This document shows positions 1 through 64,000 of a stretch of 64,000 nucleotides of DNA, one piece after another. A program made the position numbers and the translations under genes. The notes below the pieces were generated by a model. The model had not been told where the DNA came from and did not search any database. It saw nothing but the letters and a program-made list of their open reading frames with translations. The stretch spans positions 1 through 64,000 of the forward strand of contig CASDWH010000020.1 in the NCBI GenBank assembly GCA_949284715.1, read 5' to 3'. Position 1 is the stretch's first letter. Every line of letters starts with the position of its first letter. The stretch is from an uncultured bacterium. GTDB lineage: Bacteria; Cyanobacteriota; Vampirovibrionia; Gastranaerophilales; Gastranaerophilaceae.

Positions 1-165
1 ACACTATATGCATCCCTATCAACAATAAAAGATGCTGATATAGCAGAGGAGTCAGCGCGTTATATCCAGACCTCAATCTTGCAAAACGCGGCCTCAACCC
101 TTTTTGCGTCATATAATAATATGAGAAGAGAAAGTGTACTGAGCCTGATAAACGGTATAAGATAA
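1..165 (+). CDS. fliC: Flagellin, C-terminal part (5' end outside window)
   Basis: The first 54 codons visible are the end of a flagellin, the filament subunit exported through the flagellar channel. The stretch around residues 5-30 (SLSTIKDADIAEESARYI) is almost the same as in the complete flagellin at 11765-12634, where it reads SLSTIRDADVAEESTNYI; this is the conserved D0 helix. The tail differs: here it ends in a basic stretch (NNMRRESVLSLINGIR) several residues longer than in the other copy. The gene is cut by the window edge, so its N-terminus and any central variable domain cannot be judged. The presence of two flagellins with different tails suggests a filament of more than one subunit, or a distinct hook-proximal or minor flagellin. 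Confidence 0.9.
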   Translation, partial: TLYASLSTIKDADIAEESARYIQTSILQNAASTLFASYNNMRRESVLSLINGIR

Positions 166-171
166 GAGTTA

Positions 172-230
172 TCCCGAATGTATTTCGGGAACTTACCGGT
201 TGGCTTTCGCAGGGTGCAATTTATTGCACC
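172..230 (+). terminator. Two hairpins after the flagellin stop
   Basis: Positions 172-178 and 184-190 form a perfect 7-bp stem (TCCCGAA/TTCGGGA). Positions 213-220 and 223-230 form an 8-bp inverted repeat (GGTGCAAT/ATTGCACC), followed after nine bases by a run of five T. Either could end the flagellin transcript; neither has an immediately adjacent T-tract, so the terminator call is tentative. Confidence 0.4.
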
Positions 231-253
231 AATCTAAACTTTTTATTAATTAT

Positions 254-355
254 CCCTCCCCAACTAGGGGAGGGGTAAGGGGGAGGGGAGTGATTTCTTT
301 GAGAGTGAAACCCAAATACTGTCCCCCATCCTGGCCTTCCCCAAGTTGGGGAAGG
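254..355. repeat. Two copies of a GC-rich palindromic repeat
   Basis: At 254-274 there is CCCTCCCC, five bases, GGGGAGGG. At 335-355 there is CCTTCCCCAA, one base, TTGGGGAAGG, a nearly perfect 21-bp palindrome. They stand out in an otherwise AT-rich intergenic region. They resemble dispersed intergenic palindromes of the CCTTCCCC/GGGGAAGG type that occur in many genomes. The remaining bases between 166 and 490 hold no convincing gene; short open frames here on both strands code for Pro-Ser-Trp-Gly-rich peptides that come purely from the repeat. Confidence 0.75.
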
Positions 356-490
356 AACTTTATTATTGAATCCCCGCACTGCGTAAATTTTTACAATTAT
401 TACAAAACTTAATTTATACTTGTAATTTAAAAATGTTTTATATATTATAATTGTTAGCACTATGTACACAAGAAATAAGGAATAGCAAAA

Positions 491-844
491 ATGAATCCGA
501 TAATTAAGAATTTAGAAAGTCAATATACGACAAGAGAATTGCCGGAAATGAATCCGGGCGATACCGTTAAGGTATTTGTCAGAATTATTGAAGGGAACAA
601 AGAAAGAGTTCAAGCATTTGAAGGGACTATTATCAAAGAACACGGTTCTGGTATCAACAAAACTATTACCGTAAGAAAAGTATTCCAAGGTGTTGGTGTT
701 GAACGTGTGTTCTTAGTATACTCTCCGCGTATTGAAAAAATTAATGTTTTAAGACGCGGTGATGTTAGACGTTCTAAGCTCTACTACCTGAGAGAACGTT
801 CCGGTAAAGCTACCCGTATTAAGGAAAAAATTGAAAAAAAATAA
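491..844 (+). CDS. rplS: 50S ribosomal protein L19 (bL19)
   Basis: The 117-residue product has the length and pattern of bL19, which sits at the interface of the large and small ribosomal subunits. Typical features are the N-terminal PGDTV motif (about residues 22-26), the FEGT segment near residue 39, and the basic region RRSKLYYLRERSGKATRIKEK near the C-terminus. A purine-rich Shine-Dalgarno (AAGGA) lies just before the ATG. A TATAAT at 446-451 could be the -10 box. The end of the gene overlaps the start of rbgA by 14 bases, so the two are probably translationally coupled; both serve the large subunit. Confidence 0.97.
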   Translation: MNPIIKNLESQYTTRELPEMNPGDTVKVFVRIIEGNKERVQAFEGTIIKEHGSGINKTITVRKVFQGVGVERVFLVYSPRIEKINVLRRGDVRRSKLYYLRERSGKATRIKEKIEKK

Positions 845-1682
845 GTCACATATTCACTGGTATCCGGGACATATTGCAAAAGCAGAACGGCAGTTAAAAG
901 AACAGCTTAAGCTTATTGATGTTGTGATTGAAGTTCGGGATGCAAGAATACCTTTAAGCAGTGCTTATAACAACATAAAGAAACTTCTGGGCGATAAACC
1001 GAGGTTTCTTTTGTTAAATAAGTCTGATTTGGTTAAGCTTGATGAAATCAGCCTCTGGATTAAATATTTAGCGAAAGAAGCCGGTTGCAAAGTCCTTTTA
1101 AGCGACGGTAAGAATTCTTTTAATTTTAATAAAATCATTGATACAGCCGTAGAACTTGCGGAGCCTAAAATACAGGTATTAATGTCTAAAGGGCTTTTGC
1201 GCCGCCCTGCACGCGTTATGATATGCGGTATGCCAAACGTCGGTAAATCAAGTATTATTAACCGTCTTACCCGTTCGTCTAAAACAAAAACCGGTGCTAA
1301 AGCAGGTGTTACACGCCAGCAGCAATGGGTTAGAATTAATCCTAAACTGGAACTTCTCGATACTCCTGGAATAATACCAACCCGTCAGGATGACCAGATG
1401 GCGGCTTCCAGGCTTGCTATGGTCAATTCTGTTTCTGAAAATGCATATACTGCCGAGTTTGTTGCGCGTGAGTTGTTAGAAATCCTCGACAAAAAATATC
1501 CTGAAGATGTAAGAGAATATTATAAACTTAATACTGTTCCAACGCTGGAAAACATTGCAATCTCAAGAAACTGGATAAAATCTGCGGCGGAACCGGATAT
1601 TGAACGTACGGCAAGTTATGTTTTGAAGTCATTTAGAGATGGCGATATTGGAAAGTTTATTCTTGATGTTCTGCCAGAATAG
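831..1682 (+). CDS. rbgA: Ribosome biogenesis GTPase RbgA/YlqF
   Basis: This is a circularly permuted GTPase for late 50S assembly. The permutation is visible: the G4 motif NKSD (residues 63-66) comes before the G1 P-loop GMPNVGKS (133-140) and the G3 motif DTPG (177-180). The N-terminus HWYPGHIAKA is the typical RbgA opening, and the C-terminal helical domain is present, giving a normal length of 283 residues. Translation starts at a TTG inside the end of rplS; an AAGGA lies about six bases before it. The pairing with rplS is common and fits a shared role in assembling the large subunit. Confidence 0.95.
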   Translation: MKKNKSHIHWYPGHIAKAERQLKEQLKLIDVVIEVRDARIPLSSAYNNIKKLLGDKPRFLLLNKSDLVKLDEISLWIKYLAKEAGCKVLLSDGKNSFNFNKIIDTAVELAEPKIQVLMSKGLLRRPARVMICGMPNVGKSSIINRLTRSSKTKTGAKAGVTRQQQWVRINPKLELLDTPGIIPTRQDDQMAASRLAMVNSVSENAYTAEFVARELLEILDKKYPEDVREYYKLNTVPTLENIAISRNWIKSAAEPDIERTASYVLKSFRDGDIGKFILDVLPE

Positions 1683-1803
1683 ACCTAACAATAGATGTAT
1701 GAATTGTTTTCTGTATAAAAATACTTTAATTATACGATGTATATCATGCTGAAATAATGTAAACTTCCTACTGTAGTACATCTACACTTGGTGAGAGGTA
1801 AAG

Positions 1804-2247
1804 TTGAAGAAATTTAAATTCCGGCTGGATGTTGTTTTAAACATGCGTCAGCGTGAGTTAGAAAAAAAACAGCAGGAAATGGCTGAAATAGTTAAAGTTA
1901 TTGAAGAGCAGCAGGCAAAACTGGAATCTATCAATAATGAATGCCAAAAAACGGAATCAGATTTAGAAAAACTTATGAACTCCGAGTCAATAGATGTGGT
2001 TATGATTAACGGACACAGAAATTATGCATTGAAACTCGTTAATGATGCTAAAAACCAGGAAGTAGTTATAAATCGCGCAAAACAGCTTCTGGAACATAAA
2101 AAACAAGAGGTTCAGGAGGCTTACAAAAAAGTAAAAATTCTTGAAAAGCTGAAAGAAAAGCAGGAAAAGCAATACATGACGAATATTGAACATATACTCG
2201 CAAAAGAAATTGATGACATAGCAGTGACAAGGTATAAAGCAGGTTAA
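1804..2247 (+). CDS. fliJ: Flagellar export protein FliJ-like
   Basis: This 147-residue protein is almost entirely coiled coil, starting with MKKFKFRLDVVLNMRQREL, the typical FliJ opening (F-x-F-x-L-x-x-V-L). FliJ is the stalk-like component of the flagellar export ATPase complex with FliI and FliH. The start is TTG, preceded by GGTGAGAGGT. The 121 bases before it hold a small hairpin (TGTAG/CTACA at about 1771-1785) and no gene, so the promoter of this operon is probably here. fliK follows five bases after the stop. fliI and fliH are in separate loci at 62408 and 42212. Confidence 0.85.
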   Translation: MKKFKFRLDVVLNMRQRELEKKQQEMAEIVKVIEEQQAKLESINNECQKTESDLEKLMNSESIDVVMINGHRNYALKLVNDAKNQEVVINRAKQLLEHKKQEVQEAYKKVKILEKLKEKQEKQYMTNIEHILAKEIDDIAVTRYKAG

Positions 2248-2252
2248 AAAAT

Positions 2253-4532
2253 ATGGTAAAAGAACTTGTAATGGATAATATGTATAGCCCTGATACCCTT
2301 TCTGCCAGAATGAAGGGGGCAGATAAGTCCGGCTTTGAAAACACCGGTACCTTTCAGAATATTTTTGATAATAAAAACAACTATGCAGGCGTCGATAATA
2401 AGTTTTCATACGGAAAAGATTTAGCATACAGAAATACCTCTTCTAATCACAGAGGGTTTTCTTCTGATAATAATGATTTTGTAAAACAAGATAGAGTATT
2501 TTCTTCAACAACGACAAACCAGGATAAATTAACAAATACCCCGGCAGAAGAGATTAAACAAGATAATTTTACTGTATCTGACGGCTACTCTTTTTCTATC
2601 CGCGACTCATTACAGGAAAAAAGCAGTGAAGTTGATTCTTCAGAAAGCCCCGCAGAAATAATTTCCTTATCAGAAGAAGATACTGAAGCACCTGTTTTAG
2701 ATGATACGGAATCCGTTGACAGCTTAGATATAAATAGTGAAAAAACAGATATAAATCCGCAAATAACTGTCCTGCCGGTATCAAAAAATGTTCCTGCTGC
2801 GGCTTCTGAATTGACTACAGTATTACTCGAAAATCCCCGGATTGCTGATACAGTAGAAACTTCTGAAGATTTAACCGGAGTAAAACCTCCGGTATTGCAG
2901 TATAATCCGGAAACCGTTATTGATACGGAAAAGGTTAAAAATACAGTTTTAAATGCTGCTGCAAAAGCTGGTTCTGTAGATGTAGATGAAACATTGCAAA
3001 CATTGGATATATCAGAAACTGATGTAAATGAGGCTGCGGATAATAGTATCCAACTTACAGATGGCAGCGGCTGGGAGGTACTTGATAAAGATTCACAGTA
3101 TGAATATACAGATAGTATCGCGCTTAGTGATGTAGCTGAAACGGATACAATATTTTCTGAAACTGCTGATACAGGGGAAGCGGCTGTAAATACCGATGTG
3201 AATCTAAAAACAGATACCGTAAACAAAGAATCAGGTAGTATTCTAAAATCTGGACTTCAAACGGAAATTCCTACAGACATTGATATTGCCCCGGAGCCGG
3301 TTTCTAAAAAAGCAGGAACAGAAGTCAATATTGATAAAGAAACAAACATTGATAACAGAACGGGTATAGATAGTATTGAACCTGAAAATCAAAGTATAGA
3401 GCCGGATAGTATGGCATCTGATATAGAAATACTTGAAAAAGATACTTCTGAAAATCAGGAGGTGCAGACTAAAATACACTCTGACATTGATTTAAAAACA
3501 GTTTCTGCTGATGAACAATCCGATTTAGAGGCTGAACCAGCAGTAATAGAGAAAAAAGAAGAAGAAATCACTATAGATGATTCAGATTTAGAAATAGATA
3601 TGGTTTCTGAAAGTGATAACCTTACAAATGATGAAAATCATCAATCAAATGAATTCAAGAAAAGCCGGGAGAGCATAGACGAATCTCTCGAAGAGCGGAC
3701 ACGATTGGCGTATGTTGATATGACAGATGTTTCTGATTCTTCTGAAAATGATGTTTTGGCTCAGTTAGAAAGCCGGTTTGGCAGTGAAGTCAGTGAGGAA
3801 GTTTCAACAACAGAAAATTCAGAAACCGTAAATATTAATGATTTTGTGAATAATGCGGATGCTGATACAGAACTGCCAATTGAAAATAAAATCAAAGCCT
3901 CTTCTTTAGAAGATGTGGTAGATGAAAAAATGGCTGATGACCTTGGGATTCAGTTAAAAGACAGCAGCTCATCCGAGTCCGGGCAGATTGGTGCAAATTC
4001 TACAGCAGAGCAGTTAATCAGATATTCTATAGAAGGAGAAACAGGGTTTGACAATAGGCTCTCTTCTATTTTCAAGCAAAATGCTCCGCAGCAATCCTCC
4101 GGTTTAATGACTAATTCCAGAGAGATACTTGCGCAAATTAATGAAAAATTAACGACCTTTAATTTCAGACCGGGCGCAAAACTTACAATGCAATTAAGCC
4201 CGGAAAACCTTGGAACGGTTGAAATTAAATTAACAAATACATTAGACGGTATAAGAGCAGAGATGACAGCAACTTCTGATGATGCCGGAAACGCTTTAAA
4301 TAAACATATTGACGATTTAAGGGATACATTACAAAAATATGGCGTGCGCTTAGACAGGGTTTCTGTTTCAACAACCCAGCCGCAGCAGTCCAATGCACAG
4401 CAGGATTACACAGAACAAGGCAGTTCGCAGCGCCAGCAGCAGGAACAGCAGCACCAGCAAAAAGAAGAACGCGGCGCTCAAAAATTTGAGGATATGGTAA
4501 GTTCGTTATATGAAGAAGGACACAAGGAGTAG
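2253..4532 (+). CDS. fliK: Flagellar hook-length control protein FliK
   Basis: The 759-residue protein has a very long, acidic, Ser/Thr/Asp/Glu-rich and probably disordered N-terminal part, and a conserved C-terminal FliK domain at about residues 644-706 with the LSPENLGTVEIKL motif. This fits a molecular ruler: the disordered part measures the hook and the C-domain switches export specificity at FlhB. A Gln-rich tail (about 710-745) follows. It is larger than the enterobacterial protein (about 400 residues). The start chosen is the ATG five bases after fliJ; a later ATG (2271) is possible. It lies between fliJ and flgD, the usual order. Confidence 0.93.
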   Translation: MVKELVMDNMYSPDTLSARMKGADKSGFENTGTFQNIFDNKNNYAGVDNKFSYGKDLAYRNTSSNHRGFSSDNNDFVKQDRVFSSTTTNQDKLTNTPAEEIKQDNFTVSDGYSFSIRDSLQEKSSEVDSSESPAEIISLSEEDTEAPVLDDTESVDSLDINSEKTDINPQITVLPVSKNVPAAASELTTVLLENPRIADTVETSEDLTGVKPPVLQYNPETVIDTEKVKNTVLNAAAKAGSVDVDETLQTLDISETDVNEAADNSIQLTDGSGWEVLDKDSQYEYTDSIALSDVAETDTIFSETADTGEAAVNTDVNLKTDTVNKESGSILKSGLQTEIPTDIDIAPEPVSKKAGTEVNIDKETNIDNRTGIDSIEPENQSIEPDSMASDIEILEKDTSENQEVQTKIHSDIDLKTVSADEQSDLEAEPAVIEKKEEEITIDDSDLEIDMVSESDNLTNDENHQSNEFKKSRESIDESLEERTRLAYVDMTDVSDSSENDVLAQLESRFGSEVSEEVSTTENSETVNINDFVNNADADTELPIENKIKASSLEDVVDEKMADDLGIQLKDSSSSESGQIGANSTAEQLIRYSIEGETGFDNRLSSIFKQNAPQQSSGLMTNSREILAQINEKLTTFNFRPGAKLTMQLSPENLGTVEIKLTNTLDGIRAEMTATSDDAGNALNKHIDDLRDTLQKYGVRLDRVSVSTTQPQQSNAQQDYTEQGSSQRQQQEQQHQQKEERGAQKFEDMVSSLYEEGHKE

Positions 4533-4544
4533 GAGGTAAGTATT

Positions 4545-5192
4545 ATGTCAATGGTGACTGATCAAATAGTAAGTTTACAAAATCAATCAGAATTTACACA
4601 GGCTAACAGCAATACATCCAAGTCATCGGGCGGTGTGGAGTCCGATTATACAATGTTTTTAACTCTAATGCTTGAACAGTTGGAAAACCAAGACCCGACT
4701 GAACCGATGGATAACAGTGAATGGTTGTCCCAGCTTGCTCAATATTCAACATTAGAACAAATGACACAGATGAACGCTAATATGGAAGATATAATGACCG
4801 GTCTGGATGGTATTTCATCAAGTGTAGGAACAAATGCGGTAATTACCCAAACTATGTCGCTTGTCGGAAAAGAAGTTACTATTGAGTATTCGGAAACTAT
4901 AAAAGATGAAAATGGTGAACCTGTTACAGATGAAAACGGAACAGCACAGACAGAAGAAAAAACAGTAAGCGGTGTTGTTACGGAAGCAAAGTTTGAAGGC
5001 GGAATAGGTTATGTTAAAGTCGGCGATGAATATTATTCAATCGCTAATGTAACATCAATCCGCGAGCCGGCTGAAAGCGCAGAAGAAAGTACAGCTTCCG
5101 GCGGAAATGCGGCGGTTGATGCAGCGGCAGCGGCGTATGGCGCTCAGCAAAAAACGCGTTCAACTGCAAGTATAATTAACGATATTTTATAA
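4545..5192 (+). CDS. flgD: Flagellar hook capping (scaffold) protein FlgD
   Basis: The 215-residue product has the FlgD signature in its N-terminal part: MFLTLMLEQLENQDPTEPMD, followed by QLAQYSTLEQM. FlgD caps the growing hook and guides polymerisation of FlgE. The second half holds an SH3-like segment (VGKEVTIEY ... VSGVVTEAKF ... YSIANVTSI). A strong GGAGG lies about eight bases before the ATG. The Ala/Gln-rich tail is typical of a variable region. It is followed directly by the hook gene flgE. Confidence 0.96.
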   Translation: MSMVTDQIVSLQNQSEFTQANSNTSKSSGGVESDYTMFLTLMLEQLENQDPTEPMDNSEWLSQLAQYSTLEQMTQMNANMEDIMTGLDGISSSVGTNAVITQTMSLVGKEVTIEYSETIKDENGEPVTDENGTAQTEEKTVSGVVTEAKFEGGIGYVKVGDEYYSIANVTSIREPAESAEESTASGGNAAVDAAAAAYGAQQKTRSTASIINDIL

Positions 5193-5239
5193 AAATAATA
5201 AAACTAAATATAAATGAGCAAATTCGGAGGAGGAAAAGA

Positions 5240-6616
5240 ATGTCACAAGCTCTTTACACATCAGGAACCGGTCTAAAAGCCGGAACCAACCAGATTAACG
5301 TTGTATCAAACAACGTTGCAAACATGAATACGACGGCCTATAAATCCAGTCGTGTTAATTTTGAAACACTGTTCTACTCTGATTTGTCGCATAGTTCAAC
5401 TGCAAGTGTAACATCCGGCGGTGTTAACGCAAAACAGGTTGGGCATGGTGTTCAAATCGGGAGTATAACACGTAACTTTACTCAGGGTACATTTATTAAT
5501 ACCGGACGTGATCAGGATATGATGATTTCCGGTAACGGATACTTTGTCGTTACTGACTCAAGCGGACAAAGTTTCTTAACCCGTGACGGGTCATTTTCTC
5601 TTGACTCAAATGGTGATCTTGTAACATCATCAGGTTACTATGTAATGGGTGCAACAAGTACCTATTCAACAACATCCTCAGATGTAAATATACATATCCC
5701 GACATTGTTAAATATGGATGTTCACGGAACAACTGCTGCTGAGTTCGGCGAAACACTTGTTTCTGAAATGAATAATGCCGATATTACAGCAGGTACATTT
5801 ACAATGATTATTAACGATAATGGCGGGCCTCAGACTGTAAATATTACATTGACACAGGATGATATAGATACAATGGATATAACCGCCCTCGTTGGAGAGA
5901 TAAATACCCAGTTGCAGGATGCCGGTGCTGATGATAAAGTTACAGCTTCTGTTACAGATGGTACAATTACTTTTGCAGCGGCAGATGCGGATACTGCTAT
6001 TGAGTTTGAAACCCCTGAAGAAGGCGGCTCAAATTTCGTTGAAGAATTAGGCTTGTCCAATGTAGAAAAAACCGAAGGTACTGACAACTATGTTACAAAA
6101 GTTGCTAATTATTCGGCAGTTGTTGATGAAGCAGGTTCATATAACGCATCTGTAACGTTGGAAGACTGGGGGGTAAGTAATAATGGTATTATAGAAGCTA
6201 CTTACTCGGATGGTTCAAAATTAACGGTTGCAATAGATGAGAATAATGAAATGACCTGGCAGATTACAACAGGTGATTTCGTTAAAATTACCGGTGACGA
6301 TGTTACTATGGATGATGGCGTTCTCGACTATGCAAACATGATGCTTGAAATGTGCATGGTTGTTAATGAAAGCGGTTTGGAATCCGATAGTAACAACTTG
6401 TGGACTATTGGCTCAAATGCAGGAACTCCGTATTTCGGAGTTGCAGGTTATGCGGCATTTGGTACTATTCAGACAGGAGGTTTGGAAGCATCTAACGTTG
6501 AACTTTCAGATGAATTGTCTGAAATGATACTTGCCCAGCGTCTGGTACAGGCAAATTCGCGTGTATTCAACACTGCAAGCAGTACACTCGAAACGCTTGT
6601 ATACCTCGGGCAGTAG
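5240..6616 (+). CDS. flgE: Flagellar hook protein FlgE
   Basis: At 458 residues it is of hook protein size. The N-terminal rod/hook motif (SGTGLKAGTNQINVVSNNVANMNTTAYK) and the C-terminal helix ending in ANSRVFNTASSTLETLV are the conserved D0 ends shared by FlgE, FlgF and FlgG. The central domain is large (about residues 150-340), which argues for the hook FlgE over the shorter rod proteins; the following position after flgK-like ruler gene fliK and flgD supports it. GGAGGAGG lies seven bases before the start. The operon seems to end here; an inverted repeat follows. Confidence 0.93.
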   Translation: MSQALYTSGTGLKAGTNQINVVSNNVANMNTTAYKSSRVNFETLFYSDLSHSSTASVTSGGVNAKQVGHGVQIGSITRNFTQGTFINTGRDQDMMISGNGYFVVTDSSGQSFLTRDGSFSLDSNGDLVTSSGYYVMGATSTYSTTSSDVNIHIPTLLNMDVHGTTAAEFGETLVSEMNNADITAGTFTMIINDNGGPQTVNITLTQDDIDTMDITALVGEINTQLQDAGADDKVTASVTDGTITFAAADADTAIEFETPEEGGSNFVEELGLSNVEKTEGTDNYVTKVANYSAVVDEAGSYNASVTLEDWGVSNNGIIEATYSDGSKLTVAIDENNEMTWQITTGDFVKITGDDVTMDDGVLDYANMMLEMCMVVNESGLESDSNNLWTIGSNAGTPYFGVAGYAAFGTIQTGGLEASNVELSDELSEMILAQRLVQANSRVFNTASSTLETLVYLGQ

Positions 6617-6633
6617 TTAGGTTAACGTAAAAG

Positions 6634-6682
6634 CATGCCCTTTTAAAACAAAATTTTGTCAAATATGTTACAAAAGGGCATG
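6634..6682. repeat. 11-bp inverted repeat between flgE and yggS
   Basis: CATGCCCTTTT (6634-6644) and AAAAGGGCATG (6672-6682) are perfect inverted copies separated by 27 bases. No T-tract follows, so it is not a typical intrinsic terminator. A second AAGCATGC lies at about 6707-6714. It may be a long-loop terminator for flgE or a protein binding site in front of yggS. The stretch 6617-6830 otherwise holds no gene. Confidence 0.6.
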
Positions 6683-6830
6683 TATTTACAAAACTTAACA
6701 AAATACAAGCATGCTGAAATACATGTGAATCATGGGTTTGAGCGTGCGGGTAAAAGAGGCAAAAATATTTACAAAGATATATTTGTCTGCCCATGAAAGT
6801 TATTATATAATCAAGAAGAGGGTAGGGGAG

Positions 6831-7496
6831 ATGAGTAAAAGTACAATTGAAAATAATCTTCTACTTATCAGAAACAATATTGCACCTTGGAAACCAAATA
6901 TTATTGCGGTAACAAAATACTACGATAAAACAGCTATAGAAGAAGCTTTTGATTGCGGGCTAAGGGATTTTGCAGAGTCCCGCGCTAATGATGGAATATC
7001 GAAAATCGAGTCATTGTGTAAAGAGCTTAGGGAAAAATCGACATTCCATTTTATCGGTCATCTGCAAAGTAATAAAGCTCGAAGGGTTGTTAAGTATTTT
7101 GACTATATTCAGTCTGTTGATTCGCTGAAAATTGCTGAATTGATTTCTGGTTATGCACTGGAGGCCGGTAAGGTACAGAAAGTGCTTTTGGAACTTAATA
7201 TTGCTGGTGAAGAAACTAAGTTTGGATATAGTAAAGAAGGAATGTTAAGGGATTTTGAACGTATAATAAGCCTCGATGGAATTGAGGTTTGCGGGATAAT
7301 GAGTATGGCACCTCTGGCTGCTGATGATAACAGGCTTGAGTATTTATTTGAAGATGTAAGAACTTTTAAAGACAAGCTTGAAACAATGTTTGGCTGCAAG
7401 CTGCCGGAACTTTCGATGGGAATGAGTAATGATTATCATATCGCTGTTAAACACGGCGCCACTATGATAAGAATTGGCAGAAAATTATTTAGTTAA
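6831..7496 (+). CDS. yggS: PLP homeostasis protein YggS/YlmE
   Basis: This is the 221-residue single-domain relative of alanine racemase that binds pyridoxal phosphate and balances vitamin B6 and amino acid pools. The PLP lysine is K29 in the motif IAVTKYYD. Other family motifs are FHFIGHLQSNKARRVV, GIMSMAP and LSMGMSNDYHIAVKHGATMIRIG. The reading frame is open further upstream, but the ATG at 6831 is chosen: it is directly preceded by GGGTAGGGGAG and gives the family length. sepF follows 21 bases downstream, a gene pair conserved in Firmicutes and cyanobacteria. Confidence 0.95.
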   Translation: MSKSTIENNLLLIRNNIAPWKPNIIAVTKYYDKTAIEEAFDCGLRDFAESRANDGISKIESLCKELREKSTFHFIGHLQSNKARRVVKYFDYIQSVDSLKIAELISGYALEAGKVQKVLLELNIAGEETKFGYSKEGMLRDFERIISLDGIEVCGIMSMAPLAADDNRLEYLFEDVRTFKDKLETMFGCKLPELSMGMSNDYHIAVKHGATMIRIGRKLFS

Positions 7497-7517
7497 TTAA
7501 ATTGGAGGAAAATAAGA

Positions 7518-8015
7518 ATGACTTTATCAGATGGTTTGAACGGAATAATCAGTTTTATAAAAAAAGGATTTGAAGGAAGGGATGATGATCCGTTTGATTT
7601 CGGCGATGAGGGTGAAGAATATGTTTCTGATGGCAATGCGGCACTTGATGTAATGTACAGCCCGAAAAATGAAAACAGATGGGACAGAGAAAGAGAAAAT
7701 AAAGTTGTTTCCCATCCTAATTATCGCACTGGCGAAGTTACGATTATGGAACCGCGTTCTTTCGGCGAGGCTGTTCAAATTGTAAAAAAATTAAAAGATA
7801 AAAATACTGTTGTTCTGAATCTTCATCTTTTAGACAAAGAACAGTCACAAAGAACTATCGACTTTGTCTGCGGTGCGGCTCATGCATTAAACGGCACTCC
7901 GCAAAAAGTAGGTGATATGGTGTTTGTTTTCACTCCTTCAAATGTTGCGCTTTCTGTTGAATCAGCAATGGTTCAAAACAAGTTCAGCGAATCTTTGTGG
8001 AACAAACCCCTATAA
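7518..8015 (+). CDS. sepF: Cell division protein SepF
   Basis: The 165-residue protein has a short amphipathic N-terminus (DGLNGIISFIKKGF), an acidic linker, and the C-terminal SepF/DUF552 domain from about residue 75 (VTIMEPRSFGEAVQIVKKLKDKNTVVLNL ... RTIDFVCGAAHALNGTPQKVGDMVFVFTP). SepF tethers FtsZ to the membrane and organises the Z-ring; it is found in Gram-positives, cyanobacteria and their relatives, which agrees with the proposed lineage. GGAGGAAAA lies before the ATG. A clear terminator follows at 8070. Confidence 0.96.
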   Translation: MTLSDGLNGIISFIKKGFEGRDDDPFDFGDEGEEYVSDGNAALDVMYSPKNENRWDRERENKVVSHPNYRTGEVTIMEPRSFGEAVQIVKKLKDKNTVVLNLHLLDKEQSQRTIDFVCGAAHALNGTPQKVGDMVFVFTPSNVALSVESAMVQNKFSESLWNKPL

Positions 8016-8069
8016 GAAGAGAGAGATTTTAAAATACTAATATATTGATTTGTGATAGTTGGATTTTCA

Positions 8070-8093
8070 GGGTGCATTTGCACCCTTCTTTTT
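8070..8093 (+). terminator. Intrinsic terminator of yggS-sepF
   Basis: GGGTGCA (8070-8076) pairs with TGCACCC (8079-8085), followed by TTCTTTTT. A classic stem and T-tract placed 55 bases after the sepF stop. Confidence 0.85.
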
Positions 8094-8109
8094 ATTGTAT
8101 TTATATAAT

Positions 8110-8136
8110 AAAAATGCCTGCCATTATGGCAGGCAT
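8110..8136 (-). terminator. Intrinsic terminator for the minus-strand genes
   Basis: On the minus strand ATGCCTGCC, five bases, GGCAGGCAT is followed directly by a run of T (top strand 8108-8114 is A-rich). It would end the minus-strand transcript carrying the radical SAM gene, but it lies about 200 bases past that gene's stop, beyond the remnant-like frames at 8153-8335. Confidence 0.8.
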
Positions 8137-8152
8137 AGTGCTGGAAATTTTA

Positions 8153-8335
8153 CTAATATACAAACATACCGTCAATAGTTCTTCTATACAGCGGAAGCAT
8201 TGCTCTGTGCGCTCTTACATATTCCGGGTGTGGTATATATTGCGGGCTAGCTTTCCTTGAAAACTGATATTAGCAGGAATGAATTTATTGTTCAGTGTAT
8301 AGAATATGCTCTTAACAATTTTAAGAAAGATTAAA
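8153..8335 (-). pseudogene. Possible remnant of a small gene, in two frames
   Basis: Between the radical SAM stop and the terminator, the minus strand holds two coding-like open stretches without a start codon. The downstream one (8153-8269) reads ...SPQYIPHPEYVRAHRAM then LPLYRRTIDGMFVY and a stop. The upstream one, in another frame, reads ...YTLNNKFIPANISFQGKLA. Joined by one frameshift near 8240-8250 they would form a single peptide of about 60 residues ending just before the terminator. I do not recognise it. It may be a decayed gene, a gene using programmed frameshifting, or chance. Confidence 0.3.
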
Positions 8336-8338
8336 GTT

Positions 8339-9256
8339 TCAGTTATTTCTTAATTTTAGACCTGCCAAAATGGTTTGAAGATTAAAATCGTATAATGCAC
8401 GCATTTCTCCTGACATGCCAAGACCGCAAATATTACAGTAAGTCTTATCAGGACAGCCGGAATAACATTTCCCGTCAAGGGTTATGAAATTAGTTATCCA
8501 GCAGTCTTTTTTGAAATCAGGACTGATTAAATATTTGAGTCCCCTCTCGCTGTTTAAAATTTTATAACCGCGTTTTTTGTAGTTTAAAATAGTTTTTATG
8601 ATAGCCTTGCGGTCATTGACGCATAGAGCGGTTTCTCCGTTTACCGGATTGTAGAAGTTAAATGAAATCCCGTTAATATAAGGGCTTTTTTGTACAAATT
8701 CAAGTACCGCTTCTATTTCATCACGGTTTATCTGGTTAATAACCATATTTGCAGAAACTCTTTTCGGGTAAGGAAACTTTGCAATATTTTCTTTTAATCT
8801 TTCAAACGCTCCTTCTCCGCGGATAATATCGTGGGTTTTTATTCCGTCAATGCTGACAAAAACATGGTCAGCGTTAAAATATGAAAAATCATAACTGGCG
8901 TTTGTTGTAACTGTTGCTGAATAAAATCCTATTGATCTGGCAATTGTGCAAAGGTCATTTATCGTTTTATATTCGTAATCTCCGCTGCCCTTATATTTAC
9001 CCCTGTATTTACCCCTGCCCCCTTCGCCGCCTTCAAAATCGACAAAACGCGAGCCGTGGTTATATGAATATTCAAGATGTTTTTTTATTTCCTCATAACT
9101 CATAGAACAGGCGGAGGTTTTATCTATGCAGCAGTGCTTGCAGTTGTAGTTACATTCATTTGTTATAAAAATAACAGTTTGCAGCGGAATTTGTTTCTTT
9201 AAAAATCTGATTTTAAAATACCAGAGCGGAAAGTATAATAGTTGTTTCAAGTTCAT
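8339..9256 (-). CDS. Radical SAM protein with C-terminal Cys cluster
   Basis: The 305-residue protein carries the radical SAM cluster motif C35-x3-C39-x2-C42 (NECNYNCKHC) and the following GGE motif at residues 76-78. A second group of cysteines near the C-terminus (CWITNF ... CYSGCPDKTYCNICG) may bind another Fe-S cluster, as in SPASM/DUF3463-like proteins. The substrate is unknown. Between the GGE motif and the next strand there is an unusual Gly/Lys/Tyr-rich insertion (about residues 79-96) made of near repeats of the DNA unit TTTACCCCTG on the top strand. The start ATG overlaps the stop of the UbiA gene (ATGA), so the two are translationally coupled and may act in one lipid or quinone modification. 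Confidence 0.85.
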   Translation of the reverse strand: MNLKQLLYFPLWYFKIRFLKKQIPLQTVIFITNECNYNCKHCCIDKTSACSMSYEEIKKHLEYSYNHGSRFVDFEGGEGGRGKYRGKYKGSGDYEYKTINDLCTIARSIGFYSATVTTNASYDFSYFNADHVFVSIDGIKTHDIIRGEGAFERLKENIAKFPYPKRVSANMVINQINRDEIEAVLEFVQKSPYINGISFNFYNPVNGETALCVNDRKAIIKTILNYKKRGYKILNSERGLKYLISPDFKKDCWITNFITLDGKCYSGCPDKTYCNICGLGMSGEMRALYDFNLQTILAGLKLRNN

Positions 9257-10224
9257 AATACAGCCTTTAAAAGATAATATAAAGCCATTATACTGCTAAA
9301 CAGAATCATATAATCACGTGACATCAGCCAGCGTGAGTAGAAATATTCATTTCCTGTTTTTATGGCAGATTTCCACATTTTTTTAGGGATGAGTCTGAAT
9401 AATATTTTATGGCGTTCCTTATCTCTCATTATATATAAAAGGTAAACTGCTGCGGGCAGTGTGATAAGAAGTATTGAGCCAAGATGCGGCGAAATTATAA
9501 ACCCCAGCCAGTAGGGAATTATTGTAAATAAAAATAACGCCAAAAATCGTAAGTAATCATTTTTTAAAAGTACAGCAAGTGTTGTTTTGGAGCAGGCTAT
9601 ATCTGCTGCCATATCAGCCAGCGAATGAACATAAATAATGTTTGCGGCAAGCAGGCCTGTAATTGTTGAAAGAATTAAGGCGGTTGAATTTATTGTTCCT
9701 GTTGACACATAGAAAACACCGCAGCCCAACAGCGGCCCGAACATTATACCGACGGTTAATTCTCCAAGCCCGATATAAGACAGTTTGAATGGCGGCGCGC
9801 TGTAGAATACTGATAAAAAAACTCCTGCGAGGATGAAATAAAGAACCGGCAGACCAGCTTTGAAAATGAAATAGACACCTATGATTACGGCTAAAATCCC
9901 GAAGCAGGAAGCCCAGATAAAGAATTGTTCCGGTGTTGCTTTTCCGTTAATGATATTTTCGCATTTAAGCGCCCGCCCGTTTTTAGTTTGATTCCTAAGT
10001 GATACTTTACCCTGTATGTAATCAAAAAAATCATCCAACAGATTAGCGCTGAGATGTACGCAGATTACACCTATAATAGCAAGTACTGCATTGAAGAGAG
10101 AGAAAGTTGCACTATTAAAAGCGCAGCAAATTATAACCAATGCACTCATAATACTCTGTGGAAGCGCTCTATATCGTGCATTGTCCATAATAAATGCCAG
10201 TTTGTTTTTAAGCCGGATAAACAT
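9253..10224 (-). CDS. UbiA-family prenyltransferase
   Basis: This 323-residue membrane protein has about eight to nine hydrophobic segments and both Asp-rich motifs of UbiA enzymes: NLLDDFFDYIQGK (from residue 61) and a second D-x3-D type motif in SLADMAADIACSKTTLAVLL (about residue 200). UbiA enzymes transfer a polyprenyl chain to an aromatic or other acceptor in the membrane; length and motifs fit the MenA (dihydroxynaphthoate) branch, but a sugar- or lipid-directed relative is equally possible. AAGGA lies before the ATG. No other menaquinone genes are near; the only partner is the radical SAM gene that overlaps its end. Confidence 0.85.
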   Translation of the reverse strand: MFIRLKNKLAFIMDNARYRALPQSIMSALVIICCAFNSATFSLFNAVLAIIGVICVHLSANLLDDFFDYIQGKVSLRNQTKNGRALKCENIINGKATPEQFFIWASCFGILAVIIGVYFIFKAGLPVLYFILAGVFLSVFYSAPPFKLSYIGLGELTVGIMFGPLLGCGVFYVSTGTINSTALILSTITGLLAANIIYVHSLADMAADIACSKTTLAVLLKNDYLRFLALFLFTIIPYWLGFIISPHLGSILLITLPAAVYLLYIMRDKERHKILFRLIPKKMWKSAIKTGNEYFYSRWLMSRDYMILFSSIMALYYLLKAVL

Positions 10225-10252
10225 TAATGTCCTTGTGAATATTTGTTAGTAA

Positions 10253-11638
10253 TTAAAACCTGCGTCCTTTTTGCAGCTGGTTCATCATTTTTTTCATGCC
10301 AAGCAGACTGCCTGCGCCGCCTCCGAATTTACCAAAGGATTTTTTCATATCATTCACACCCTTCATCATCTGGCGCATTTGCTCAAATTGTTTGATGAAA
10401 ATATTGATATCGTGAAGAGGTATTCCGGAACCTGCTGCAATACGTTTTTTCCTGCTGGAGTTGATAATATCAGGTTTTTCGCGCTCCTCTGGAGTCATTG
10501 AAGAGATAAAAACTTCAATGCGTTTAAATTGTTTTTCGCCTTCTCTTGATATAAGCTGTTTATCATCGCTTGACATATTTAGCCCGGGAATCATACCGAG
10601 AAGCTGGTCAAAAGAGCCAAACATTTTCATTTGTTTTTGCATTTTTAAGAAATCATTGAAAGAAAATTCTGCTTTTGACATTTTCTTTTCAAGTTCTTTG
10701 GCTTCTTTTTCGTCGAAAACTTCCTGCGCGCGTTCGACAAGTGATACAATATCGCCCATTCCGAGGATTCTTGTAGCCATTCTCTCCGGATAAAAATCTT
10801 CAAGAGCGTTGAGTTTTTCGCCGGTACCTGTAAGTTTAACGGGTTTGCCTGTACAGTAAACAACGCTTAAAGCCGAACCGCCTCTTGAGTCGCCGTCAAG
10901 TTTAGTAAGGACAAGACCTGTGAGGTTTAGCTGGGCATCAAAGTTTTCTGCAACATTAACGGCTTCTTGCCCGGTCATGGAATCAATTACAAGCAGTTTT
11001 TCTTGTGGTGAAAAAATCCTGTCGATTAGCAGCAGTTCAGCCATCATATCTGTATCTATCTGCAAACGACCTGCCGTATCTAAGATTAAGACATTATTTC
11101 CGTTGTTTTTTGCATACTCTATTGCGGAGCGTACAATATCTGTAACATCTTTTGACTCTTTTGTAAAAACTTCTGTTTCGATTTCTTTACCAAGAATTTG
11201 AAGCTGGTTAATCGCCGCCGGTCTGTAAATATCACAAGCAACAAGCAGAGGATTTTTACCCTCTTTTTTCAGTTTAACAGCAAGCTTGGCTGATGAGGTT
11301 GTTTTCCCTGAACCCTGGAGTCCAAGCATCATAATAAGCGACGGATGTCCGTTAAGGTTAAGAGGTTTGAGTTCTTCGCCCAATAGTTTAACAAGTTCAT
11401 CGTGGACAATTTTTACAAGCTGCTGGGAAGGGTTTACCCCCTGAATAACATTTTCACCCTCTGCGCGGTCTTTGATATTGGAAATAAAAGATTTAACAAC
11501 TCTGAGGTTTACGTCGGCTTCTAACAATGCACGGCGGATTTCTCTTATCGCCTCGTGCATATTCTCCTGCGTCAGTTCTTTTTCTCCTGAGGTGTTTCTT
11601 ATTATATCTTGTAATCTGGTGGATAATGATTCAAACAT
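10253..11638 (-). CDS. ffh: Signal recognition particle GTPase Ffh (SRP54)
   Basis: Ffh binds signal peptides of nascent membrane proteins with 4.5S RNA. Motifs: P-loop GLQGSGKT (106-113), DTAGR (187-191), TKLDG (245-249), and the Met-rich M domain from about residue 320 (KMSKAEFSFNDFLKMQKQMKMFG ... MRQMMKGVNDMKK). The frame is open for 28 more codons upstream, but the family start MFESLSTRLQ at 11638 is chosen. That ATG has no Shine-Dalgarno; instead a -10 box (CATAAT) ends six bases before it, with TTGCAA 17 bases further up, so the mRNA may be leaderless. Confidence 0.96.
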   Translation of the reverse strand: MFESLSTRLQDIIRNTSGEKELTQENMHEAIREIRRALLEADVNLRVVKSFISNIKDRAEGENVIQGVNPSQQLVKIVHDELVKLLGEELKPLNLNGHPSLIMMLGLQGSGKTTSSAKLAVKLKKEGKNPLLVACDIYRPAAINQLQILGKEIETEVFTKESKDVTDIVRSAIEYAKNNGNNVLILDTAGRLQIDTDMMAELLLIDRIFSPQEKLLVIDSMTGQEAVNVAENFDAQLNLTGLVLTKLDGDSRGGSALSVVYCTGKPVKLTGTGEKLNALEDFYPERMATRILGMGDIVSLVERAQEVFDEKEAKELEKKMSKAEFSFNDFLKMQKQMKMFGSFDQLLGMIPGLNMSSDDKQLISREGEKQFKRIEVFISSMTPEEREKPDIINSSRKKRIAAGSGIPLHDINIFIKQFEQMRQMMKGVNDMKKSFGKFGGGAGSLLGMKKMMNQLQKGRRF

Positions 11639-11644
11639 AAAAGT

Positions 11645-11673
11645 ATTATGCCGCAAACAAGCGGCAGTTGCAA
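11645..11673 (-). promoter_or_regulatory. Promoter of ffh, predicted leaderless start
   Basis: On the minus strand: TTGCAA (11673-11668), 17-base spacer, CATAAT (11650-11645), then six bases and the ATG of ffh. The expected transcription start falls on the A of ATG. The spacer itself contains CCGC/GCGG inverted copies. Confidence 0.6.
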
Positions 11674-11708
11674 GAGTAGAGGAAGGGGGTAATAATGGAC
11701 AAATAAAA

Positions 11709-11727
11709 AGCCGGTTTTTCACCGGCT
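11709..11727 (-). terminator. Intrinsic terminator of the flagellin gene
   Basis: On the minus strand AGCCGGT, five bases, ACCGGCT is followed directly by a T-tract (top strand A-run 11701-11708). It lies about 40 bases past the flagellin stop. Confidence 0.85.
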
Positions 11728-11764
11728 CTTATTAATATATGAAAACGGTCTTTCAACCTAATTG

Positions 11765-12634
11765 TTAGATTAAGTCGAGGGCTATCGACGGAGTTTGGTT
11801 TGCTGTTGCAAGCAGTGTTGATGCTGCACTCTGAATAATTTGTTGTTGTATATAGTTAGTTGATTCTTCAGCAACATCGGCATCTCTTATTGTTGATAAA
11901 GATGATGTTTGGTTAATTGTAGCAACCTCAATTGAAGAAGCTGCTGATTCAATTTTGTTTTGAGCAGCACCGAGAAGCGTTACCCTTGAGGACACTTCAG
12001 ACATTGCTGCATCCAGTATAGAAAGCATTTCGTAAGCCAAGTTTCCGTTAAGACCGGCACATTTTTCTGCAACTTCGGCAGGGGTGCCTGCACCCAGCCC
12101 TGCAAAAATAGTGGAACTGGTACAATCTGCAAACAAATCCTGGGAAAGATTGATACGGCTTGTTTCAGCACCGTCAATACCTACCTGAATATTATAACCT
12201 TCTGCTCTTACGGAACCATCCATTAACTTTAAGCCGTTATAGTTACAAGATTTTGCAATACGTGTAATTTCATCAAGGCGTGCATTAATTTCAGCTTCAA
12301 TTGCTTCTCTTGAATCATCGCCGTAAGTATCGTTTGATGCTTGTTCTGTTAATTCTCTTATACGTTGAAGGTGGTCATTGATTAAGTCATAGTTACCTTC
12401 TAATGTCGTTAACATATCTGAACCTATCTGGGTATTGTCAGATGCAACATTGTAAGACCCTAAATCTGCTTCCATCTGGACTGCAATTGAATAACCGGCG
12501 GCATCATCCATTGATGAGTTAATTCTGTAACCGGTAGTCATTCTTTCAATGGCAGTATTCAATCCATCAGTCGCAGATTGAAGGTTTCTTCTAACCTTCA
12601 TCGAGATGATGTTTGTGTTAAGTGTGAGTGCCAT
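11765..12634 (-). CDS. fliC: Flagellin
   Basis: A complete but short flagellin of 289 residues. N-terminal D0/D1: MALTLNTNIISMKVRRNL ... ERMTTGYRINSSMDDAAGYSIAVQM; C-terminal D1/D0: SSIEVATINQTSSLSTIRDADVAEE ... QSAASTLLATANQTPSIALDLI. The central part (about residues 150-195) is only a small insert, so there is little or no D2/D3 domain on the filament surface. It is transcribed alone: a terminator follows at 11709 and a 240-base upstream region separates it from the divergent response regulator. No clear sigma-28 box was identified by eye. Confidence 0.96.
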   Translation of the reverse strand: MALTLNTNIISMKVRRNLQSATDGLNTAIERMTTGYRINSSMDDAAGYSIAVQMEADLGSYNVASDNTQIGSDMLTTLEGNYDLINDHLQRIRELTEQASNDTYGDDSREAIEAEINARLDEITRIAKSCNYNGLKLMDGSVRAEGYNIQVGIDGAETSRINLSQDLFADCTSSTIFAGLGAGTPAEVAEKCAGLNGNLAYEMLSILDAAMSEVSSRVTLLGAAQNKIESAASSIEVATINQTSSLSTIRDADVAEESTNYIQQQIIQSAASTLLATANQTPSIALDLI

Positions 12635-12740
12635 TTCTCTTAAATCTCCTGTGCTATTTTCATATATTAATATCTGTGAAGGTCTTTTTCCCTCACACTG
12701 TTATGTTAAATGTTTTTTCGCTTAAGTTGTATTGTCACTA

Positions 12741-12820
12741 AGTTAGAAGTTTCTCTAACTTTAGTTGTAAAAATTTTTAGATTAAAAAGTTTTTTTCATG
12801 AAAATACCCCCAGGTGGGTA
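12741..12820. promoter_or_regulatory. Hairpin and TACCC/GGGTA palindrome between flagellin and regulator
   Basis: The 240-base gap 12635-12874 lies between two divergent genes. AGTTAGA (12741-12747) and TCTAACT (12754-12760) form a 7-bp inverted repeat. TACCC (12805-12809) and GGGTA (12816-12820) form a short palindrome about 20 bases before a TATAAT (12840-12845) that could serve the response regulator gene; this is a candidate operator. The rest is AT-rich with no gene. Confidence 0.4.
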
Positions 12821-12874
12821 ATATACTACGTAACATGGATATAATTTAATATTATCTAGAGAGGAGTAAAATAA

Positions 12875-13549
12875 ATGACAGTTAAAACAAAAGTAATCAG
12901 AGTTGTAATCATTGAAGATTTCAAACTCACACGGGTCGGCTTACGATGTGCGCTTAATGCCAACGAAGACATCGAAGTAGTAGCCGAAAGCGATAATGCA
13001 GCAGACGGATTAAATTTTATCAAAAGACTTAATCCTGATGTTGTACTTATGGATCTCGGGTTAGCCGGCATGAACGGTATTGAGGCAACCATTCAGGTAA
13101 AAGCTTTTAATCCTGAAATAAAAGTTATTGCTTTAACTTCGCATGATAGAGAAGAAGAAGTTATTGCGACGCTTAGTTCCGGTGCAATTGCTTATTGTCT
13201 GAAGGATATTGATCCTATTAAGCTTGCCGATGTAATACGGGATGTGGCACAAGGTGTGTGCTGGCTTGATCCTGAAATTGCATCAAAAGTGCTTAATGCA
13301 TTCCCGAAACAGGATACCATCGGAATTCTTCAAGACAAGAATAACGATAAGAATCGTGTTCCGCTGACAGAGAGAGAATACGAAGTCCTTAAGCATCTTG
13401 TTGCGGGCAAGAGCAATACCGAAATTGCCAAAGAATTAATCGTCAGCGTGCATACTGCCAAGGCGCATGTTTGTTCTATTTTGCAAAAAATGTGCGTAAA
13501 TGACAGAGTTCAAGCGGCGGTTAAAGCGGTTAAAGAGGGTCTGGTATAA
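12875..13549 (+). CDS. NarL/FixJ-type response regulator
   Basis: The 224-residue protein has an N-terminal receiver domain with the phosphoacceptor D60 (DVVLMDLG) and the acidic pair E14-D15, and a C-terminal LuxR-type helix-turn-helix from about residue 163 (LTEREYEVLKHLVAGKSNTEIAKELIVSVHTAKAHV). It is a DNA-binding regulator controlled by phosphorylation; no kinase gene is adjacent. GAGAGGAG precedes the ATG. Its position divergent from flagellin makes control of that gene a reasonable guess, not more. Confidence 0.93.
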   Translation: MTVKTKVIRVVIIEDFKLTRVGLRCALNANEDIEVVAESDNAADGLNFIKRLNPDVVLMDLGLAGMNGIEATIQVKAFNPEIKVIALTSHDREEEVIATLSSGAIAYCLKDIDPIKLADVIRDVAQGVCWLDPEIASKVLNAFPKQDTIGILQDKNNDKNRVPLTEREYEVLKHLVAGKSNTEIAKELIVSVHTAKAHVCSILQKMCVNDRVQAAVKAVKEGLV

Positions 13550-13649
13550 TTAGACCGCAAATTTTTGTTTTCATTCTATAACTTTTTTTCAAAATACAAT
13601 TTAAACAGACAAAATAAATCATCGGGGTAATATAATATAGATTTATCGA

Positions 13650-13770
13650 GCCTGCACAGGGGTTAAAGAAATAAAGATTAGTTCACCAGTAAAAAGACAG
13701 AAGTTGAGCATTATTATTGATTTTACAAAATAAAAACATATAAATAACCTGGTTCTGTTTCAATACAGGC
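13650..13770 (+). ncRNA. Candidate structured RNA upstream of ribH
   Basis: The 417-base gap 13550-13966 holds no ORF. A TATAAT at 13631-13636 could start a transcript. From 13650 the ends can pair: GCCTG (13650-13654) with CAGGC (13766-13770), and inside it AGGGGTTA (13658-13665) with TAACCT (13745-13750, two bulged G). A further hairpin TAACGTA/TACGTTA lies at about 13803-13827. The transcript would end at the strong terminator 13870-13905. It does not have the FMN riboswitch consensus that is common before rib genes. A 6S-like RNA or an unknown leader are possible. Folding and conservation are untested. Confidence 0.3.
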
Positions 13771-13869
13771 ATAATTAATAATATAGAGAGAACGAAAAAT
13801 ATTAACGTACAATTTATTAGATACGTTATGTTTGTGATTTTTGAATCGGTAAATATCAGCCAAAAGGGA

Positions 13870-13910
13870 GGCGGCGTACAGGAGTACCTGTACGCCGCCG
13901 GTTTTATTAT
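13870..13910 (+). terminator. Strong intrinsic terminator before ribH
   Basis: A perfect 13-bp GC-rich stem (13870-13882 with 13887-13899, loop AGTA) followed by GGTTTTATTAT. It is 320 bases past the response regulator stop and 57 bases before ribH. It ends whatever is transcribed from the intergenic region, or acts as an attenuator for ribH. A possible ribH promoter (TTGTAA 13917-13922, TATAAA 13938-13943) lies after it. Confidence 0.9.
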
Positions 13911-13966
13911 ATGAACTTGTAAAAACTTTGTTTATGTTATAAAATCTATATAAGGAGTAATGTATT

Positions 13967-14428
13967 ATGAAAACAATCGAGGGATTTTTAACACCAAACG
14001 GCAGTAAGTATTGTATTGTTGCCGCGCGTTTTAACGAATTTATTACATCAAAACTTTTATCAGGTGCGCTTGATGAACTTAGGCGTCACGGAGTTAAAGA
14101 AGATGAAATTGATATTGTTTGGGTTCCGGGTTCGTTTGAAATTCCTCTTGTTGCACAAAAATGCGCCAGAACTAAAAAATATGATGCAATTATTGCCCTT
14201 GGTGCTGTTATTAGAGGTGCTACCGCACATTTTGATTACGTAAGCGCTGAAATTTCAAAAGGAATAGCCAAAGTTGCACTTGATGAAGGTATTCCTGTTA
14301 TATTTGGCGTTCTAACAACAGAAAATATCGAACAAGCAATAGAAAGAGCCGGAACAAAAGCCGGAAATAAAGGTTCAGAAGCCGCACGTACGGCTATTGA
14401 AACCGCTAATCTTATTAAAACGATATAG
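13967..14428 (+). CDS. ribH: 6,7-dimethyl-8-ribityllumazine synthase
   Basis: RibH joins 3,4-dihydroxybutanone phosphate and the ribityl-pyrimidine in the penultimate step of riboflavin synthesis and forms large shells. The 153-residue product has the family motifs [46 protein letters not shown] (with the catalytic His in AHFDYV) and [15 protein letters not shown] lies eight bases before the ATG. No other riboflavin genes are adjacent. Confidence 0.97.
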
Positions 14429-14448
14429 TCTGTATAGGAGGGCCGCCA

Positions 14449-15333
14449 TTGACCGAAGTTATCACCGAATTTGTAAACAAAAATACCATTGATATTGATA
14501 TTGTATCAACTTTGGATATGGTAAAAAAAATGAATGACGAGGATAAAATCGTTGCCAGAGCTGTTGAGTATGAACTTGAAAATATTGCCAAAGCTATTGA
14601 TATTATAGCAAAACAATTTTTACTCGGAGGGCATTTATTCTATTACGGCGCCGGAACATCAGGCAGATTAGGAGTTCTGGATGCGTCTGAATGCACGCCG
14701 ACTTTCAACGTCCCGCCTGATATGGTTCAAGGTATAATCGCTGGAGGATATGATGCCTTAAGAGCCGCTGTTGAAGGTGCTGAAGATGATTTTGCCGCAG
14801 GAGTTGCAGATGCTAATGTTCTTACGGATAAAGATGTAGCTGTAATGATTTCTGCCAGCGGGAATCCTAATTATTTGATGGGGGTTCTTGCACGGGCAAA
14901 TGAAATAGGCTGTAAGACAATAGCCCTTACTTGTAATTCAAAAGGCAGAATAGTTGAAGAAGCATCTCATGTTATCTGTGTAGAAGTCGGCCCCGAAGTT
15001 ATTGCCGGCTCCAGCCGTTTGAAGGCCGGTACTGCCCAAAAAATGGTTCTTAATATGCTCTCGACCGGTTCTATGATTAAAATAGGCAAGACTTATAAGA
15101 ATTTTATGATTGATTTGCAGGCAAATAACGAAAAGCTAAAGGACAGAGCAATTAGAATTGTTTCTCAACTTGCTGATGTCCAGCATTCAGTTGCTTTTAC
15201 CACCCTCTTAAAATGCGGGTGGAATATCAAAACAGCAATAGTTTCTTTAAAATTAAATGTTGATAAAGAAGAGGCGGAAAAGGAACTTGCTAAACACAGA
15301 GGTGTATTAAGAAAAGTATTAGGAGATTTTTAG
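14449..15333 (+). CDS. murQ: N-acetylmuramic acid 6-phosphate etherase
   Basis: MurQ cleaves the lactyl ether of MurNAc-6-phosphate to give GlcNAc-6-phosphate in peptidoglycan recycling. The 294-residue SIS-domain protein has the phosphosugar motif YYGAGTSGRLGVLDASECTP (residues 65-84) with the catalytic Glu at E81, and ISASGNPNYL. Translation starts at TTG (14449), seven bases after GGAGGG; no better ATG is near. It sits between ribH and gpsA with short gaps, so these genes are probably one operon. Confidence 0.95.
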   Translation: MTEVITEFVNKNTIDIDIVSTLDMVKKMNDEDKIVARAVEYELENIAKAIDIIAKQFLLGGHLFYYGAGTSGRLGVLDASECTPTFNVPPDMVQGIIAGGYDALRAAVEGAEDDFAAGVADANVLTDKDVAVMISASGNPNYLMGVLARANEIGCKTIALTCNSKGRIVEEASHVICVEVGPEVIAGSSRLKAGTAQKMVLNMLSTGSMIKIGKTYKNFMIDLQANNEKLKDRAIRIVSQLADVQHSVAFTTLLKCGWNIKTAIVSLKLNVDKEEAEKELAKHRGVLRKVLGDF

Positions 15334-15335
15334 GG

Positions 15336-16349
15336 ATGAAATTAACGGTTCTCGGCCCGGGATGTTGGGGGTTAACGCTTGCCTGGCTTTTAACAAATAA
15401 TTTTGATGAAATTACAGTATGGGGCAGAGATGTTGATCTATATGATGATCTTGTAAAAAATAAACATTGTTCCAAGCCGCTCGAAGTCCAATTAGATGAT
15501 AAGGTTGAAATAACTTCTGACCTTACGAGTGCAATCGAAGGCGCAAATATTATTCTTGCGGTTGTTGCAACCGCCGGCATGAGAGATGTTTGCGAAAAAC
15601 TAAAAACCGCCGGTATTAAGTCATCTCAGATACTTGTCAATGCTTCAAAAGGTATTGAATTAAATACTCTAATGCGGATGTCTGAAGTTATAAAAGATGT
15701 ACTCCCAGAACAAAAGCTGGCTATTTTATCAGGGCCGACTCTTGCTAAAGAAGTTCTGCAAGGAAAACCCACAGCCGCCTCTGTTGCTTCTGATGATATG
15801 GAAACTGCTGAATTTGTACAAAAGGTGCTAAACGTCGGCGGCAAGTTCAGGTTGTATACTAATTCGGATGTTATAGGAGTTGAACTCGGCGGAAGTTTAA
15901 AAAATGTTATAGCAATAGCTTCTGGCTTTGCACACAGTATGGAATTGGGGGATAATTGCCTCGGCACACTTTTAACCCGCGGGATGGCAGAAATTATACG
16001 GGTGAGTATAAAACTTGGCGCGCAGCCTTCAACTTTATATGGTTTGTCCGGGATGGGCGATTTAATTGCCACCTGCTCCAGTCCGATGTCACGTAATTTT
16101 ACTGTTGGTTCACTTCTGGGAAAAGGTAAAAAAATAGATGATATACTAAGAGAGCTAGGCTCTGTTGCTGAAGGGGTAAAAACCTCTAAAGCGATGTGCG
16201 ATTTGGGTAAAAAGTTAGGTGTTGATGTTCCGCTCTCTAACGCTATTTATGAAGCCCTGTATACGGATATTACCCCGCAGCAAATATTAGACAAGCTTAT
16301 GAACAGAAAACTCAAGGAAGAAGAACGTTATGATAAAGTGGGCAGTTAA
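15336..16349 (+). CDS. gpsA: Glycerol-3-phosphate dehydrogenase [NAD(P)+]
   Basis: GpsA reduces dihydroxyacetone phosphate to sn-glycerol 3-phosphate, the backbone for phospholipids. The Rossmann motif is GPGCWG (residues 7-12; usually GAGSWG), followed by SGPTLAKEV and the catalytic-lysine region VELGGSLKNVIAIA and GLSGMGDLIATCSS. Length 337 residues is normal. The start is two bases after murQ. Its end overlaps the next gene by 20 bases, suggesting coupled translation. Confidence 0.97.
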   Translation: MKLTVLGPGCWGLTLAWLLTNNFDEITVWGRDVDLYDDLVKNKHCSKPLEVQLDDKVEITSDLTSAIEGANIILAVVATAGMRDVCEKLKTAGIKSSQILVNASKGIELNTLMRMSEVIKDVLPEQKLAILSGPTLAKEVLQGKPTAASVASDDMETAEFVQKVLNVGGKFRLYTNSDVIGVELGGSLKNVIAIASGFAHSMELGDNCLGTLLTRGMAEIIRVSIKLGAQPSTLYGLSGMGDLIATCSSPMSRNFTVGSLLGKGKKIDDILRELGSVAEGVKTSKAMCDLGKKLGVDVPLSNAIYEALYTDITPQQILDKLMNRKLKEEERYDKVGS

Positions 16350-17268
16350 TTACCTTAAAAATACATTCCATCCGATTGATGTTCCTGAAAATGTTGAGTT
16401 GGAAGAAAATCAATTAGTAATCGTAAGGACTGAAAAAGGCGAAGAGGTTTTAAAAGTTTTTAGAGTTAATTCCGAAATAGCAAAAAGGTTTGAAGATTCA
16501 GGCAAAAATCTTGAACCGTTTCAATTTATCCGCGTTCTCACTCATGAAGATATGATGATTTATGATGACATAAAACGTGAAGAAGTCACATCGTTTTTTA
16601 AGTGTAAAGAACTTATTCAACAGCATAATCTTACAATGAATCTGGTTCAGTGCAGGCTTACTTTTGATAGAAAAAAGATTACCTTCTATTATACGGCTCC
16701 CGAACGTGTAGACTTTAGGGCATTATTAAAAGATTTAACACAGGTTTTCCGGCATATGCGGATTGATTTAAGACATATAGGGGTAAGGGATGAAACCTCT
16801 ATTATGGAAGGTACCGGTATGTGCGGCAAGCCTTTCTGCTGCTGTTCTTTTTTGCGTAAGTTTGCATCAATAAATGTAAAACTTGCAAAAGATCAAGGCA
16901 TGCCAATTACACCTTCTAAAATTTCCGGAAGCTGCGGACGTTTGTTATGCTGTCTGACTTATGAATATTCTAATTATATTGAAGCAGCTAAAGGTATTCC
17001 TCCTGTTGGTTCTACTGTTATGACTCCGGCCGGTCTTGGTAAAATTTGTTATATTAAATTCCTTAACAGTATTGTTGCTGTTAAGTTTGAAGATGGTAAA
17101 ATAAAAGAATTTACCAAAGATGATATTGAAATGGTTGATGCAGAAGTTAATGTTGATATTAATGCGTCTATTCAAACGATTGCCGCGTATGATGTTGATG
17201 AAAAAGTTGATATGCGTCAATTAAAACAGCTTGAAGATGATAGAAACAGTTCTACCGGTAATGTATAG
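16330..17268 (+). CDS. ricT: PSP1-domain protein, RicT/YaaT-like
   Basis: The 312-residue protein has the PSP1 core with its clustered cysteines: GKPFCCCSFL (about residue 165) and GSCGRLLCCLTYEY (about residue 200). In Bacillus, RicT (YaaT) with RicA and RicF binds Fe-S clusters and FAD and controls RNase Y-dependent RNA processing; related proteins occur in cyanobacteria. No RicA or RicF is adjacent here. AAGGAAGAAG lies inside the end of gpsA, before the ATG. The acidic C-terminal tail is probably flexible. Confidence 0.88.
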   Translation: MIKWAVNYLKNTFHPIDVPENVELEENQLVIVRTEKGEEVLKVFRVNSEIAKRFEDSGKNLEPFQFIRVLTHEDMMIYDDIKREEVTSFFKCKELIQQHNLTMNLVQCRLTFDRKKITFYYTAPERVDFRALLKDLTQVFRHMRIDLRHIGVRDETSIMEGTGMCGKPFCCCSFLRKFASINVKLAKDQGMPITPSKISGSCGRLLCCLTYEYSNYIEAAKGIPPVGSTVMTPAGLGKICYIKFLNSIVAVKFEDGKIKEFTKDDIEMVDAEVNVDINASIQTIAAYDVDEKVDMRQLKQLEDDRNSSTGNV

Positions 17269-17279
17269 GGGGAGATTAA

Positions 17280-17903
17280 ATGGAGCTTTATGAAGCTATA
17301 GAAAAACGAAGAACTGTTAGAGATTTTATTGACAACCCTATAGATATGGAGATTATAACCAGAATTCTTTCTGCCGGTCTAAAAGCGCCGACTAATAATC
17401 ATCTTAGAGAGTGGGAGTTTGTTGTTGTTAATGATAAAAAAGAACGTTTAAAAGTTTTGAATTTAGAGGATATGACAAGCTACGAGGAATGTGAAAAAAT
17501 GCTGGACAGTTTTGGTATGACTGATTCTGACCAGCGCGGCATGTATCATATCGCTATGCCGAAACAGTTCTCAATGTTATATAACTGCGGCTGTTTAATT
17601 TTGCCCTTTTTTAAATTGCGGGAACCGTTGCTGCAGCCTACCTGTCTAAGTTCATTAAACGAGTTTGCATCAATTTGGTGCTGTATAGAAAATATACTTC
17701 TGGCTGCTGTATCTGAAGATATTTTAGGGGTGACGAGAATTCCTATGAGTGAAGAGCTTGAACATATTAAAAAAATAATAGGTTATCCTGATAATTATAC
17801 GATGCCTTGTTATATAGCACTCGGGTATCCGAAAAAAGATGCTAAAATCCCCGTGCAAAAAGTAATTGATGTTAAAAATAAAATACATATTAACAAATGG
17901 TGA
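17280..17903 (+). CDS. Nitroreductase-family flavoprotein
   Basis: The 207-residue protein starts with ELYEAIEKRRTVRDFIDNPID, the FMN-binding opening of nitroreductases, and has APTNNHLREWEFVVV and the C-terminal ALGYPKKD. These enzymes reduce diverse substrates with NAD(P)H; the true one is unknown. An unusual cysteine-rich middle (NCGCLI, CLSSLNEFASIWCCIENIL) is at about residues 100-140. GGGGGAG lies before the ATG. It is the last gene of the ribH-led run and borders the AT-rich island that follows. Confidence 0.85.
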   Translation: MELYEAIEKRRTVRDFIDNPIDMEIITRILSAGLKAPTNNHLREWEFVVVNDKKERLKVLNLEDMTSYEECEKMLDSFGMTDSDQRGMYHIAMPKQFSMLYNCGCLILPFFKLREPLLQPTCLSSLNEFASIWCCIENILLAAVSEDILGVTRIPMSEELEHIKKIIGYPDNYTMPCYIALGYPKKDAKIPVQKVIDVKNKIHINKW

Positions 17904-18033
17904 GCTTTGAAATTTATAAATATTATCATTATGCGGATAGTAGTTTTGGTGCTTGCTTGAGCAGATATAATAATGCTTAAAAAAGAAATTGGAGATTATT
18001 TTAAGAATTCCTGAGGTTACGAAAAAATAAAGA

Positions 18034-19116
18034 ATGAATAAGAAAGATAAAAAAATAATATTAAAAGAAATCCACAGCGTAAATAATCCAAATTCTATGC
18101 ATGGATTATACCCGTATCGTGGAAAAATATCGGCTATTGATGCGAAAAGTATTATAGAACAACTTCCCCGGGAAGGGACATTATTGGATCCTTTTTGCGG
18201 CTCCGGTACTATTGTATATGAAGCGCTAAATCATGGATTGAATGCTTTTGGTATTGATAATAACCCGTTAGCAATAAGGATTGCTAACGCAAAAATTGAA
18301 TCTGAAAAAACTTATAGTTGTATTTGTGAAAATATTATAAATAAAGCAAGAATAGACCTGAACAATAAAAAATATGAACAAATGAATGAGGCTCCTATAA
18401 GAAGTTTTCATAAAGATACTGCCGCAGAAATAATGTGTATCAAAAATTACTACGATGAAATGGACAGTTATTTAAAAGGTGTGTTTTTGGGTGCAGTAGC
18501 ATTGACCGCAAGAGGCTGTAACGGTTATAAATGGACTTCTAGTACTGTCGGTAAAAATATTGAACCTAAAACTTATATTAATTTCTTTGAAAAATTTATG
18601 TCAAAGGCAGAAAAACATTCTAAATACTTCTTAAAAGATAAATCAAAAAAAGGTTATATTATTAAAGGTGATAGTAGAAAATTATCAACATATATAAAAC
18701 CTAAAAGCATTGACTATGTTTTTACAAGTCCTCCGTATTTTGATGGTCTGGATTATACGGCCTATTATGGTAAGTTGATATACGAAATTTTTGGCATTAA
18801 CCGTGTAGATATAAAACAACAGTTAATCCAGTCTGTTACTAGTTATAAAGATGATATGACGACCGTTCTTAATGAAATAGATAAAGTCACTAAAGAAGAT
18901 TCTTTGATAATTTTTGTAGTCGGAGATAAAAAAATAAAAAATCAAATTATTAACGGCGGAGAATTTTTTAATGAAATAAAACCCTCGTCATATACTGTAG
19001 AAAGACAGTATAGTGGAAGTTCAAGCCAAATATTCGACGTATTAAACAAAACTGCCAGAAAAGAACAGATTGTAGTTTGGGAAAAACATAAAGGAGAAAT
19101 TGTAAAATATGAATAA
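18034..19116 (+). CDS. DNA methyltransferase (N4-cytosine/N6-adenine type), island M1
   Basis: The 360-residue protein carries the AdoMet motif LDPFCGSGT (51-59) near its N-terminus and the catalytic TSPPYFDG (231-238) far downstream, with a likely target recognition region between. TSPPY favours exocyclic amino methylation (N4-cytosine, less often N6-adenine). It overlaps the next methyltransferase by eight bases. A TATAAT at 17966-17971 could be its -10. Together with M2 it may modify the two strands of a non-palindromic site. Base composition is more AT-rich than the genes before it. Confidence 0.92.
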   Translation: MNKKDKKIILKEIHSVNNPNSMHGLYPYRGKISAIDAKSIIEQLPREGTLLDPFCGSGTIVYEALNHGLNAFGIDNNPLAIRIANAKIESEKTYSCICENIINKARIDLNNKKYEQMNEAPIRSFHKDTAAEIMCIKNYYDEMDSYLKGVFLGAVALTARGCNGYKWTSSTVGKNIEPKTYINFFEKFMSKAEKHSKYFLKDKSKKGYIIKGDSRKLSTYIKPKSIDYVFTSPPYFDGLDYTAYYGKLIYEIFGINRVDIKQQLIQSVTSYKDDMTTVLNEIDKVTKEDSLIIFVVGDKKIKNQIINGGEFFNEIKPSSYTVERQYSGSSSQIFDVLNKTARKEQIVVWEKHKGEIVKYE

Positions 19117-19924
19117 TGTACCTTTTTCTAAAATCTATATTGGTGATAGCAGAAATATGAAAGAAGTGGCAGATGAATCTGTAAATTTAATTATTACAAG
19201 TCCGCCTTACGGTGCATTAAAGGATTATCAAAACAATGAACAAATTGGACTCAATCAGTCTTATAATAATTATATAGAGAATTTAAACAGTGTTTGGAAA
19301 GAGTGTATAAGAGTTTTAGCGCCTGATGGCAAGCTGTGTATAAATATTATGCCTCTCTTTGAATCAGGGAAAGCAACCAAATTTAATAGGAGAATTACTC
19401 ACACTGCAATTTCGGATATAGAAAAATTTATGGACAACACCGGAGAAATGTTTACTTTTGCATTATATATCTGGGATAAAAGAAAAATTGTAAGATTTAG
19501 TTCTTTTGGAAGCTATCCATATCCTACAAATATTTTTTCTACATTTCCTTATGAATGGATTATAGTATTTTGCAAGAAAGGGAAAAGAAATAATGTGTCA
19601 AAAGAAATTAAAGAAAAATCGAAATTAACCCATCAAGAATGGGCTGATTGGGCGATTAACTCCTTCTGGGAAATGCAGCCTGCAAAGGCGAAAATCGAAA
19701 AACATCCGGCGCCTTTTCCAAAAGAGTTACCTCATAGATTAATTAAACTTTATAGTTTTTATGGTGATACTGTGCTAGATCCGTTTATGGGAACCGGAAC
19801 GACTGCTGAGGCCGCAATAGAATTAGGAAGAAATACTATTGGATATGAGATAAATAAAGAATATGAGCCTTTGATTAAAATAAAGACAGAAAGGGCTTTT
19901 GAGGAATTTTTAAAAAATAAATAA
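19109..19924 (+). CDS. DNA methyltransferase (beta-type order), island M2
   Basis: The 271-residue protein has the catalytic TSPPYG at residues 30-35 and the AdoMet motif LDPFMGTGTT at about 223-232, the reverse order of M1 and typical of beta-class N4/N6 methyltransferases. The two neighbours are therefore not simple duplicates. The gene ends two bases before the end of the convergent PD-(D/E)XK gene. Its ATG lies inside the end of M1 after a GGAG, so translation is coupled. Confidence 0.93.
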   Translation: MNNVPFSKIYIGDSRNMKEVADESVNLIITSPPYGALKDYQNNEQIGLNQSYNNYIENLNSVWKECIRVLAPDGKLCINIMPLFESGKATKFNRRITHTAISDIEKFMDNTGEMFTFALYIWDKRKIVRFSSFGSYPYPTNIFSTFPYEWIIVFCKKGKRNNVSKEIKEKSKLTHQEWADWAINSFWEMQPAKAKIEKHPAPFPKELPHRLIKLYSFYGDTVLDPFMGTGTTAEAAIELGRNTIGYEINKEYEPLIKIKTERAFEEFLKNK

Positions 19925-19926
19925 TA

Positions 19927-20811
19927 TTATAATTTTTCAATAGTGTATTTATTATTATTTCTAATAATTTTTCCACATGATAACAGACCGATACAATTTT
20001 TATCCTCAAAAACTTTTGATAAAATTTTATCACAAGCGAAATTTTCATTTCCGGATAAGAATTTTGCACATATGCATAGAAGCGCATTGGCACTAATAAA
20101 TTTAATTCCGTTTTTATCTATTTTGGAATAAAATCTTGAGGTCTTATCACCAATTATTCCGGTGCAATGCGGGTATTGAACAGGAAGTAAATCTGATTCT
20201 CTGCCTCCAATCAGTGTTAAATATACATATTTTTTTATTGATTTTTCAATTTCAATTGTATATTTATGATATTGCTCAATAAATCTTTCATCTGCGAGAG
20301 CATCATCTAATGTTGTTTTAGTTTCTATTGCAATAAGATAGTCGTTGCACATAACACCAATATCTAATCTTCCATTTCTATCATAATCAAGATTGAAAAT
20401 AGGTATTTCCATGCCCGCTCTATTTGGACAGGAACAAGTATTGTTTATAATTCCGGCAACCCAAGGCTGGATATTAGTAGTTTCATCCACTGACGTAAAT
20501 TTTTCAAAAGAACTATATGGGTGCTTCAAGCCGGATATTGTTTTGGGTGAATCTATAATTTCGCCGCAAAAAGAGTTATTGTTGATGTTTGATATAAAAT
20601 CTGCTCCCCTATAGCAGGCAAATAAATCTTGTAATTCTTTGTTGTTAACTATGCAAAACAAACATGCAAAACAATTATTATTAAACATTTGTTTTTTTAT
20701 ATCTAATCCGCAGCATTTATGCAGTATTGTAAATTGTTCGTTTCTTATTGATTTTGGAATATTATTAACAAAATCGTCGATATTCTTATATTTTTTATAG
20801 TTGTATATCAT
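19927..20811 (-). CDS. Putative PD-(D/E)XK restriction endonuclease with Cys cluster
   Basis: I do not recognise the family of this 294-residue protein, but the sequence shows a nuclease core: GRLD at 148-150 with D150, then AIETK at 161-165 (E163-x-K165), preceded by LDYDRNG and by E135. This is the D-x(12)-ExK spacing of PD-(D/E)XK enzymes. The N-terminal third has C33, C34, C47-x2-C50-x2-C53 and C66, a pattern able to bind a metal or Fe-S cluster, and C126-x-C128 lies just before the nuclease core. It is the last gene of a three-gene minus-strand run and faces the two methyltransferases, so it is the likely cutting subunit. It overlaps the 401-residue gene by four bases. Confidence 0.75.
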   Translation of the reverse strand: MIYNYKKYKNIDDFVNNIPKSIRNEQFTILHKCCGLDIKKQMFNNNCFACLFCIVNNKELQDLFACYRGADFISNINNNSFCGEIIDSPKTISGLKHPYSSFEKFTSVDETTNIQPWVAGIINNTCSCPNRAGMEIPIFNLDYDRNGRLDIGVMCNDYLIAIETKTTLDDALADERFIEQYHKYTIEIEKSIKKYVYLTLIGGRESDLLPVQYPHCTGIIGDKTSRFYSKIDKNGIKFISANALLCICAKFLSGNENFACDKILSKVFEDKNCIGLLSCGKIIRNNNKYTIEKL

Positions 20812-22013
20812 TTTCTTTCTAGTTCCTTTGCAATTTCATTTGCAATATATACAATTTCATCGGGAGCATCTTCTTTCAGAACATTTTCATCAATAATAGT
20901 TAATGCTGATAATAGTCCATTATCTTCCTTGAAGGGCAATCCTACTATATCAGATATTTCCGATTCTGATACCATAATATCATATGGAGAATTGCCGCTT
21001 GAGAAAAATAGATGTTCATATTTGCACATTTCATCAATAAGTTTTTCAAAATTTAAGGCTTTATTAATTTTACTAAAATAATTTAATACATAAACAAAAA
21101 CAAATCGTCTATTTAATATATTTTGATTATAAGCCATTGTTGCTTTTCGCAATATTTCACCGCCGTTTTCTCTCAAGGCTTTAACATCTTTGTGCAGACG
21201 TACATAAGATAACGGGTTGCTTACAAAGTTTTTATTTTTAAATACATTATTACACAATTGAGTTTTTCTGAATTTCCTTATGGTTAATTCTCCTGAATTT
21301 ATAAACTCACGATAATGTAAATGAGCAAGTTCTTCGGTGTTGTTAATATTCTTTAAAACCGGTTGTAATAAACCAACCGTTACACACCAACCTATAATTC
21401 TTGACATTGTTCTTGTGTTGCTGTCCCGCTGGCTGTCAGTTGAGAGGTCAACATATTTTTTATTTCCGAGTTCATCGGTGTATTCGACTGTTTCTTTAGT
21501 TTGCGGATATCCTAAATAAATTCCGGAATAGGAAAATATATCCGTATACTCTTTTATTTTGCTTAAAAAACCAATAACTACACCATATGATAAAACCCCT
21601 TGCAATGAAATTTCTTCCCATTTCGAGGATAAAAAATCAGTATTTACCCATTCTTCACCTTGTTTTGTTATCTTGTATTTATTTTTTGTGAATTTCTTTG
21701 TAAAACCTAAGGCCTCAAATGAGCCTCCAACATCGCTTACTGCTTTTGATTTCGTTGAGTCGCTGTAAATAGACTGCGTTGCATAACATTTAGAATCATT
21801 TAAAGGATTAACTAAAAAGGGACAACATTTTATTCCTACACAATCTTGCAGCAATTGGCAATAATTATGAACGTTATATTTATCATCTTCATCATATTTT
21901 AAGTCTTTTAGTGCAAATTCTTTTTCTGTTCCAAATTTTGCATAGCATGACTTTAAAATGTAATATAAACATTCCAGGCGGCTTCCGTATTTTCGATTTA
22001 ACAATAGTGACAT
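20808..22013 (-). CDS. Unknown protein of the island, possible DNA-recognition subunit
   Basis: The 401-residue protein has no motif I can name. It is mixed alpha/beta with several helix-turn-helix-like stretches, for example KSKAVSDVGGSFEALGFTKK followed by KNKYKITKQGEEWV at about residues 90-125, which looks like a winged helix with its wing. A cysteine group lies at residues 52-76 (C52, C58, C63, C64, C76). Its place between two nuclease-like genes and the methyltransferases suggests specificity or restriction-complex assembly. It overlaps the following gene (ATGA) and begins three bases after the preceding one. Confidence 0.6.
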   Translation of the reverse strand: MSLLLNRKYGSRLECLYYILKSCYAKFGTEKEFALKDLKYDEDDKYNVHNYCQLLQDCVGIKCCPFLVNPLNDSKCYATQSIYSDSTKSKAVSDVGGSFEALGFTKKFTKNKYKITKQGEEWVNTDFLSSKWEEISLQGVLSYGVVIGFLSKIKEYTDIFSYSGIYLGYPQTKETVEYTDELGNKKYVDLSTDSQRDSNTRTMSRIIGWCVTVGLLQPVLKNINNTEELAHLHYREFINSGELTIRKFRKTQLCNNVFKNKNFVSNPLSYVRLHKDVKALRENGGEILRKATMAYNQNILNRRFVFVYVLNYFSKINKALNFEKLIDEMCKYEHLFFSSGNSPYDIMVSESEISDIVGLPFKEDNGLLSALTIIDENVLKEDAPDEIVYIANEIAKELERK

Positions 22014-22016
22014 ACC

Positions 22017-22634
22017 TTATTCTCCGAATGTGTTTATTAAATTTGTTATTGTAATAACATTTAAATTGTTTTTATTAGCTGTAGAAAGCACGCTTTGTTT
22101 TACAAGCATAAATGCATGAAAACGATAATCATTAAAAGTTTTGTTATAAGTTTCAATTTGTTCGTTATAAGAGTCCATATAAAACCGATATTTATTTAAG
22201 TCAGATAAAACTTTTATTAAACAAACGGTTTTATCTTTTTGAATTACAAGATCAATCCTTCTTTGTCTATAGTTGCCAAAAGATTTAATTTGAGAGCCAA
22301 TTTTACAATCTTTTCGCATTTCGGAGAAGTAAATATTTAATGAATCAAGATTTGACAATAATATATTTTCTAGTTTTTCATTAAGCAAGTTTTCATTAGG
22401 TGTTTTTGAGCAGGCTAACTGGCATAAAATACATTCGTCGCAATTATCTTTAATATTTAAATGATTATTTTTTATTTCTTGAGCGTTATTGTGACAGACC
22501 AAAACATCGACTTTTTTATGTTCTTCTGCGAGCAAAAAAGAATTCATATCAATTGAAGATATTATCTTGTATATTGCACATGTCAGTTGAGATTTATTAT
22601 CACATCCAACACAGAAATCTTTATTCAAAAGCAT
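22017..22634 (-). CDS. Unknown protein with ferredoxin-like Cys motif and nuclease-like core
   Basis: The 205-residue protein opens with C8-x2-C11 and has C65-x2-C68-x2-C71-x3-C75, the pattern of a [4Fe-4S] ferredoxin-type site. The second half holds RRIDLVI (D128) followed by VCLIKV (K141), which matches the strand pattern of a PD-(D/E)XK core but lacks the middle acidic residue (Leu139 in its place), so it is either catalytically dead or only similar. First gene of the minus-strand operon: AAAGGA lies before the ATG and a TATAAT at 22664-22659. Fe-S plus nuclease fold recalls AddB/Cas4-type nucleases; that is analogy only. Confidence 0.6.
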   Translation of the reverse strand: MLLNKDFCVGCDNKSQLTCAIYKIISSIDMNSFLLAEEHKKVDVLVCHNNAQEIKNNHLNIKDNCDECILCQLACSKTPNENLLNEKLENILLSNLDSLNIYFSEMRKDCKIGSQIKSFGNYRQRRIDLVIQKDKTVCLIKVLSDLNKYRFYMDSYNEQIETYNKTFNDYRFHAFMLVKQSVLSTANKNNLNVITITNLINTFGE

Positions 22635-22777
22635 ATTCCTTTCAAGAGTTATAATGGAATTATATCATGAAGAATTTCTTGAAAAAAATTGTTGGAATAT
22701 AGTAAAATTGATGACTATGCCTTTAAGAAGAAATAAAATATAAAATTAATTTATGTTTATTTATTATTAGCAAATAC

Positions 22778-23181
22778 TGGAGATGGCGGGAGTCGAACCC
22801 GCGTCCAAAATGAGTGAACGCAAACGTCTACGGATATAGTCCTGTATTATCTTAATCTAGGACGGAACAGAACAAAACCTTTCCTAAATCAAAGCCTTAT
22901 CACAGTCAGGCGGACTTTTTGCGGTTAAACTTGACGTACCTACCGCTATCAATACGCTGCGGCTTGCATGGTGGTCCCATAACTCCGGCAAGCTGGAAGC
23001 TATGAGAGGCTTACCTAAATTCTATTAGGCAGCAGCTCTTTCGCTTACGCGAGAGAAAGCTGCGCTAGCATCAACTACATAAGGTGTAGCATTTAAATTG
23101 GTTGCTCGTTGTTAACCGGGAACAGCTCCCGAACCCGCAATCTGTTTCCACTAATCACCCTGTCAAATCCAAAGCATCCCC
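22778..23181 (-). ncRNA. ssrA: Transfer-messenger RNA (tmRNA)
   Basis: Both tRNA-like ends are present on one strand in normal order, so this is a one-piece tmRNA of 404 bases. The 5' end GGGGATG pairs with CATCTCC at the 3' end (one G-T pair); the conserved GGATTTGACAGGGTGATTAG follows the 5' stem and the T-arm GCGGGTTCGACTCCCGC precedes the 3' stem. The discriminator A is at 22778 and CCA is not encoded. The tag reading frame is at 23028-23090 with stop TAA-TAG in a hairpin. tmRNA rescues stalled ribosomes with SmpB, whose gene is at 61158. Confidence 0.97.
23025..23090 (-). other. tmRNA tag-peptide reading frame
   Basis: On the minus strand the frame reads ATPYVVDASA then AFSRVSERAAA and stops at TAA (23025-23027), directly followed by TAG. 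The end RAAA is a good degradation signal. If resumption is at the first GCT (23090-23088) the tag is 21 residues, longer than the usual 10-16; a later Ala codon (GCT at about 23069) would give 14. The tag codons and stop lie in a strong hairpin (GCAGCTTT.../...AAAGAGCTGC), as is normal for tmRNA helix 5. Confidence 0.75.
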
Positions 23182-23214
23182 ATATTTGTTTATCAATGTA
23201 CCTGTGTGTATTAC

Positions 23215-23243
23215 AGTATATAGCCTTTCCTCTATAAAATCAA
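23215..23243 (-). promoter_or_regulatory. Promoter of ssrA
   Basis: On the minus strand: TTGATT (23243-23238), 17-base spacer, TATACT (23220-23215). The expected start is about 26 bases before the mature tmRNA 5' end, leaving a short leader for RNase P to remove. Confidence 0.7.
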
Positions 23244-23257
23244 TCCCTGTATAAGAA

Positions 23258-23287
23258 AAATCCCCGGATTATTCATCGCGGAGATTT
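23258..23287 (-). terminator. Intrinsic terminator of speD
   Basis: On the minus strand AAATCTCCG pairs with CGGGGATTT (one G-T pair) and is followed by TTTTCTTAT. It lies about 20 bases after the speD stop and just before the ssrA promoter; on the plus strand the stem is also followed by T-rich sequence. Confidence 0.75.
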
Positions 23288-23308
23288 TTCTTTTACTCTT
23301 TTGGCTTA

Positions 23309-23758
23309 TTATAATTGTTGTGCTAATTGAAATCTCTGGTTTGATAATTTCATTGTTTCTGTATCAATAATACCGCGTTTCAATTCTGTATAATTTGCAG
23401 CTCTTGAATTGAATTTCTTTTTCAAAAATTCATACGCTACCATCGGATCGCAAGAACTTCCGCAGGTGAATAAATCAACCGCTGCATATCCTAATTCCGG
23501 CCAGGTATGAATTGCCAGATGGCTTTCTGATATAATTACAACTCCGCTTACACCGTAAGGGTTAAACATATGAAAACATTTTTGTACTATTGTTGCGCCG
23601 CATTCCAGAGCCGCATCTATCATATACTTTTCTACTTTGGTTATTGAATTTAATACATTAGGATCACACTCGAAAAATTCCGCCAGTACATGCTGTCCTA
23701 AGTGCATTTCCTTAATACTGCCCTGTTCAAGTTCCCTTAACGATGTTTGCATTGTCAC
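23309..23758 (-). CDS. speD: S-adenosylmethionine decarboxylase proenzyme
   Basis: SpeD makes decarboxylated AdoMet for spermidine synthesis. The 149-residue protein is of the short bacterial class. The autocleavage site is E78-S79 in ISESHLAIHTWPELGY; cleavage turns Ser79 into the catalytic pyruvoyl group. H84 and the C-rich LFTCGSSCDP motif are present. The start is a GTG eight bases after AAGGAGG; an ATG two codons later is possible. No spermidine synthase is adjacent. Confidence 0.96.
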   Translation of the reverse strand: MTMQTSLRELEQGSIKEMHLGQHVLAEFFECDPNVLNSITKVEKYMIDAALECGATIVQKCFHMFNPYGVSGVVIISESHLAIHTWPELGYAAVDLFTCGSSCDPMVAYEFLKKKFNSRAANYTELKRGIIDTETMKLSNQRFQLAQQL

Positions 23759-23904
23759 TTCATAAGCCTCCTTTATATATCTGTTAACAACAATTATATA
23801 ATACTATAAAAAAAGAATATTTGTAAAATTTACAATTATTCTGCTGCTTCTTAACAAAAATTTACATTCTTATTCTGGAACCCTGTATTAATAACACTTT
23901 TGGA

Positions 23905-26874
23905 TTAGTTGTGGTATTTCATTAATAGTTTTGCAATAATATCAAGGAATGATTTTTGATAAAAATCACTCTTAGCAATACATGTTTCTGCACCAAGGTC
24001 TAATACTTTTTTAGATGTTTCTTTATCTACCATACTGCTGACGATTACTACAGGTATATCTGCATACATTTCGTCATTTTTTAAACGTGTAAGGAATTCT
24101 ATACCGTCCATTTTAGGCATAGAAATATCACTGACTATTAAATCGTAATGGTTTAATTTAAGTTTATTAAATGCATCAAACGGGTCATCTGCTTCATCTG
24201 TAATATACCCTGCGGCCTTTAAGATATTTTTTTCCATAGTTCTTGTTGTCAAGGAATCGTCAACAACCAGAATTCGTTTAAATGACAGTATATCTGCCGT
24301 TAAAACTTTCGGTGAAGCTTGTATGTCTGCCTGTGCTGCTGTAATATTTTTTACCATTTCCTGAATATTTAAGATTAAACATAGCTCTCCGGAAGCAAGG
24401 TTTGTAATACCGGAAATATTTTTTACTTTGTATAACGGCGGTGCCAGTTTCTTTTGCAAAATATCCTGGTCGCCAAATAAAGCGTCTACAATTAAACCTA
24501 TTTGTTTTTGTTCAGATTCGATTACAAGAATAATTTCTTTTTCTCTGCGTTCGGTTGATTTTAAGTTTAATACATCAGAAAGATAATATACAGACAGAAT
24601 TTCGCCGTTGTGCTGTATAGAAAGATTTCCGTTGTTAGAAGCGATATCTTCAGTTTTCTTTAGTATGAATGTAGATATAACCTGTATAGGGATTGCAAAT
24701 GTCTGATTTGATACCCTTACAAGGAAAACTCTAAGTGTAGTCATTGTTACGGGAATTTCAATATGTACGCAGCTCCCTTTTCCGAATTCCGAAATTATTT
24801 TTACTTTGCCGTTTAATTGTGAAATCTTTGTTTTGACAACATCCAGACCAATCCCCCTGCCTGAAATACTGTTTATGGAATCTCCTGTTGTAAATCCGGG
24901 CCAGAATATTATATTCATTATTTCGTCATCAGTCATTGAATCAATCTCTTCTTGAGTTAAAAATCCATGGCTTAAAGCTCTTTCTTTTATTTTGTTGAGA
25001 TTGAACCCTTGACCGTCATCTATAACATCAAGTATAACTTTGTTATCATCCTGGCGCGCACACAACATAATTTTACCCATAGGATTTTTCCCTTTTGCAC
25101 GCCGGTCTTCAGGATGCTCAATTCCATGGTCAATTGCGTTTCGCAAAATATGAATTAGCGGGGTTTTTATTTCTTCAACAATTTTTTTATCAGCGCTTGT
25201 ATCGTTGTCTTCTATAACAAATTCTATTTGTTTATTTTTTTCATTTGCGATATCCCTGACCATTCTTGAAAAAGAATGCAAGACTGTTGATATTGGTAAT
25301 ACACGTATATTCTTAACCATTGACTCCATTTCATCAATGATTAGGCGCATTTTCATGTCATCCTCTTTGGTAACTCTTGATAGTGAAGTAAGGTCATAAA
25401 TAGTTCTTGATAAGTTTTGTGAAACTTCTGAGAGCAGCATAAAAATCTGTTTTACGAAAGTAATTGAGAATTGGTCAACCGTATTAACCTGTAAATATTT
25501 TCTATGATAGTATTTGAGGTGGTTAATTGCTTTGAGCAGGTCTTTTTGCCACAATTCGCTTGCCGAACGAATGGTATCAATTTTATCAAGATGTTTTTCT
25601 GTTTTTATTTTCGTAATAATTAATTCTCCGAGTTGATTAATCAGCATATCAAGCTTTGCGGAGTTGACGTGTATATTTTTAATTTCGTTATTGTTGTTGG
25701 AGGTGTTGTTAGATGATTGGGTTTTGACCGAGATTCCTTTGGTTTCAATAATACCTATATCTTTTTTGTAATCCAGTTCAAGAAGCTGTTTGGTAATTTC
25801 CAGCTGCTGGAGTATTAATTCTACATCGACATTGTCGCCTGATGTTGCGCAGCTTTCAATACTGCTTTTTAGTGTCATAACCATTTGTTCTTCAAGCGTA
25901 ATATCATTGTCTTTTATAAAGTTAAGTATCTCAATTACTATAGAAATTATTTCTGTAACTGTCTGGTCTGTATTGATAGCTTTTATCTGATTTAATTCAT
26001 CTATAATTTCTGAAATATAAATGTTGTTATTTTGGAGAGAATATATTTTTTCTGCTATTTCAGGAAATGATACAGCGTTTTGGCTGTCCATACAAAAAGA
26101 GGTGTATTTTGAAGTCGCAATTCCCAGATTATTTCTTATTTCTAATATTTCACTTATTGTAAGTTCGCATGAGCTGCTTTGGACAAACTCCAATTTTACT
26201 TTTACACTTTCAAGCGGGGCTTTTACTTCATAGAATTCTTTACCCTGGAAACAGTTATATAATTCATCTATTATTAAGAATAAATCCCGAATTTCGTCAG
26301 ATACAACTTCCGGAACTATTGTGTCGAGAATTTCAAAAGCTTTAGAAAAGAGGGAATTAATATGGTCTTGTACGGATTCGGGCATGGCAATACCGAACGA
26401 AGAACTTCCTGTGTCTATGATATCAATATTTTCATCAGAGGGTTTTTCTCCGTTTAGTTCAAAATGTAAAAGCTGGGAGTCGCTTATTTTTTGTAGTTTT
26501 TCAGTTTCTGTATTATAGCGGACATCTATATATTCTTTTTTGCGGGTAATAGATTGTTTTATGTATTCCGCAATAAGGTCAATAGTACTGCTCAAATCCA
26601 TAACAAGATTTGTTGATAAAGTTATGAGGTTATCTCTTATGCCGCTTATTATATCTTCAATAAGGTGTAAAAGGTTCTGGATATTTTCAAAACCTATCAT
26701 CCTAACAGCACCTTTGAGTCCGTGAACATCTCTGAAAATATCCATTAACAAGTCTTTGTCATCTAGATTATTTTCAAGCTTGGAGAATTTTTCGTATAGG
26801 GACTGTATTAATTCATCGGTTTCTGTTTGAAATACTTCAAATAATTCTTTTAGCTCTTTCTCTGAATAGTCCAA
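23905..26874 (-). CDS. cheA: CheA-type histidine kinase with C-terminal receiver (CheA-REC)
   Basis: The 989-residue protein has, in order: Hpt with phosphohistidine H51 (DVHGLKGAVRM), a long helical region, the dimerisation segment (about 395-500), the HATPase with N-box HILRNAIDHGIEHPEDR and GRGIGLDVVK, a CheW-like domain (about 695-830), and a receiver from residue 866 with D916 (VSDISMPKMDG). Fused receivers of this kind are frequent in cyanobacterial and type IV pilus chemotaxis kinases. Start is TTG after GAGGAA inside the end of the MCP gene. The fused receiver may act as phosphate sink or output, as no separate CheY is adjacent. Confidence 0.95.
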   Translation of the reverse strand: MDYSEKELKELFEVFQTETDELIQSLYEKFSKLENNLDDKDLLMDIFRDVHGLKGAVRMIGFENIQNLLHLIEDIISGIRDNLITLSTNLVMDLSSTIDLIAEYIKQSITRKKEYIDVRYNTETEKLQKISDSQLLHFELNGEKPSDENIDIIDTGSSSFGIAMPESVQDHINSLFSKAFEILDTIVPEVVSDEIRDLFLIIDELYNCFQGKEFYEVKAPLESVKVKLEFVQSSSCELTISEILEIRNNLGIATSKYTSFCMDSQNAVSFPEIAEKIYSLQNNNIYISEIIDELNQIKAINTDQTVTEIISIVIEILNFIKDNDITLEEQMVMTLKSSIESCATSGDNVDVELILQQLEITKQLLELDYKKDIGIIETKGISVKTQSSNNTSNNNNEIKNIHVNSAKLDMLINQLGELIITKIKTEKHLDKIDTIRSASELWQKDLLKAINHLKYYHRKYLQVNTVDQFSITFVKQIFMLLSEVSQNLSRTIYDLTSLSRVTKEDDMKMRLIIDEMESMVKNIRVLPISTVLHSFSRMVRDIANEKNKQIEFVIEDNDTSADKKIVEEIKTPLIHILRNAIDHGIEHPEDRRAKGKNPMGKIMLCARQDDNKVILDVIDDGQGFNLNKIKERALSHGFLTQEEIDSMTDDEIMNIIFWPGFTTGDSINSISGRGIGLDVVKTKISQLNGKVKIISEFGKGSCVHIEIPVTMTTLRVFLVRVSNQTFAIPIQVISTFILKKTEDIASNNGNLSIQHNGEILSVYYLSDVLNLKSTERREKEIILVIESEQKQIGLIVDALFGDQDILQKKLAPPLYKVKNISGITNLASGELCLILNIQEMVKNITAAQADIQASPKVLTADILSFKRILVVDDSLTTRTMEKNILKAAGYITDEADDPFDAFNKLKLNHYDLIVSDISMPKMDGIEFLTRLKNDEMYADIPVVIVSSMVDKETSKKVLDLGAETCIAKSDFYQKSFLDIIAKLLMKYHN

Positions 26875-26877
26875 AGC

Positions 26878-27924
26878 TTATTCCTCTGTTGCAGAATTTT
26901 TAATATCTGTGGAGATATTGTTAATTTCTGCTAATTTACTGGTGCTTATTTCAAGTGTTTTTGTAAGACTGGAGGAACTGTTTCTTGCTTCATCAATAGA
27001 TTGTGCAAGTTTATTGAGCAGCTCATCCTGTTTTCTTGAGTTTGTGTTAATTATTTCAAAAGAAGATTGAATCTCGCTTACTAGATGAACAAGTTTTTCT
27101 GAATTAGAACTTATTGAATTTATTTCTTTCAGAACTGCTTCTATTTCTTTAGAGCCTTCTTCTGTAGCCATAACGGTTGAATTAGTTGCATATTGGATAT
27201 TGCTGGTAAGCGAGGTTATTTTAGTAATAGCTTGTTTGGATTCATCTGCCAGTTTTCGTATTTCACCGGCGACAACTGCAAAACCTTTCCCGTGTTCCCC
27301 TGCTCTTGCCGCTTCTACTGCGGCATTGAGAGCCAGCATATTGGTTTGTTCTGCGATGTCTTCTACAACACCTATGGTGCTGCCTATTTGCTGTGTATGT
27401 TCAGACAATTCCAGAACCAGTTCTGCAATCATCTGGATTTTTTGTCTTAGAACAACCATTTTTTCTATATTTGCATTTATAAAGTCATATTCCTTTTGAG
27501 ATACATTTAAGGATTGGCTGGTATTTTTTTCAGCAGCCTGGGAGGTTGATGAAATTTGTTCCAGGTATGTTTTCATTTTTTCAATAGTACCTGCTCCGTT
27601 AAGTAAATCATTAAGACAGGTGCTGATGGTATTACGTTCGTTTTCAAGATTGTTCAGCACGTCAGACATTACGTTAGACATTGCACCTGCCTGTTTCCCC
27701 AGGCTTTTATTTATTTTTGCGGCGAACCATTTGATAGCAAAAATTTCAGCAATTACGAAGAAAATAATGCACATCAGTATACATACTAATACGTCATAGC
27801 CTTCTACATTATGCTTAACCATAAATCCGCTAAACAGCAGACATATAGCTGCAAATACCGCCAAATCAATTATAAATTTGCCGGCGAGTCTTTTTTCTAA
27901 AACTGAATTTAATGATATTCTCAC
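26878..27924 (-). CDS. Methyl-accepting chemotaxis-like receptor, no sensor domain
   Basis: The 348-residue protein has two membrane helices (about 18-36 and 44-64) with only a few residues between them, so there is no periplasmic ligand domain. The cytoplasmic part carries the MCP hairpin tip [39 protein letters not shown]. It can thus signal through CheA but probably senses the membrane or the cytoplasm. The start is GTG preceded by a G-rich stretch (GGGGGGCG). It is transcribed with cheA, three bases upstream of it. No CheR or CheB gene is nearby. Confidence 0.93.
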
Positions 27925-28012
27925 GTTACGCCCCCCAAAAAAATATGGTTTTTTCTTCCAATTTATTATAGAATAATTGTATAATAAAAATCATAAAATT
28001 GGAAGGTCAAAA

Positions 28013-29467
28013 ATGTCACCCAGAATTTTAGTTATTGAGGATAGCGAAACACAGTTAAAGTTTTTAAAAGACAAGTTAGAGGGAAAAGGGCTTGAAGTTG
28101 TAACGGCAATGGATGGGATTGAAGGGTACCAAAAAGTCTATGAAGCTCATCCTGATTTAATCATTGCTGATGTGGTGATGCCGAATATAAACGGGTATCA
28201 GCTATGCCGGATGCTTAAAAATACAGATGATACCAAACAGATACCAATAATTCTTTTGACTATTCTTGATAAGAAAATTGATAAATTCTGGGGTAAAAAA
28301 TCGGGAGCGCAGTTATTTCTTTCTAAAAGTATTGATTTTGAAGAGTTGTACGGGCATGTAACGGCTGTTATAAAGCGATATCCGGTTTCTGAGGAATATA
28401 AGGAGAATTTGCAGCACCAGATTATAACAAGAGATTCTGCGCAAACCCACCTTAATAACGTGTTAAATGATTTGCTGCTGAAAACCATATTTTCTAATGA
28501 ATTTAGAAACTTGAGCGATTTTCTTAATTATGAAAAGGTTATGGTTGAGAAAATTTTTTCGCTGCTGAGTTCGTTTATGGAGTATAACATTGCAGGGATA
28601 TTTTTCCCGTCGCCGGATTCTTTGGGCGAAAATATTTTATACCTTGATACGCTTGGCAGGAATGTATCAAAACGGGTTTTGTCAGATATACATTATGATT
28701 TCTTTAAGCGTTTATCAGAGTATAAAGAAATTAAGTCGCCAAAATTTGAAATTGTCCGCGTTTTATTTGGAAAAGAAGTTGAATATGAATACAGCGACTT
28801 TGCTTCCAAGATAGTTATTCCGCTTATTTATGATAAGAAATTAATCGGCGGAATTTGTTTTTACACAAAAGAGGATATTAATTATTCTTCGTTTAAGTTC
28901 TTTGACATAATGATTACAGAACTTTTAACAATTTTTAAAATGAAGTATCAGTATGCGGAAAAGGAGCTTATGTCTGTGCTTGACGGTTTAACCGGATTGT
29001 ATAACCGCAGACAGTTTGAACTTAATCTTGAACAGGAGTTTAACCGGACAAAACGCCATCCTTCTAATTTTAGTCTTGCAATTCTCGATATTGACTTTTT
29101 TAAAAAAGTTAATGATACATACGGACATCAGTACGGAGATTATGTATTAAAAGCCGTTGCGGATATTTTAAAAAATTCTTTCAGGAAAACAGACCTTCTT
29201 TACAGATACGGCGGTGAAGAACTTGTTATTATTATGCCGGAAACGTATATTGATAATGCTTTGATACCGATTCAAAGATTAAGGCAGGCAATTGAAGATT
29301 ATGAGTTTGATTATAACGGTATAAAGACGCATCAAACTGTAAGTATCGGGTTAAGTATGAATTATTCTGAGTTTGAAACTCATACTGCTATATTAAAATC
29401 TGCTGATGAAGCTTTGTATAGAGCAAAAGAATCCGGCAGAAACAGGGTAATTGTTTATGAGCAGTGA
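28013..29467 (+). CDS. Response regulator with GGDEF output (diguanylate cyclase)
   Basis: The 484-residue protein has an N-terminal receiver with D53 (IADVVMPNINGY), a GAF-like middle (about 150-310), and a GGDEF domain with GGEEL at 400-404. An RxxD I-site (RKTD) lies five residues before it, so product inhibition by c-di-GMP is likely. It would make c-di-GMP when phosphorylated. The ATG at 28013 follows GGAAGG; the frame extends to a TTG at 27977 but that lies on the likely promoter (TATAAT at 27980-27985). It is divergent from the MCP-CheA operon and overlaps the next CheW gene. Confidence 0.92.
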   Translation: MSPRILVIEDSETQLKFLKDKLEGKGLEVVTAMDGIEGYQKVYEAHPDLIIADVVMPNINGYQLCRMLKNTDDTKQIPIILLTILDKKIDKFWGKKSGAQLFLSKSIDFEELYGHVTAVIKRYPVSEEYKENLQHQIITRDSAQTHLNNVLNDLLLKTIFSNEFRNLSDFLNYEKVMVEKIFSLLSSFMEYNIAGIFFPSPDSLGENILYLDTLGRNVSKRVLSDIHYDFFKRLSEYKEIKSPKFEIVRVLFGKEVEYEYSDFASKIVIPLIYDKKLIGGICFYTKEDINYSSFKFFDIMITELLTIFKMKYQYAEKELMSVLDGLTGLYNRRQFELNLEQEFNRTKRHPSNFSLAILDIDFFKKVNDTYGHQYGDYVLKAVADILKNSFRKTDLLYRYGGEELVIIMPETYIDNALIPIQRLRQAIEDYEFDYNGIKTHQTVSIGLSMNYSEFETHTAILKSADEALYRAKESGRNRVIVYEQ

Positions 29468-30452
29468 GTTTCTTCTTGAACAAAATAAAAATAACCACTT
29501 GTATTTCAGAGTGGGTGATAATAAGTATGCTGTTAATTCAAACAGTGTTCTGGAGATTATAAAACTGCCTTTGCTTGATTATCCGCAACGGCTTCCAAAT
29601 AATATTGTAGGTTTGATGAAGTATAACCATTTTGTTATTAACGTTGTAGATATACGTTTTTATTTGAATATACAGCCGACACCGTATACCACGGCTAATG
29701 AAGTAGTGATAATAAAAACAGATGAAACTATTATTGGCATTGTTGTTGACAAAGTAGAAGGAATTTTACCTTTTGTTACAAGCAAAGTAGATTCTCTTCC
29801 ATTTATAGATAAAAGAATGCTTATTGATGCCCTGTATAAATTGAATGATGAAACAATATTTATAATAAATATTTTTTCTTTAGAAAGTATAATCAAGGGT
29901 TCGGATTCTTTTGAACCGTATAATGTACAAACATTGTTTCCGGCGGATGAATCATCAAAATCATTGTTTGCGCTTCGTTCTACGGAGCTTGCAGAAAAAG
30001 AAAAATTTCAATTTGTTCATGAAATCTATACAAAAGACAAGTTTATATCATTTATGCTTAATAATAATCACTATGGTATAAAACTGCGATATATTAAAGA
30101 GGTTTTAAAAGACACAAATATTATAAATGTTCCCTGTACTCCGGATTTTATTAGAGGGATTATGAATTTGCGCGGTGATTTTATAGCTGTTATTGATTTG
30201 AAGAGATTTTTGAATATCTCTCCTTCAGTATATGAAGAAAAAAATCCTATAATAATTGTTGAAAATGAAGATTTAACGCTTGCTTTGTATATAGATAAAA
30301 TTAATGAGCTGTTTGAAATTCCGGATGAAATAATTCCTAAAAACAGTGAGAACAGTGTAAGTTTTGATATTATATACAAAGATAAAGTTCATACAATTTT
30401 AAATATAGACAGGATGTTAAAGGATAAGCGTCTGTTTATTACTGATATGTAA
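29457..30452 (+). CDS. cheW: Double CheW-domain protein
   Basis: The 331-residue protein consists of two CheW/SH3-like domains: about residues 14-145 (YFRVGDNKYAVNSNSVLEIIKLP ... GLMKYNHFVINVVDIRFYL) and about 190-325 (FISFMLNNNHYGIKLRYIKEVL ... GIMNLRGDFIAVIDLKRFL). CheW couples receptors to CheA; a tandem version could bridge two arrays partners. The ATG at 29457 lies inside the end of the diguanylate cyclase gene; a TTG two codons earlier is possible. The context makes it the adaptor for the MCP and CheA at 23905-27924. Confidence 0.9.
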   Translation: MSSEFLLEQNKNNHLYFRVGDNKYAVNSNSVLEIIKLPLLDYPQRLPNNIVGLMKYNHFVINVVDIRFYLNIQPTPYTTANEVVIIKTDETIIGIVVDKVEGILPFVTSKVDSLPFIDKRMLIDALYKLNDETIFIINIFSLESIIKGSDSFEPYNVQTLFPADESSKSLFALRSTELAEKEKFQFVHEIYTKDKFISFMLNNNHYGIKLRYIKEVLKDTNIINVPCTPDFIRGIMNLRGDFIAVIDLKRFLNISPSVYEEKNPIIIVENEDLTLALYIDKINELFEIPDEIIPKNSENSVSFDIIYKDKVHTILNIDRMLKDKRLFITDM

Positions 30453-30506
30453 GCTGTATTTTTGAATAAACTATGTTATAATAATTCTTGCAGCAAGAGG
30501 TTATTA

Positions 30507-32399
30507 GTGGATTTTATAAAGAAACTAAAGGAATTTAATAAACAGATAAACGATTTAGAATCCGGAATATATCTTGGAGAAAAGCGCTATCGCGAAATAT
30601 ATGAATTAAACCAGAAGCTTGAAGCTGAGATAGAAAAGAGAACAAAGGATTTAGAAACAGCAAATCGTCAAATGCTTACTTTGCAGCATATTCTGGATAT
30701 GATGACCGCGGCAAAGCCGTTGTCAGGAGTGTTGAATGCAATAGTCAGCAGCCTTCAGGGCGAGCTTGGATATTTATATAGCTGTATTATGCGGACATAT
30801 ACAGAAAACGGGCAGTTGTATTTAGAGGTAATAGCTCATTCTGATGATGAGTTAAGTACAAAAATAGAGTCAGTAATGCCTTTGTCGTTTTATGATACAA
30901 AAGTTGCTATTACTCCAAGTTCTGGTTTTGAAGAATATTTGAGTGCAAACAAGGTATATCATACTAATAATGTGAGTGAGTGTTTATATAGATTCTTCCC
31001 CGGAGCTGATACTAGAAAACTGGAACAGTTATTTACTTCGATAGGCTGTCGTTCTTGTATTTTAATTCCATTATCTTCAGATAAAGTTCATTACGGGTCT
31101 TTGATTTTATTATCTAAACGCGAAGATACAACAGATGCAGAATTAAGGTTTCTTGCCTTATTTGCCAGACAAATAGAGTTAGCAGTAACAATTTCAAACC
31201 TTTTTCATGCTGTTAAATCGCAGGCTGTTAGTGATCCGCTTACGGGATTGTATAACAGAAGGTATTTTGAAGATTGTATAAAAAAAGAAACAATCAGGGC
31301 AAACCGTCAAAATCAGAAGTTTTCAGTTATCGGACTTGATTTAGATTATCTTAAACAAATTAATGATAAATACGGACATAATTATGGTGATATTGCAATA
31401 AAAACCATAGCGGATGTATTAAAGAAAAATGCACGTTCTATAGATGTTGCTGCAAGAATCGGCGGGGAAGAGTTTAATATAATCCTTCCGGGTATTGACT
31501 CAGAGGGTGCAATGACTGCTGCGGAACGTATAAGAAAAGCAATTGAAAACCAGAACATGCCGGTTATAGGTAAAATTACTGCAAGCCTCGGTGTTGCGAC
31601 TTATTTTGAACAGACAGATGATGTTGATGAGCTGCTGGAGTTGACCGATCATGCGATGTATCAATCAAAACATGACGGCAGGAACCGCGTAACTCTTGCA
31701 AAGCCGACAAAGGATATATCGTGGCAGGAGGTTGCTTTCAATACATTTATGGACATTCTTGCAAAACACAGAGTGCCGCTTGATACAGATATTTCGGATA
31801 ATATTTCGCGCAAACTTGAAACTCTCGGGATTAATAATGACGGATTGTATACAATATCTGATACGCTTATTAAGCTTTATAACCCGAATTATACCCCGGG
31901 AATTACTAAATCCAAGGTTCTTCTTGCTAATTCACTTGCAAAACGTTTTGATATGCCGAAGGATAAAATAGATAATCTTAAAGTTGCAATTCTTCTTTAT
32001 GATATCGGAAATATTCTGCTTCCTAAACAGATTTTGCAAAAGAAAGATCCATTAACGGAGGCTGAAAAAGACAGGATTAAGAGTCATCCCGTAATTGCGG
32101 CAAGAGAAATTCTCGAACCGATTACCGGCATGAATACAATTCTTCCGATTATTGAGAATCATCATGAGAACTGGGACGGATCAGGTTATCCTCATGAACT
32201 TGCAGGAGAAGAAATTCCTATAGAATCTCAGATGATACTTTTAATAGATGCTTATTTTGCACTTCAAGAACCGCGCTCCTACCGGAAAGCGATGGATAAA
32301 GAACAGGCTGTTGATGTTATAAGAGCCGGCAGCGGGACTAAATGGAACCCTAAACTGGTTGAAGAGTTTATTTCTATAATTGAAACAGAAGAATTTTAG
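30507..32399 (+). CDS. GAF-GGDEF protein with degenerate HD-GYP domain
   Basis: The product has a coiled coil at the N-terminus, a GAF-like domain (about 60-235), a GGDEF domain with GGEEF and an upstream RxxD I-site (RSID), and a C-terminal HD-GYP-type domain (NHHENWDGSGYPHELAGEEIP). In the last domain the HD motif is changed: LLYDIGNILLP instead of LLHDIGKIGIP, so the first metal ligand is missing and hydrolysis of c-di-GMP is doubtful. The frame opens at a TTG (30462), but the GTG at 30507 has AAGAGG six bases before it and is preferred (630 residues). Third gene of the plus-strand signalling operon. Confidence 0.88.
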   Translation: MDFIKKLKEFNKQINDLESGIYLGEKRYREIYELNQKLEAEIEKRTKDLETANRQMLTLQHILDMMTAAKPLSGVLNAIVSSLQGELGYLYSCIMRTYTENGQLYLEVIAHSDDELSTKIESVMPLSFYDTKVAITPSSGFEEYLSANKVYHTNNVSECLYRFFPGADTRKLEQLFTSIGCRSCILIPLSSDKVHYGSLILLSKREDTTDAELRFLALFARQIELAVTISNLFHAVKSQAVSDPLTGLYNRRYFEDCIKKETIRANRQNQKFSVIGLDLDYLKQINDKYGHNYGDIAIKTIADVLKKNARSIDVAARIGGEEFNIILPGIDSEGAMTAAERIRKAIENQNMPVIGKITASLGVATYFEQTDDVDELLELTDHAMYQSKHDGRNRVTLAKPTKDISWQEVAFNTFMDILAKHRVPLDTDISDNISRKLETLGINNDGLYTISDTLIKLYNPNYTPGITKSKVLLANSLAKRFDMPKDKIDNLKVAILLYDIGNILLPKQILQKKDPLTEAEKDRIKSHPVIAAREILEPITGMNTILPIIENHHENWDGSGYPHELAGEEIPIESQMILLIDAYFALQEPRSYRKAMDKEQAVDVIRAGSGTKWNPKLVEEFISIIETEEF

Positions 32400-32412
32400 G
32401 ACAGGGAAAGTT

Positions 32413-32706
32413 TTACCCTAGTGTTTCTTGTACCAGTTTTATTTTAGCTGTGTCTTTGGTTCTTAAAAGAATAGTTTTTTCTTTAGAGGTTTCCCCTTTA
32501 ATAACTGAGATTGAAGTTTTAGGGATTTTAAAATACTTTGATAAATACTCAATAACGGCTTTGTTAGCTTTGTTTTCTACAGGCGGAGCCGTAACTTTAA
32601 GCTTAGCGGGCTGTTCTTTGTCACCGCCGATTACAAACCCGTTCATTGAAGAATTCGGTATAATCTTAAGAACTATGACTATTCCTTCATCTGTTAGTTT
32701 AAGCAT
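32413..32706 (-). CDS. DUF167/YggU family protein
   Basis: The 97-residue protein has the DUF167 pattern: VIVLKIIPNSSMNGF, LKVTAPPVENKANKAVIEYLSK, and VIKGETSKEKTILL. Its function is unknown in any organism. The frame extends 11 codons further up into the methyltransferase gene; the ATG at 32706 fits the family start. It directly follows the orphan methyltransferase on the same strand and converges on the GGDEF gene with a 13-base gap. Confidence 0.9.
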   Translation of the reverse strand: MLKLTDEGIVIVLKIIPNSSMNGFVIGGDKEQPAKLKVTAPPVENKANKAVIEYLSKYFKIPKTSISVIKGETSKEKTILLRTKDTAKIKLVQETLG

Positions 32707-32707
32707 A

Positions 32708-33583
32708 TTAAACTTTCTGAAAAACCATAATATATTCATGTTTAAAAATATAAAAACCGCCGGCTAATGCTCTGTATCTCCACAGGTTAGCAGTTTTCCC
32801 CTTCGCTCTTTCATTGCCCTGAACATCTTTTATTATGATGGCTTTTGTAATAAATCCCAGTTTATTCATTCTTGTCATACATTCAAAACCAAGAGGTATG
32901 TGCTGGGAGTTTGCATATTTGTCACCGATTATTAAAGCGGCAAACCGCCCCTTCTCCAATAGATTATACCCGTTTTGAGCTACTTTTTCAAACAGGTCGT
33001 AAAACTCTTCAGTAGTTGCACAGTTAGACAAATCCTCTTTTTTATCTGAAAACTTAATAATATCATCATAAGGCGGGTGAAGCATTAATAATTGAGCCTG
33101 CTTTCTTCCCATAATATCAAGTCTTGCTTTAATTTTTTCTACAGCATTATCGGAAGCAGAGTCGGCACAGATAATATTAACATCTGTAACAAGCTGTTTG
33201 GGAGTGAATTTTTTAGAAACCTCTTCAGCAAGTTCTTCTTTTAATTCTACCCCTATACATCGCCGGTTCATGTTAATGGCTTCGATTCCCGATGTTCCGG
33301 AGCCGAAAAACAAATCAAGAACAATATCGTTCTTTTTAGTAAACCTTTCATAAATCTGCTGTGCGATTTGCGGGATATAATTCCCGTGATACTCATTAGA
33401 GTGTCCGTGTTCTCTATCCCTTGACGGAAATTCCCAGAGTGTGTCTGTTTTTATATGGTCATATTCTCGCCAGGCTTTTAAATTAATATCACTGTATGCA
33501 GTTGTTTTGACTGCATTATTGTCAACGACTTTAAGATTATTGGCTTTCTTTTGAGCCTGTTTTAAATTACTCACTTTCCCCAT
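32708..33583 (-). CDS. Orphan DNA methyltransferase with HPPY motif
   Basis: The 291-residue protein has the AdoMet motif LDLFFGSGTSGIEA (89-102) followed by LLMLHPPYDDIIKFSD (165-180). HPPY stands in place of the usual D/N/S-PPY of N6/N4 methyltransferases, a variant that may change the activity. No restriction gene is adjacent, so it is either a regulatory (solitary) methyltransferase or a different RNA/DNA methylase. Base composition is like its neighbours. ATG at 33583; the first 35 residues are basic and probably flexible. Confidence 0.82.
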   Translation of the reverse strand: MGKVSNLKQAQKKANNLKVVDNNAVKTTAYSDINLKAWREYDHIKTDTLWEFPSRDREHGHSNEYHGNYIPQIAQQIYERFTKKNDIVLDLFFGSGTSGIEAINMNRRCIGVELKEELAEEVSKKFTPKQLVTDVNIICADSASDNAVEKIKARLDIMGRKQAQLLMLHPPYDDIIKFSDKKEDLSNCATTEEFYDLFEKVAQNGYNLLEKGRFAALIIGDKYANSQHIPLGFECMTRMNKLGFITKAIIIKDVQGNERAKGKTANLWRYRALAGGFYIFKHEYIMVFQKV

Positions 33584-33654
33584 GGTCTTAATATACTAAA
33601 TTTTAATCATTTTTAAATCAGGTATTTGAATGAGTTTTTTAGAAAATAAAAAAG

Positions 33655-33676
33655 CCCCCTGATTTTTGTCAGGGGG
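33655..33676 (-). terminator. Intrinsic terminator of the small glycine-rich ORF
   Basis: On the minus strand CCCCCTGA, six bases, TCAGGGGG then CTTTTTTATTTT. It lies 20 bases after the stop of the ORF at 33696-33896 and supports that this ORF is transcribed from the minus strand. Confidence 0.88.
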
Positions 33677-33695
33677 TGTGAGAAGTAATTAATTG

Positions 33696-33896
33696 TTATC
33701 TATAGAACGGCCCGTCTTGAACAGCAGTTACTCCGCCATTGTTAATATGGTAGTGTTCTCTCTCAACAATTCCGTCATCACCCTTAACTCCGGAAGGAGA
33801 AGATGGATCAAACTCTACGGTTGGATCTGTAAAGCCACTGCCGCCGCTGCCGCCGCCATAGCCGCCAGGATGGTCTAACGTCAGATAACAATCCAA
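33696..33896 (-). CDS. Small glycine-rich protein, unknown
   Basis: The 66-residue frame starts at TTG and has a glycine/serine run (PGGYGGGSGGSGF) followed by TDPTVEFDPSSPSGVKGDDG and a His-containing tail ending in DGPFYR. I do not recognise it. The minus-strand terminator 20 bases downstream argues that it is real; the lack of an ATG or clear ribosome binding site argues against. There is no signal peptide. The opposite-strand frame (33693-33878) has an Ala run and looks like a shadow. Confidence 0.45.
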   Translation of the reverse strand: MDCYLTLDHPGGYGGGSGGSGFTDPTVEFDPSSPSGVKGDDGIVEREHYHINNGGVTAVQDGPFYR

Positions 33897-33928
33897 TAAT
33901 ACTAAATATTATTTCATAATAATTACCT

Positions 33929-33953
33929 GCCCGGCTAAAAGCCGGGCTTTTTA
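33929..33953 (+). terminator. Intrinsic terminator on the plus strand, no known gene
   Basis: GCCCGGC (33929-33935), loop TAAAA, GCCGGGC (33941-33947), then TTTTTATTT. Nothing convincing is coded upstream on the plus strand, so an antisense or non-coding transcript across 33700-33930 is possible. Confidence 0.7.
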
Positions 33954-34014
33954 TTTATAAGTATTACAAACGGTGTTTATTCAGCCCCCTTATTTAATAA
34001 AAATAATACATAAT

Positions 34015-34037
34015 AAAAAAGCCGTTGTAGGAACGGC
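34015..34037 (-). terminator. Intrinsic terminator on the minus strand, no known gene
   Basis: On the minus strand GCCGTT, five bases, AACGGC then TTTTTTATTATG. The 240 bases that would be upstream on this strand (34040-34275) hold no ORF, so this may end a small RNA. The rest of the gap 33954-34275 shows only AT-rich sequence. Confidence 0.65.
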
Positions 34038-34275
34038 AATAACTCTCGTCATGATAAAGGAGTGGAGGAGAAAATAAAGAAAAGAGATTGATACTATATA
34101 TATTCCACGGGATTATCCGGTTATAACATTTTTGTTACAATTGTTTACATGTGCCGTAATGTAGATTCTAGCAGGTTTTTCGTTATGTAACACCGATGTA
34201 GGTAAAATGTGAAAAGTCAATTTTTCAATGAATATATACTTTATATATTAAAGGAGAATATTAGAAGAGAAAACT

Positions 34276-34689
34276 ATGAGTATACCTGTAAGTAATGATA
34301 TAAAACTGTTTAATAATTCAGGCGGTGGTAAAAATGAGCAGACCGGAAAATTTGATTTTTCGTCAATAAATATCGGTGATATTATGCTTAACGGCACTGA
34401 ATCAGAGAAAAAACGCCTTCTTTCTTTGATGAAAGAGGAAGGCATAAGCCCGATGCGCGTATGGTTAAATTATGTTCAGGCTCATAATGAACCCATCAAA
34501 GAAGAAATTGATTTTTATAGAGATGAAATTCACGATTCAAGACATGAATTAAGCGTTTTAAAGCGTGCTTATCGTCAATCAGATGATGCTGAGGAACAGG
34601 CTCTGCTAAAAGGACAAATTGCAACTACAAAACGTAATATCTGGGATATGTGCAGAGCTAATGTAAGACGTGCTTTTTCACTAGCTTAA
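34276..34689 (+). CDS. Unknown protein
   Basis: I do not recognise this 137-residue protein. The N-terminal 45 residues look flexible; the rest is predicted helical and charged (NEPIKEEIDFYRDEIHDSRHELSVLKRAYRQSDDAEEQALLKGQIATTKRNIWDMC, in parts), probably a helical hairpin or coiled coil. No signal peptide or membrane segment. AAGGAG lies upstream of a second purine stretch before the ATG. It is followed after 50 bases by the histidine kinase gene and may be co-transcribed with it. Confidence 0.7.
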   Translation: MSIPVSNDIKLFNNSGGGKNEQTGKFDFSSINIGDIMLNGTESEKKRLLSLMKEEGISPMRVWLNYVQAHNEPIKEEIDFYRDEIHDSRHELSVLKRAYRQSDDAEEQALLKGQIATTKRNIWDMCRANVRRAFSLA

Positions 34690-34739
34690 GGAAAATTCCC
34701 CCGGCAGGGTAATAATTATTTTTTTCTATCCGTAGTAAT

Positions 34740-35516
34740 ATGATTCCTATGAATAGAAATCTGGAAAGTATGAGTAAAAAAGAACTCATAGAATTAATTA
34801 CCCGTAGTAAAAAAGAAACAATCAAATATGTAAATAAATATCTGGAAGAAGAGGAAAAGCAGGATACATTAAGGATAGTACTTTTAAAGCTTTCTCATGA
34901 ATTTAAAACCCCGCTTAATTCAATAATAGGCTTCTCTGATATTCTTAAGGCGAGAACACAAAATATAGATGATTATAGATGTTTGGACAATATTTCTCAC
35001 TCTTCCAAACACCTTTTAGCACTTATTCAAGATTTGCTGGATGTTACGCGTTCACAGTATAAACCGCTTGAATTAGTAAAAAGCCGTTTTAATACAGAGG
35101 ATGTTATTTATAATATTATAAGCGGGTTCCACGGGGTTAATATAAATTATACGTTAAGTAGTATTAATATTTTTGCTGATGAAACAAGATTCAAACAGGT
35201 AATATATAATCTTATAAGTAATGCTATTAAGTTTAATAATAAAAATGGCGAAATTCGTATATTGACTTATGGAGATAAAGATTTTACTTTTGAAATAACC
35301 GACAGCGGCGACGGTATAGACGAAAGGGACAGAGAAATTATATTTAATTTTTTTGCGCAGGGCGGCAGTGATATGACTAAACGAAAATATGGCTGCGGGG
35401 TCGGATTATCACTATGCAAATCAATCGTAGAAGCGCATGGCGGGAAAATTGATGTAGAATCAGTCAAACACCGAGGCAGTACATTTAAATTTTCTATACC
35501 TATACTAAATGGCTAA
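34740..35516 (+). CDS. Soluble histidine kinase
   Basis: The 258-residue protein has a short helical N-terminus and no membrane segment or sensor domain. The H-box LSHEFKTPLNSIIGFSDIL has the phosphohistidine at H53; the N-box NLISNAIKFN, DSGDGID and GCGVGLSLCKSIVEAHGG complete the ATP-binding domain. It resembles the core of PAS-type hybrid kinases without the PAS part, so it probably needs a partner to sense. No response regulator is adjacent; the orphan LuxR-type regulator at 12875 is one possible partner. Confidence 0.93.
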   Translation: MIPMNRNLESMSKKELIELITRSKKETIKYVNKYLEEEEKQDTLRIVLLKLSHEFKTPLNSIIGFSDILKARTQNIDDYRCLDNISHSSKHLLALIQDLLDVTRSQYKPLELVKSRFNTEDVIYNIISGFHGVNINYTLSSINIFADETRFKQVIYNLISNAIKFNNKNGEIRILTYGDKDFTFEITDSGDGIDERDREIIFNFFAQGGSDMTKRKYGCGVGLSLCKSIVEAHGGKIDVESVKHRGSTFKFSIPILNG

Positions 35517-35528
35517 TTATTAATTACC

Positions 35529-35556
35529 TTGCAATAGGTAGATTATCGGGTATAAT
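35529..35556 (+). promoter_or_regulatory. Promoter of the VKOR-DsbA gene
   Basis: TTGCAA (35529-35534), 16-base spacer, TATAAT (35551-35556), about 34 bases before the ATG at 35590. Confidence 0.55.
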
Positions 35557-35589
35557 TTTCTTGTTAAGAGATAGTTAGGTGTATAAATT

Positions 35590-36777
35590 ATGAATATTAC
35601 TAAGAGAATGTGGCTGATAAGAATAATAGCGCTAATCGGACTCGGGTTAAGTATAGAACTGGCAGTAATTTATTTCCGTGCTAATTTTGATAAGACAGCT
35701 CTGTACAGCTTCTGCTCAATAAATGATTATATAGACTGCGACGGTGTTGCAAGAACTATGTATTCACAATTTGCCGGAATCCCGCTTGCATGGTGGGGAA
35801 TATTTTTCTATCTGTTTGTTCTGTTTATGTCTGTTATTGAAAAGATAAACAGTAAAATTAATACACCTCTAAAAGTTTTTAAAAACCCGATTAAATATAT
35901 TTCTGTGCTGGGTTTGATATCGTTTACTATATCAATGATTCTGGCAGGTATAAGTTTATATAAAATAGAAAAAGTTTGTATATTGTGTCTTGCGACCTAT
36001 TTTCTGGATTTTGCTATTTCATTGATTGCGACGGATTTCAAAAACGGCGGGTTTATTGATAGTATAAAAACTTCTTTTAAAGACTTTGTGTCAGGAGTTA
36101 AAGAATATACCGTATTATTCACTATTTGCCTGCTTTGCGCCATAAGTTTTCTTGTCTATACAGATGTTACGTTTGTTTTCACTCCGCATTTAAGGCAGCA
36201 GAGAGAACTTATGAAATTTGCTAATAAAAAACATAATCCCTATAGCATAGTCGGTAATGAACTTGGAGATAAGAACGGCAAGGTTAAAATTGTATTTATA
36301 TCAGACTATGTATGTCCGATGTGCCGCGTAACAAACATGATGCTGCATAAAGCTGTTAAAGATTATAGCAGCGTATATGTAGAACATTATAACTTCCCTC
36401 TGGATAAGGTTTGTAATAAAGAAGTTGTTATACAGGTTCACAACGGCGCGTGTATGCTGTCGAGAATTGCTCTTGCCGCAAAAAAACAGGGACACTACTG
36501 GGATGTGGCATCATATTTATACGATACAAAACCTCTAAAAACAAAAGAGATTCAGAAACTCGCTAAAAAATTTAATCTTGTAGAAAAAGAATTCTGGTAT
36601 GACATAATTTCCAACGATACTGAAAAAGAATTGCAAAAAGAGATTGCCCACTGTAATAAAATTGAAACCAATGCGACTCCTGTTATATATATTAACGGGA
36701 AAAAATTTGTAGGTCTAAGGCCGTATTCCGAAATAGAAAAAGCGCTGGTAGAAAACGGCGCCGTGAAAAGAAAATAG
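35590..36777 (+). CDS. VKOR-DsbA fusion (disulfide bond formation)
   Basis: The 395-residue protein joins a vitamin K epoxide reductase-like membrane domain to a thioredoxin-fold domain. The VKOR part has several membrane helices, the loop cysteines C42 and C50 (FCSIND ... IDCDG) and the active-site pair C130-x2-C133 (VCILC). After a further helix (about 174-192), the outer domain has C242-x2-C245 (VCPMC) and the cis-proline loop TPVIYINGKKF, plus an extra pair (VCNKE, NGACM). It would oxidise cysteines in exported proteins and pass electrons to a quinone. Such fusions are common in cyanobacteria and relatives. queH follows six bases later. Confidence 0.94.
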   Translation: MNITKRMWLIRIIALIGLGLSIELAVIYFRANFDKTALYSFCSINDYIDCDGVARTMYSQFAGIPLAWWGIFFYLFVLFMSVIEKINSKINTPLKVFKNPIKYISVLGLISFTISMILAGISLYKIEKVCILCLATYFLDFAISLIATDFKNGGFIDSIKTSFKDFVSGVKEYTVLFTICLLCAISFLVYTDVTFVFTPHLRQQRELMKFANKKHNPYSIVGNELGDKNGKVKIVFISDYVCPMCRVTNMMLHKAVKDYSSVYVEHYNFPLDKVCNKEVVIQVHNGACMLSRIALAAKKQGHYWDVASYLYDTKPLKTKEIQKLAKKFNLVEKEFWYDIISNDTEKELQKEIAHCNKIETNATPVIYINGKKFVGLRPYSEIEKALVENGAVKRK

Positions 36778-36783
36778 ACTTTT

Positions 36784-37350
36784 ATGAACTATACGATTCT
36801 GCTGCATGCTTGTTGTGCGATATGTGCCGGATACCCTATTCAGAAGTTAAAAGAGGAGGGGCAGACTCCTCTTGTGTATTTTACAAATGATAATATTGAC
36901 ACGAAAGAAGAATTCAACCGGCGCAAAGAGGCGCTTGTTAAGTTGTGCAGGTATATGGAAGTTGATTATATAATAGATGAATATAATCCTGATTTGTACC
37001 TTGACAGGATAAAAGGGCTTGAATGCGAACCTGAGCGTGGAAAACGTTGTGATGAATGTATAGCGCTTCGTTTAGAGAAAAGTGCAAGATTTGCCGCAAA
37101 AAATGGAATTAATGCTTTTACAACGACACTAGTTATAAGTCCGCATAAAAATTATGATAGAATAACAGATATAGGAACAGAAATCGGCAGGTTGTATAAT
37201 TTAAATTACACAGGTATAAATTTCAGAAAAGGCGACGGTTTCTTAAAAACAAATAAAATTTCAAAAGAGCTGAATTTATACCGGCAGAACTACTGCGGGT
37301 GCCGGTTTGCTAAAAATCATTTGAAAGAGGTAACTGAGTATGGAATGTAG
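36784..37350 (+). CDS. queH: Epoxyqueuosine reductase QueH
   Basis: QueH carries out the last step of queuosine synthesis in tRNA. The 188-residue protein has the family's four key cysteines in two pairs: HACCAICAG (C10, C11) and the RCDEC and NYCGCRF motifs, which hold a [4Fe-4S] cluster and a metal. The motif FTTTLVISPHKNYDRI is also typical. The ATG follows the VKOR-DsbA stop; the end overlaps the DUF6485 gene by 11 bases. No other queuosine genes are in view. Confidence 0.94.
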   Translation: MNYTILLHACCAICAGYPIQKLKEEGQTPLVYFTNDNIDTKEEFNRRKEALVKLCRYMEVDYIIDEYNPDLYLDRIKGLECEPERGKRCDECIALRLEKSARFAAKNGINAFTTTLVISPHKNYDRITDIGTEIGRLYNLNYTGINFRKGDGFLKTNKISKELNLYRQNYCGCRFAKNHLKEVTEYGM

Positions 37351-37540
37351 ACGTGATGAAAATAAAATAGGCTGCACCTGTTCATATACGACATGTTCAA
37401 ATCGCGGAATGTGCTGCGTATGTGTAAGAGAACACAGAGATAAGGGGGAGATTCCGGGGTGTTTTTTCCCGCCGGCTGCTGAAAGAACGTATGATAGAAG
37501 CATTGAAAATTTTGTCAAAGCATATAGTAAATTATTGTAA
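37340..37540 (+). CDS. DUF6485 family cysteine-rich small protein
   Basis: The 66-residue protein has seven cysteines in the order C3, C12-x-C14, C19, C25-C26, C28, then the conserved PGCFFPPAAERTYDRSIENF. This pattern fits the uncharacterised DUF6485 family, probably a metal-binding small protein. It overlaps queH by 11 bases, so the two are likely made together. Function is unknown. Confidence 0.85.
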   Translation: MECRRDENKIGCTCSYTTCSNRGMCCVCVREHRDKGEIPGCFFPPAAERTYDRSIENFVKAYSKLL

Positions 37541-37587
37541 TTTTGTAATATAATGTAGTAATGGTTATTGTTTAAGGAGAAAACTTA

Positions 37588-38475
37588 ATGAAGGGGATTG
37601 TATTAGCAGCAGGCGCAGGCACAAGATTATATCCGGCATCTCAGCCAATATCAAAAATATTATTATCAATTTATGATAAACCAATGATATATTATCCGCT
37701 TTCGACACTTATGCTTGCGGGAATACGTGATATTTTAATAATTACTAACGAAAAAGATTATGATAATTTCAAAAAACTTCTTGGCGACGGTTCTCAGTTC
37801 GGGGTTAATATTGAGTATAAAATCCAGTTTATACAGCGGGGGATTGCGGATGCATTTATAATAGCAGAAGATTTTATCGGCTCTGATGATGTAGCGCTGA
37901 TACTTGGCGATAATATTTTCCATGGACACGGTTTCTCAACAATCATGCAAAATGCCATCAATAATAATACCGGCGCAACAGTATTCGGTTACACTGTAAA
38001 AGATCCGGAGCGCTTTGGCGTTGTAGAATTTGATTCTAATAAAAAGGTTATATCTATAGAGGAAAAACCGGCTCACCCGAGGTCAAACTACGCTGTGACG
38101 GGTTTGTATTTTTATGATAATAAGGTTGCTTCTCTTGCTAAACAATTAAAGCCTTCAGCAAGAGGAGAACTGGAAATTACTGATTTAAATAAAAAATATT
38201 TAGAATTAGGCGAGTTAAAAGTAGAAATTTTAGGCCGCGGATTTGCATGGCTTGATACCGGAACGCATGATTCTATGCTTCAGGCAAGTAATTTTGTCCA
38301 GTCCATGGAACTCAATAAAGGTGTTAAGATTGCCTGCCTTGAAGAGATTGCGCTTAGTCAGGGCTTTATAACAGCCGATAAATTATTAAAAGAAATTGAT
38401 AAATATGGCAACAATGATTACTATAACTATGTCCGCGATGTAATAAACCACCAGCAGCTTTTATGCTTTAACTAA
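37588..38475 (+). CDS. rfbA: Glucose-1-phosphate thymidylyltransferase
   Basis: RfbA (RmlA) makes dTDP-glucose, the first step to dTDP-rhamnose for surface polysaccharides. The 295-residue protein opens with GIVLAAGAGTRLYPAS, the nucleotide-binding motif, followed by KILLSIYDKPMIYYPLSTLMLAGI, LGDNIFHG and the C-terminal FAWLDTGTHDSM. AAGGAG precedes the ATG and TATAAT lies at 37549-37554. The other rml genes are not in the window. The 3' end overlaps a convergent gene by eight bases. Confidence 0.96.
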   Translation: MKGIVLAAGAGTRLYPASQPISKILLSIYDKPMIYYPLSTLMLAGIRDILIITNEKDYDNFKKLLGDGSQFGVNIEYKIQFIQRGIADAFIIAEDFIGSDDVALILGDNIFHGHGFSTIMQNAINNNTGATVFGYTVKDPERFGVVEFDSNKKVISIEEKPAHPRSNYAVTGLYFYDNKVASLAKQLKPSARGELEITDLNKKYLELGELKVEILGRGFAWLDTGTHDSMLQASNFVQSMELNKGVKIACLEEIALSQGFITADKLLKEIDKYGNNDYYNYVRDVINHQQLLCFN

Positions 38476-38857
38476 GTAAAGTAAATGTTGTTCTGCCGTT
38501 TCTTTCTTCATCATCCGCACGCATTGCAGCACCGGTATTAAAGCCGTGAATGAAAATGCTTCTCATTTCAGCACCGGCTTCACCGGTAAACAACGCTTCG
38601 TTATCCTCAAGCCATTTTGCGAAGTCGTCCCAGGCGCCAAAAGCCATTTCTGAAACTATATCTCTAAAAAGTTTAGTTGTGTGCGGCCCGAGTGTAAGTC
38701 CGCCAAAGGGTGTTTGCTCTTCCTGTCTGACTCCTTCTGTGACAATCTGTGTTTCACGCTCCGCTGTACGTTGTTCTGCATCAGCAAGACGTTTCGCCGG
38801 GTCATATCCCCCGCCAAAGGCCACATTGTTATAGTTTTTAGGTAGTGCTTCTGACAT
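38468..38857 (-). CDS. Unknown protein
   Basis: I do not recognise this 129-residue acidic protein. It starts with a Gly-containing flexible segment (NNVAFGGGYDPAKRLADAEQRTAERE), then a compact, probably helical part (RDIVSEMAFGAWDDFAKWLEDNEALF) and IFIHGFNTGAAMRADDEER. No signal peptide, membrane segment or cysteine. AAGGGA lies before the ATG. It stands alone on the minus strand between rfbA and the flagellar operon and its end overlaps rfbA by eight bases. Confidence 0.7.
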   Translation of the reverse strand: MSEALPKNYNNVAFGGGYDPAKRLADAEQRTAERETQIVTEGVRQEEQTPFGGLTLGPHTTKLFRDIVSEMAFGAWDDFAKWLEDNEALFTGEAGAEMRSIFIHGFNTGAAMRADDEERNGRTTFTLLS

Positions 38858-39019
38858 ATCTGATTAATCCCTTAATTACAATATGTATAACGGCTTCTTT
38901 TCTAAAAACTTTAGGATTTTTGATGAAAATTTTACAAATGTTTACAAAATATTTATAAATTTAGGTAAAATAATTTGTTCCGCTTGATTTTAGTAAAAAA
39001 ATTATTAAAACTAAACTAA

Positions 39020-39136
39020 ATGTATGATTTTTTACCGGATATATTCAGACTTTATGTTGATATGCCGATAACAGAAGTGTTAAACCAGATTAAGAAAGCA
39101 GGTAAAAATGTTTCAGGGATTTTATCCAAGATATGA
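39020..39136 (+). CDS. Possible small ORF before fliE
   Basis: A 38-residue frame (MYDFLPDIFRLYVDMP ... GILSKI) begins at ATG 39020 and overlaps the start of fliE by 29 bases. It has no clear ribosome binding site and no relatives I know. It may be a leader peptide that couples translation to fliE, or chance. The 160 bases before it (38858-39019) are AT-rich with no gene and probably hold the flagellar operon promoter. Confidence 0.25.
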   Translation: MYDFLPDIFRLYVDMPITEVLNQIKKAGKNVSGILSKI

Positions 39137-39449
39137 CTTAGAGGCCAGAATACAGCATACTAAACTGGATTCAGGGGTATGGGATATTCCATCGGCAAGA
39201 ATGAGCAGAATAGAAGACCACGAAGGGCAGGATTTTAAATCTGTCATGTCAGGATTGGTTGAGAATTTTAATCAGACCCTTGAAGCACCTGATAATTTGC
39301 TGCGCGATGCGATGATGGGCAGCGAAAACGTTGATATTCACGACGTTATGACTGCAATGAGCAAGGCTGAACTATCTGTTAATATGGTTACAACAATGAC
39401 AACAAAGGTCATATCAGCGTATGATAAAATTATGCAGATTACGATATAA
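39108..39449 (+). CDS. fliE: Flagellar MS-ring/rod junction protein FliE
   Basis: The 113-residue protein ends with NVDIHDVMTAMSKAELSVNMVTTMTTKVISAYDKIMQITI, which fits the conserved FliE C-terminus (helix plus AY-x-x-IM). The N-terminal half is variable, as in the family. FliE links the MS-ring to the rod and is the first rod protein exported. GCAGG precedes the ATG. It is the first gene of a run fliE-fliF-fliG-like-fliH-flhA. Confidence 0.9.
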   Translation: MFQGFYPRYDLEARIQHTKLDSGVWDIPSARMSRIEDHEGQDFKSVMSGLVENFNQTLEAPDNLLRDAMMGSENVDIHDVMTAMSKAELSVNMVTTMTTKVISAYDKIMQITI

Positions 39450-39480
39450 AATATAATAGGGAAGGTAAAAGCAAAACAGT

Positions 39481-41145
39481 ATGGATTTAAACAAATTATT
39501 AGAAAACAAAATGGTGTTAGGCGCAATAATAGGAGGGGTTCTCCTCGTATTATTTGTCGCAATTCTTACTGTTGCTATTACCAAAGGCGGAAACAATTCC
39601 GAGTCAAAAGGCGTAGAAGCGAGTGAAGAACCGTTAAAAGAAGATGTAGAGCTTCTAACAACTGATAATCTCGGTAAAGCGCTTGAAATTCAGTCTTTGC
39701 TTGCTCGTAATAATATTGTTGCAAGCAGAAGAGTTGATGGTACAAAGTCTGTTATATACCTTAAAAAGGGTGACTGTACCCCGGGCATGAAAAAATGTAC
39801 AACAGAAAAAAGAGAACAGGCTATTATTGCTATTGTTGAAAGCGGACTTTATGACCAGAACGTAGGTCTTGAAATATTTGATAAAGGTGATTTTACATCT
39901 ACAAAAGAAGATAAAAAAATAAGACTTACCCGCGCAATGAACGGTGAATTAGCGAGATTAATAAAAAGAATTGACGGTATAAGCAACGCTTCAGTATTCA
40001 TTTCTATACCGGAGCAGACAATGTTTTCATCAATGCAAAAACCGACAACCGCAACAGTTCAGTTGACGGTAGATATCGGCAGAAAACTTGATTCCCGGGT
40101 AATAAAAGCTGTTACTAACCTGCTTTTAGGAAGTGTCGCAGGGCTTAAAGCAGAAAATATTTCTATAACAGATACTAACGGGCATGTTTATTCAAGTATA
40201 ATTAATGCAGAATCTGAATTGATTGAAAGAATGGAAGAAAATGACCGCTATATGCAGGAAAAAGTTTCTGCACAGTTAAACCGGCTGGTCGGTGCAGGTA
40301 AATACGTTGCGACAGTAAGTACTTTCTTAAAGCAGGCACCTGTTGAAAAATTTACTATTGACTATGATCCCAACAGAAAAACCGCTGTAAATCAACAGGT
40401 ATTTTCAGAAGGTTTGGGAGATCAGACACAGGATATTAATAAAAATACAAACGCAGTCAGCGTATATCTGCCAAATGGTCTGCCCGCCGGAAGTTCTGAT
40501 TCTTCTCAAAACAGAAGCTATTCAAGAACAGCCTCAGAAACCCAGTACGGTGTAACAAAGAGTCAGATTAACGAATATATGTCGCCCGGCATGCTGGAAG
40601 AAATTTCTATAGCTGTAACATTAGAAAAAGATTCACTGCCTGTAGATTTAACGCTGCAAGAACTTAAAGAACTTATTGCAGCCGCTGCAAGCCCGAAAGC
40701 TGACCCTGAAAATGTAACAATAGCATTTGCAGATAGTCTGGATCCGTTCTTAACTGCGGATAAGGGGAATAAAGCACCTATTGAACCGAAAACCGGTAAT
40801 CCGTGGTGGCTTGCAATTGCACTCATAGCGGTAGGTTTGTTTGCCGGACATAAGATATTATCGAGCAAATTGATGGCTGCTAAGTATGAACAGGAATCTG
40901 CTATGAATGAACTAAAAGCAAAAGATGCACAGCATGATAAGCAGATTAAAGATGTCAGCATGCAGGCCGCCGAATTGATTGAAAAACAATCGCAATTGGC
41001 GCAGGGCTTGATAGAACAGCAAAACCGCTCTTATACAACATCTCCTGCTCTTGTTGATGCGCTGAGAGAGTTGAAGAAAGAGTTTGATGATATAGATGAA
41101 TTAGATGCCGGTGATAAAATTAGAAGCTGGATAGAGCAGGGGTAG
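39481..41145 (+). CDS. fliF: Flagellar MS-ring protein FliF
   Basis: The 554-residue protein has two membrane helices (about 12-34 and 437-456) enclosing a large periplasmic region, the FliF/YscJ topology. The YscJ-type ring domain is visible around LARNNIVASRR ... TRAMNGELARLIKRIDGISNASVFISIPEQ, and the FliF-specific part follows. The cytoplasmic tail is charged and long enough to bind FliG. It is the membrane platform around which export gate and C-ring assemble. The next gene begins 42 bases later. Confidence 0.95.
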   Translation: MDLNKLLENKMVLGAIIGGVLLVLFVAILTVAITKGGNNSESKGVEASEEPLKEDVELLTTDNLGKALEIQSLLARNNIVASRRVDGTKSVIYLKKGDCTPGMKKCTTEKREQAIIAIVESGLYDQNVGLEIFDKGDFTSTKEDKKIRLTRAMNGELARLIKRIDGISNASVFISIPEQTMFSSMQKPTTATVQLTVDIGRKLDSRVIKAVTNLLLGSVAGLKAENISITDTNGHVYSSIINAESELIERMEENDRYMQEKVSAQLNRLVGAGKYVATVSTFLKQAPVEKFTIDYDPNRKTAVNQQVFSEGLGDQTQDINKNTNAVSVYLPNGLPAGSSDSSQNRSYSRTASETQYGVTKSQINEYMSPGMLEEISIAVTLEKDSLPVDLTLQELKELIAAAASPKADPENVTIAFADSLDPFLTADKGNKAPIEPKTGNPWWLAIALIAVGLFAGHKILSSKLMAAKYEQESAMNELKAKDAQHDKQIKDVSMQAAELIEKQSQLAQGLIEQQNRSYTTSPALVDALRELKKEFDDIDELDAGDKIRSWIEQG

Positions 41146-41186
41146 AAGGTTTTATTTCTGTCCGCTGAGGAGGGATAAAAAAGAGG

Positions 41187-42203
41187 ATGGCAATAGAAGG
41201 TTTTCAATATAAAGAATTTGCAGAAGAAATGGCGAAGCAGGCAAAAGAGCTTGTTCCGCCAGAGTTTAACGAACAGCAAAAAGCTTATATTGTCAACACG
41301 ATAGAAAATTTTACTAAAATGGCCGGTGAGGCTTTATATAATGATACAAGCCTTAATTTTAACGCTGATCAGGCAATTTTAATTTCCCAGATTATCGCGG
41401 AATGGTCTTTTCATAAGTCAATAGACCTTATTCACTCCCGTATTCTTCCAGAACATTGGGATGGAATAATGCAGAAGATTGCATTTACTATCTTTGAGGT
41501 AGCCAAGCAGGCTATTATAAGAAATATACCTCAGGATCAAATGCTTCAGGCAATTGAGCATCACGTTAACAAGGCATATATTGCCGGTTTGGAAGCTCTT
41601 GAGAAGAAAAAAATTATTTCCCACGAAGCAAAAGAATTTGCAGCAAAGCAGTCAAATATAGATGATATGGCTAAAAGAGTACAGGAAGAAGAAGCTGCCC
41701 AAGCTGCCGCGCAGGCCGGAGCCGGAAATGTTCCGCCGGCAGCACAGATGCCGCAGCAGCAGGCAGCGAACGCTCCTGCAAGACCGCAGCCTGCAACCGG
41801 AAAAGCCGCAAAGCTTCTATCTGTTGCGTTATTTCTTAAAATATTATCTCAGGACAAAGTTGTCACTATCCTAAATAAATTTTCACCTGAAGATTCTCAA
41901 GCTATAACAAAATATATGCAGACACCGGATTTGGAATCACAGGTTGATCCGGAAATAACTTGCAGGTGTTTAAAAGAAATAAGAGAATATTTACCTAAAA
42001 AGCCTAAGCTGACGGAAGAAAATATAGTTAAGCATTTGCAGCGAATTTTTGATAATACAAGCAGGGAAAAGGTTGAACAACTAATAAAATATGAACGCCC
42101 GTTTGTAAAACGTTTTATATCGTCAGCTTATGATGATGAATATTATCGTATTCCGTTAAGAGTTGCCGGTGTTATTGCACAATACGTTCAGGATAGTATA
42201 TAA
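41187..42203 (+). CDS. FliG-position protein, divergent
   Basis: This 338-residue protein lies where fliG normally is, between fliF and fliH. A central segment (about 205-275) reads KAAKLLSVALFLKILSQDKVVTILNKFSPEDSQAITKYM, like the helical FliG N/middle repeats. An Ala/Pro/Gln-rich linker (about 165-205) separates it from a helical N-terminal domain. The C-terminus (REKVEQLIKYERPFVKRFISSAY) shows a resemblance to FliG helices, but the torque-generating C-terminal domain with its charged ridge is not evident. I regard it as a divergent FliG or a rotor protein replacing part of it. Confidence 0.6.
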   Translation: MAIEGFQYKEFAEEMAKQAKELVPPEFNEQQKAYIVNTIENFTKMAGEALYNDTSLNFNADQAILISQIIAEWSFHKSIDLIHSRILPEHWDGIMQKIAFTIFEVAKQAIIRNIPQDQMLQAIEHHVNKAYIAGLEALEKKKIISHEAKEFAAKQSNIDDMAKRVQEEEAAQAAAQAGAGNVPPAAQMPQQQAANAPARPQPATGKAAKLLSVALFLKILSQDKVVTILNKFSPEDSQAITKYMQTPDLESQVDPEITCRCLKEIREYLPKKPKLTEENIVKHLQRIFDNTSREKVEQLIKYERPFVKRFISSAYDDEYYRIPLRVAGVIAQYVQDSI

Positions 42204-42211
42204 TACTAAGT

Positions 42212-42967
42212 ATGTTAATAAAGAAAAATTCCCAGAGGTATAAACCGAAAGAACAAAGGGAGGTTGTTGAGGAGGTTGTAAATAAAACGGAGCAGACAGG
42301 TGCCGGTGTGTCTGTAGAGTCCTCTGCGCCGGTTGAAGAGCAGCAACCGGAGGATGATTTATCAGAAAAGATTTTTGATATAGACAATCTGGATTTTTCT
42401 CAGCGGATAGAGCGCCGCAGCGGGACAAGAAGAAGAGGGTATAGAAGAATAGATGACCGGAAACTCGTTTCGCGGGCAAAAGACGAAGCTGATGCAATTA
42501 AAAAGGCTGCCTTTGAGGAAGGTTATAAGGCAGGAATTGATAAGGCAGGTGCAGATTTAGAAGAGTTTAGAAATAAATTAAAAGCATTTTTAACAGCTAA
42601 AAAAGAAGTCTTTGAATACATAGCCCCGGATATTCTTGAAATAAGTGTTGATATAGCTAAAAAAATCATTAAAAAAGAAGTGACATTAGATCCTCAGGTT
42701 GTAATGAACATTATATTGGATATTCTTAAATCAATATCAAAAACGGAACCTAAAATACTTATAAAGGTAAATCCGGCAGAGGTGCAATTTGTGAAAGACA
42801 ATATGCCAAACGCGTTATATGAACTGGGTGTTGAAGCTAAAGTTAATGTTGCAGGAGATGAAAATGTACAGGAAGGCGGCTGTATATTTGAAACAAGTAA
42901 CGGGATTGTAGATGCCACTATTGATTCCCAGATAGAAATAATTAAAAAAGCATTGAGAGGAATATAG
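42212..42967 (+). CDS. fliH: Flagellar assembly protein FliH
   Basis: FliH regulates and docks the export ATPase FliI. The 251-residue protein has a charged N-terminus, the helical AKDEADAIKKAAFEEGYKAGIDKAGADLEEF segment with FliH/YscL-type A-x-x-x-G spacing, and a C-terminal domain ending in GGCIFETSNGIVDATIDSQIEIIKKAL, matching the family's C-terminal domain. Its ATG follows the FliG-like gene by eight bases. Its partner fliI is at 62408. Confidence 0.9.
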   Translation: MLIKKNSQRYKPKEQREVVEEVVNKTEQTGAGVSVESSAPVEEQQPEDDLSEKIFDIDNLDFSQRIERRSGTRRRGYRRIDDRKLVSRAKDEADAIKKAAFEEGYKAGIDKAGADLEEFRNKLKAFLTAKKEVFEYIAPDILEISVDIAKKIIKKEVTLDPQVVMNIILDILKSISKTEPKILIKVNPAEVQFVKDNMPNALYELGVEAKVNVAGDENVQEGGCIFETSNGIVDATIDSQIEIIKKALRGI

Positions 42968-42968
42968 A

Positions 42969-45062
42969 ATGGCAGCAGAAGGCGGATCAAAACCAATAAG
43001 TGAAATATTTCTTGCCGGGTTTGTGCTGGCACTTATCCTCATCTTGATTATTGAGATGCCTAATTGGGTTATCAATTTTTCTATTTCGCTTAATATCACG
43101 CTTGGAATTGTACTGCTGATGATATCATTATATGTTCAGAAACCTCTGGAACTGGCGGCATTTCCTTCTATTATCCTTATTGGTACAATGTTCAGACTGG
43201 TGCTTTCTATTGCATCTACGAGGCTGATTTTATCAAAGGGTGAGGCGGGAGAAGTAATTCACGCATTTGGAACCTTTGTTACCGGCGGAAATATGATTGT
43301 AGGTGGTGTAATCTTCCTTATCATTACAATTGTCCAGTTTATGGTTATTACCAAAGGTGCTGAACGTATAGCTGAAGTTGCAGCAAGATTTGCATTGGAT
43401 GCTATGCCCGGTAAACAAATGACTATTGATGCCGATTTTAACGCGGGGTTGATTACTCCAGAGGAAGCTGTTAAAAAACGTGAAGATTTGCAGCGGGAGT
43501 CCTCGCTTTTCGGTTCAATGGATGGTTCTATGAAGTTTGTAAAAGGTGATACTATTGCCGGTATAATAATTGTGCTTATAAACATCATCGGCGGATTATG
43601 CGTCGGCTGTCTTATGAACAATATGCCGATAGCTGATGCTCTGTCTAAATATACGGTGTTAACAATCGGTGATGGTTTGGCCTCTCAGCTTCCGTCGCTC
43701 TTGATGTCTATTGCTGCCGGTATCGTTATGACACGCGCCTCGGCAGGTAGTGCTTCTCTGGGTGCTGAATTAACCTCACAAATTATGAGTAAACCATACT
43801 CATTGTTTTTTGCTTCTGTATTTTTAGGCTTAATTACTATTACCTGTCCAATAACTGGTCTACCCTGGGCGCCGTTTTTGCTTTTTACAGTCATACTTGC
43901 ATTTGCAGGATTCTCTGTATTAATTAACGCTGATGTACAGGCTCAGATGGGACAATTGGAAAGTGTCCGCCAGAACATGCAGGATTTGGTAAACCCGAAC
44001 AAGATGTACGAACGTTTGGGTGTGGATGTTTTGAGTTTGCAGGTTGGAGCCGGGCTGCTCGTTATTGCTGACCCTGATCAAGAAGGGCAATTGCTTGCAA
44101 AGATTGCTGCCCTGCGTCAACGTGTTACGGATGAGTTGGGTTATATTTTGCCTAATATAAGAATTATGGATTCTTCTGCGCTTGAAGCAAATGAATATGT
44201 GATTTCAATCCGTGGTAATGCGGTTGCATCAGGGTTTGTTTATCCCGGGAAATATATGGTTATTGCCGATCAGTGGGATTCTGTTATGAAATCTGTTCCT
44301 GATGATGCGATAATCGGTGTTGATCCGACATATATGACACAGGCATACTGGATTAGCAAAGAAGCTGCTCAGGCTGCTAAAAAGGTTACGGCAGTTGATG
44401 CAACGGATGTTCTTGTTACTCACCTTCAAGAGTGTGTACGTAAACACGTAGACGAAGTTATGACAAAAACGGATGTTCTTAAACTTATGGAACTTGTACG
44501 TTCACAAGACCCGACACTTGTTAATGACCTTGTACCTGCAATTATTTCTACAAGCGACCTTAGAAAAATATTTGTTAACCTGATAAGAGAAAAAGTTTCA
44601 ATTAAAGATATCATATTTGTATTTGAACGTTTATGTGATTATGCAAGATTTTCAAAAGAGCCGGACATTTTATCAGAACGTTTGCGGGCAGCACTGGGGC
44701 GTCAAATTTGTTTATCAAATATAGATAAAGATAAAGTTCTCTATGCGCTTACGCTCTCTCCGGAGTGGGAAAAAATCCTTGACGATAGCTGTCAGCGAAC
44801 AGAACTTGGTACGATGTTTTTATTAAACCCTATGCAGGTGCAGGACTTGATTGAATCTACCGCGACAACGCTTATGAATGCGCACCAGAATATCGGTGTT
44901 CAGCCCGTAATACTGTGTTCACCAAGAATCAGACTTCCTCTGTTCCAGCTTCTTGAAAGACATATTCCGACAATTGTTGTTATTTCGTATTCTGAACTTA
45001 TTACCGATATCAAGGTTGAAGCTGTTGATACAATAGGTGATAATGCCAGATACGGCGGGTAA
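42969..45062 (+). CDS. flhA: Flagellar export gate protein FlhA
   Basis: The 697-residue protein has the eight membrane helices in the N-terminal half and the cytoplasmic domain in the second half. Clear FHIPEP features: [24 protein letters not shown] region, the cytosolic loop [23 protein letters not shown], and the soluble part with [15 protein letters not shown]-like [23 protein letters not shown]. It forms the nonameric ring of the export apparatus. It starts one base after fliH. Confidence 0.98.
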
Positions 45063-45064
45063 TA

Positions 45065-45274
45065 ATGATTAAAAAACTTTTGCTTTTTTTAATAAAAATT
45101 TATCAAAAAATATCAAAATATACTCCTGCAAGATGTAGATTTTATCCGACATGCAGTGAGTATACCAGACAGGCAATTGAAAAATACGGTGTTTTAAAAG
45201 GCGGCTGGCTTGGTATAAAGCGGATTGTTAGATGCCACCCGTTAAATGAGGGCGGATACGATCCTGTCCCTTAA
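45065..45274 (+). CDS. yidD: Membrane protein insertion efficiency factor YidD
   Basis: The 69-residue protein has the whole YidD signature: an amphipathic N-terminal helix ([37 protein letters not shown], in parts), C-R-F-Y-P-T-C-S, and [14 protein letters not shown] at the end. YidD usually lies next to yidC, rnpA and rpmH. Here it follows flhA by two bases, an unusual place; rpmH is at 52536 alone. Confidence 0.96.
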
Positions 45275-45280
45275 TAAAAA

Positions 45281-45305
45281 GATTCCGTTTATTAAAAACG
45301 GAATC
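45281..45305. terminator. Bidirectional terminator between yidD and the Gly/Tyr-rich gene
   Basis: GATTCCGTTT (45281-45290), loop ATTAA, AAACGGAATC (45296-45305). The A-run before it gives a T-tract on the minus strand; it can end both the flagellar operon and the convergent gene. Confidence 0.8.
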
Positions 45306-45337
45306 ACGTAGGGTTATATATATAATAGATTATAGAT

Positions 45338-46315
45338 TTATGCTGCTGAAATGCTTCTTCCGGCGCCAATAAGGAGTCCGCCGAGGGCGCCAATAATAGA
45401 ACCGTATTTGCCGAACTTACCTGCTTTTTTGAAAAATGCTCCTGCTCCGGCTCCTAAAACACCGCCTGCGACTGCACCGCTTGCTGTCCAGATACCTGTA
45501 TTTGCAATTCCGCCGGTGATTTTACCAAATGTTTTATACGTAGTTTCTTGTTTTTTATAGGCCATATTTCTATCATCAACTATTGCTTTGGTTGATTCTG
45601 CGGAGTCAACATCTTCATACCGCCATACAGAATTAAATCCGCTTCCGAATGCGCCGGGTAATGTTTCATCAATTTTTTGATGTATAGTCTTGCCGCCGTT
45701 TAACTCTGCATATTTTTTATGGAAAGCAGCTTTTATTGCCGCCCTGTTTGATGGTGTTTCTTCACTTCTTTTTCCGTTTACATCCTGATAGACTTTTGCA
45801 TACAATGATAAACCATAATTGTAGGCCTCATAAAATCCTTTAGAATCTTGTGCTTCCAGTCGTTCATTAATTTGTCTTACAATGTCATTAATATTTGCGT
45901 CACGTCTGGTTTTATCTTCGTGATGCGTATCCTGCGCATCATTCAGTTTGACATCATAGTGCATTGTGTCAATCTGTCCGTTGTAATCATGTGCGCGCTG
46001 CCTACGGTTCAGTGCGGCCATTCCATCCATATAAATCCCTTGAGATTGAACCATTGCCTGTGCATAAACCGGTGACATTCCGTAGTAGCCGTATCCGCCA
46101 AGTCCGTACATATCATAGCCGTATGGCATCATACCTACTCCGTATCCCATTGATACATCGTGTATCGGATTATAGCCGGTAGACATTGCAGAACCTATGT
46201 CCCAAACGGAATCATTGTACAAAGGAGAAGTCAGCCCGCCATATCTGAAGTTGTTAAAATATGGATTGACAAACTGGTTTGCTGTACTAACGCCATTTAT
46301 TGACGAAACAGTCAT
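45338..46315 (-). CDS. Unknown Gly/Tyr-rich protein with glycine-zipper tail
   Basis: I do not recognise this 325-residue protein. The N-terminal 90 residues are rich in Gly, Tyr, Met and Asn (YGVGMMPYGYDMYGLGGYGYYGM). The middle is charged and helical (about 105-245). The C-terminus has a glycine-zipper-like hydrophobic part (GIWTASGAVAGGVLGAGAGAFF ... YGSIIGALGGLLIGAGRS, in parts) that may enter membranes. No signal peptide. AGGAGG lies six bases before the ATG at 46315; the open frame starts two codons earlier at TTG. Ends near a terminator. Confidence 0.75.
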   Translation of the reverse strand: MTVSSINGVSTANQFVNPYFNNFRYGGLTSPLYNDSVWDIGSAMSTGYNPIHDVSMGYGVGMMPYGYDMYGLGGYGYYGMSPVYAQAMVQSQGIYMDGMAALNRRQRAHDYNGQIDTMHYDVKLNDAQDTHHEDKTRRDANINDIVRQINERLEAQDSKGFYEAYNYGLSLYAKVYQDVNGKRSEETPSNRAAIKAAFHKKYAELNGGKTIHQKIDETLPGAFGSGFNSVWRYEDVDSAESTKAIVDDRNMAYKKQETTYKTFGKITGGIANTGIWTASGAVAGGVLGAGAGAFFKKAGKFGKYGSIIGALGGLLIGAGRSISAA

Positions 46316-46489
46316 AAACAACCTCCTACTTTACCTATTACTAACCTTACATGTATATAAAGTTTTTCGTTATAGCAAAATTGCTAATTAAAGCAGAATT
46401 GTTAATATTTCTTTACAAATAATTAAAATAAAATAATAAATAAAATGCTTGATTTTAGAATATGTCTATGTTACATTAGTAACGCGGAA

Positions 46490-46563
<74 letters not shown>

Positions 46564-46614
46564 GATTTTACATTAGTGAAACCTTAAATTCTTGTAAAGG
46601 TGGTGAAAAAAACA

Positions 46615-46788
46615 ATGCCGGAAATAAAAGTTGGTGAAAACGAAAGTATTGAAAGCGCATTAAGACGTTTCAAGAAAAAAATCCAGAAGGCTGGTATCTT
46701 ATCCGAAGTTAAAAAACGTGAAAGATATGAAAAGCCGAGCGTTAAAAGAAAACGCAAATCTGAAGCAGCTCGTAAGAGAAAAGTTTAA
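46615..46788 (+). CDS. rpsU: 30S ribosomal protein S21 (bS21)
   Basis: The 57-residue basic protein has the bS21 pattern [41 protein letters not shown]. bS21 binds near the anti-Shine-Dalgarno region of 16S rRNA and helps initiation. The frame is open to a GTG at 46600, but ATG 46615 gives the family start. A 15-bp terminator stem follows at 46806. Confidence 0.95.
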
Positions 46789-46805
46789 AAATAAAATAAA
46801 GAAGA

Positions 46806-46838
46806 TAAAGAAGGCGGTTATTTTAACCGCCTTCTTTA
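46806..46838. terminator. Bidirectional terminator rpsU / unknown membrane gene
   Basis: TAAAGAAGGCGGTTA (46806-46820) pairs perfectly with TAACCGCCTTCTTTA (46824-46838), loop TTT. The stop codon of the convergent minus-strand gene (46836-46838) lies in the stem. Confidence 0.85.
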
Positions 46839-48380
46839 TGCTATATAATCTTTTATAATTCCTTCTTTAATCAATCTGTCGCGAATTTCTTTTTTACGGC
46901 AAAATTCTTTATCCCCGGGCGACAGTAAACGTTTCATGACCATTACAGTCGGGGTGATTATACCAAGTACAAGAATACCAATACCGATATTATTTATAAT
47001 AGCACCACGTTTTAGCCGTTTCACTGTATTGAAGAATTCTTCCGGGCTTTCTGACGGCTTACGGGTCTTGTATTCTTCAAGCAGAGTTTTTAATTTGTTA
47101 TAATGTTCTTTTATACCGTCAATATCTATGTATTTTCTGGTATCAATTTCTCCGGTGTCTTCAGTAAACGAAAATTTTAAAATATCTTTTAGTCCGATGT
47201 TAGCTTTTTTCTTTTTATAAGTTTGAATAAGGTCGGAATCCATTGCTGTTTTGACAACAAAATTATTTTTATTGTTGTGAATAAATTCGTAAATTTTAAC
47301 CTCTTCCCGGGCTTTAAGCTTTTGGGTTGCGGAATCTTTAGCCTCAGGATTAATATTTTTGTCAAGAAGCTGCTCAAATGCTTCTAAGTCCGGTTTCAGT
47401 GAATTTGTTTCGTAGGCTTTTCTAAATTCCGGATTTTCAATTACTCTGGCATCAAAAGAGATTGTTTTATTATAAACTTTTTTTGCGCGTTTTTCTAATG
47501 CACTTTGCAGCCACGGGCCTGCAATATAAAGGAAAAATAGAATAACAGATTCTTTAAAAGTATATCCCCATCTTTCCTGCGGACCTCTGGCGTCAAGGAT
47601 TCTTTCTCCGGTAATACTTCCATCTAAAAGCCACATATTTTTAACGTCATCTGCTGCAAAATCCTGGAACTTGTTAATTATATTTCCCCAGCCTTTAAAT
47701 GAAGGCGTTGAGTCAATGTTTGATTTTACGGCAGCGGTGTTTTTGTTATTTCCTGTTGAATTTTCTTCTGTTTCTTCAATGTTTTCTTCTGCTGTAATAT
47801 CCTCTACAATATCGTTTATTGTTTGTTCGTCAATTTCTTTTGATGCTTCGGATGAAGATATTTGACCGTTTTTAAGCTGGTATTGTTTATACTCTTCTAA
47901 TATGTTTTTAACAATATTTTTATCTGTATAATTTTGTTTAAATTTTGTAAGCGAAATATATGTTGCGATTGCTAAACTGACTGCAGCAAAGAATTTGCTT
48001 GTTGCAAGTTTTTTATATAAACCTTTGTTTTTGATGACATTATTAACATTAGACTTTAAATCTTTTGGTGTATATTTTTCTAATAATGGCATTAAATCGG
48101 GGTTTCTAAAATTTCTAACATCAAAATTATAATCAAGTCCCTGAGTTTTAAAGCAAGATAAATTTATTACTCCCTTAAAGAAAGGAATTCCAAAAAGCCA
48201 TAGAATCTCGGAGCCAAATTCATCTATAAATCTGTCAAACCCTTCTTCTTTTCCTGTTACATATGAGCCTAAAGTCATGCCTGTTGCATTGGTAACATCT
48301 TTGACCCCCAGAGGAATAATGGATGACGGATTGCCCAGAGTTGAAAATATTTTTGCTTGTGTGACCGGTGAAAATAACAT
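46836..48380 (-). CDS. Unknown membrane protein
   Basis: I do not recognise this 514-residue protein. It has hydrophobic segments near residues 57-75, 125-142, 280-297 and 470-488, and a long acidic Glu/Thr/Asn-rich stretch at about 175-220 that looks disordered. No signal peptide; the N-terminus (LFSPVTQAKIFSTLGNPSS) is not cationic. It may be a multi-pass inner membrane protein. Lacking a near ribosome binding site (only AAGGAAAAAAAATG), its start is the only ATG that fits. It is a lone gene with a long upstream gap. Confidence 0.7.
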   Translation of the reverse strand: MLFSPVTQAKIFSTLGNPSSIIPLGVKDVTNATGMTLGSYVTGKEEGFDRFIDEFGSEILWLFGIPFFKGVINLSCFKTQGLDYNFDVRNFRNPDLMPLLEKYTPKDLKSNVNNVIKNKGLYKKLATSKFFAAVSLAIATYISLTKFKQNYTDKNIVKNILEEYKQYQLKNGQISSSEASKEIDEQTINDIVEDITAEENIEETEENSTGNNKNTAAVKSNIDSTPSFKGWGNIINKFQDFAADDVKNMWLLDGSITGERILDARGPQERWGYTFKESVILFFLYIAGPWLQSALEKRAKKVYNKTISFDARVIENPEFRKAYETNSLKPDLEAFEQLLDKNINPEAKDSATQKLKAREEVKIYEFIHNNKNNFVVKTAMDSDLIQTYKKKKANIGLKDILKFSFTEDTGEIDTRKYIDIDGIKEHYNKLKTLLEEYKTRKPSESPEEFFNTVKRLKRGAIINNIGIGILVLGIITPTVMVMKRLLSPGDKEFCRKKEIRDRLIKEGIIKDYIA

Positions 48381-48534
48381 TTTTTTTCCTTTACTAGACT
48401 ACTCAAACTAACTTTAACTGTACTAATGTTTTTGTCGTCGTTTCATATCCGTCATACCTTTCTATCTTTTTTAAAAACTATCAAATTATTTTTTGACTGA
48501 TTGAGTTAAAATTTTTACAATTGTTTACAATAAA

Positions 48535-48611
48535 AAAGACCCCTAAAGAGGTCTTATTTTTACACTGCCAAATAATAACGTGTCTGCAAAAACAAGCCTC
48601 AGAACGTTATT
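48535..48611. other. Non-coding gap with hairpins
   Basis: The gap 48381-48724 (344 bases) holds no gene. It has a hairpin with AAGACC/GGTCTT arms followed by TATTTTTA (about 48537-48565), acting as a plus-strand terminator of unknown origin, and AATAACGT/ACGTTATT arms at 48574-48581 and 48604-48611. Upstream of rqcP a TATAAT-like box (near 48693-48698) precedes GGAGA. Confidence 0.4.
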
Positions 48612-48724
48612 TTAGATTTTCGCAATGTAATAACCATGCTTTGATTATCATACAGGTTAATTTAAATGTCAAGTAAGATGATAATTTTTAGGCTATAATA
48701 CAATTGGATTGGAGATAGAAACAA

Positions 48725-48967
48725 TTGAGATTAGACAAATTTTTAAAGGTATCAAGACTTATCAAACGCCGGACTGTAGCAAATACAGTTTCTGAAAACG
48801 GACGGGTTTTTGTGAACGGGAATCCTGCCAAGCCGGCAAAACAGTTAAAAGAAGGGGACGTATTAGAAATTGAGTACGCATCAGGAACGCTTAAAGTCCG
48901 GGTTTTAAGGATTCCAACGGGGAATGTAAGTATTCAGGAAGCCGAAACTTTGTATGAAAAGATTTAA
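48725..48967 (+). CDS. rqcP: S4-domain RNA-binding protein, RqcP/Hsp15-like
   Basis: The 80-residue protein is a single S4 domain (MRLDKFLKVSRLIKRRTVANTVSENGRVFVNGNPAKPAKQLKEGDVLEI, in parts), typical of RqcP (YlxO/YabO type), which binds stalled large subunits in ribosome quality control and helps add C-terminal Ala tails with RqcH. No RqcH is adjacent. The start is TTG with GGAGA 9 bases before it. Hsp15 is the closest other possibility. Confidence 0.85.
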   Translation: MRLDKFLKVSRLIKRRTVANTVSENGRVFVNGNPAKPAKQLKEGDVLEIEYASGTLKVRVLRIPTGNVSIQEAETLYEKI

Positions 48968-49010
48968 AAGTTTTACAAAAGTTAAACAACCACTGTGCTA
49001 AATTATAATT

Positions 49011-52000
49011 ATGGATGAAAGACAATATGTACCTTTGCACCTCCACACGGAATATTCACTTCTTGATGGTGCAATAAAAGTTAAAGATTTGTGTAAATTT
49101 GCCAAAGAACATAATATGCCGGCGGTTGCAATTACTGACCATGGTGTTATGTATGGTGCGATTGATTTATATCTTAATTGTAAGGAAGCCGGTGTTAAAC
49201 CTATTATCGGGTGTGAGTTTTATGTTCATGACGGGGATATAACAGAGAAAAATCCAAATGATAACCCGCTTTATCACCTTGTATTACTGGCTAAAGACAA
49301 AGATGGGTATATGAACCTTATTAAATTGGTATCAACTGCTCATTGCAAGGGGTTTTATTACAAGCCGCGCATAAATATGGATTTGATTAAAACCTATTCA
49401 AAAGGGCTTATTTGTCTTTCTGCATGTTTAGGCGGCGAGGTTCTAAAAAATCTTATACGTGATGATTATGAAGGAGCAAAAGCTGCGGCATTAAGATTTA
49501 AGGAAATATTTGGCGGGGATTATTATATAGAACTTCAGGATCACGGGCTTGCGGAGCAGAAAAAAACAAACCCTATGCTTTTGAAGCTTGCACAGGAACT
49601 TGATATAAAAACAGTTATTACTAATGATTCCCACTATTTAAATAAAGCGGATGCCGATTTCCATGATACGCTGCTTTGCTTGCAGACAAACGCATTGAAG
49701 TCTGATGAAAACAGAATGCATTTCCCGAATAACGAGTTTTATGTTAAAACGCCGGATGAATTGAGAGATGCATTTAAATGGATGGATACAGAAACATTTG
49801 ATAAATGTATTCAGAATACAGTTGATATTGCAGAAAAATGTCATTTAATTCTAGAATTTGGTAAAAGCCCTCTGCCTCATTATGAAGTTCCGGCAGGATA
49901 TACAATTGAGTCATATTTGGACTATCTTGTCCACAAAGGGTGTCAGGCGAGATATGGCGAGAATGTGCCGCAAAATATTCTTGACCGTGTTAAATATGAA
50001 CTCGGTATTATTGAACAAATGGGGTTTTCTGCGTATTTCCTTATTACGTGGGACTTTATAAACTTTGCTAAAACGCATGATATTCCGGTAGGCCCCGGAA
50101 GAGGTTCTGCTGCGGGAAGTGTGGTTGCGTATGCTCTTGGTATTACAGACCTTGACCCGATTGCGCATAATTTGTTGTTTGAAAGATTTTTGAATCCTGA
50201 ACGATACAGTATGCCTGATGTCGATATTGACTTTTGTATTGAACGCCGCGGTGAAGTTATTGATTACGTTACTCAGAAGTACGGAGCTGATAAGGTTTGC
50301 CAGATTATAACGTTTGGTACTTTTGCGGCGCGGGCAGCGATGAAAGGTGTTGCAAGGGTATTCGGGATAGAATATGCACTCTCTAATAAATGGGCGTCGC
50401 TGATTCCTGCAACTCCGGGTGCTAAAATTGATGACGCACTCCAGCCGGGGATGGAACTAAAAGAACTTTATGATTCTGATGAACAGGTTAAACGTCTTGT
50501 CGATATGGCAAAATCAATAGAAGGGATTAAAAACAATATCGGTATGCACGCTGCGGGCGTTATTATTTCGCACATGCCGCTTGATGAGATAGTTCCGGTT
50601 CAGCCTTCAAAAGAAGGAATTATTATAACAGAGTACCCGATGGCAAATCTTGAAAAACTCGGGCTGTTGAAAATGGATTTTCTCGGACTCAGAAACCTTA
50701 CAATGATTTCTAAAACGGTTAAATTAATAAAACGCTGTCAGGGAATTGATTTGGAAATAAATAAGATTCCTCTGGATGATAAACCTACGTATGATATGTT
50801 AATCAAAGGTGAAACAGACGGTGTATTCCAGCTTGAGTCATCGGGAATGAAAAAGCTGGTCAGGGATTTGAAACCGGATGTGTTTGAAGATTTGGGCGCC
50901 CTTGTTGCTCTATTCCGCCCGGGGCCGCTCGGGTCGGGCATGGTATCTGATTTTGTTGAACGTAAGCATGGAAGGCAAAAAATTACTTATGCTCACCCTC
51001 TATTGGAGCCGGTGCTAAAAGATACATACGGTACAATTGTTTATCAGGAACAAATTATGCAAATCTTTCAGGTTCTTGCAGACTATACACTCGGTCAGGC
51101 GGACATGGTTCGACGTATGATGGGTAAAAAGAAGCTGGAAGAGATGGCTGCTCAGAAGGAGAAATTTATTACAAATTCTGCGCGTCACGGGATGACAGCT
51201 AAAGATGCGGCGGCTCTTTTTGAACAGATAGAAAAATTTGCGTCATACTGTTTTAACCGGTCACACTCTGCTGCGTACGCTTTTGTTGCATATCAGACAG
51301 CATATCTTAAGTGCCATTATCCTGTAGAATATCTTGCATCGCTTCTTTCATCAGTTGCGGGTGATCAGGACAAGACCCAGTCTTACATTGAGGAAGCCCA
51401 GCGTTATGGAATAAGAGTTCTTCCGCCGGATATAAACAAATCTTTTCTTGAATATACACCTGACGGGCATGATATACGTTTTGGGCTTGCTGCTATCAAG
51501 CAGGTTGGTGAAGGCGTCGTTGAAGAAATTATTAAAGAACGCGAAGCGAACGGGGAATATAAGAACATATTTGATTTTTGTAAGCGTCTTGATACTAAAT
51601 ATGTTAACAAACGTCTGCTTGAAGGATTAATAAAGGCTGGAGCGTTTTCTAATATTGAAAAAAGCAGGAAACAGCTTCTTGATAATATGGAATATATACT
51701 GTCGTCTACTGCAAAGGAAGCTAAAGAAAAAGCTATGGGGCAGGTTAGTTTGTTTGCCTCTCTTGGAGGGGATGACAGTTTCAGCCAAACAGTTTATCAG
51801 CTTGGCGGTTCTGATGAAGAATTTGACGATAAACAGATACAGTCTTTTGAAAAAGAATTTCTCGGATTTTACGTAACCTCTCACCCGCTGTTTAGCATAA
51901 GAGATAAGTTACCGTTTCTTATGACTCATAAAATATCAGAGCTGAAGGAGATGAAAGCGGATGAATACGTTACAATCTGCGGCTTAATCACTACAGCACG

Positions 52001-52457
52001 CCAAATTCCCACTAAAAAAGATCCGACAAAATTCTTGCGTTTTATGACGTTAGAAGATTTAACAGGCAAAGTTGAGATTGTATGTTTTAATAATAAGCTG
52101 GCTGAATATGGCGAAATGCTTCAGCCGGAGCAGAAAGTTATTATATCGGGTAAAGTTCAGCACCGTGATGAGGAGCAAACAAGTGTTATTATTGACAGTG
52201 TTAAAACGGTGGAAAACTCCAATCTTGTTACTGTTAATTTATTGGATGAATTTAAATATGAGGAACTTTGTGCGCTTAAGAATATTCTTGTAGAATTTCA
52301 TGGTTCCGATCCAGTCGTACTTTCTCCCTGTGACGAGGATTGCAAAATATTAACTGCTTCTATGTTCTGGGTAAATTCATCAAATGATTTAGTTAACAGA
52401 ATCAATAATATTTTCAAGGATAAGGTGGCAATTTCTATTAAATCAATGGATAAATAA
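49011..52457 (+). CDS. dnaE: DNA polymerase III subunit alpha
   Basis: The replicative polymerase. The 1148-residue protein starts with the PHP domain (VPLHLHTEYSLLDG; about residues 6-16), has the catalytic aspartates in MPDVDIDFCIERRG (about 400), the fingers/thumb, helix-hairpin-helix (KQVGEGVVEEIIKERE) and the C-terminal OB-fold (EYVTICGLITTARQIPTKKDPTKFLRF, in parts) before a short tail. No fused intein is visible (cyanobacterial dnaE is often split; this one is not). The ATG has no Shine-Dalgarno; TATAAT overlaps its upstream side. Confidence 0.98.
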   Translation: MDERQYVPLHLHTEYSLLDGAIKVKDLCKFAKEHNMPAVAITDHGVMYGAIDLYLNCKEAGVKPIIGCEFYVHDGDITEKNPNDNPLYHLVLLAKDKDGYMNLIKLVSTAHCKGFYYKPRINMDLIKTYSKGLICLSACLGGEVLKNLIRDDYEGAKAAALRFKEIFGGDYYIELQDHGLAEQKKTNPMLLKLAQELDIKTVITNDSHYLNKADADFHDTLLCLQTNALKSDENRMHFPNNEFYVKTPDELRDAFKWMDTETFDKCIQNTVDIAEKCHLILEFGKSPLPHYEVPAGYTIESYLDYLVHKGCQARYGENVPQNILDRVKYELGIIEQMGFSAYFLITWDFINFAKTHDIPVGPGRGSAAGSVVAYALGITDLDPIAHNLLFERFLNPERYSMPDVDIDFCIERRGEVIDYVTQKYGADKVCQIITFGTFAARAAMKGVARVFGIEYALSNKWASLIPATPGAKIDDALQPGMELKELYDSDEQVKRLVDMAKSIEGIKNNIGMHAAGVIISHMPLDEIVPVQPSKEGIIITEYPMANLEKLGLLKMDFLGLRNLTMISKTVKLIKRCQGIDLEINKIPLDDKPTYDMLIKGETDGVFQLESSGMKKLVRDLKPDVFEDLGALVALFRPGPLGSGMVSDFVERKHGRQKITYAHPLLEPVLKDTYGTIVYQEQIMQIFQVLADYTLGQADMVRRMMGKKKLEEMAAQKEKFITNSARHGMTAKDAAALFEQIEKFASYCFNRSHSAAYAFVAYQTAYLKCHYPVEYLASLLSSVAGDQDKTQSYIEEAQRYGIRVLPPDINKSFLEYTPDGHDIRFGLAAIKQVGEGVVEEIIKEREANGEYKNIFDFCKRLDTKYVNKRLLEGLIKAGAFSNIEKSRKQLLDNMEYILSSTAKEAKEKAMGQVSLFASLGGDDSFSQTVYQLGGSDEEFDDKQIQSFEKEFLGFYVTSHPLFSIRDKLPFLMTHKISELKEMKADEYVTICGLITTARQIPTKKDPTKFLRFMTLEDLTGKVEIVCFNNKLAEYGEMLQPEQKVIISGKVQHRDEEQTSVIIDSVKTVENSNLVTVNLLDEFKYEELCALKNILVEFHGSDPVVLSPCDEDCKILTASMFWVNSSNDLVNRINNIFKDKVAISIKSMDK

Positions 52458-52485
52458 TGAAAAAGAGATTACAGCACATTAAAAA

Positions 52486-52514
52486 ACAGAAACTGTAATT
52501 AGTTTCTGTTTTTT
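52486..52514. terminator. Bidirectional terminator dnaE / rpmH
   Basis: ACAGAAACT (52486-52494), loop GTAATT, AGTTTCTGT (52501-52509), extended by A-run and T-run on both sides. It ends dnaE and the convergent rpmH. Confidence 0.88.
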
Positions 52515-52535
52515 TATAACTACAACAATTGTATA

Positions 52536-52688
52536 CTAAGCACGTTCTTTTGCAGTAATAGCGATTTTATGTCTGCCTTTTGCTCTGCGTCTGTTTAAAA
52601 CTTCCTGCCCGCCAGGAGTAGACATTCTTGCACGGAAACCGCTAACGTGCTGTCTTTTAATCTTTGTTCCTTCTAGTGTACGTCTCAT
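52536..52688 (-). CDS. rpmH: 50S ribosomal protein L34 (bL34)
   Basis: The 50-residue basic protein reads [22 protein letters not shown], then [20 protein letters not shown], the bL34 pattern (usually MKRTYQPS... GFR.RM.T..GR..L..RR.KGR). The start MRRTLEGTK deviates from the common consensus KRT(Y/F)QP but the rest is typical. GAAAT before the ATG is followed by no strong RBS (AAAAGGAAATAGAAA). It is away from rnpA and yidD, which usually accompany it. Confidence 0.96.
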
Positions 52689-52776
52689 TTTTCTATTTCC
52701 TTTTCAGCTAATTTTTCTTATAATATAAGTATAATAAATAAAACAATATGGATAGTCAACACTAAGAGGAGAAGGT

Positions 52777-53592
52777 ATGTTAAGTAATATTAATAATATT
52801 GGTTTTATTGGTTGCGGAAAGATGGGCGGTGCAATAATTTCTGGAGTTTTAAAATCCGGATTCACAAAATTAGTCGGTGTTGAGGCAAATAAAGAACTTG
52901 CAGAATCGGCATCTAAAAGATTAGGAATAAGCGTTATTACAGACAGTCAGCAGGTTGCAGAGATTTCTGATGTAATATTTATGGCTCTAAAACCGCAATA
53001 TATTCTTGAATGTGTTAATAATATAAAAGAAAAAATATCCGGCACCGGTAAAATTCTTGTTTCTGTTGCAGCAGGGGTTACAACAGAACAAATAGAGAAT
53101 ACTACAGGCGGCAGCATTTCTGTTATAAGGATTATGCCGAATACGCCGGCGCTTATTGGAGAGGGTGTTTTTGGTGTTGCAAAAGGCAGGTATGCAACAG
53201 AAGAACAGGTTGATACAATTAAATCACTTCTTAAAAATATCGGCACCTGTATTGATATTGAAGAAAATCAGATTGATATTGTAACAGCACTTTCAGGCTC
53301 AGGGCCTGCATTCTTCTATAAAATTATTAATGAAATGGCTCTGGGTGCGCAAAAATTGGGATTGGAGTATGATAAAGCTTTAATGTTTGCTTTAAAAACG
53401 GCAACAGGTTCTGCCAAAATGATTGAGCAGTCAGATGTACCTGTTGAAACTCTTATTTCAAATGTTGCAACAAAGGGCGGATGTACGGCCGTCGGTGTAG
53501 AGTATATGGATAGTGTTCATACCGGCGTGATTTTTGAAGAATTGATTAAAAATACGACAGATAAAGCCGCCGCACTTGGAAAGGGTAAATAG
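52777..53592 (+). CDS. proC: Pyrroline-5-carboxylate reductase
   Basis: ProC reduces pyrroline-5-carboxylate to proline with NAD(P)H. The 271-residue protein has the Rossmann GFIGCGKMGGAI at its N-terminus and the family signature ending SNVATKGGCTAVGVEYM (normally TSPGGTT). AAGAGGAGAAGG precedes the ATG. It is divergent from rpmH and converges on folE2. Confidence 0.97.
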   Translation: MLSNINNIGFIGCGKMGGAIISGVLKSGFTKLVGVEANKELAESASKRLGISVITDSQQVAEISDVIFMALKPQYILECVNNIKEKISGTGKILVSVAAGVTTEQIENTTGGSISVIRIMPNTPALIGEGVFGVAKGRYATEEQVDTIKSLLKNIGTCIDIEENQIDIVTALSGSGPAFFYKIINEMALGAQKLGLEYDKALMFALKTATGSAKMIEQSDVPVETLISNVATKGGCTAVGVEYMDSVHTGVIFEELIKNTTDKAAALGKGK

Positions 53593-53600
53593 AAAATACT

Positions 53601-54392
53601 TTATCCTTCTATTTGATATGCCCAGGCTGAGTGGTTGTGAATGCTTTCAAAAGCTTCGCATTCAACCTCAAACCGGTCAATTATATCGTTGTTCCTAAGT
53701 TTTAGAACAACATCTCTCAATAAGTCTTCGACAAACTTCGGGTTGTTGTATGCTTTTTCTGTTACAAATTTTTCATCCTCGCGTTTAAGCAGCGGATAGA
53801 GTTCGCAGGAGGCGCATTCTTCTATTGTTTTTACAAGGTCTTCTATCCAGATATGTTCTTCATTGTCGTACGTGATTTTAACCTTTACAATAGCTCTCTG
53901 GTTGTGAGCGCCGTAATCAGAGATTTCTTTTGAACAGGGGCATAAGGTCGTTACAGGAACTTTTACCCCGAGATAAAAAGTATAATTTTCATCTTCTTCA
54001 CCGTAATTTTCAAGAATACCTTCAAAAGAACAGTCATAGCATAAAGGGGCGCTAATATCTGTTACAGGTGACTTTTTATCTATAAAGTATTTGAATTTAA
54101 ATTTAAGATATCCGCATTTTGCATTAAGATGTTTAACCATTGCTTCAACACATCCCTGTATATCCACGCCGATAAGTTTTTTATTTCTCCAATCGTTTAA
54201 GATTTCCACAAAACGCGACATGTGTGTACCTTTATAGTGTGCAGGAAGTGATACCCCGGCGGTCACTTTTGCCGATACAACAATATTATCCTTGTCTTTT
54301 CTTTGTATGATAAGCGGAAAATCTAAATCCTTAATACCGACTTTCTGGATTGTGACTCCGCGGTTATCTGCTAAATTTTGTACATCTTTCAT
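53601..54392 (-). CDS. folE2: GTP cyclohydrolase FolE2 (type IB)
   Basis: The metal-independent-of-zinc form of GTP cyclohydrolase I that starts folate or queuosine synthesis. The 263-residue protein has VSLPAHYKGTHMSRFVEIL, the active-site VPVTTLCPCSKEISDYGAHNQRA with the metal-binding cysteine, and the C-terminal FESIHNHSAWAYQ. It is transcribed after the 102-residue repeat protein gene, three bases apart. Because queH is in the window, it may serve queuosine as well as folate. Confidence 0.96.
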   Translation of the reverse strand: MKDVQNLADNRGVTIQKVGIKDLDFPLIIQRKDKDNIVVSAKVTAGVSLPAHYKGTHMSRFVEILNDWRNKKLIGVDIQGCVEAMVKHLNAKCGYLKFKFKYFIDKKSPVTDISAPLCYDCSFEGILENYGEEDENYTFYLGVKVPVTTLCPCSKEISDYGAHNQRAIVKVKITYDNEEHIWIEDLVKTIEECASCELYPLLKREDEKFVTEKAYNNPKFVEDLLRDVVLKLRNNDIIDRFEVECEAFESIHNHSAWAYQIEG

Positions 54393-54395
54393 TAT

Positions 54396-54704
54396 TTATA
54401 CTTCTTCAAAACTGTTTTGTTCAAGTGCTATAAGGAGTTTTAAAGCTGCAATTCTCTGTGTTTTGGGCGGAGCATTCCTCAGCAATTCAATCCCTTTCAT
54501 CATAACAGGGTCATTGTCATACCAGCGGTTGCCTTTTCCCTGATAAGTATTCATAATATCGTAAACCCGTTCTATTACTTCTGCTGCGACGTCCTCTTGA
54601 AGTTTAAGCATAAAATTTGCCGCTTCATTTTTTGTTTCTTCCGGTTGTATTTTAAGAAGTTCAAGAGCCTCTTTTAATATAGGGTCGTTATCATACCATC
54701 TCAT
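54396..54704 (-). CDS. Unknown protein with two RWYDNDP repeats
   Basis: The 102-residue protein contains two copies of a unit that begins RWYDNDP (residues 2-8 and 60-66) and continues with ELL-x3-P-x7-AA-x2-L (about 15-35 and 73-90). It is a small helical duplicated domain; function unknown. AAGGA lies nine bases before the ATG. It is the first gene of an operon with folE2, separated from it by three bases. Confidence 0.8.
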   Translation of the reverse strand: MRWYDNDPILKEALELLKIQPEETKNEAANFMLKLQEDVAAEVIERVYDIMNTYQGKGNRWYDNDPVMMKGIELLRNAPPKTQRIAALKLLIALEQNSFEEV

Positions 54705-54789
54705 AAAAATATCCTTAACTTTTCAATTATACGGTTATATTGTATAATAAATTAGCAATAAATACAAAATAATAAAGTGGAGTATAAAC

Positions 54790-55248
54790 ATGAAACTTCT
54801 TTTGATAAACGGGCCGAATTTGAATCTTTTAGGAGTACGAGAGCCTCAAAAATATGGAAATACAACCCTTGCAGATATAGAAGAAGATTTAATAAAACTC
54901 GCATTAAGTAATGGTGCAAAACTTGAATGCTATCAAAGCAATCATGAGGGAGAAATTATTGATAAAATTCAATCTGCTCTCGGAATTTTCGACGGAATTA
55001 TTATAAATGCCGGCGGATTTACGCACACAAGCGTTGCAATAAGAGATGCTATTGCGGCTGTGAATATTCCGACGGTAGAAGTCCATATGACAAATATTCA
55101 TTCAAGAGAAGAGTTCAGGCATATTTCAATGATATCAGGCGTATCAATAGCACAGGTTGTAGGCTTCGGGCAGAAAAGCTACGAGTATGCGCTTGATGGA
55201 CTTATATGGCATTTAAAACAGATAAAGGATATAGATTTGGAGGTCTAA
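54790..55248 (+). CDS. aroQ: 3-dehydroquinate dehydratase, type II
   Basis: AroQ is the third step of the shikimate pathway. The 152-residue protein has LLINGPNLNLLGVREPQKYG with the catalytic tyrosine, ECYQSNHEGEIIDKI, INAGGFTHTSVAIRDAI and PTVEVHMTNIHSREEFRHIS, all family motifs. GTGGAG precedes the ATG; TATAAT lies upstream near 54742. The end overlaps cysE by four bases in a convergent arrangement. Confidence 0.98.
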   Translation: MKLLLINGPNLNLLGVREPQKYGNTTLADIEEDLIKLALSNGAKLECYQSNHEGEIIDKIQSALGIFDGIIINAGGFTHTSVAIRDAIAAVNIPTVEVHMTNIHSREEFRHISMISGVSIAQVVGFGQKSYEYALDGLIWHLKQIKDIDLEV

Positions 55249-55925
55249 TTATCTTTTTGTTCTTCCAGTTTTGCTATTCTTTCTTTTAAATCAAGGAGTT
55301 CGTATTTTGTTCTGTTAAGTTCACAGGTAACAGGGTCAGGAATTCTGTTGTGCATTAGTACTCCATCAGTATTGTAGAATTTCTGTTTAACAACTCTTCC
55401 TGGAACGCCTATTACAGTACAGTGTTCAGGCACATTATTTACTACAACAGAGCCTGCTCCGATTCTTACAAAATCGCCTATTTCAATATTGCCGAGGACT
55501 TTAGCTCCTGCACCTACTATTACGCTATTACCTATAGTCGGGTGGCGTTTTACTTCATCTTTTCCGGTTCCGCCCAGTGTAACCTGCTGGTAAATTAATA
55601 CATCATCTTTTATTATTGCGGTTTCACCTATTACAACCCCTTCTCCGTGGTCAATGAAAAACCGCTTTCCTATTCTGGCTCCCGGATGAATTTCTATACC
55701 GGTTATTATTCTTGTTAAATATGTCATAAATCTTGGTATAAAAGGAACTTTCCAGCACCAGAGTTTATGCGCAATTCTGTATGCAATAAGAGCATGCAGC
55801 CCGGGATAACAAAAAATTACCTCAACAATATTTCTGGCGGCAGGGTCTTTATCATATATAACCTGAATATCCTCTTTTACTCGTTCAATAGCTCTTTGTA
55901 GCAGATTTTTCTTTTTTGCAGACAT
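55245..55925 (-). CDS. cysE: Serine O-acetyltransferase
   Basis: CysE acetylates serine as the first step of cysteine synthesis. The 226-residue protein has the left-handed beta-helix hexapeptide repeats (GIEIHPGARIGKRFFIDHGEGVVIGETAIIKDDVLI, in parts) with the catalytic His and Asp in IDHGEGVVIGE. Its start overlaps the cysK stop (TAATG), so the two form one operon. The C-terminal tail that normally inserts in CysK is replaced by a coiled coil (LLDLKERIAKLEEQKDN). Confidence 0.95.
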   Translation of the reverse strand: MSAKKKNLLQRAIERVKEDIQVIYDKDPAARNIVEVIFCYPGLHALIAYRIAHKLWCWKVPFIPRFMTYLTRIITGIEIHPGARIGKRFFIDHGEGVVIGETAIIKDDVLIYQQVTLGGTGKDEVKRHPTIGNSVIVGAGAKVLGNIEIGDFVRIGAGSVVVNNVPEHCTVIGVPGRVVKQKFYNTDGVLMHNRIPDPVTCELNRTKYELLDLKERIAKLEEQKDN

Positions 55926-56815
55926 TATTCAAACAGCTCCCCGGATAAATATCTTTCACCAAAATCAGGAATTACAGTGACAATTGTTTTATCAGGATAG
56001 TTCGCCGATAACTGTTTTGCAGCAGCAAGATTCGCTCCGGCAGAAATTCCGCCGAGAATTCCTTTTTCTTTTGCTAAATTTCTTGATTCAAGAATAGCCT
56101 CGTCACCTTTTATTGTTATAACTCCGTCAACTATGTTTTTATCATATAATTCGGGAATAAAATTGGCACCTATCCCCTGAATTTTATGCGAACCGGCGCT
56201 GCCTTTTGTTATTAATGGGCTTTCTGCCGGTTCAACACCGAAGGCAAGAAGCGCGGGATTGTATTTTTTTAATCCTGCCGCTGTTCCTGTAATAGTTCCG
56301 CCGCTGCCTATTCCTGCAACAAAAATATCAACTCTGCCGTTTGTTTGTTCCCATATTTCTTTTGAGGTGCCTTCTATATGTGAAAGCGTGTTATCAGGAT
56401 TAGAAAACTGCATTGGGATAAAGCTGTTTTTATATTTTTTATGAAGTTCTTCTGCTTTATCTACAGCGCCCTGCATTCCCGACTCTGCCGGGGTCAGAAC
56501 TAATTCGGCACCGAAGGCTTTTATCATTTTTTTTCGCTCTTCAGTCATATTCTCAGGCATGACAACAATAAGCTTTAATCCAAACGCCGCACAGCACATT
56601 GCAAGCCCTATGCCTGTATTTCCGCTTGTCGGCTCAATTATTATTGTTTCGTTGTTAATTTCCCCGCGTTCCTGTGCTTTTTTCAGCATATATAGCGATG
56701 CTCTGTCTTTTATTGAGCCGGATGGGTTAAAGAATTCAAGTTTCAATAGAATCCGGTTGTTATACTTTACAATTGGACTATTCCCGATTAACTCAGTAAT
56801 ATCATTAAAAATCAA
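55925..56815 (-). CDS. cysK: Cysteine synthase (O-acetylserine sulfhydrylase)
   Basis: CysK makes cysteine from O-acetylserine and sulfide with PLP. The 296-residue protein has the PLP lysine in FNPSGSIKDRASLYM (usually PAGSVKDR), the phosphate loop GIGSGGTITGT, and TSGNTGIGLAM. It precedes cysE on the same strand. Its ATG has no strong ribosome binding site (GAGCGAGG further up). Confidence 0.96.
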   Translation of the reverse strand: MIFNDITELIGNSPIVKYNNRILLKLEFFNPSGSIKDRASLYMLKKAQERGEINNETIIIEPTSGNTGIGLAMCCAAFGLKLIVVMPENMTEERKKMIKAFGAELVLTPAESGMQGAVDKAEELHKKYKNSFIPMQFSNPDNTLSHIEGTSKEIWEQTNGRVDIFVAGIGSGGTITGTAAGLKKYNPALLAFGVEPAESPLITKGSAGSHKIQGIGANFIPELYDKNIVDGVITIKGDEAILESRNLAKEKGILGGISAGANLAAAKQLSANYPDKTIVTVIPDFGERYLSGELFE

Positions 56816-56857
56816 AATAAAAAACCTCGCTCTTTACCTTCTGATTATACCACCAGA

Positions 56858-58219
56858 TTAATTAGTGCAGCAAGATAATTTATCTTTTAAAATTCTTACC
56901 GCATCAATCAGCGGGTCTATGCTCGTAGAATACGGGGGAGCGTAAGTCATATCGGCATCATTAAGTTCTTCAACAGTCATTCCGCGGATAAGCCCTGTTG
57001 ACAGGGTATTTATCCTTTTATCAGCGTCACCTGAGCCGACTGATTGCGCACCTAAAATTTTATGCGAACGTCTGTCTGCAATAAGTTTCAATGTAACATA
57101 TCCCACAGCAGGCATATATCCGGCTTTATCACGTTTTGTTACAATTGCACTTACTACATCGTATCCTAAGTTTTTTGCTGTTTTGCTGCTAAGACCTGTT
57201 CTTGACATTGTCATATCCATAAAACGGGTTACTGCTGAGCCTAAAATGCCTTCAAAATCATCAACAGTGCCGCACATATTAAGCGCTGCACACCGGCCTT
57301 CTTTGTTTGCTGTAGAACCAAGCGGAACCCACATCGGAGTGTCTGATATCATATTAATTTTTTCTACACAGTCCCCTGCTGCATATATATCAGGAATATT
57401 TGTAAGCATTCTGCTGTTGACTTTTATTGCTCCGGATGCACCCAGTTCAATATCTGCTGATTTAGCAAGGTTAACTACCGGAGAAACACCGCTGCATATT
57501 ACCGCCATATCGGTATTTATTGTTTGGCTGTCTGCGAGTTTTATACCTGTAATTTCCTCTTCTCCCAGAAATTCGGTGATTCTGGCTGATGTAATAATAT
57601 TAACTTTATCTCCGTAAGTTTTTAAAATATAAGCGGATATTAATGATGCCATGTCCTCATCAAAAGTTCCCATAATACTATAATTTTTTTCAAGAAGAGT
57701 AACATTTAATCCGTTTCTGACAAATGCTTCAAGAAGTTCAATTCCGATGTATCCTCCGCCGATGATAACAGCATTTTTCGATTTAAGCATCTTATTTTTT
57801 ATATCAATTCCATCATTAATCGTTTTTAAGGTATACACTCCTTTAATATCTCTGTTTTTGATATCAGGAATATATGGCGTGGAGCCGGTCGCAATTAATA
57901 GTTTGTCATAAGATGTTACAAAAACTTCTCCGCTTGCAAGATTAGAAACCTCTATTTCCTTTTTATCAGGATGGATAGCCAAAACCTCGTGTCTGCTGAA
58001 TACTTTTATCCCTTTCTCTTCAAAATCCTGGATTGTGCGGACAATAAGTTTTTCTACATCCTCGAAATTCCCCTCGATGTAATAAGGCAGGCCGCAGGCT
58101 GAATAAGAAATATATTCTTCCTTTGTGTAAATGACAACCTCTGCATCCGGAAGCAGACGTTTTGATTTTGCAGCCGCTTTTGCACCTGCTGCCACAGCTC
58201 CTACAATTACTATTTTCAT
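56858..58219 (-). CDS. FAD-dependent NAD(P)H oxidase / CoA-disulfide reductase-like
   Basis: The 453-residue flavoprotein has two Rossmann domains (VIVGAVAAGAKAA at the N-terminus; AVIIGGGYIGIELLEAF in the middle) and the single redox cysteine in SYSACGLPYYI (about residue 44). These are features of the Nox/CoADR family: water-forming NADH oxidase or CoA-disulfide reductase. The C-terminal domain (GYVTLKLIADRRSHKILGAQSVG) is the dimerisation part. The start at 58219 is chosen over a longer frame that begins at 58273. TATAAT lies about 28 bases upstream. Confidence 0.88.
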   Translation of the reverse strand: MKIVIVGAVAAGAKAAAKSKRLLPDAEVVIYTKEEYISYSACGLPYYIEGNFEDVEKLIVRTIQDFEEKGIKVFSRHEVLAIHPDKKEIEVSNLASGEVFVTSYDKLLIATGSTPYIPDIKNRDIKGVYTLKTINDGIDIKNKMLKSKNAVIIGGGYIGIELLEAFVRNGLNVTLLEKNYSIMGTFDEDMASLISAYILKTYGDKVNIITSARITEFLGEEEITGIKLADSQTINTDMAVICSGVSPVVNLAKSADIELGASGAIKVNSRMLTNIPDIYAAGDCVEKINMISDTPMWVPLGSTANKEGRCAALNMCGTVDDFEGILGSAVTRFMDMTMSRTGLSSKTAKNLGYDVVSAIVTKRDKAGYMPAVGYVTLKLIADRRSHKILGAQSVGSGDADKRINTLSTGLIRGMTVEELNDADMTYAPPYSTSIDPLIDAVRILKDKLSCCTN

Positions 58220-58384
58220 ACCAATATTTTGTATCAAATTAATTATTATAAATTCCGCACCCGGGCTAGTCATATACTACATTTATGAAAATTTTGCAAT
58301 AGCCGTGGTGGGCAATAGAAAAAAGGTGCAATACAATTTATTCTATTAATACATAAAATAACTTAAGGAAGAAAGCTTGTAAGT

Positions 58385-59425
58385 ATGAATATTAAAATAA
58401 CATTATCAAAACAAGAACTTGAAAAACTGACACTTCTCGCAGGTGATAAAAATACTTATTTAAAAGTAAAAAGTTCCGATACAAAAGACCTGATTATAAG
58501 AGGCTTGATGGAAAAATTCGGTGTTCTTTCTCTCGAAAATCTGCTAAGAAGCTGTCACTATTATGGCTTTGTTGAATTTAAGGACAAAAAATATCAGCAG
58601 GCAGTCTTTCAAATAGCAAAAGAACAGAACAAACGTTATTGCGCATATAGAAGAACTATACTTCAAATAGGATTTGAATGTCCGGAGGATTTAAGTTTAT
58701 TCTATTTTGATATTTATAAACTTAAACAGGATAAGCTAAATGAAAACATAAAAGCAGCAATCAGTGAATTGTCATGTTCTGGTAAAATAAAAAATTATTT
58801 AAATAAATACCAGTTATTTCTAAACAGTCTTAGTAATAAAAACCGGAATGAGTTTATACATATTTATAAACAACTTTTTACAACTAAAGAAAATAATACA
58901 ATTGCAATTGAAATGAAAGAAATTTTTAACAGTGCAGTTGCCGGAATCGCATGTCAGGTAAGGAATTATATTGATGATGTTTTCCCTATTTTTATATCAG
59001 ATTCTCTTAGTAAAAAAGAAAGCAAGTTTATTGAATTTCTGGTGTATGAAGGAAACAGTATTGATTATATGATAAGCGAAAATAAATCTATTGAATGGCT
59101 TATCAATCTTAAAAACAGACTTATAAAAAAATATGCAGCCAAAGATTTAAACGAACTGGTAATAATATATCTGATTGAAAAAAATTATCATGCTGATAAT
59201 CGTGCGTATTTAAATTTGCTGCTAAATATCAATATAGATAATGTTTTAAAAAATCTAAAACTTATTTCGCGTCTTACCGTGAGGACAAACAAACCGCGAG
59301 TTGAACAAATTATGGCAAGCCTTAATGAATTAAGGGTTAATAAGGTTGATACTATTGTAAAATCAGGCAGATACAAACAACTTACGGATTTACTAAATGA
59401 GGCAGCAAACCAAAATATAATATAA
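58385..59425 (+). CDS. Unknown helical protein, possible LuxR-like HTH
   Basis: I do not recognise this 346-residue Lys/Asn-rich helical protein. The region at about 215-265 (LSKKESKFIEFLVYEGNSIDYMISENKSIEWLINLKNRLIKKYAAKDLNELVI, in parts) follows the hydrophobic pattern of the LuxR/GerE helix-turn-helix (L-x-x-x-E ... F-L ... I-x-x-x-I ... S-I ... L-x-x-K ... L-V). It may be a degenerate DNA-binding protein, or chance. No membrane or signal segment. GGAAGAAAG precedes the ATG. Confidence 0.7.
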   Translation: MNIKITLSKQELEKLTLLAGDKNTYLKVKSSDTKDLIIRGLMEKFGVLSLENLLRSCHYYGFVEFKDKKYQQAVFQIAKEQNKRYCAYRRTILQIGFECPEDLSLFYFDIYKLKQDKLNENIKAAISELSCSGKIKNYLNKYQLFLNSLSNKNRNEFIHIYKQLFTTKENNTIAIEMKEIFNSAVAGIACQVRNYIDDVFPIFISDSLSKKESKFIEFLVYEGNSIDYMISENKSIEWLINLKNRLIKKYAAKDLNELVIIYLIEKNYHADNRAYLNLLLNINIDNVLKNLKLISRLTVRTNKPRVEQIMASLNELRVNKVDTIVKSGRYKQLTDLLNEAANQNII

Positions 59426-59430
59426 AGTTT

Positions 59431-60537
59431 TTAAAGATTTCTTATCAATTTCTCAATTCGTGAGGATGAAAGTCCGTCGCCATAAGGGTTTTTTACACTA
59501 AGGCGGGTCTGTTGTTTTGTTTTTGATAGTATTTTTTTACTTTCCGATATAATTTTGTCATAGTCCGCTCCGGCTAGTACTGATACTCCGGCTTCAATCC
59601 CTTCTTTTCGTTCGGTTTCATACCTCAGGACAATAACCGGACAGCCGAAGGCCGGTGCTTCTTCCTGTATTCCGCCGGAATCGGAAAGAATTAAATGTGC
59701 GTGTTTCATTAAATATACAAGATTCGGGTAATCAAGCGGCGGAAGCAGTTTTATATTTTTTAAACAGCCAAGAGCTTTTTCTATTTTAAATTTTACATTT
59801 GGATTTGGATGAACCGGTATAACAAATGTAAAATCCGGATAGTTTTCGGCAAGTAAGGTTATTGCTCTTATGATATTATCCAGCCGTTCTCCGTGGTTTT
59901 CTCTTCTGTGAACGGTGATTAATACAAGTTTTTCTACAGAAATTTCGTGAGAACTGAAAAAGGCTTCACTTGATTTCATAACACTTTCCGTGAGGCAGGA
60001 AAGTGCATCAATAACAGTATTTCCTACAACATGAACAGTTTCGGGATTTATATTTTCTTTTATTAATGCCCTGCGATTGGCTTCTGTTGGCGCAAAGTTT
60101 ATATCTGCAAGCCTTGATACCATTTGCCTTATTCCTTCTTCCGGAAACGGTTCAAATTTATCATAGGAACGCAGCCCGGCTTCTACATGAAGCAGGGGTA
60201 TTTTGTTATAAAAAGCGGTTAATGCTCCGCAAAGTACAGTCATTGTGTCGCCCTGCACTACAACAGCATCTATAGATTCTTTTTTATAAACCTCATCTAA
60301 TGCGTTCATAATTCTTGTCTGAACACCGGTTAAAGACTGGTTATCTCTCATTGAATCAAGGTTATAATCTGATTTAAGCCCGAAATACCCGAGTGTTTGG
60401 TTAGAAAGCTCTTTTTGCTGTTCGGTATTAATTATTAATACCTTGTATAACTCAGGATATTTCTTAAGCTCCAAAATCACAGGGGCAAGCTTAATAACCT
60501 CCGGACGTGTTCCAAATATAAAAGCAATATTTTTCAT
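59431..60537 (-). CDS. wecB: UDP-N-acetylglucosamine 2-epimerase (non-hydrolysing)
   Basis: WecB interconverts UDP-GlcNAc and UDP-ManNAc for surface polysaccharides. The 368-residue protein has IFGTRPEVIKLAPVI at the start, VQGDTMTVLCGALTAF, HVEAGLRSYDKFEPFPEE and LSDSGGIQEEAPAFGCPV, the family signature. The start at 60537 is set by the family; a TATAAT (60549-60544) ends six bases before the ATG and there is no Shine-Dalgarno, so it may be leaderless. Confidence 0.96.
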   Translation of the reverse strand: MKNIAFIFGTRPEVIKLAPVILELKKYPELYKVLIINTEQQKELSNQTLGYFGLKSDYNLDSMRDNQSLTGVQTRIMNALDEVYKKESIDAVVVQGDTMTVLCGALTAFYNKIPLLHVEAGLRSYDKFEPFPEEGIRQMVSRLADINFAPTEANRRALIKENINPETVHVVGNTVIDALSCLTESVMKSSEAFFSSHEISVEKLVLITVHRRENHGERLDNIIRAITLLAENYPDFTFVIPVHPNPNVKFKIEKALGCLKNIKLLPPLDYPNLVYLMKHAHLILSDSGGIQEEAPAFGCPVIVLRYETERKEGIEAGVSVLAGADYDKIISESKKILSKTKQQTRLSVKNPYGDGLSSSRIEKLIRNL

Positions 60538-60543
60538 ACAATT

Positions 60544-60549
60544 ATTATA
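60544..60549 (-). promoter_or_regulatory. -10 box of wecB, predicted leaderless start
   Basis: TATAAT on the minus strand, six bases before the ATG of wecB. The -35 region 17 bases upstream (TGGTTC) is a poor match. The same geometry is seen at ffh and smpB. Confidence 0.5.
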
Positions 60550-60575
60550 AATCAAAAGAACTCAGAGAACCATTA

Positions 60576-61148
60576 TTAACCAAATAATTTTGCCCAGAAG
60601 CTTTTTTTAGATTCCAGAATTTCTATACGCTGAGCCAGCTTTTTATTTTCATCAAGAAGTTCTGCTATTTGTTTTGAGAGTATTTCATTATCTTTTTTGT
60701 AGCCGCCGGCTTCAATTAAACTCTGTGCAAAATCAGATTCTTTAATATCATCCGTTATTTTTTTTGCAACGGCTTCAGCGAGCATTTGTAAAGTTTGGGA
60801 GCTGATATCCAGAGTTAAATTTCTGAGTTTTTGAGGCTTGCCTGTTGTTTGTATTACTTCGTTATCAGGCTCTATGGTTGTTAAAGCCTGTTGAGCGTCA
60901 GTTTCGTTTGTTTGCGGCTGTTTATCTTCGAGCTTTTCTGCAATAGCATTGTCGGGATATCCCTGTGCTTTCAATGAAATTCCACGTCTGATTTTCTTTA
61001 CAGAAATATCATCGTAAAAATCTACCCCGTTTTCATCTTCATATACAGGATCTATCTGCCAGTCTGAGATGAATATTTCTAAAGACTTTAAGTCTATAAA
61101 ATAATTCTCAGAGCTTAATTTTTTTAAAATATCGTCTTTTGATAGCAT
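60576..61148 (-). CDS. MerR-like N-terminus with coiled coil, unknown
   Basis: The 190-residue protein has an N-terminal segment (GVDFYDDISVKKIRRGISLKAQGYPDNAIAEKL, in parts, about residues 40-72) that resembles the MerR winged helix. It is followed by a Gln/Thr linker, and a C-terminal coiled coil (ILSKQIAELLDENKKLAQRIEILE). It could be a MerR-type regulator or a DNA-binding structural protein (a similar arrangement occurs in plasmid and chromosome partition proteins). It is the downstream neighbour of smpB, 9 bases apart, and probably co-transcribed. Confidence 0.65.
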   Translation of the reverse strand: MLSKDDILKKLSSENYFIDLKSLEIFISDWQIDPVYEDENGVDFYDDISVKKIRRGISLKAQGYPDNAIAEKLEDKQPQTNETDAQQALTTIEPDNEVIQTTGKPQKLRNLTLDISSQTLQMLAEAVAKKITDDIKESDFAQSLIEAGGYKKDNEILSKQIAELLDENKKLAQRIEILESKKSFWAKLFG

Positions 61149-61157
61149 TTAACTTCC

Positions 61158-61604
61158 TTACCTCTTAAGACTCCGCTCAATGTCCCTTGTTTGAGTCTTT
61201 TTAATTAAAGTTTCTCGTTTATCATACAACTTTTTACCTTTGCCTAAACCTAATTCTAGTTTAGCAAATCCTTTTGATAAAAACAATTCTAACGGCACAA
61301 TTGTAAAGCCGTCTTTTTTGAGTTTTATTTCAATTTTAAGAATTTCTTTTTTATTTAAAAGCAGCTTCCTAACTCTGTCCGGCTTGTGATTAAACCTGTT
61401 CCCCTGATCATACGGTGAAATATGCGAATTGTACAAAAATATTTCGCCATTTTCGATTTTAGCAAAACTGTCTTTTAAATTTATTCCGCCCGTTCTGATA
61501 GATTTAATTTCTGTTCCGGTCAGTACAATACCTGCCACATATTTTTCTGAAATAATGTAGTCGTGAAAGGCTTTACGGTTATTAGAAATGACTTTTCTTT
61601 CCAT
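61158..61604 (-). CDS. smpB: SsrA-binding protein SmpB
   Basis: SmpB carries tmRNA to stalled ribosomes. The 148-residue protein has the family motifs NRKAFHDYII, GIVLTGTEIKSIRTGGINLKDSF, YDQGNRFNHKPDRVRKLLL and the basic tail KGKKLYDKRETLIKKTQTRDIERSL. The ATG at 61604 lies six bases behind a TATAAT and has no Shine-Dalgarno, so the mRNA is probably leaderless. The matching ssrA is at 22778, far away. Confidence 0.96.
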   Translation of the reverse strand: MERKVISNNRKAFHDYIISEKYVAGIVLTGTEIKSIRTGGINLKDSFAKIENGEIFLYNSHISPYDQGNRFNHKPDRVRKLLLNKKEILKIEIKLKKDGFTIVPLELFLSKGFAKLELGLGKGKKLYDKRETLIKKTQTRDIERSLKR

Positions 61605-61610
61605 ATTGGG

Positions 61611-61639
61611 ATTATAATGCAAAACTAAATAATTGCCAA
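61611..61639 (-). promoter_or_regulatory. Promoter of smpB, predicted leaderless start
   Basis: On the minus strand: TTGGCA (61639-61634), 17 bases, TATAAT (61616-61611), six bases, ATG. The calculated transcription start is the A of the start codon. Confidence 0.7.
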
Positions 61640-61667
61640 CACTCAGATTAGAAAAACATAAGTACAA

Positions 61668-61696
61668 TTGCCTCAAGGGGGTTGTTGTGCTATAAT
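61668..61696 (+). promoter_or_regulatory. Promoter of the secreted-protein gene
   Basis: TTGCCT (61668-61673), 17 bases, TATAAT (61691-61696). Divergent from the smpB promoter; the gene has GGAGGGG before its ATG at 61720. Confidence 0.65.
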
Positions 61697-61719
61697 CCGG
61701 AATACGGAGGGGCGATATT

Positions 61720-62394
61720 ATGAGAATTTTAAGTATAATTTTTACATTGTTAATGTTTGCTAATACAGTTTTTGCGGCGCCGTTTGAGGCAGATGCAAAA
61801 ACAAAAAGAATACCGGCCGGTACGGTTCTATCGTTACAATTACTTTCTCCTATTGATACCAGAACAAATTCAGAAGGTGATTATTTTAATGCAATGCTTT
61901 TAACGGAACAGGTTTCCGGCGCTAATGTAATTCTTCCTGCCGGTTCTGTAGTCCGCGGTTGTGTTCGCTCTATTACACAGCCGAAAAGATTTTCTAAAGG
62001 AGCAGTGTTGTATCTTGATTTTGATCACGTAGTAACTCCAAGCGGCAGACAGTTACCGCTTGCAATGGGATTGACAGGAATTACTCATTTAACTGCTGAC
62101 GGAGGAATTTACGGTTCTTTAGGCTACGGAGAAGCCGTTCGGGAAAATTGGGAAAAAACAAAAGAAATTACAAGTAGTGCAATTGATGTTGGTTTATCTG
62201 CGGAAGATACAATGTCAGGACTCCAATATTTAACAACACCTTTTTGCGCAATCGGCGGTGCAATCGGCGGCGCAGGATACTTTATCGGCGACAGTATTGC
62301 TGATATGTTTAGAAAAGGTAAAAGCGTATATTTAAAACAAGGGCAGGTAATAGGTGTACAGCTTACAGAGCCGGTAGATATTCCGGTATATTAA
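61720..62394 (+). CDS. Exported protein of unknown function before fliI
   Basis: The 224-residue protein starts with a signal peptide (MRILSIIFTLLMFANTVFA, cleaved after about residue 19). The mature part begins with a beta-rich domain containing GTVLSLQLLSPIDTRTNSEGDYFNAMLL and ILPAGSVVRGCVRSI, like the domains of TrbI/VirB10-type proteins; the second half has a Gly-rich helix (PFCAIGGAIGGAGYFIGDSI). It starts the operon with fliI and follows GGAGGGG. It may be a periplasmic flagellar or envelope protein. Not recognised further. Confidence 0.75.
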   Translation: MRILSIIFTLLMFANTVFAAPFEADAKTKRIPAGTVLSLQLLSPIDTRTNSEGDYFNAMLLTEQVSGANVILPAGSVVRGCVRSITQPKRFSKGAVLYLDFDHVVTPSGRQLPLAMGLTGITHLTADGGIYGSLGYGEAVRENWEKTKEITSSAIDVGLSAEDTMSGLQYLTTPFCAIGGAIGGAGYFIGDSIADMFRKGKSVYLKQGQVIGVQLTEPVDIPVY

Positions 62395-62407
62395 TTACGG
62401 GTAAAAA

Positions 62408-63754
62408 ATGGAAGGTGTAGATCAAGAGTATTTAGATAATCTCAAAGCAAAAGTCAGGGAGCAGATAAAAGATACTGAACTTTATCAGTATAAAGGCAGT
62501 GTTTCAAAACTGCTTGGCCTGACTGTTGAAGTTAAGCTTCCGGGGCTTAAAATAGGTGATTTATGCTATATAGAAACTTATACCGGAGAGCGGAAACCTG
62601 CGGAAGTTGTTGCATTTAAAGGCGATGTCGCTCAACTACTCTTATTGTATGACGGCGCAGGAATCGGGCAGGGGTGCCTTGTGCAAACCAACGGTAAACC
62701 TATAATTGTGCCGATGGGTGATTTTTTATTAGGAAGGATTATAAATCCGCTCGGAGAGCCGATTGACGGTATGCCCCTTGATACAACAGGTGCTGTGTGG
62801 CGCCCGATTGAGGGTGCAGCACCTGAACCGTTTGAGCGCCCTATTATTTCAGAAATTTTTTCAACAGGTGTCCGCGCAATTGATAGTTGTTTGACTATGG
62901 GCTGCGGACAGCGTTTGGGATTATTTGCTGGTTCCGGTGTAGGTAAAAGTACACTGCTTGGTATGATTGCAAGAAATTCCGATGCGGATGTAAACGTTGT
63001 TGCGCTTATTGGTGAACGCGGCAGGGAGGTTAAAGAGTTCGTTGAGGATGCTCTTGGGGAAGAAGGCATGAAACATTCTGTTCTTGTTTGTTCAACAGGC
63101 GATCAGCCTCCGTTAATCCGGCAGAAGTGCCTCCTTACTGCAACTGCTGTATGTGAATATTTCAGGGATCAGGGGAAAAAAGTTTTTCTTATGACTGATA
63201 CGGTAACAAGATGTGCGATGGCGGGCCGTGAAGTCGGGCTGTCAGTCGGTGAACCTCCGACAATGAAAGGTTATCCTCCGTCAATCTTTTCGTGGCTTCA
63301 AAAAGTGCTTGAAAGAGCTGGTAATAGTTCTAAAGGTTCAATTACGGCTCTGTATACAGTACTTATGGAAGGTGATGATATTTCTGATCCGATTGTAGAT
63401 ATTGTAAGGGGGATTGTTGATGGTCACATTTTCCTTTCAAGAAAAGTTGCCGAAATGAATCACTATCCGGCAATTGATGTTTTGGGGAGTATTTCAAGGC
63501 TTATGTCCTCTATTGCCTCTCCTGAACATAAAGAGGCGGCCGGAAAAATGCGTGCATTAATGGCTTTATACCGTGAAAACAAAGACCTGATTGATGTTGG
63601 TATGTACCAGCCGGGAACTAATCCTAGGCTTGATACTGCAATCCAGATGATGCCGCAGATTAACGCTTTCTTGCAGCAGAGAACATCTGATATTGTTTCT
63701 ATGGATACAACAATTAGTACACTTATTCAGATGATGCAGGGCGTTAATATTTAG
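62408..63754 (+). CDS. fliI: Flagellum-specific ATPase FliI
   Basis: The export ATPase that unfolds and docks flagellar substrates. The 448-residue protein has Walker A GLFAGSGVGKSTLL, the GERGREV segment, Walker B VFLMTDTVTRCAM, and the C-terminal helical domain typical of F1-beta relatives. It has the FliI-type N-terminal barrel (TVEVKLPGLKIGDLCYI). It is 13 bases after the secreted protein, apart from fliH and fliJ, which are in other loci. Confidence 0.97.
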   Translation: MEGVDQEYLDNLKAKVREQIKDTELYQYKGSVSKLLGLTVEVKLPGLKIGDLCYIETYTGERKPAEVVAFKGDVAQLLLLYDGAGIGQGCLVQTNGKPIIVPMGDFLLGRIINPLGEPIDGMPLDTTGAVWRPIEGAAPEPFERPIISEIFSTGVRAIDSCLTMGCGQRLGLFAGSGVGKSTLLGMIARNSDADVNVVALIGERGREVKEFVEDALGEEGMKHSVLVCSTGDQPPLIRQKCLLTATAVCEYFRDQGKKVFLMTDTVTRCAMAGREVGLSVGEPPTMKGYPPSIFSWLQKVLERAGNSSKGSITALYTVLMEGDDISDPIVDIVRGIVDGHIFLSRKVAEMNHYPAIDVLGSISRLMSSIASPEHKEAAGKMRALMALYRENKDLIDVGMYQPGTNPRLDTAIQMMPQINAFLQQRTSDIVSMDTTISTLIQMMQGVNI

Positions 63755-63764
63755 GGATAAATAC

Positions 63765-64000
63765 TTAGATATTTTTTAGATGTTCTATTTTTAGTTCAGG
63801 CTCAAGAGTGATTCCCATTGCGTCAATCCTGTATTTTTTATATTGCGGATTTTCGCTAAGGTAGGTGAAGAGGCCTGTTTTTATGTGTTCATATTTAGTC
63901 TTTGTTATTGCTTCAAACGGGATTCCAAATTTATTATTTTTTCTTGTTTTGACTTCGACAAATACGAGAGTGCTTTTATCCAGTGCGATAATATCAATTT
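63765..64000 (-). CDS. yraN: YraN family endonuclease-like protein (5' end outside window)
   Basis: The C-terminal 77 residues are in view, with DIIALDKSTLVFVEVKTRKNNKFGIPFEAI, the UPF0102/YraN motif, and a Holliday-junction-resolvase-like fold with E-x-K (EVK). The function is unknown. The gene is cut by the window edge, so its length cannot be seen. It converges on fliI with a 10-base gap. Confidence 0.9.
   Translation of the reverse strand, partial: IDIIALDKSTLVFVEVKTRKNNKFGIPFEAITKTKYEHIKTGLFTYLSENPQYKKYRIDAMGITLEPELKIEHLKNI

What the first reader, a model, noticed from the sequence alone, without database searches (positions are those of the whole stretch)
18034..22634. Island of two methyltransferases facing three cysteine-rich proteins: possible new restriction system
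Seen: two methyltransferases in opposite motif order (M1 with the FxGxG motif first, M2 with TSPPY first) face a minus-strand operon of three proteins. One has a D150-x12-ExK core; the others are unknown. The genes overlap by four or eight bases and are AT-rich. From family knowledge: two methyltransferases often go with non-palindromic recognition, and the opposing genes would be restriction subunits. Inference: a three-subunit restriction enzyme that may need Fe-S or zinc. I know no described system with this composition.
Basis: partly seen in the sequence, partly recalled or inferred. Interest (0 to 1): 0.85.

Follow-up and report, generated by a model that had tools for sequence, protein, structure and literature searches.

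The report
Five-gene iron-sulfur restriction-modification system
This is a small mobile bacterial defence unit, conserved as the same five genes in seven independent places, that appears to mark its own DNA with two methylating enzymes and to cut unmarked DNA with a three-part enzyme: a FokI-like DNA reader, a nuclease carrying an iron-sulfur domain, and a related but probably dead partner. No described restriction system with this make-up was found.

Summary
Two SPPY-type methyltransferases (M1 18034-19116, M2 19109-19924, +) converge with three minus-strand genes: A 19927-20811, B 20808-22013, C 22017-22634. Nothing in Pfam, NCBIfam, PADLOC, PHROGs or PDB sequences names A, B or C. The same five genes occur together in seven independent loci: the window, several Clostridia-class genomes (one copy inside a prophage), a Nealsonbacteria genome and a viral contig. 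Gene order differs in two of these, and pairwise identities of M1, M2, A and B rise and fall together (rho 0.88-0.96). B is a stand-alone relative of the FokI DNA-recognition domain, by fold (Foldseek E 3e-6, top three hits all FokI) and by profile alignment (score 49.5, shuffles at most 23.3). A is a PD-(D/E)XK nuclease (D150, E163-x-K165, Q180-x3-Y184 invariant) behind a ferredoxin-type [4Fe-4S] domain. C is a paralogue of A with the ferredoxin part but with the catalytic Glu replaced by Leu in all seven. Best reading: a Type IIS/IIT-like restriction-modification system with recognition and cleavage on separate subunits and iron-sulfur domains on the cleavage subunits. This is a new variant of Type II. 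Activity, cluster identity, target sequence and subunit assembly are untested.

The parts
18034..19116 (+). M1: DNA N6A/N4C methyltransferase, motif order FGSG then TSPPY (360 aa)
   Evidence: Pfam N6_N4_Mtase 8.9e-15; orthologues in six other complete loci, 50-66% identical in the five measured
19109..19924 (+). M2: DNA N6A/N4C methyltransferase, motif order TSPPY then FxGxG, beta-class arrangement (271 aa)
   Evidence: Pfam N6_N4_Mtase 1.4e-46; orthologues 61-83% identical; starts 8 bases inside M1
19927..20811 (-). A: nuclease subunit; ferredoxin-type 4-Cys domain (C33, C47-x2-C50-x2-C53) followed by PD-(D/E)XK domain (D150, E163-x-K165, Q180-x3-Y184)
   Evidence: those nuclease residues and C47/C50/C53 invariant in 7; Fer4-type Pfam matches in two homologues and one HSDR_N match; AF2 core weakly matches the nickase BspD6I and McrC
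20808..22013 (-). B: stand-alone FokI-like DNA-recognition subunit (401 aa), four invariant Cys (15, 52, 64, 76), no nuclease motif
   Evidence: AF2 pLDDT 76, pTM 0.79; Foldseek top three hits all FokI, E 3e-6 to 1.7e-5; profile alignment to FokI 116-241
22017..22634 (-). C: paralogue of A; ferredoxin-type Cys cluster and degenerate nuclease core (R123, R126, D128, L139-x-K141)
   Evidence: A vs C profiles: probability 96.9, E 1.9e-10; Fer4 above cut-off in the L041 homologue; Glu of ExK replaced by Leu in 7/7
22778..23181 (-). tmRNA gene; its 3' end (22778) is where synteny with sister genomes stops, so the island abuts a variable junction
   Evidence: ARAGORN; sister-genome homology starts at 22748-22778

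Best explanation
A mobile, five-gene restriction-modification system of Type IIS/IIT character. Steps shown by sequence or structure comparison: two separate SPPY-type MTases (M1, M2); a DNA-recognition protein (B) built like the FokI recognition domain but with no nuclease attached; a PD-(D/E)XK nuclease (A) with an N-terminal ferredoxin-type [4Fe-4S] domain; and a paralogue of A (C) that keeps the ferredoxin part but has lost the catalytic Glu. Steps inferred: B binds an asymmetric target; M1 and M2 each methylate one strand of it; on unmethylated DNA, B recruits the A/C pair and A cuts at or near the site. C acts as a structural or regulatory partner, so a double-strand break would need two A subunits, or A would nick. 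The clusters are probably structural staples as in Cas4 and AddB, though redox gating is not excluded.
For: Co-occurrence: all five genes together in 7/7 loci that hold B, with two rearranged orders (L041, L121) and concordant divergence (M1/B rho 0.96, M2/A 0.96, A/B 0.91). MTase pair. B = FokI-like: AF2 model pLDDT 75.8, pTM 0.79; Foldseek against PDB gives FokI three times at E 3e-6 to 1.7e-5 and nothing else below 0.3; independent profile-profile match to FokI, score 49.5 against a maximum of 23.3 in 30 column shuffles, pairing the invariant B D197 and R201 with FokI D224 and R228. FokI letters were verified against PDB 2fok. A = nuclease: invariant D150, E163, K165, Q180, Y184; HSDR_N match in a homologue; AF2 core order helix-strand-strand-strand-helix-strand with best PDB matches BspD6I and McrC. 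Fe-S: Fer4 in L041 C (24.0 bits, cut-off 21.1) and Fer4_21 4e-6 in L041 A, solved ferredoxins among the best PDB sequence hits. A/C paralogy. Purifying selection on all five.
Against: No biochemistry, methylome or phage data. The A model is low confidence (pLDDT 58) and its PDB matches are weak (best E 0.022). The ferredoxin signal is not recognised in the window's own A and C, only in divergent homologues, and the L121 C lacks the Cys cluster altogether. The nuclease halves of A and C align over only 18 columns, although above all 60 shuffles. The B-FokI match is partial at sequence level (107 columns) and the superposition is loose (rmsd about 13 A over a multidomain chain). Two free-standing MTases could also be kept without active restriction.
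Confidence: 0.78

Rival explanations
1. Type IIT-like heterodimer in which C is also an active nuclease: A cuts one strand and C the other, as the small subunit of BspD6I/BstNBI does, using a relocated acidic residue instead of the ExK Glu.
For: C is under purifying selection, keeps Lys141 and the basic R-x2-R in 7/7 and Asp128 (Glu in L041), and is always present. Type IIT enzymes are accompanied by two MTases, and some use a non-specific small subunit (PMC4081073).
Against: The Glu of ExK is Leu in all seven C proteins, and the alignment shows no conserved replacement acid. In L041 the ferredoxin part is kept while the core drifts.
Confidence: 0.2
2. The cysteine sites bind zinc rather than a [4Fe-4S] cluster, so the subunits are zinc-stabilised nucleases.
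For: Four-cysteine sites can bind either metal. B's C15/C52/C64/C76 spacing matches no ferredoxin, and L121 C has no site.
Against: L041 A and C match 4Fe-4S Pfam models and solved ferredoxins, with the typical CP...CxxCxxCxxxCP pattern, and the window's cysteines align to it. For B the choice is open.
Confidence: 0.15
3. The restriction genes are inactive or serve another process, and the locus acts mainly as a pair of maintenance MTases, for example anti-restriction for the mobile element that carries it.
For: Related MTase pairs or single genes occur without A, B and C: M1+M2 beside a phage terminase in L042 and M1 alone in L122. One copy of the full system sits in a prophage.
Against: A, B and C are intact in 7/7 loci and conserved at catalytic and cysteine positions, with dN/dS 0.10-0.25. 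B was never found without the MTases.
Confidence: 0.1
4. Chance neighbourhood: an orphan MTase pair next to an unrelated three-gene operon.
For: Convergent gene orientation and a variable insertion hotspot at the tmRNA.
Against: Five-gene co-occurrence in seven loci with different gene orders and concordant identities.
Confidence: 0.01

Closest known systems
FokI (Type IIS R-M)
   Same: B has the FokI recognition fold, and the invariant B D197 and R201 align with FokI D224 and R228; two methylation activities for an asymmetric site; PD-(D/E)XK cleavage
   Different: Recognition and cleavage are on separate chains; the nuclease carries a ferredoxin domain and has a degenerate paralogue; the MTases are two separate SPPY proteins, not one fused protein
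Type IIT heterodimers BspD6I/BstNBI, BtsI, BsrDI
   Same: More than one R subunit, two separate MTases, asymmetric targets expected; A's best structural match is the BspD6I nickase
   Different: In those enzymes the large subunit both recognises DNA and cuts one strand. Here the recognition subunit has no nuclease domain and there are three R proteins, two with ferredoxin-type domains
Stand-alone FokI-like winged-helix proteins DndG, SspB, BrxA (Dnd, Ssp, BREX systems; PMC10853773, PMC12839542)
   Same: A FokI-type DNA-binding module encoded as its own protein in a defence operon
   Different: No ATPase, no phosphorothioation or BREX genes; partnered with two MTases and ferredoxin-nucleases
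Fe-S nucleases of the RecB/Cas4 group (Cas4, AddB)
   Same: PD-(D/E)XK nuclease with QxxxY motif and a four-Cys cluster
   Different: The cluster is an N-terminal ferredoxin-type domain rather than ligands split around the nuclease fold (comparison with Cas4/AddB from general knowledge); sits in an R-M operon
MTases of the Helicobacter suis plasmid R-M
   Same: M2 is 41-43% identical to its first MTase, and that locus also has two MTases converging on R
   Different: That R is a single HNH-like protein with no detectable similarity to A, B or C

Membership tests
Type II restriction-modification (general) | MTase gene(s) linked to a nuclease gene | tested here: met
   M1, M2 and PD-(D/E)XK protein A together in 7/7 loci
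Type II restriction-modification (general) | Sequence-specific cleavage blocked by the cognate methylation | not testable with these tools
   needs biochemistry and a methylome
Type II restriction-modification (general) | No ATP-dependent motor or helicase subunit | tested here: met
   no ATPase or helicase domain found among the five proteins by Pfam; neighbouring genes vary between loci
Type IIS | Asymmetric target with two MTases, one per strand | tested here: inconclusive
   two MTases present; target unknown
Type IIS | Recognition and cleavage in separate modules | tested here: met
   B FokI-like recognition, A nuclease; here on separate chains
Type IIS | Cuts outside the recognition site | not testable with these tools
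   no cleavage data
Type IIT | Two different catalytic sites, one per strand | tested here: not met
   the second nuclease-like protein C lacks the ExK Glu in 7/7; judged from sequence only
FokI family | Recognition domain of FokI fold | tested here: met
   Foldseek E 3e-6, profile score 49.5 against shuffles of at most 23.3
FokI family | C-terminal FokI cleavage domain on the same chain | tested here: not met
   B ends after the recognition modules; no FokI Pfam domain found in B or A
PD-(D/E)XK nucleases | D ... (E/D)xK on the alpha-beta core | tested here: met
   A: D150, E163, K165, Q180, Y184 invariant in 7, predicted core order as expected (low confidence); C fails at the Glu
[4Fe-4S] ferredoxin domain | CxxCxxC plus distal Cys | tested here: met
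   A in 7/7 (fourth Cys present in each, shifted by 1-3 alignment columns in three), C in 6/7; Pfam Fer4 over threshold in L041 C only
[4Fe-4S] ferredoxin domain | Bound iron and sulfide | not testable with these tools
   needs spectroscopy
Dnd/Ssp/BREX | Phosphorothioation or BREX core genes (DndA-E, SspA-D, BrxC/PglZ) | tested here: not met
   absent among the five genes; none noticed among ORFs read around the other loci

The most novel reading that the evidence does not exclude
A new Type II subtype in which sequence recognition (FokI-like B), catalysis (A) and a catalytically dead paralogue (C) are separate subunits, and the ferredoxin-type [4Fe-4S] domains do more than stabilise the fold: they act as a redox or oxygen switch that keeps the nuclease inactive or active according to the state of the (probably anaerobic) host or of the infected cell.
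Probability: 0.15. Interest if true: 0.9.

Novelty: new variant of a known kind. Interest (0 to 1): 0.73.

Why it matters
It would be the first Type II restriction system, among those found here or in the papers searched, with iron-sulfur domains on its nuclease subunits, and a natural 'split FokI' in which the DNA reader and the cutter are separate proteins. That is of direct use to people who engineer programmable or conditional nucleases, and it makes a sharp question testable: does a restriction enzyme need, or sense through, a [4Fe-4S] cluster? It also names three protein families that the general libraries searched do not describe.

Tried and rejected
Sequence searches with A, B and C in Pfam, NCBIfam, PADLOC, PHROGs and PDB gave nothing usable. 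tblastn in plasmids and phages gave nothing. Single-protein scans for A, B, C and M1 in viral contigs and for A in genome contigs failed, probably because the tool's peptide patterns fell in variable stretches. The M2 scan and composite queries of conserved M1/M2/B pieces found the system. Neighbourhoods of distant M1/M2 relatives (Macrococcoides MvaI/BcnI plasmid, Helicobacter plasmids, Pseudanabaena HNH plasmid, own-class genomes) carry other genes with no A, B or C, so MTase similarity alone does not define this system. BLASTP of A against C saw nothing; only profiles did. An empty-site comparison was inconclusive: both flanks are conserved in sister genomes, up to base 17268 and from 22778, but lie on different contigs there. 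Metallo-beta-lactamase hits to the A model were discarded as noise from low-confidence regions. The PDB hits of the B profile by sequence (E 0.14 and worse) were also treated as noise.
Full report
What is there. The window holds five intact genes between a nitroreductase-like gene (17280-17903) and a tmRNA gene (22778-23181, minus strand). M1 (18034-19116) and M2 (19109-19924) run on the plus strand and overlap by 8 bases. A (19927-20811), B (20808-22013) and C (22017-22634) run on the minus strand; A and B overlap by 4 bases, B and C are 3 bases apart, and M2 and A end tail to tail with 2 bases between them. The island is 30.0% G+C against 37.0% for the rest of the window. M1 has motif I (DPFCGSGT) before TSPPY and M2 the reverse; both are N6_N4_Mtase proteins. 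A, B and C have no family in Pfam, NCBIfam, PADLOC, PHROGs or the PDB sequences.

Finding relatives. Direct searches for A, B and C failed at first. A scan with M2 found one viral contig (L038) carrying all five genes in the same order; identities to the window are M2 83%, M1 65%, B 63%, A 56%, C 33%. Composite queries made of conserved pieces of M1, M2 and B then found L041, L120 and L121, and profile searches with B found L204/L206, L205/L207 and L237/L238. L206 is the cellular copy of L038: the listed proteins are identical. In total seven distinct loci hold all five genes: the window, L038 (=L206), L238, L120 (rabbit-gut Clostridia MAG), L207, L041 (viral contig) and L121 (a Nealsonbacteria genome). 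B was never found without M1 and M2. It is rare: 1 of 382 genomes of the window's class, 3 of 391 of L120's class, 2 of 195 of one family, 1 of 287 of L121's phylum, each count including the genome that served as the centre. The window-class count used the single B sequence, not the profile, so it may miss distant copies.

One unit, not a chance neighbourhood. In L041 the order is M2-A-B-C with M1 on the other strand, and in L121 it is M1-M2-C-B-A on one strand. The composition is kept while the order changes. Pairwise identities across six loci rise and fall together (M1/M2 rho 0.91, M1/B 0.96, M2/A 0.96, A/B 0.91; C weaker, 0.52-0.61), as expected from co-inheritance. Between L038 and L238 all five genes show purifying selection (dN/dS 0.11, 0.13, 0.10, 0.15 and 0.25 for M1, M2, A, B and C).

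B is a FokI-type reader without a blade. The AlphaFold2 model of B from five homologues is good (pLDDT 75.8, pTM 0.79). Foldseek against the PDB gives the three FokI chains at E 3e-6 to 1.7e-5 with probability 1.00, and nothing else below E 0.3. Independently, a profile of six B proteins aligns with a profile of the FokI recognition domain and four plasmid-borne FokI homologues (score 49.5, probability 84; 30 column shuffles reach at most 23.3) over B 101-217 and FokI 116-241. The FokI letters used were checked against PDB 2fok. In that alignment the invariant B residues D197 and R201 fall on FokI D224 and R228; that R228 and its neighbours contact the FokI target bases is from general knowledge of the FokI-DNA structure. 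B ends where FokI's recognition part ends and has no cleavage domain. Four cysteines (15, 52, 64, 76) are invariant in all seven and suggest a metal site of unknown kind.

A is a ferredoxin-nuclease. In the more divergent L041 homologue the N-terminal part carries CP...CxxCxxCxxxCP and matches 4Fe-4S Pfam models (Fer4_21 4e-6, below its curated cut-off) and solved ferredoxins. The window's shorter version keeps C33 and C47-x2-C50-x2-C53; the last three are invariant in seven, and the fourth is present in each within one to three alignment columns. The C-terminal part has invariant E110, W117, E135, R145, R148, D150, E163-x-K165 and Q180-x3-Y184, that is, the PD-(D/E)XK signature with the QxxxY motif known from RecB/Cas4-like nucleases. 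One homologue matches HSDR_N (E 0.0017). The AF2 model is weak overall (pLDDT 58) but shows the expected core order, and its best PDB matches, though not significant (E 0.022 and worse), include the BspD6I nickase and McrC.

C is a paralogue of A that seems dead. Profile comparison of A and C gives probability 96.9, E 1.9e-10, carried mostly by the ferredoxin half; the nuclease halves alone score 22.9 against at most 15.7 in 60 shuffles, over 18 columns. L041 C exceeds the Fer4 cut-off (24.0 against 21.1). In all seven C proteins the ExK Glu is Leu, while R123, R126 and K141 are invariant. L121 C has lost the ferredoxin part. Together with purifying selection this points to a structural or regulatory partner of A, although a catalytic role with a moved acid cannot be ruled out.

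Mobility. In L206 the five genes lie next to phage genes (sigma-like regulator, exonuclease, single-strand-binding protein, DNA polymerase), and L207 shares the neighbouring phage family phrog_4031. In sister genomes of the window's genus, homology stops at the PSP1 gene end (17268) on the left and at the tmRNA 3' end (22748-22778) on the right. One of them carries a different island with a serine recombinase at the tmRNA. The window copy is therefore best read as acquired DNA at a tmRNA hotspot; no empty site could be shown.

How it most likely works. M1 and M2 protect the two strands of one asymmetric target. B finds the target as FokI's recognition domain does. A, paired with C, cuts at or near the site when it is unmethylated. 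Type IIS enzymes are usually accompanied by two MTases and keep recognition and cleavage in separate domains (PMC4081073), and Type IIT enzymes split the work between subunits. Whether the cluster is a staple or a sensor is open. This whole paragraph is inference from anatomy.

Comparison with what is known. Stand-alone FokI-like winged-helix proteins are described in Dnd (DndG), Ssp (SspB) and BREX (BrxA) systems (PMC10853773, PMC12839542), but with ATPases and phosphorothioation or BREX genes that are absent here. No paper with this composition turned up in the open-access library under several word combinations; subscription papers, preprints and REBASE entries were not searchable. The system passes tests for Type II R-M gene content and for FokI-type recognition, and fails the definition of Type IIT (two active catalytic sites) and of a FokI enzyme (cleavage domain on the same chain). 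It is therefore filed as a new variant of Type II.

Noticed in passing
L042:4800-6676: A phage contig carries close relatives of M1 and M2 (48% and 63% identical) as an adjacent pair beside a large terminase gene, without A, B or C: a likely phage self-protection pair against this system.
   Followed up: partly
L122:7938-9050: An orphan M1 in a Eubacteriales genome in which no B was found, close to integrase/recombinase-like genes.
   Followed up: partly
L120:12632-12868 and L038:4746-4955: Small XRE-type regulators sit directly upstream of C, on the same strand; the L120 one resembles controller (C) proteins of R-M systems. The window has none.
   Followed up: partly
window 22778; L218:8397-17804: The tmRNA 3' end is a variable junction in this genus; in one sister genome it is followed by an island with an ImmA-like protein, a dGTPase-like protein, a large helicase/primase-like protein and a serine recombinase (names by eye).
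   Followed up: partly
window 17280-17903: Nitroreductase-like gene next to the island is also variable: among sister genomes a clear copy was found only in G278 (74% DNA identity), at another place.
   Followed up: no
window 23905-27924: CheA-like histidine kinase with a C-terminal receiver domain, next to a methyl-accepting-type protein (by eye).
   Followed up: no
L033:5031-7831 (Helicobacter suis plasmid): Two MTases converging on a single HNH-like R protein; its first MTase is the nearest relative of M2 in the plasmid collection.
   Followed up: partly
B residues C15, C52, C64, C76 (window 20808-22013): Four invariant cysteines in the FokI-like recognition subunit; spacing fits no ferredoxin, so a separate Zn or Fe-S site is possible.
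   Followed up: partly
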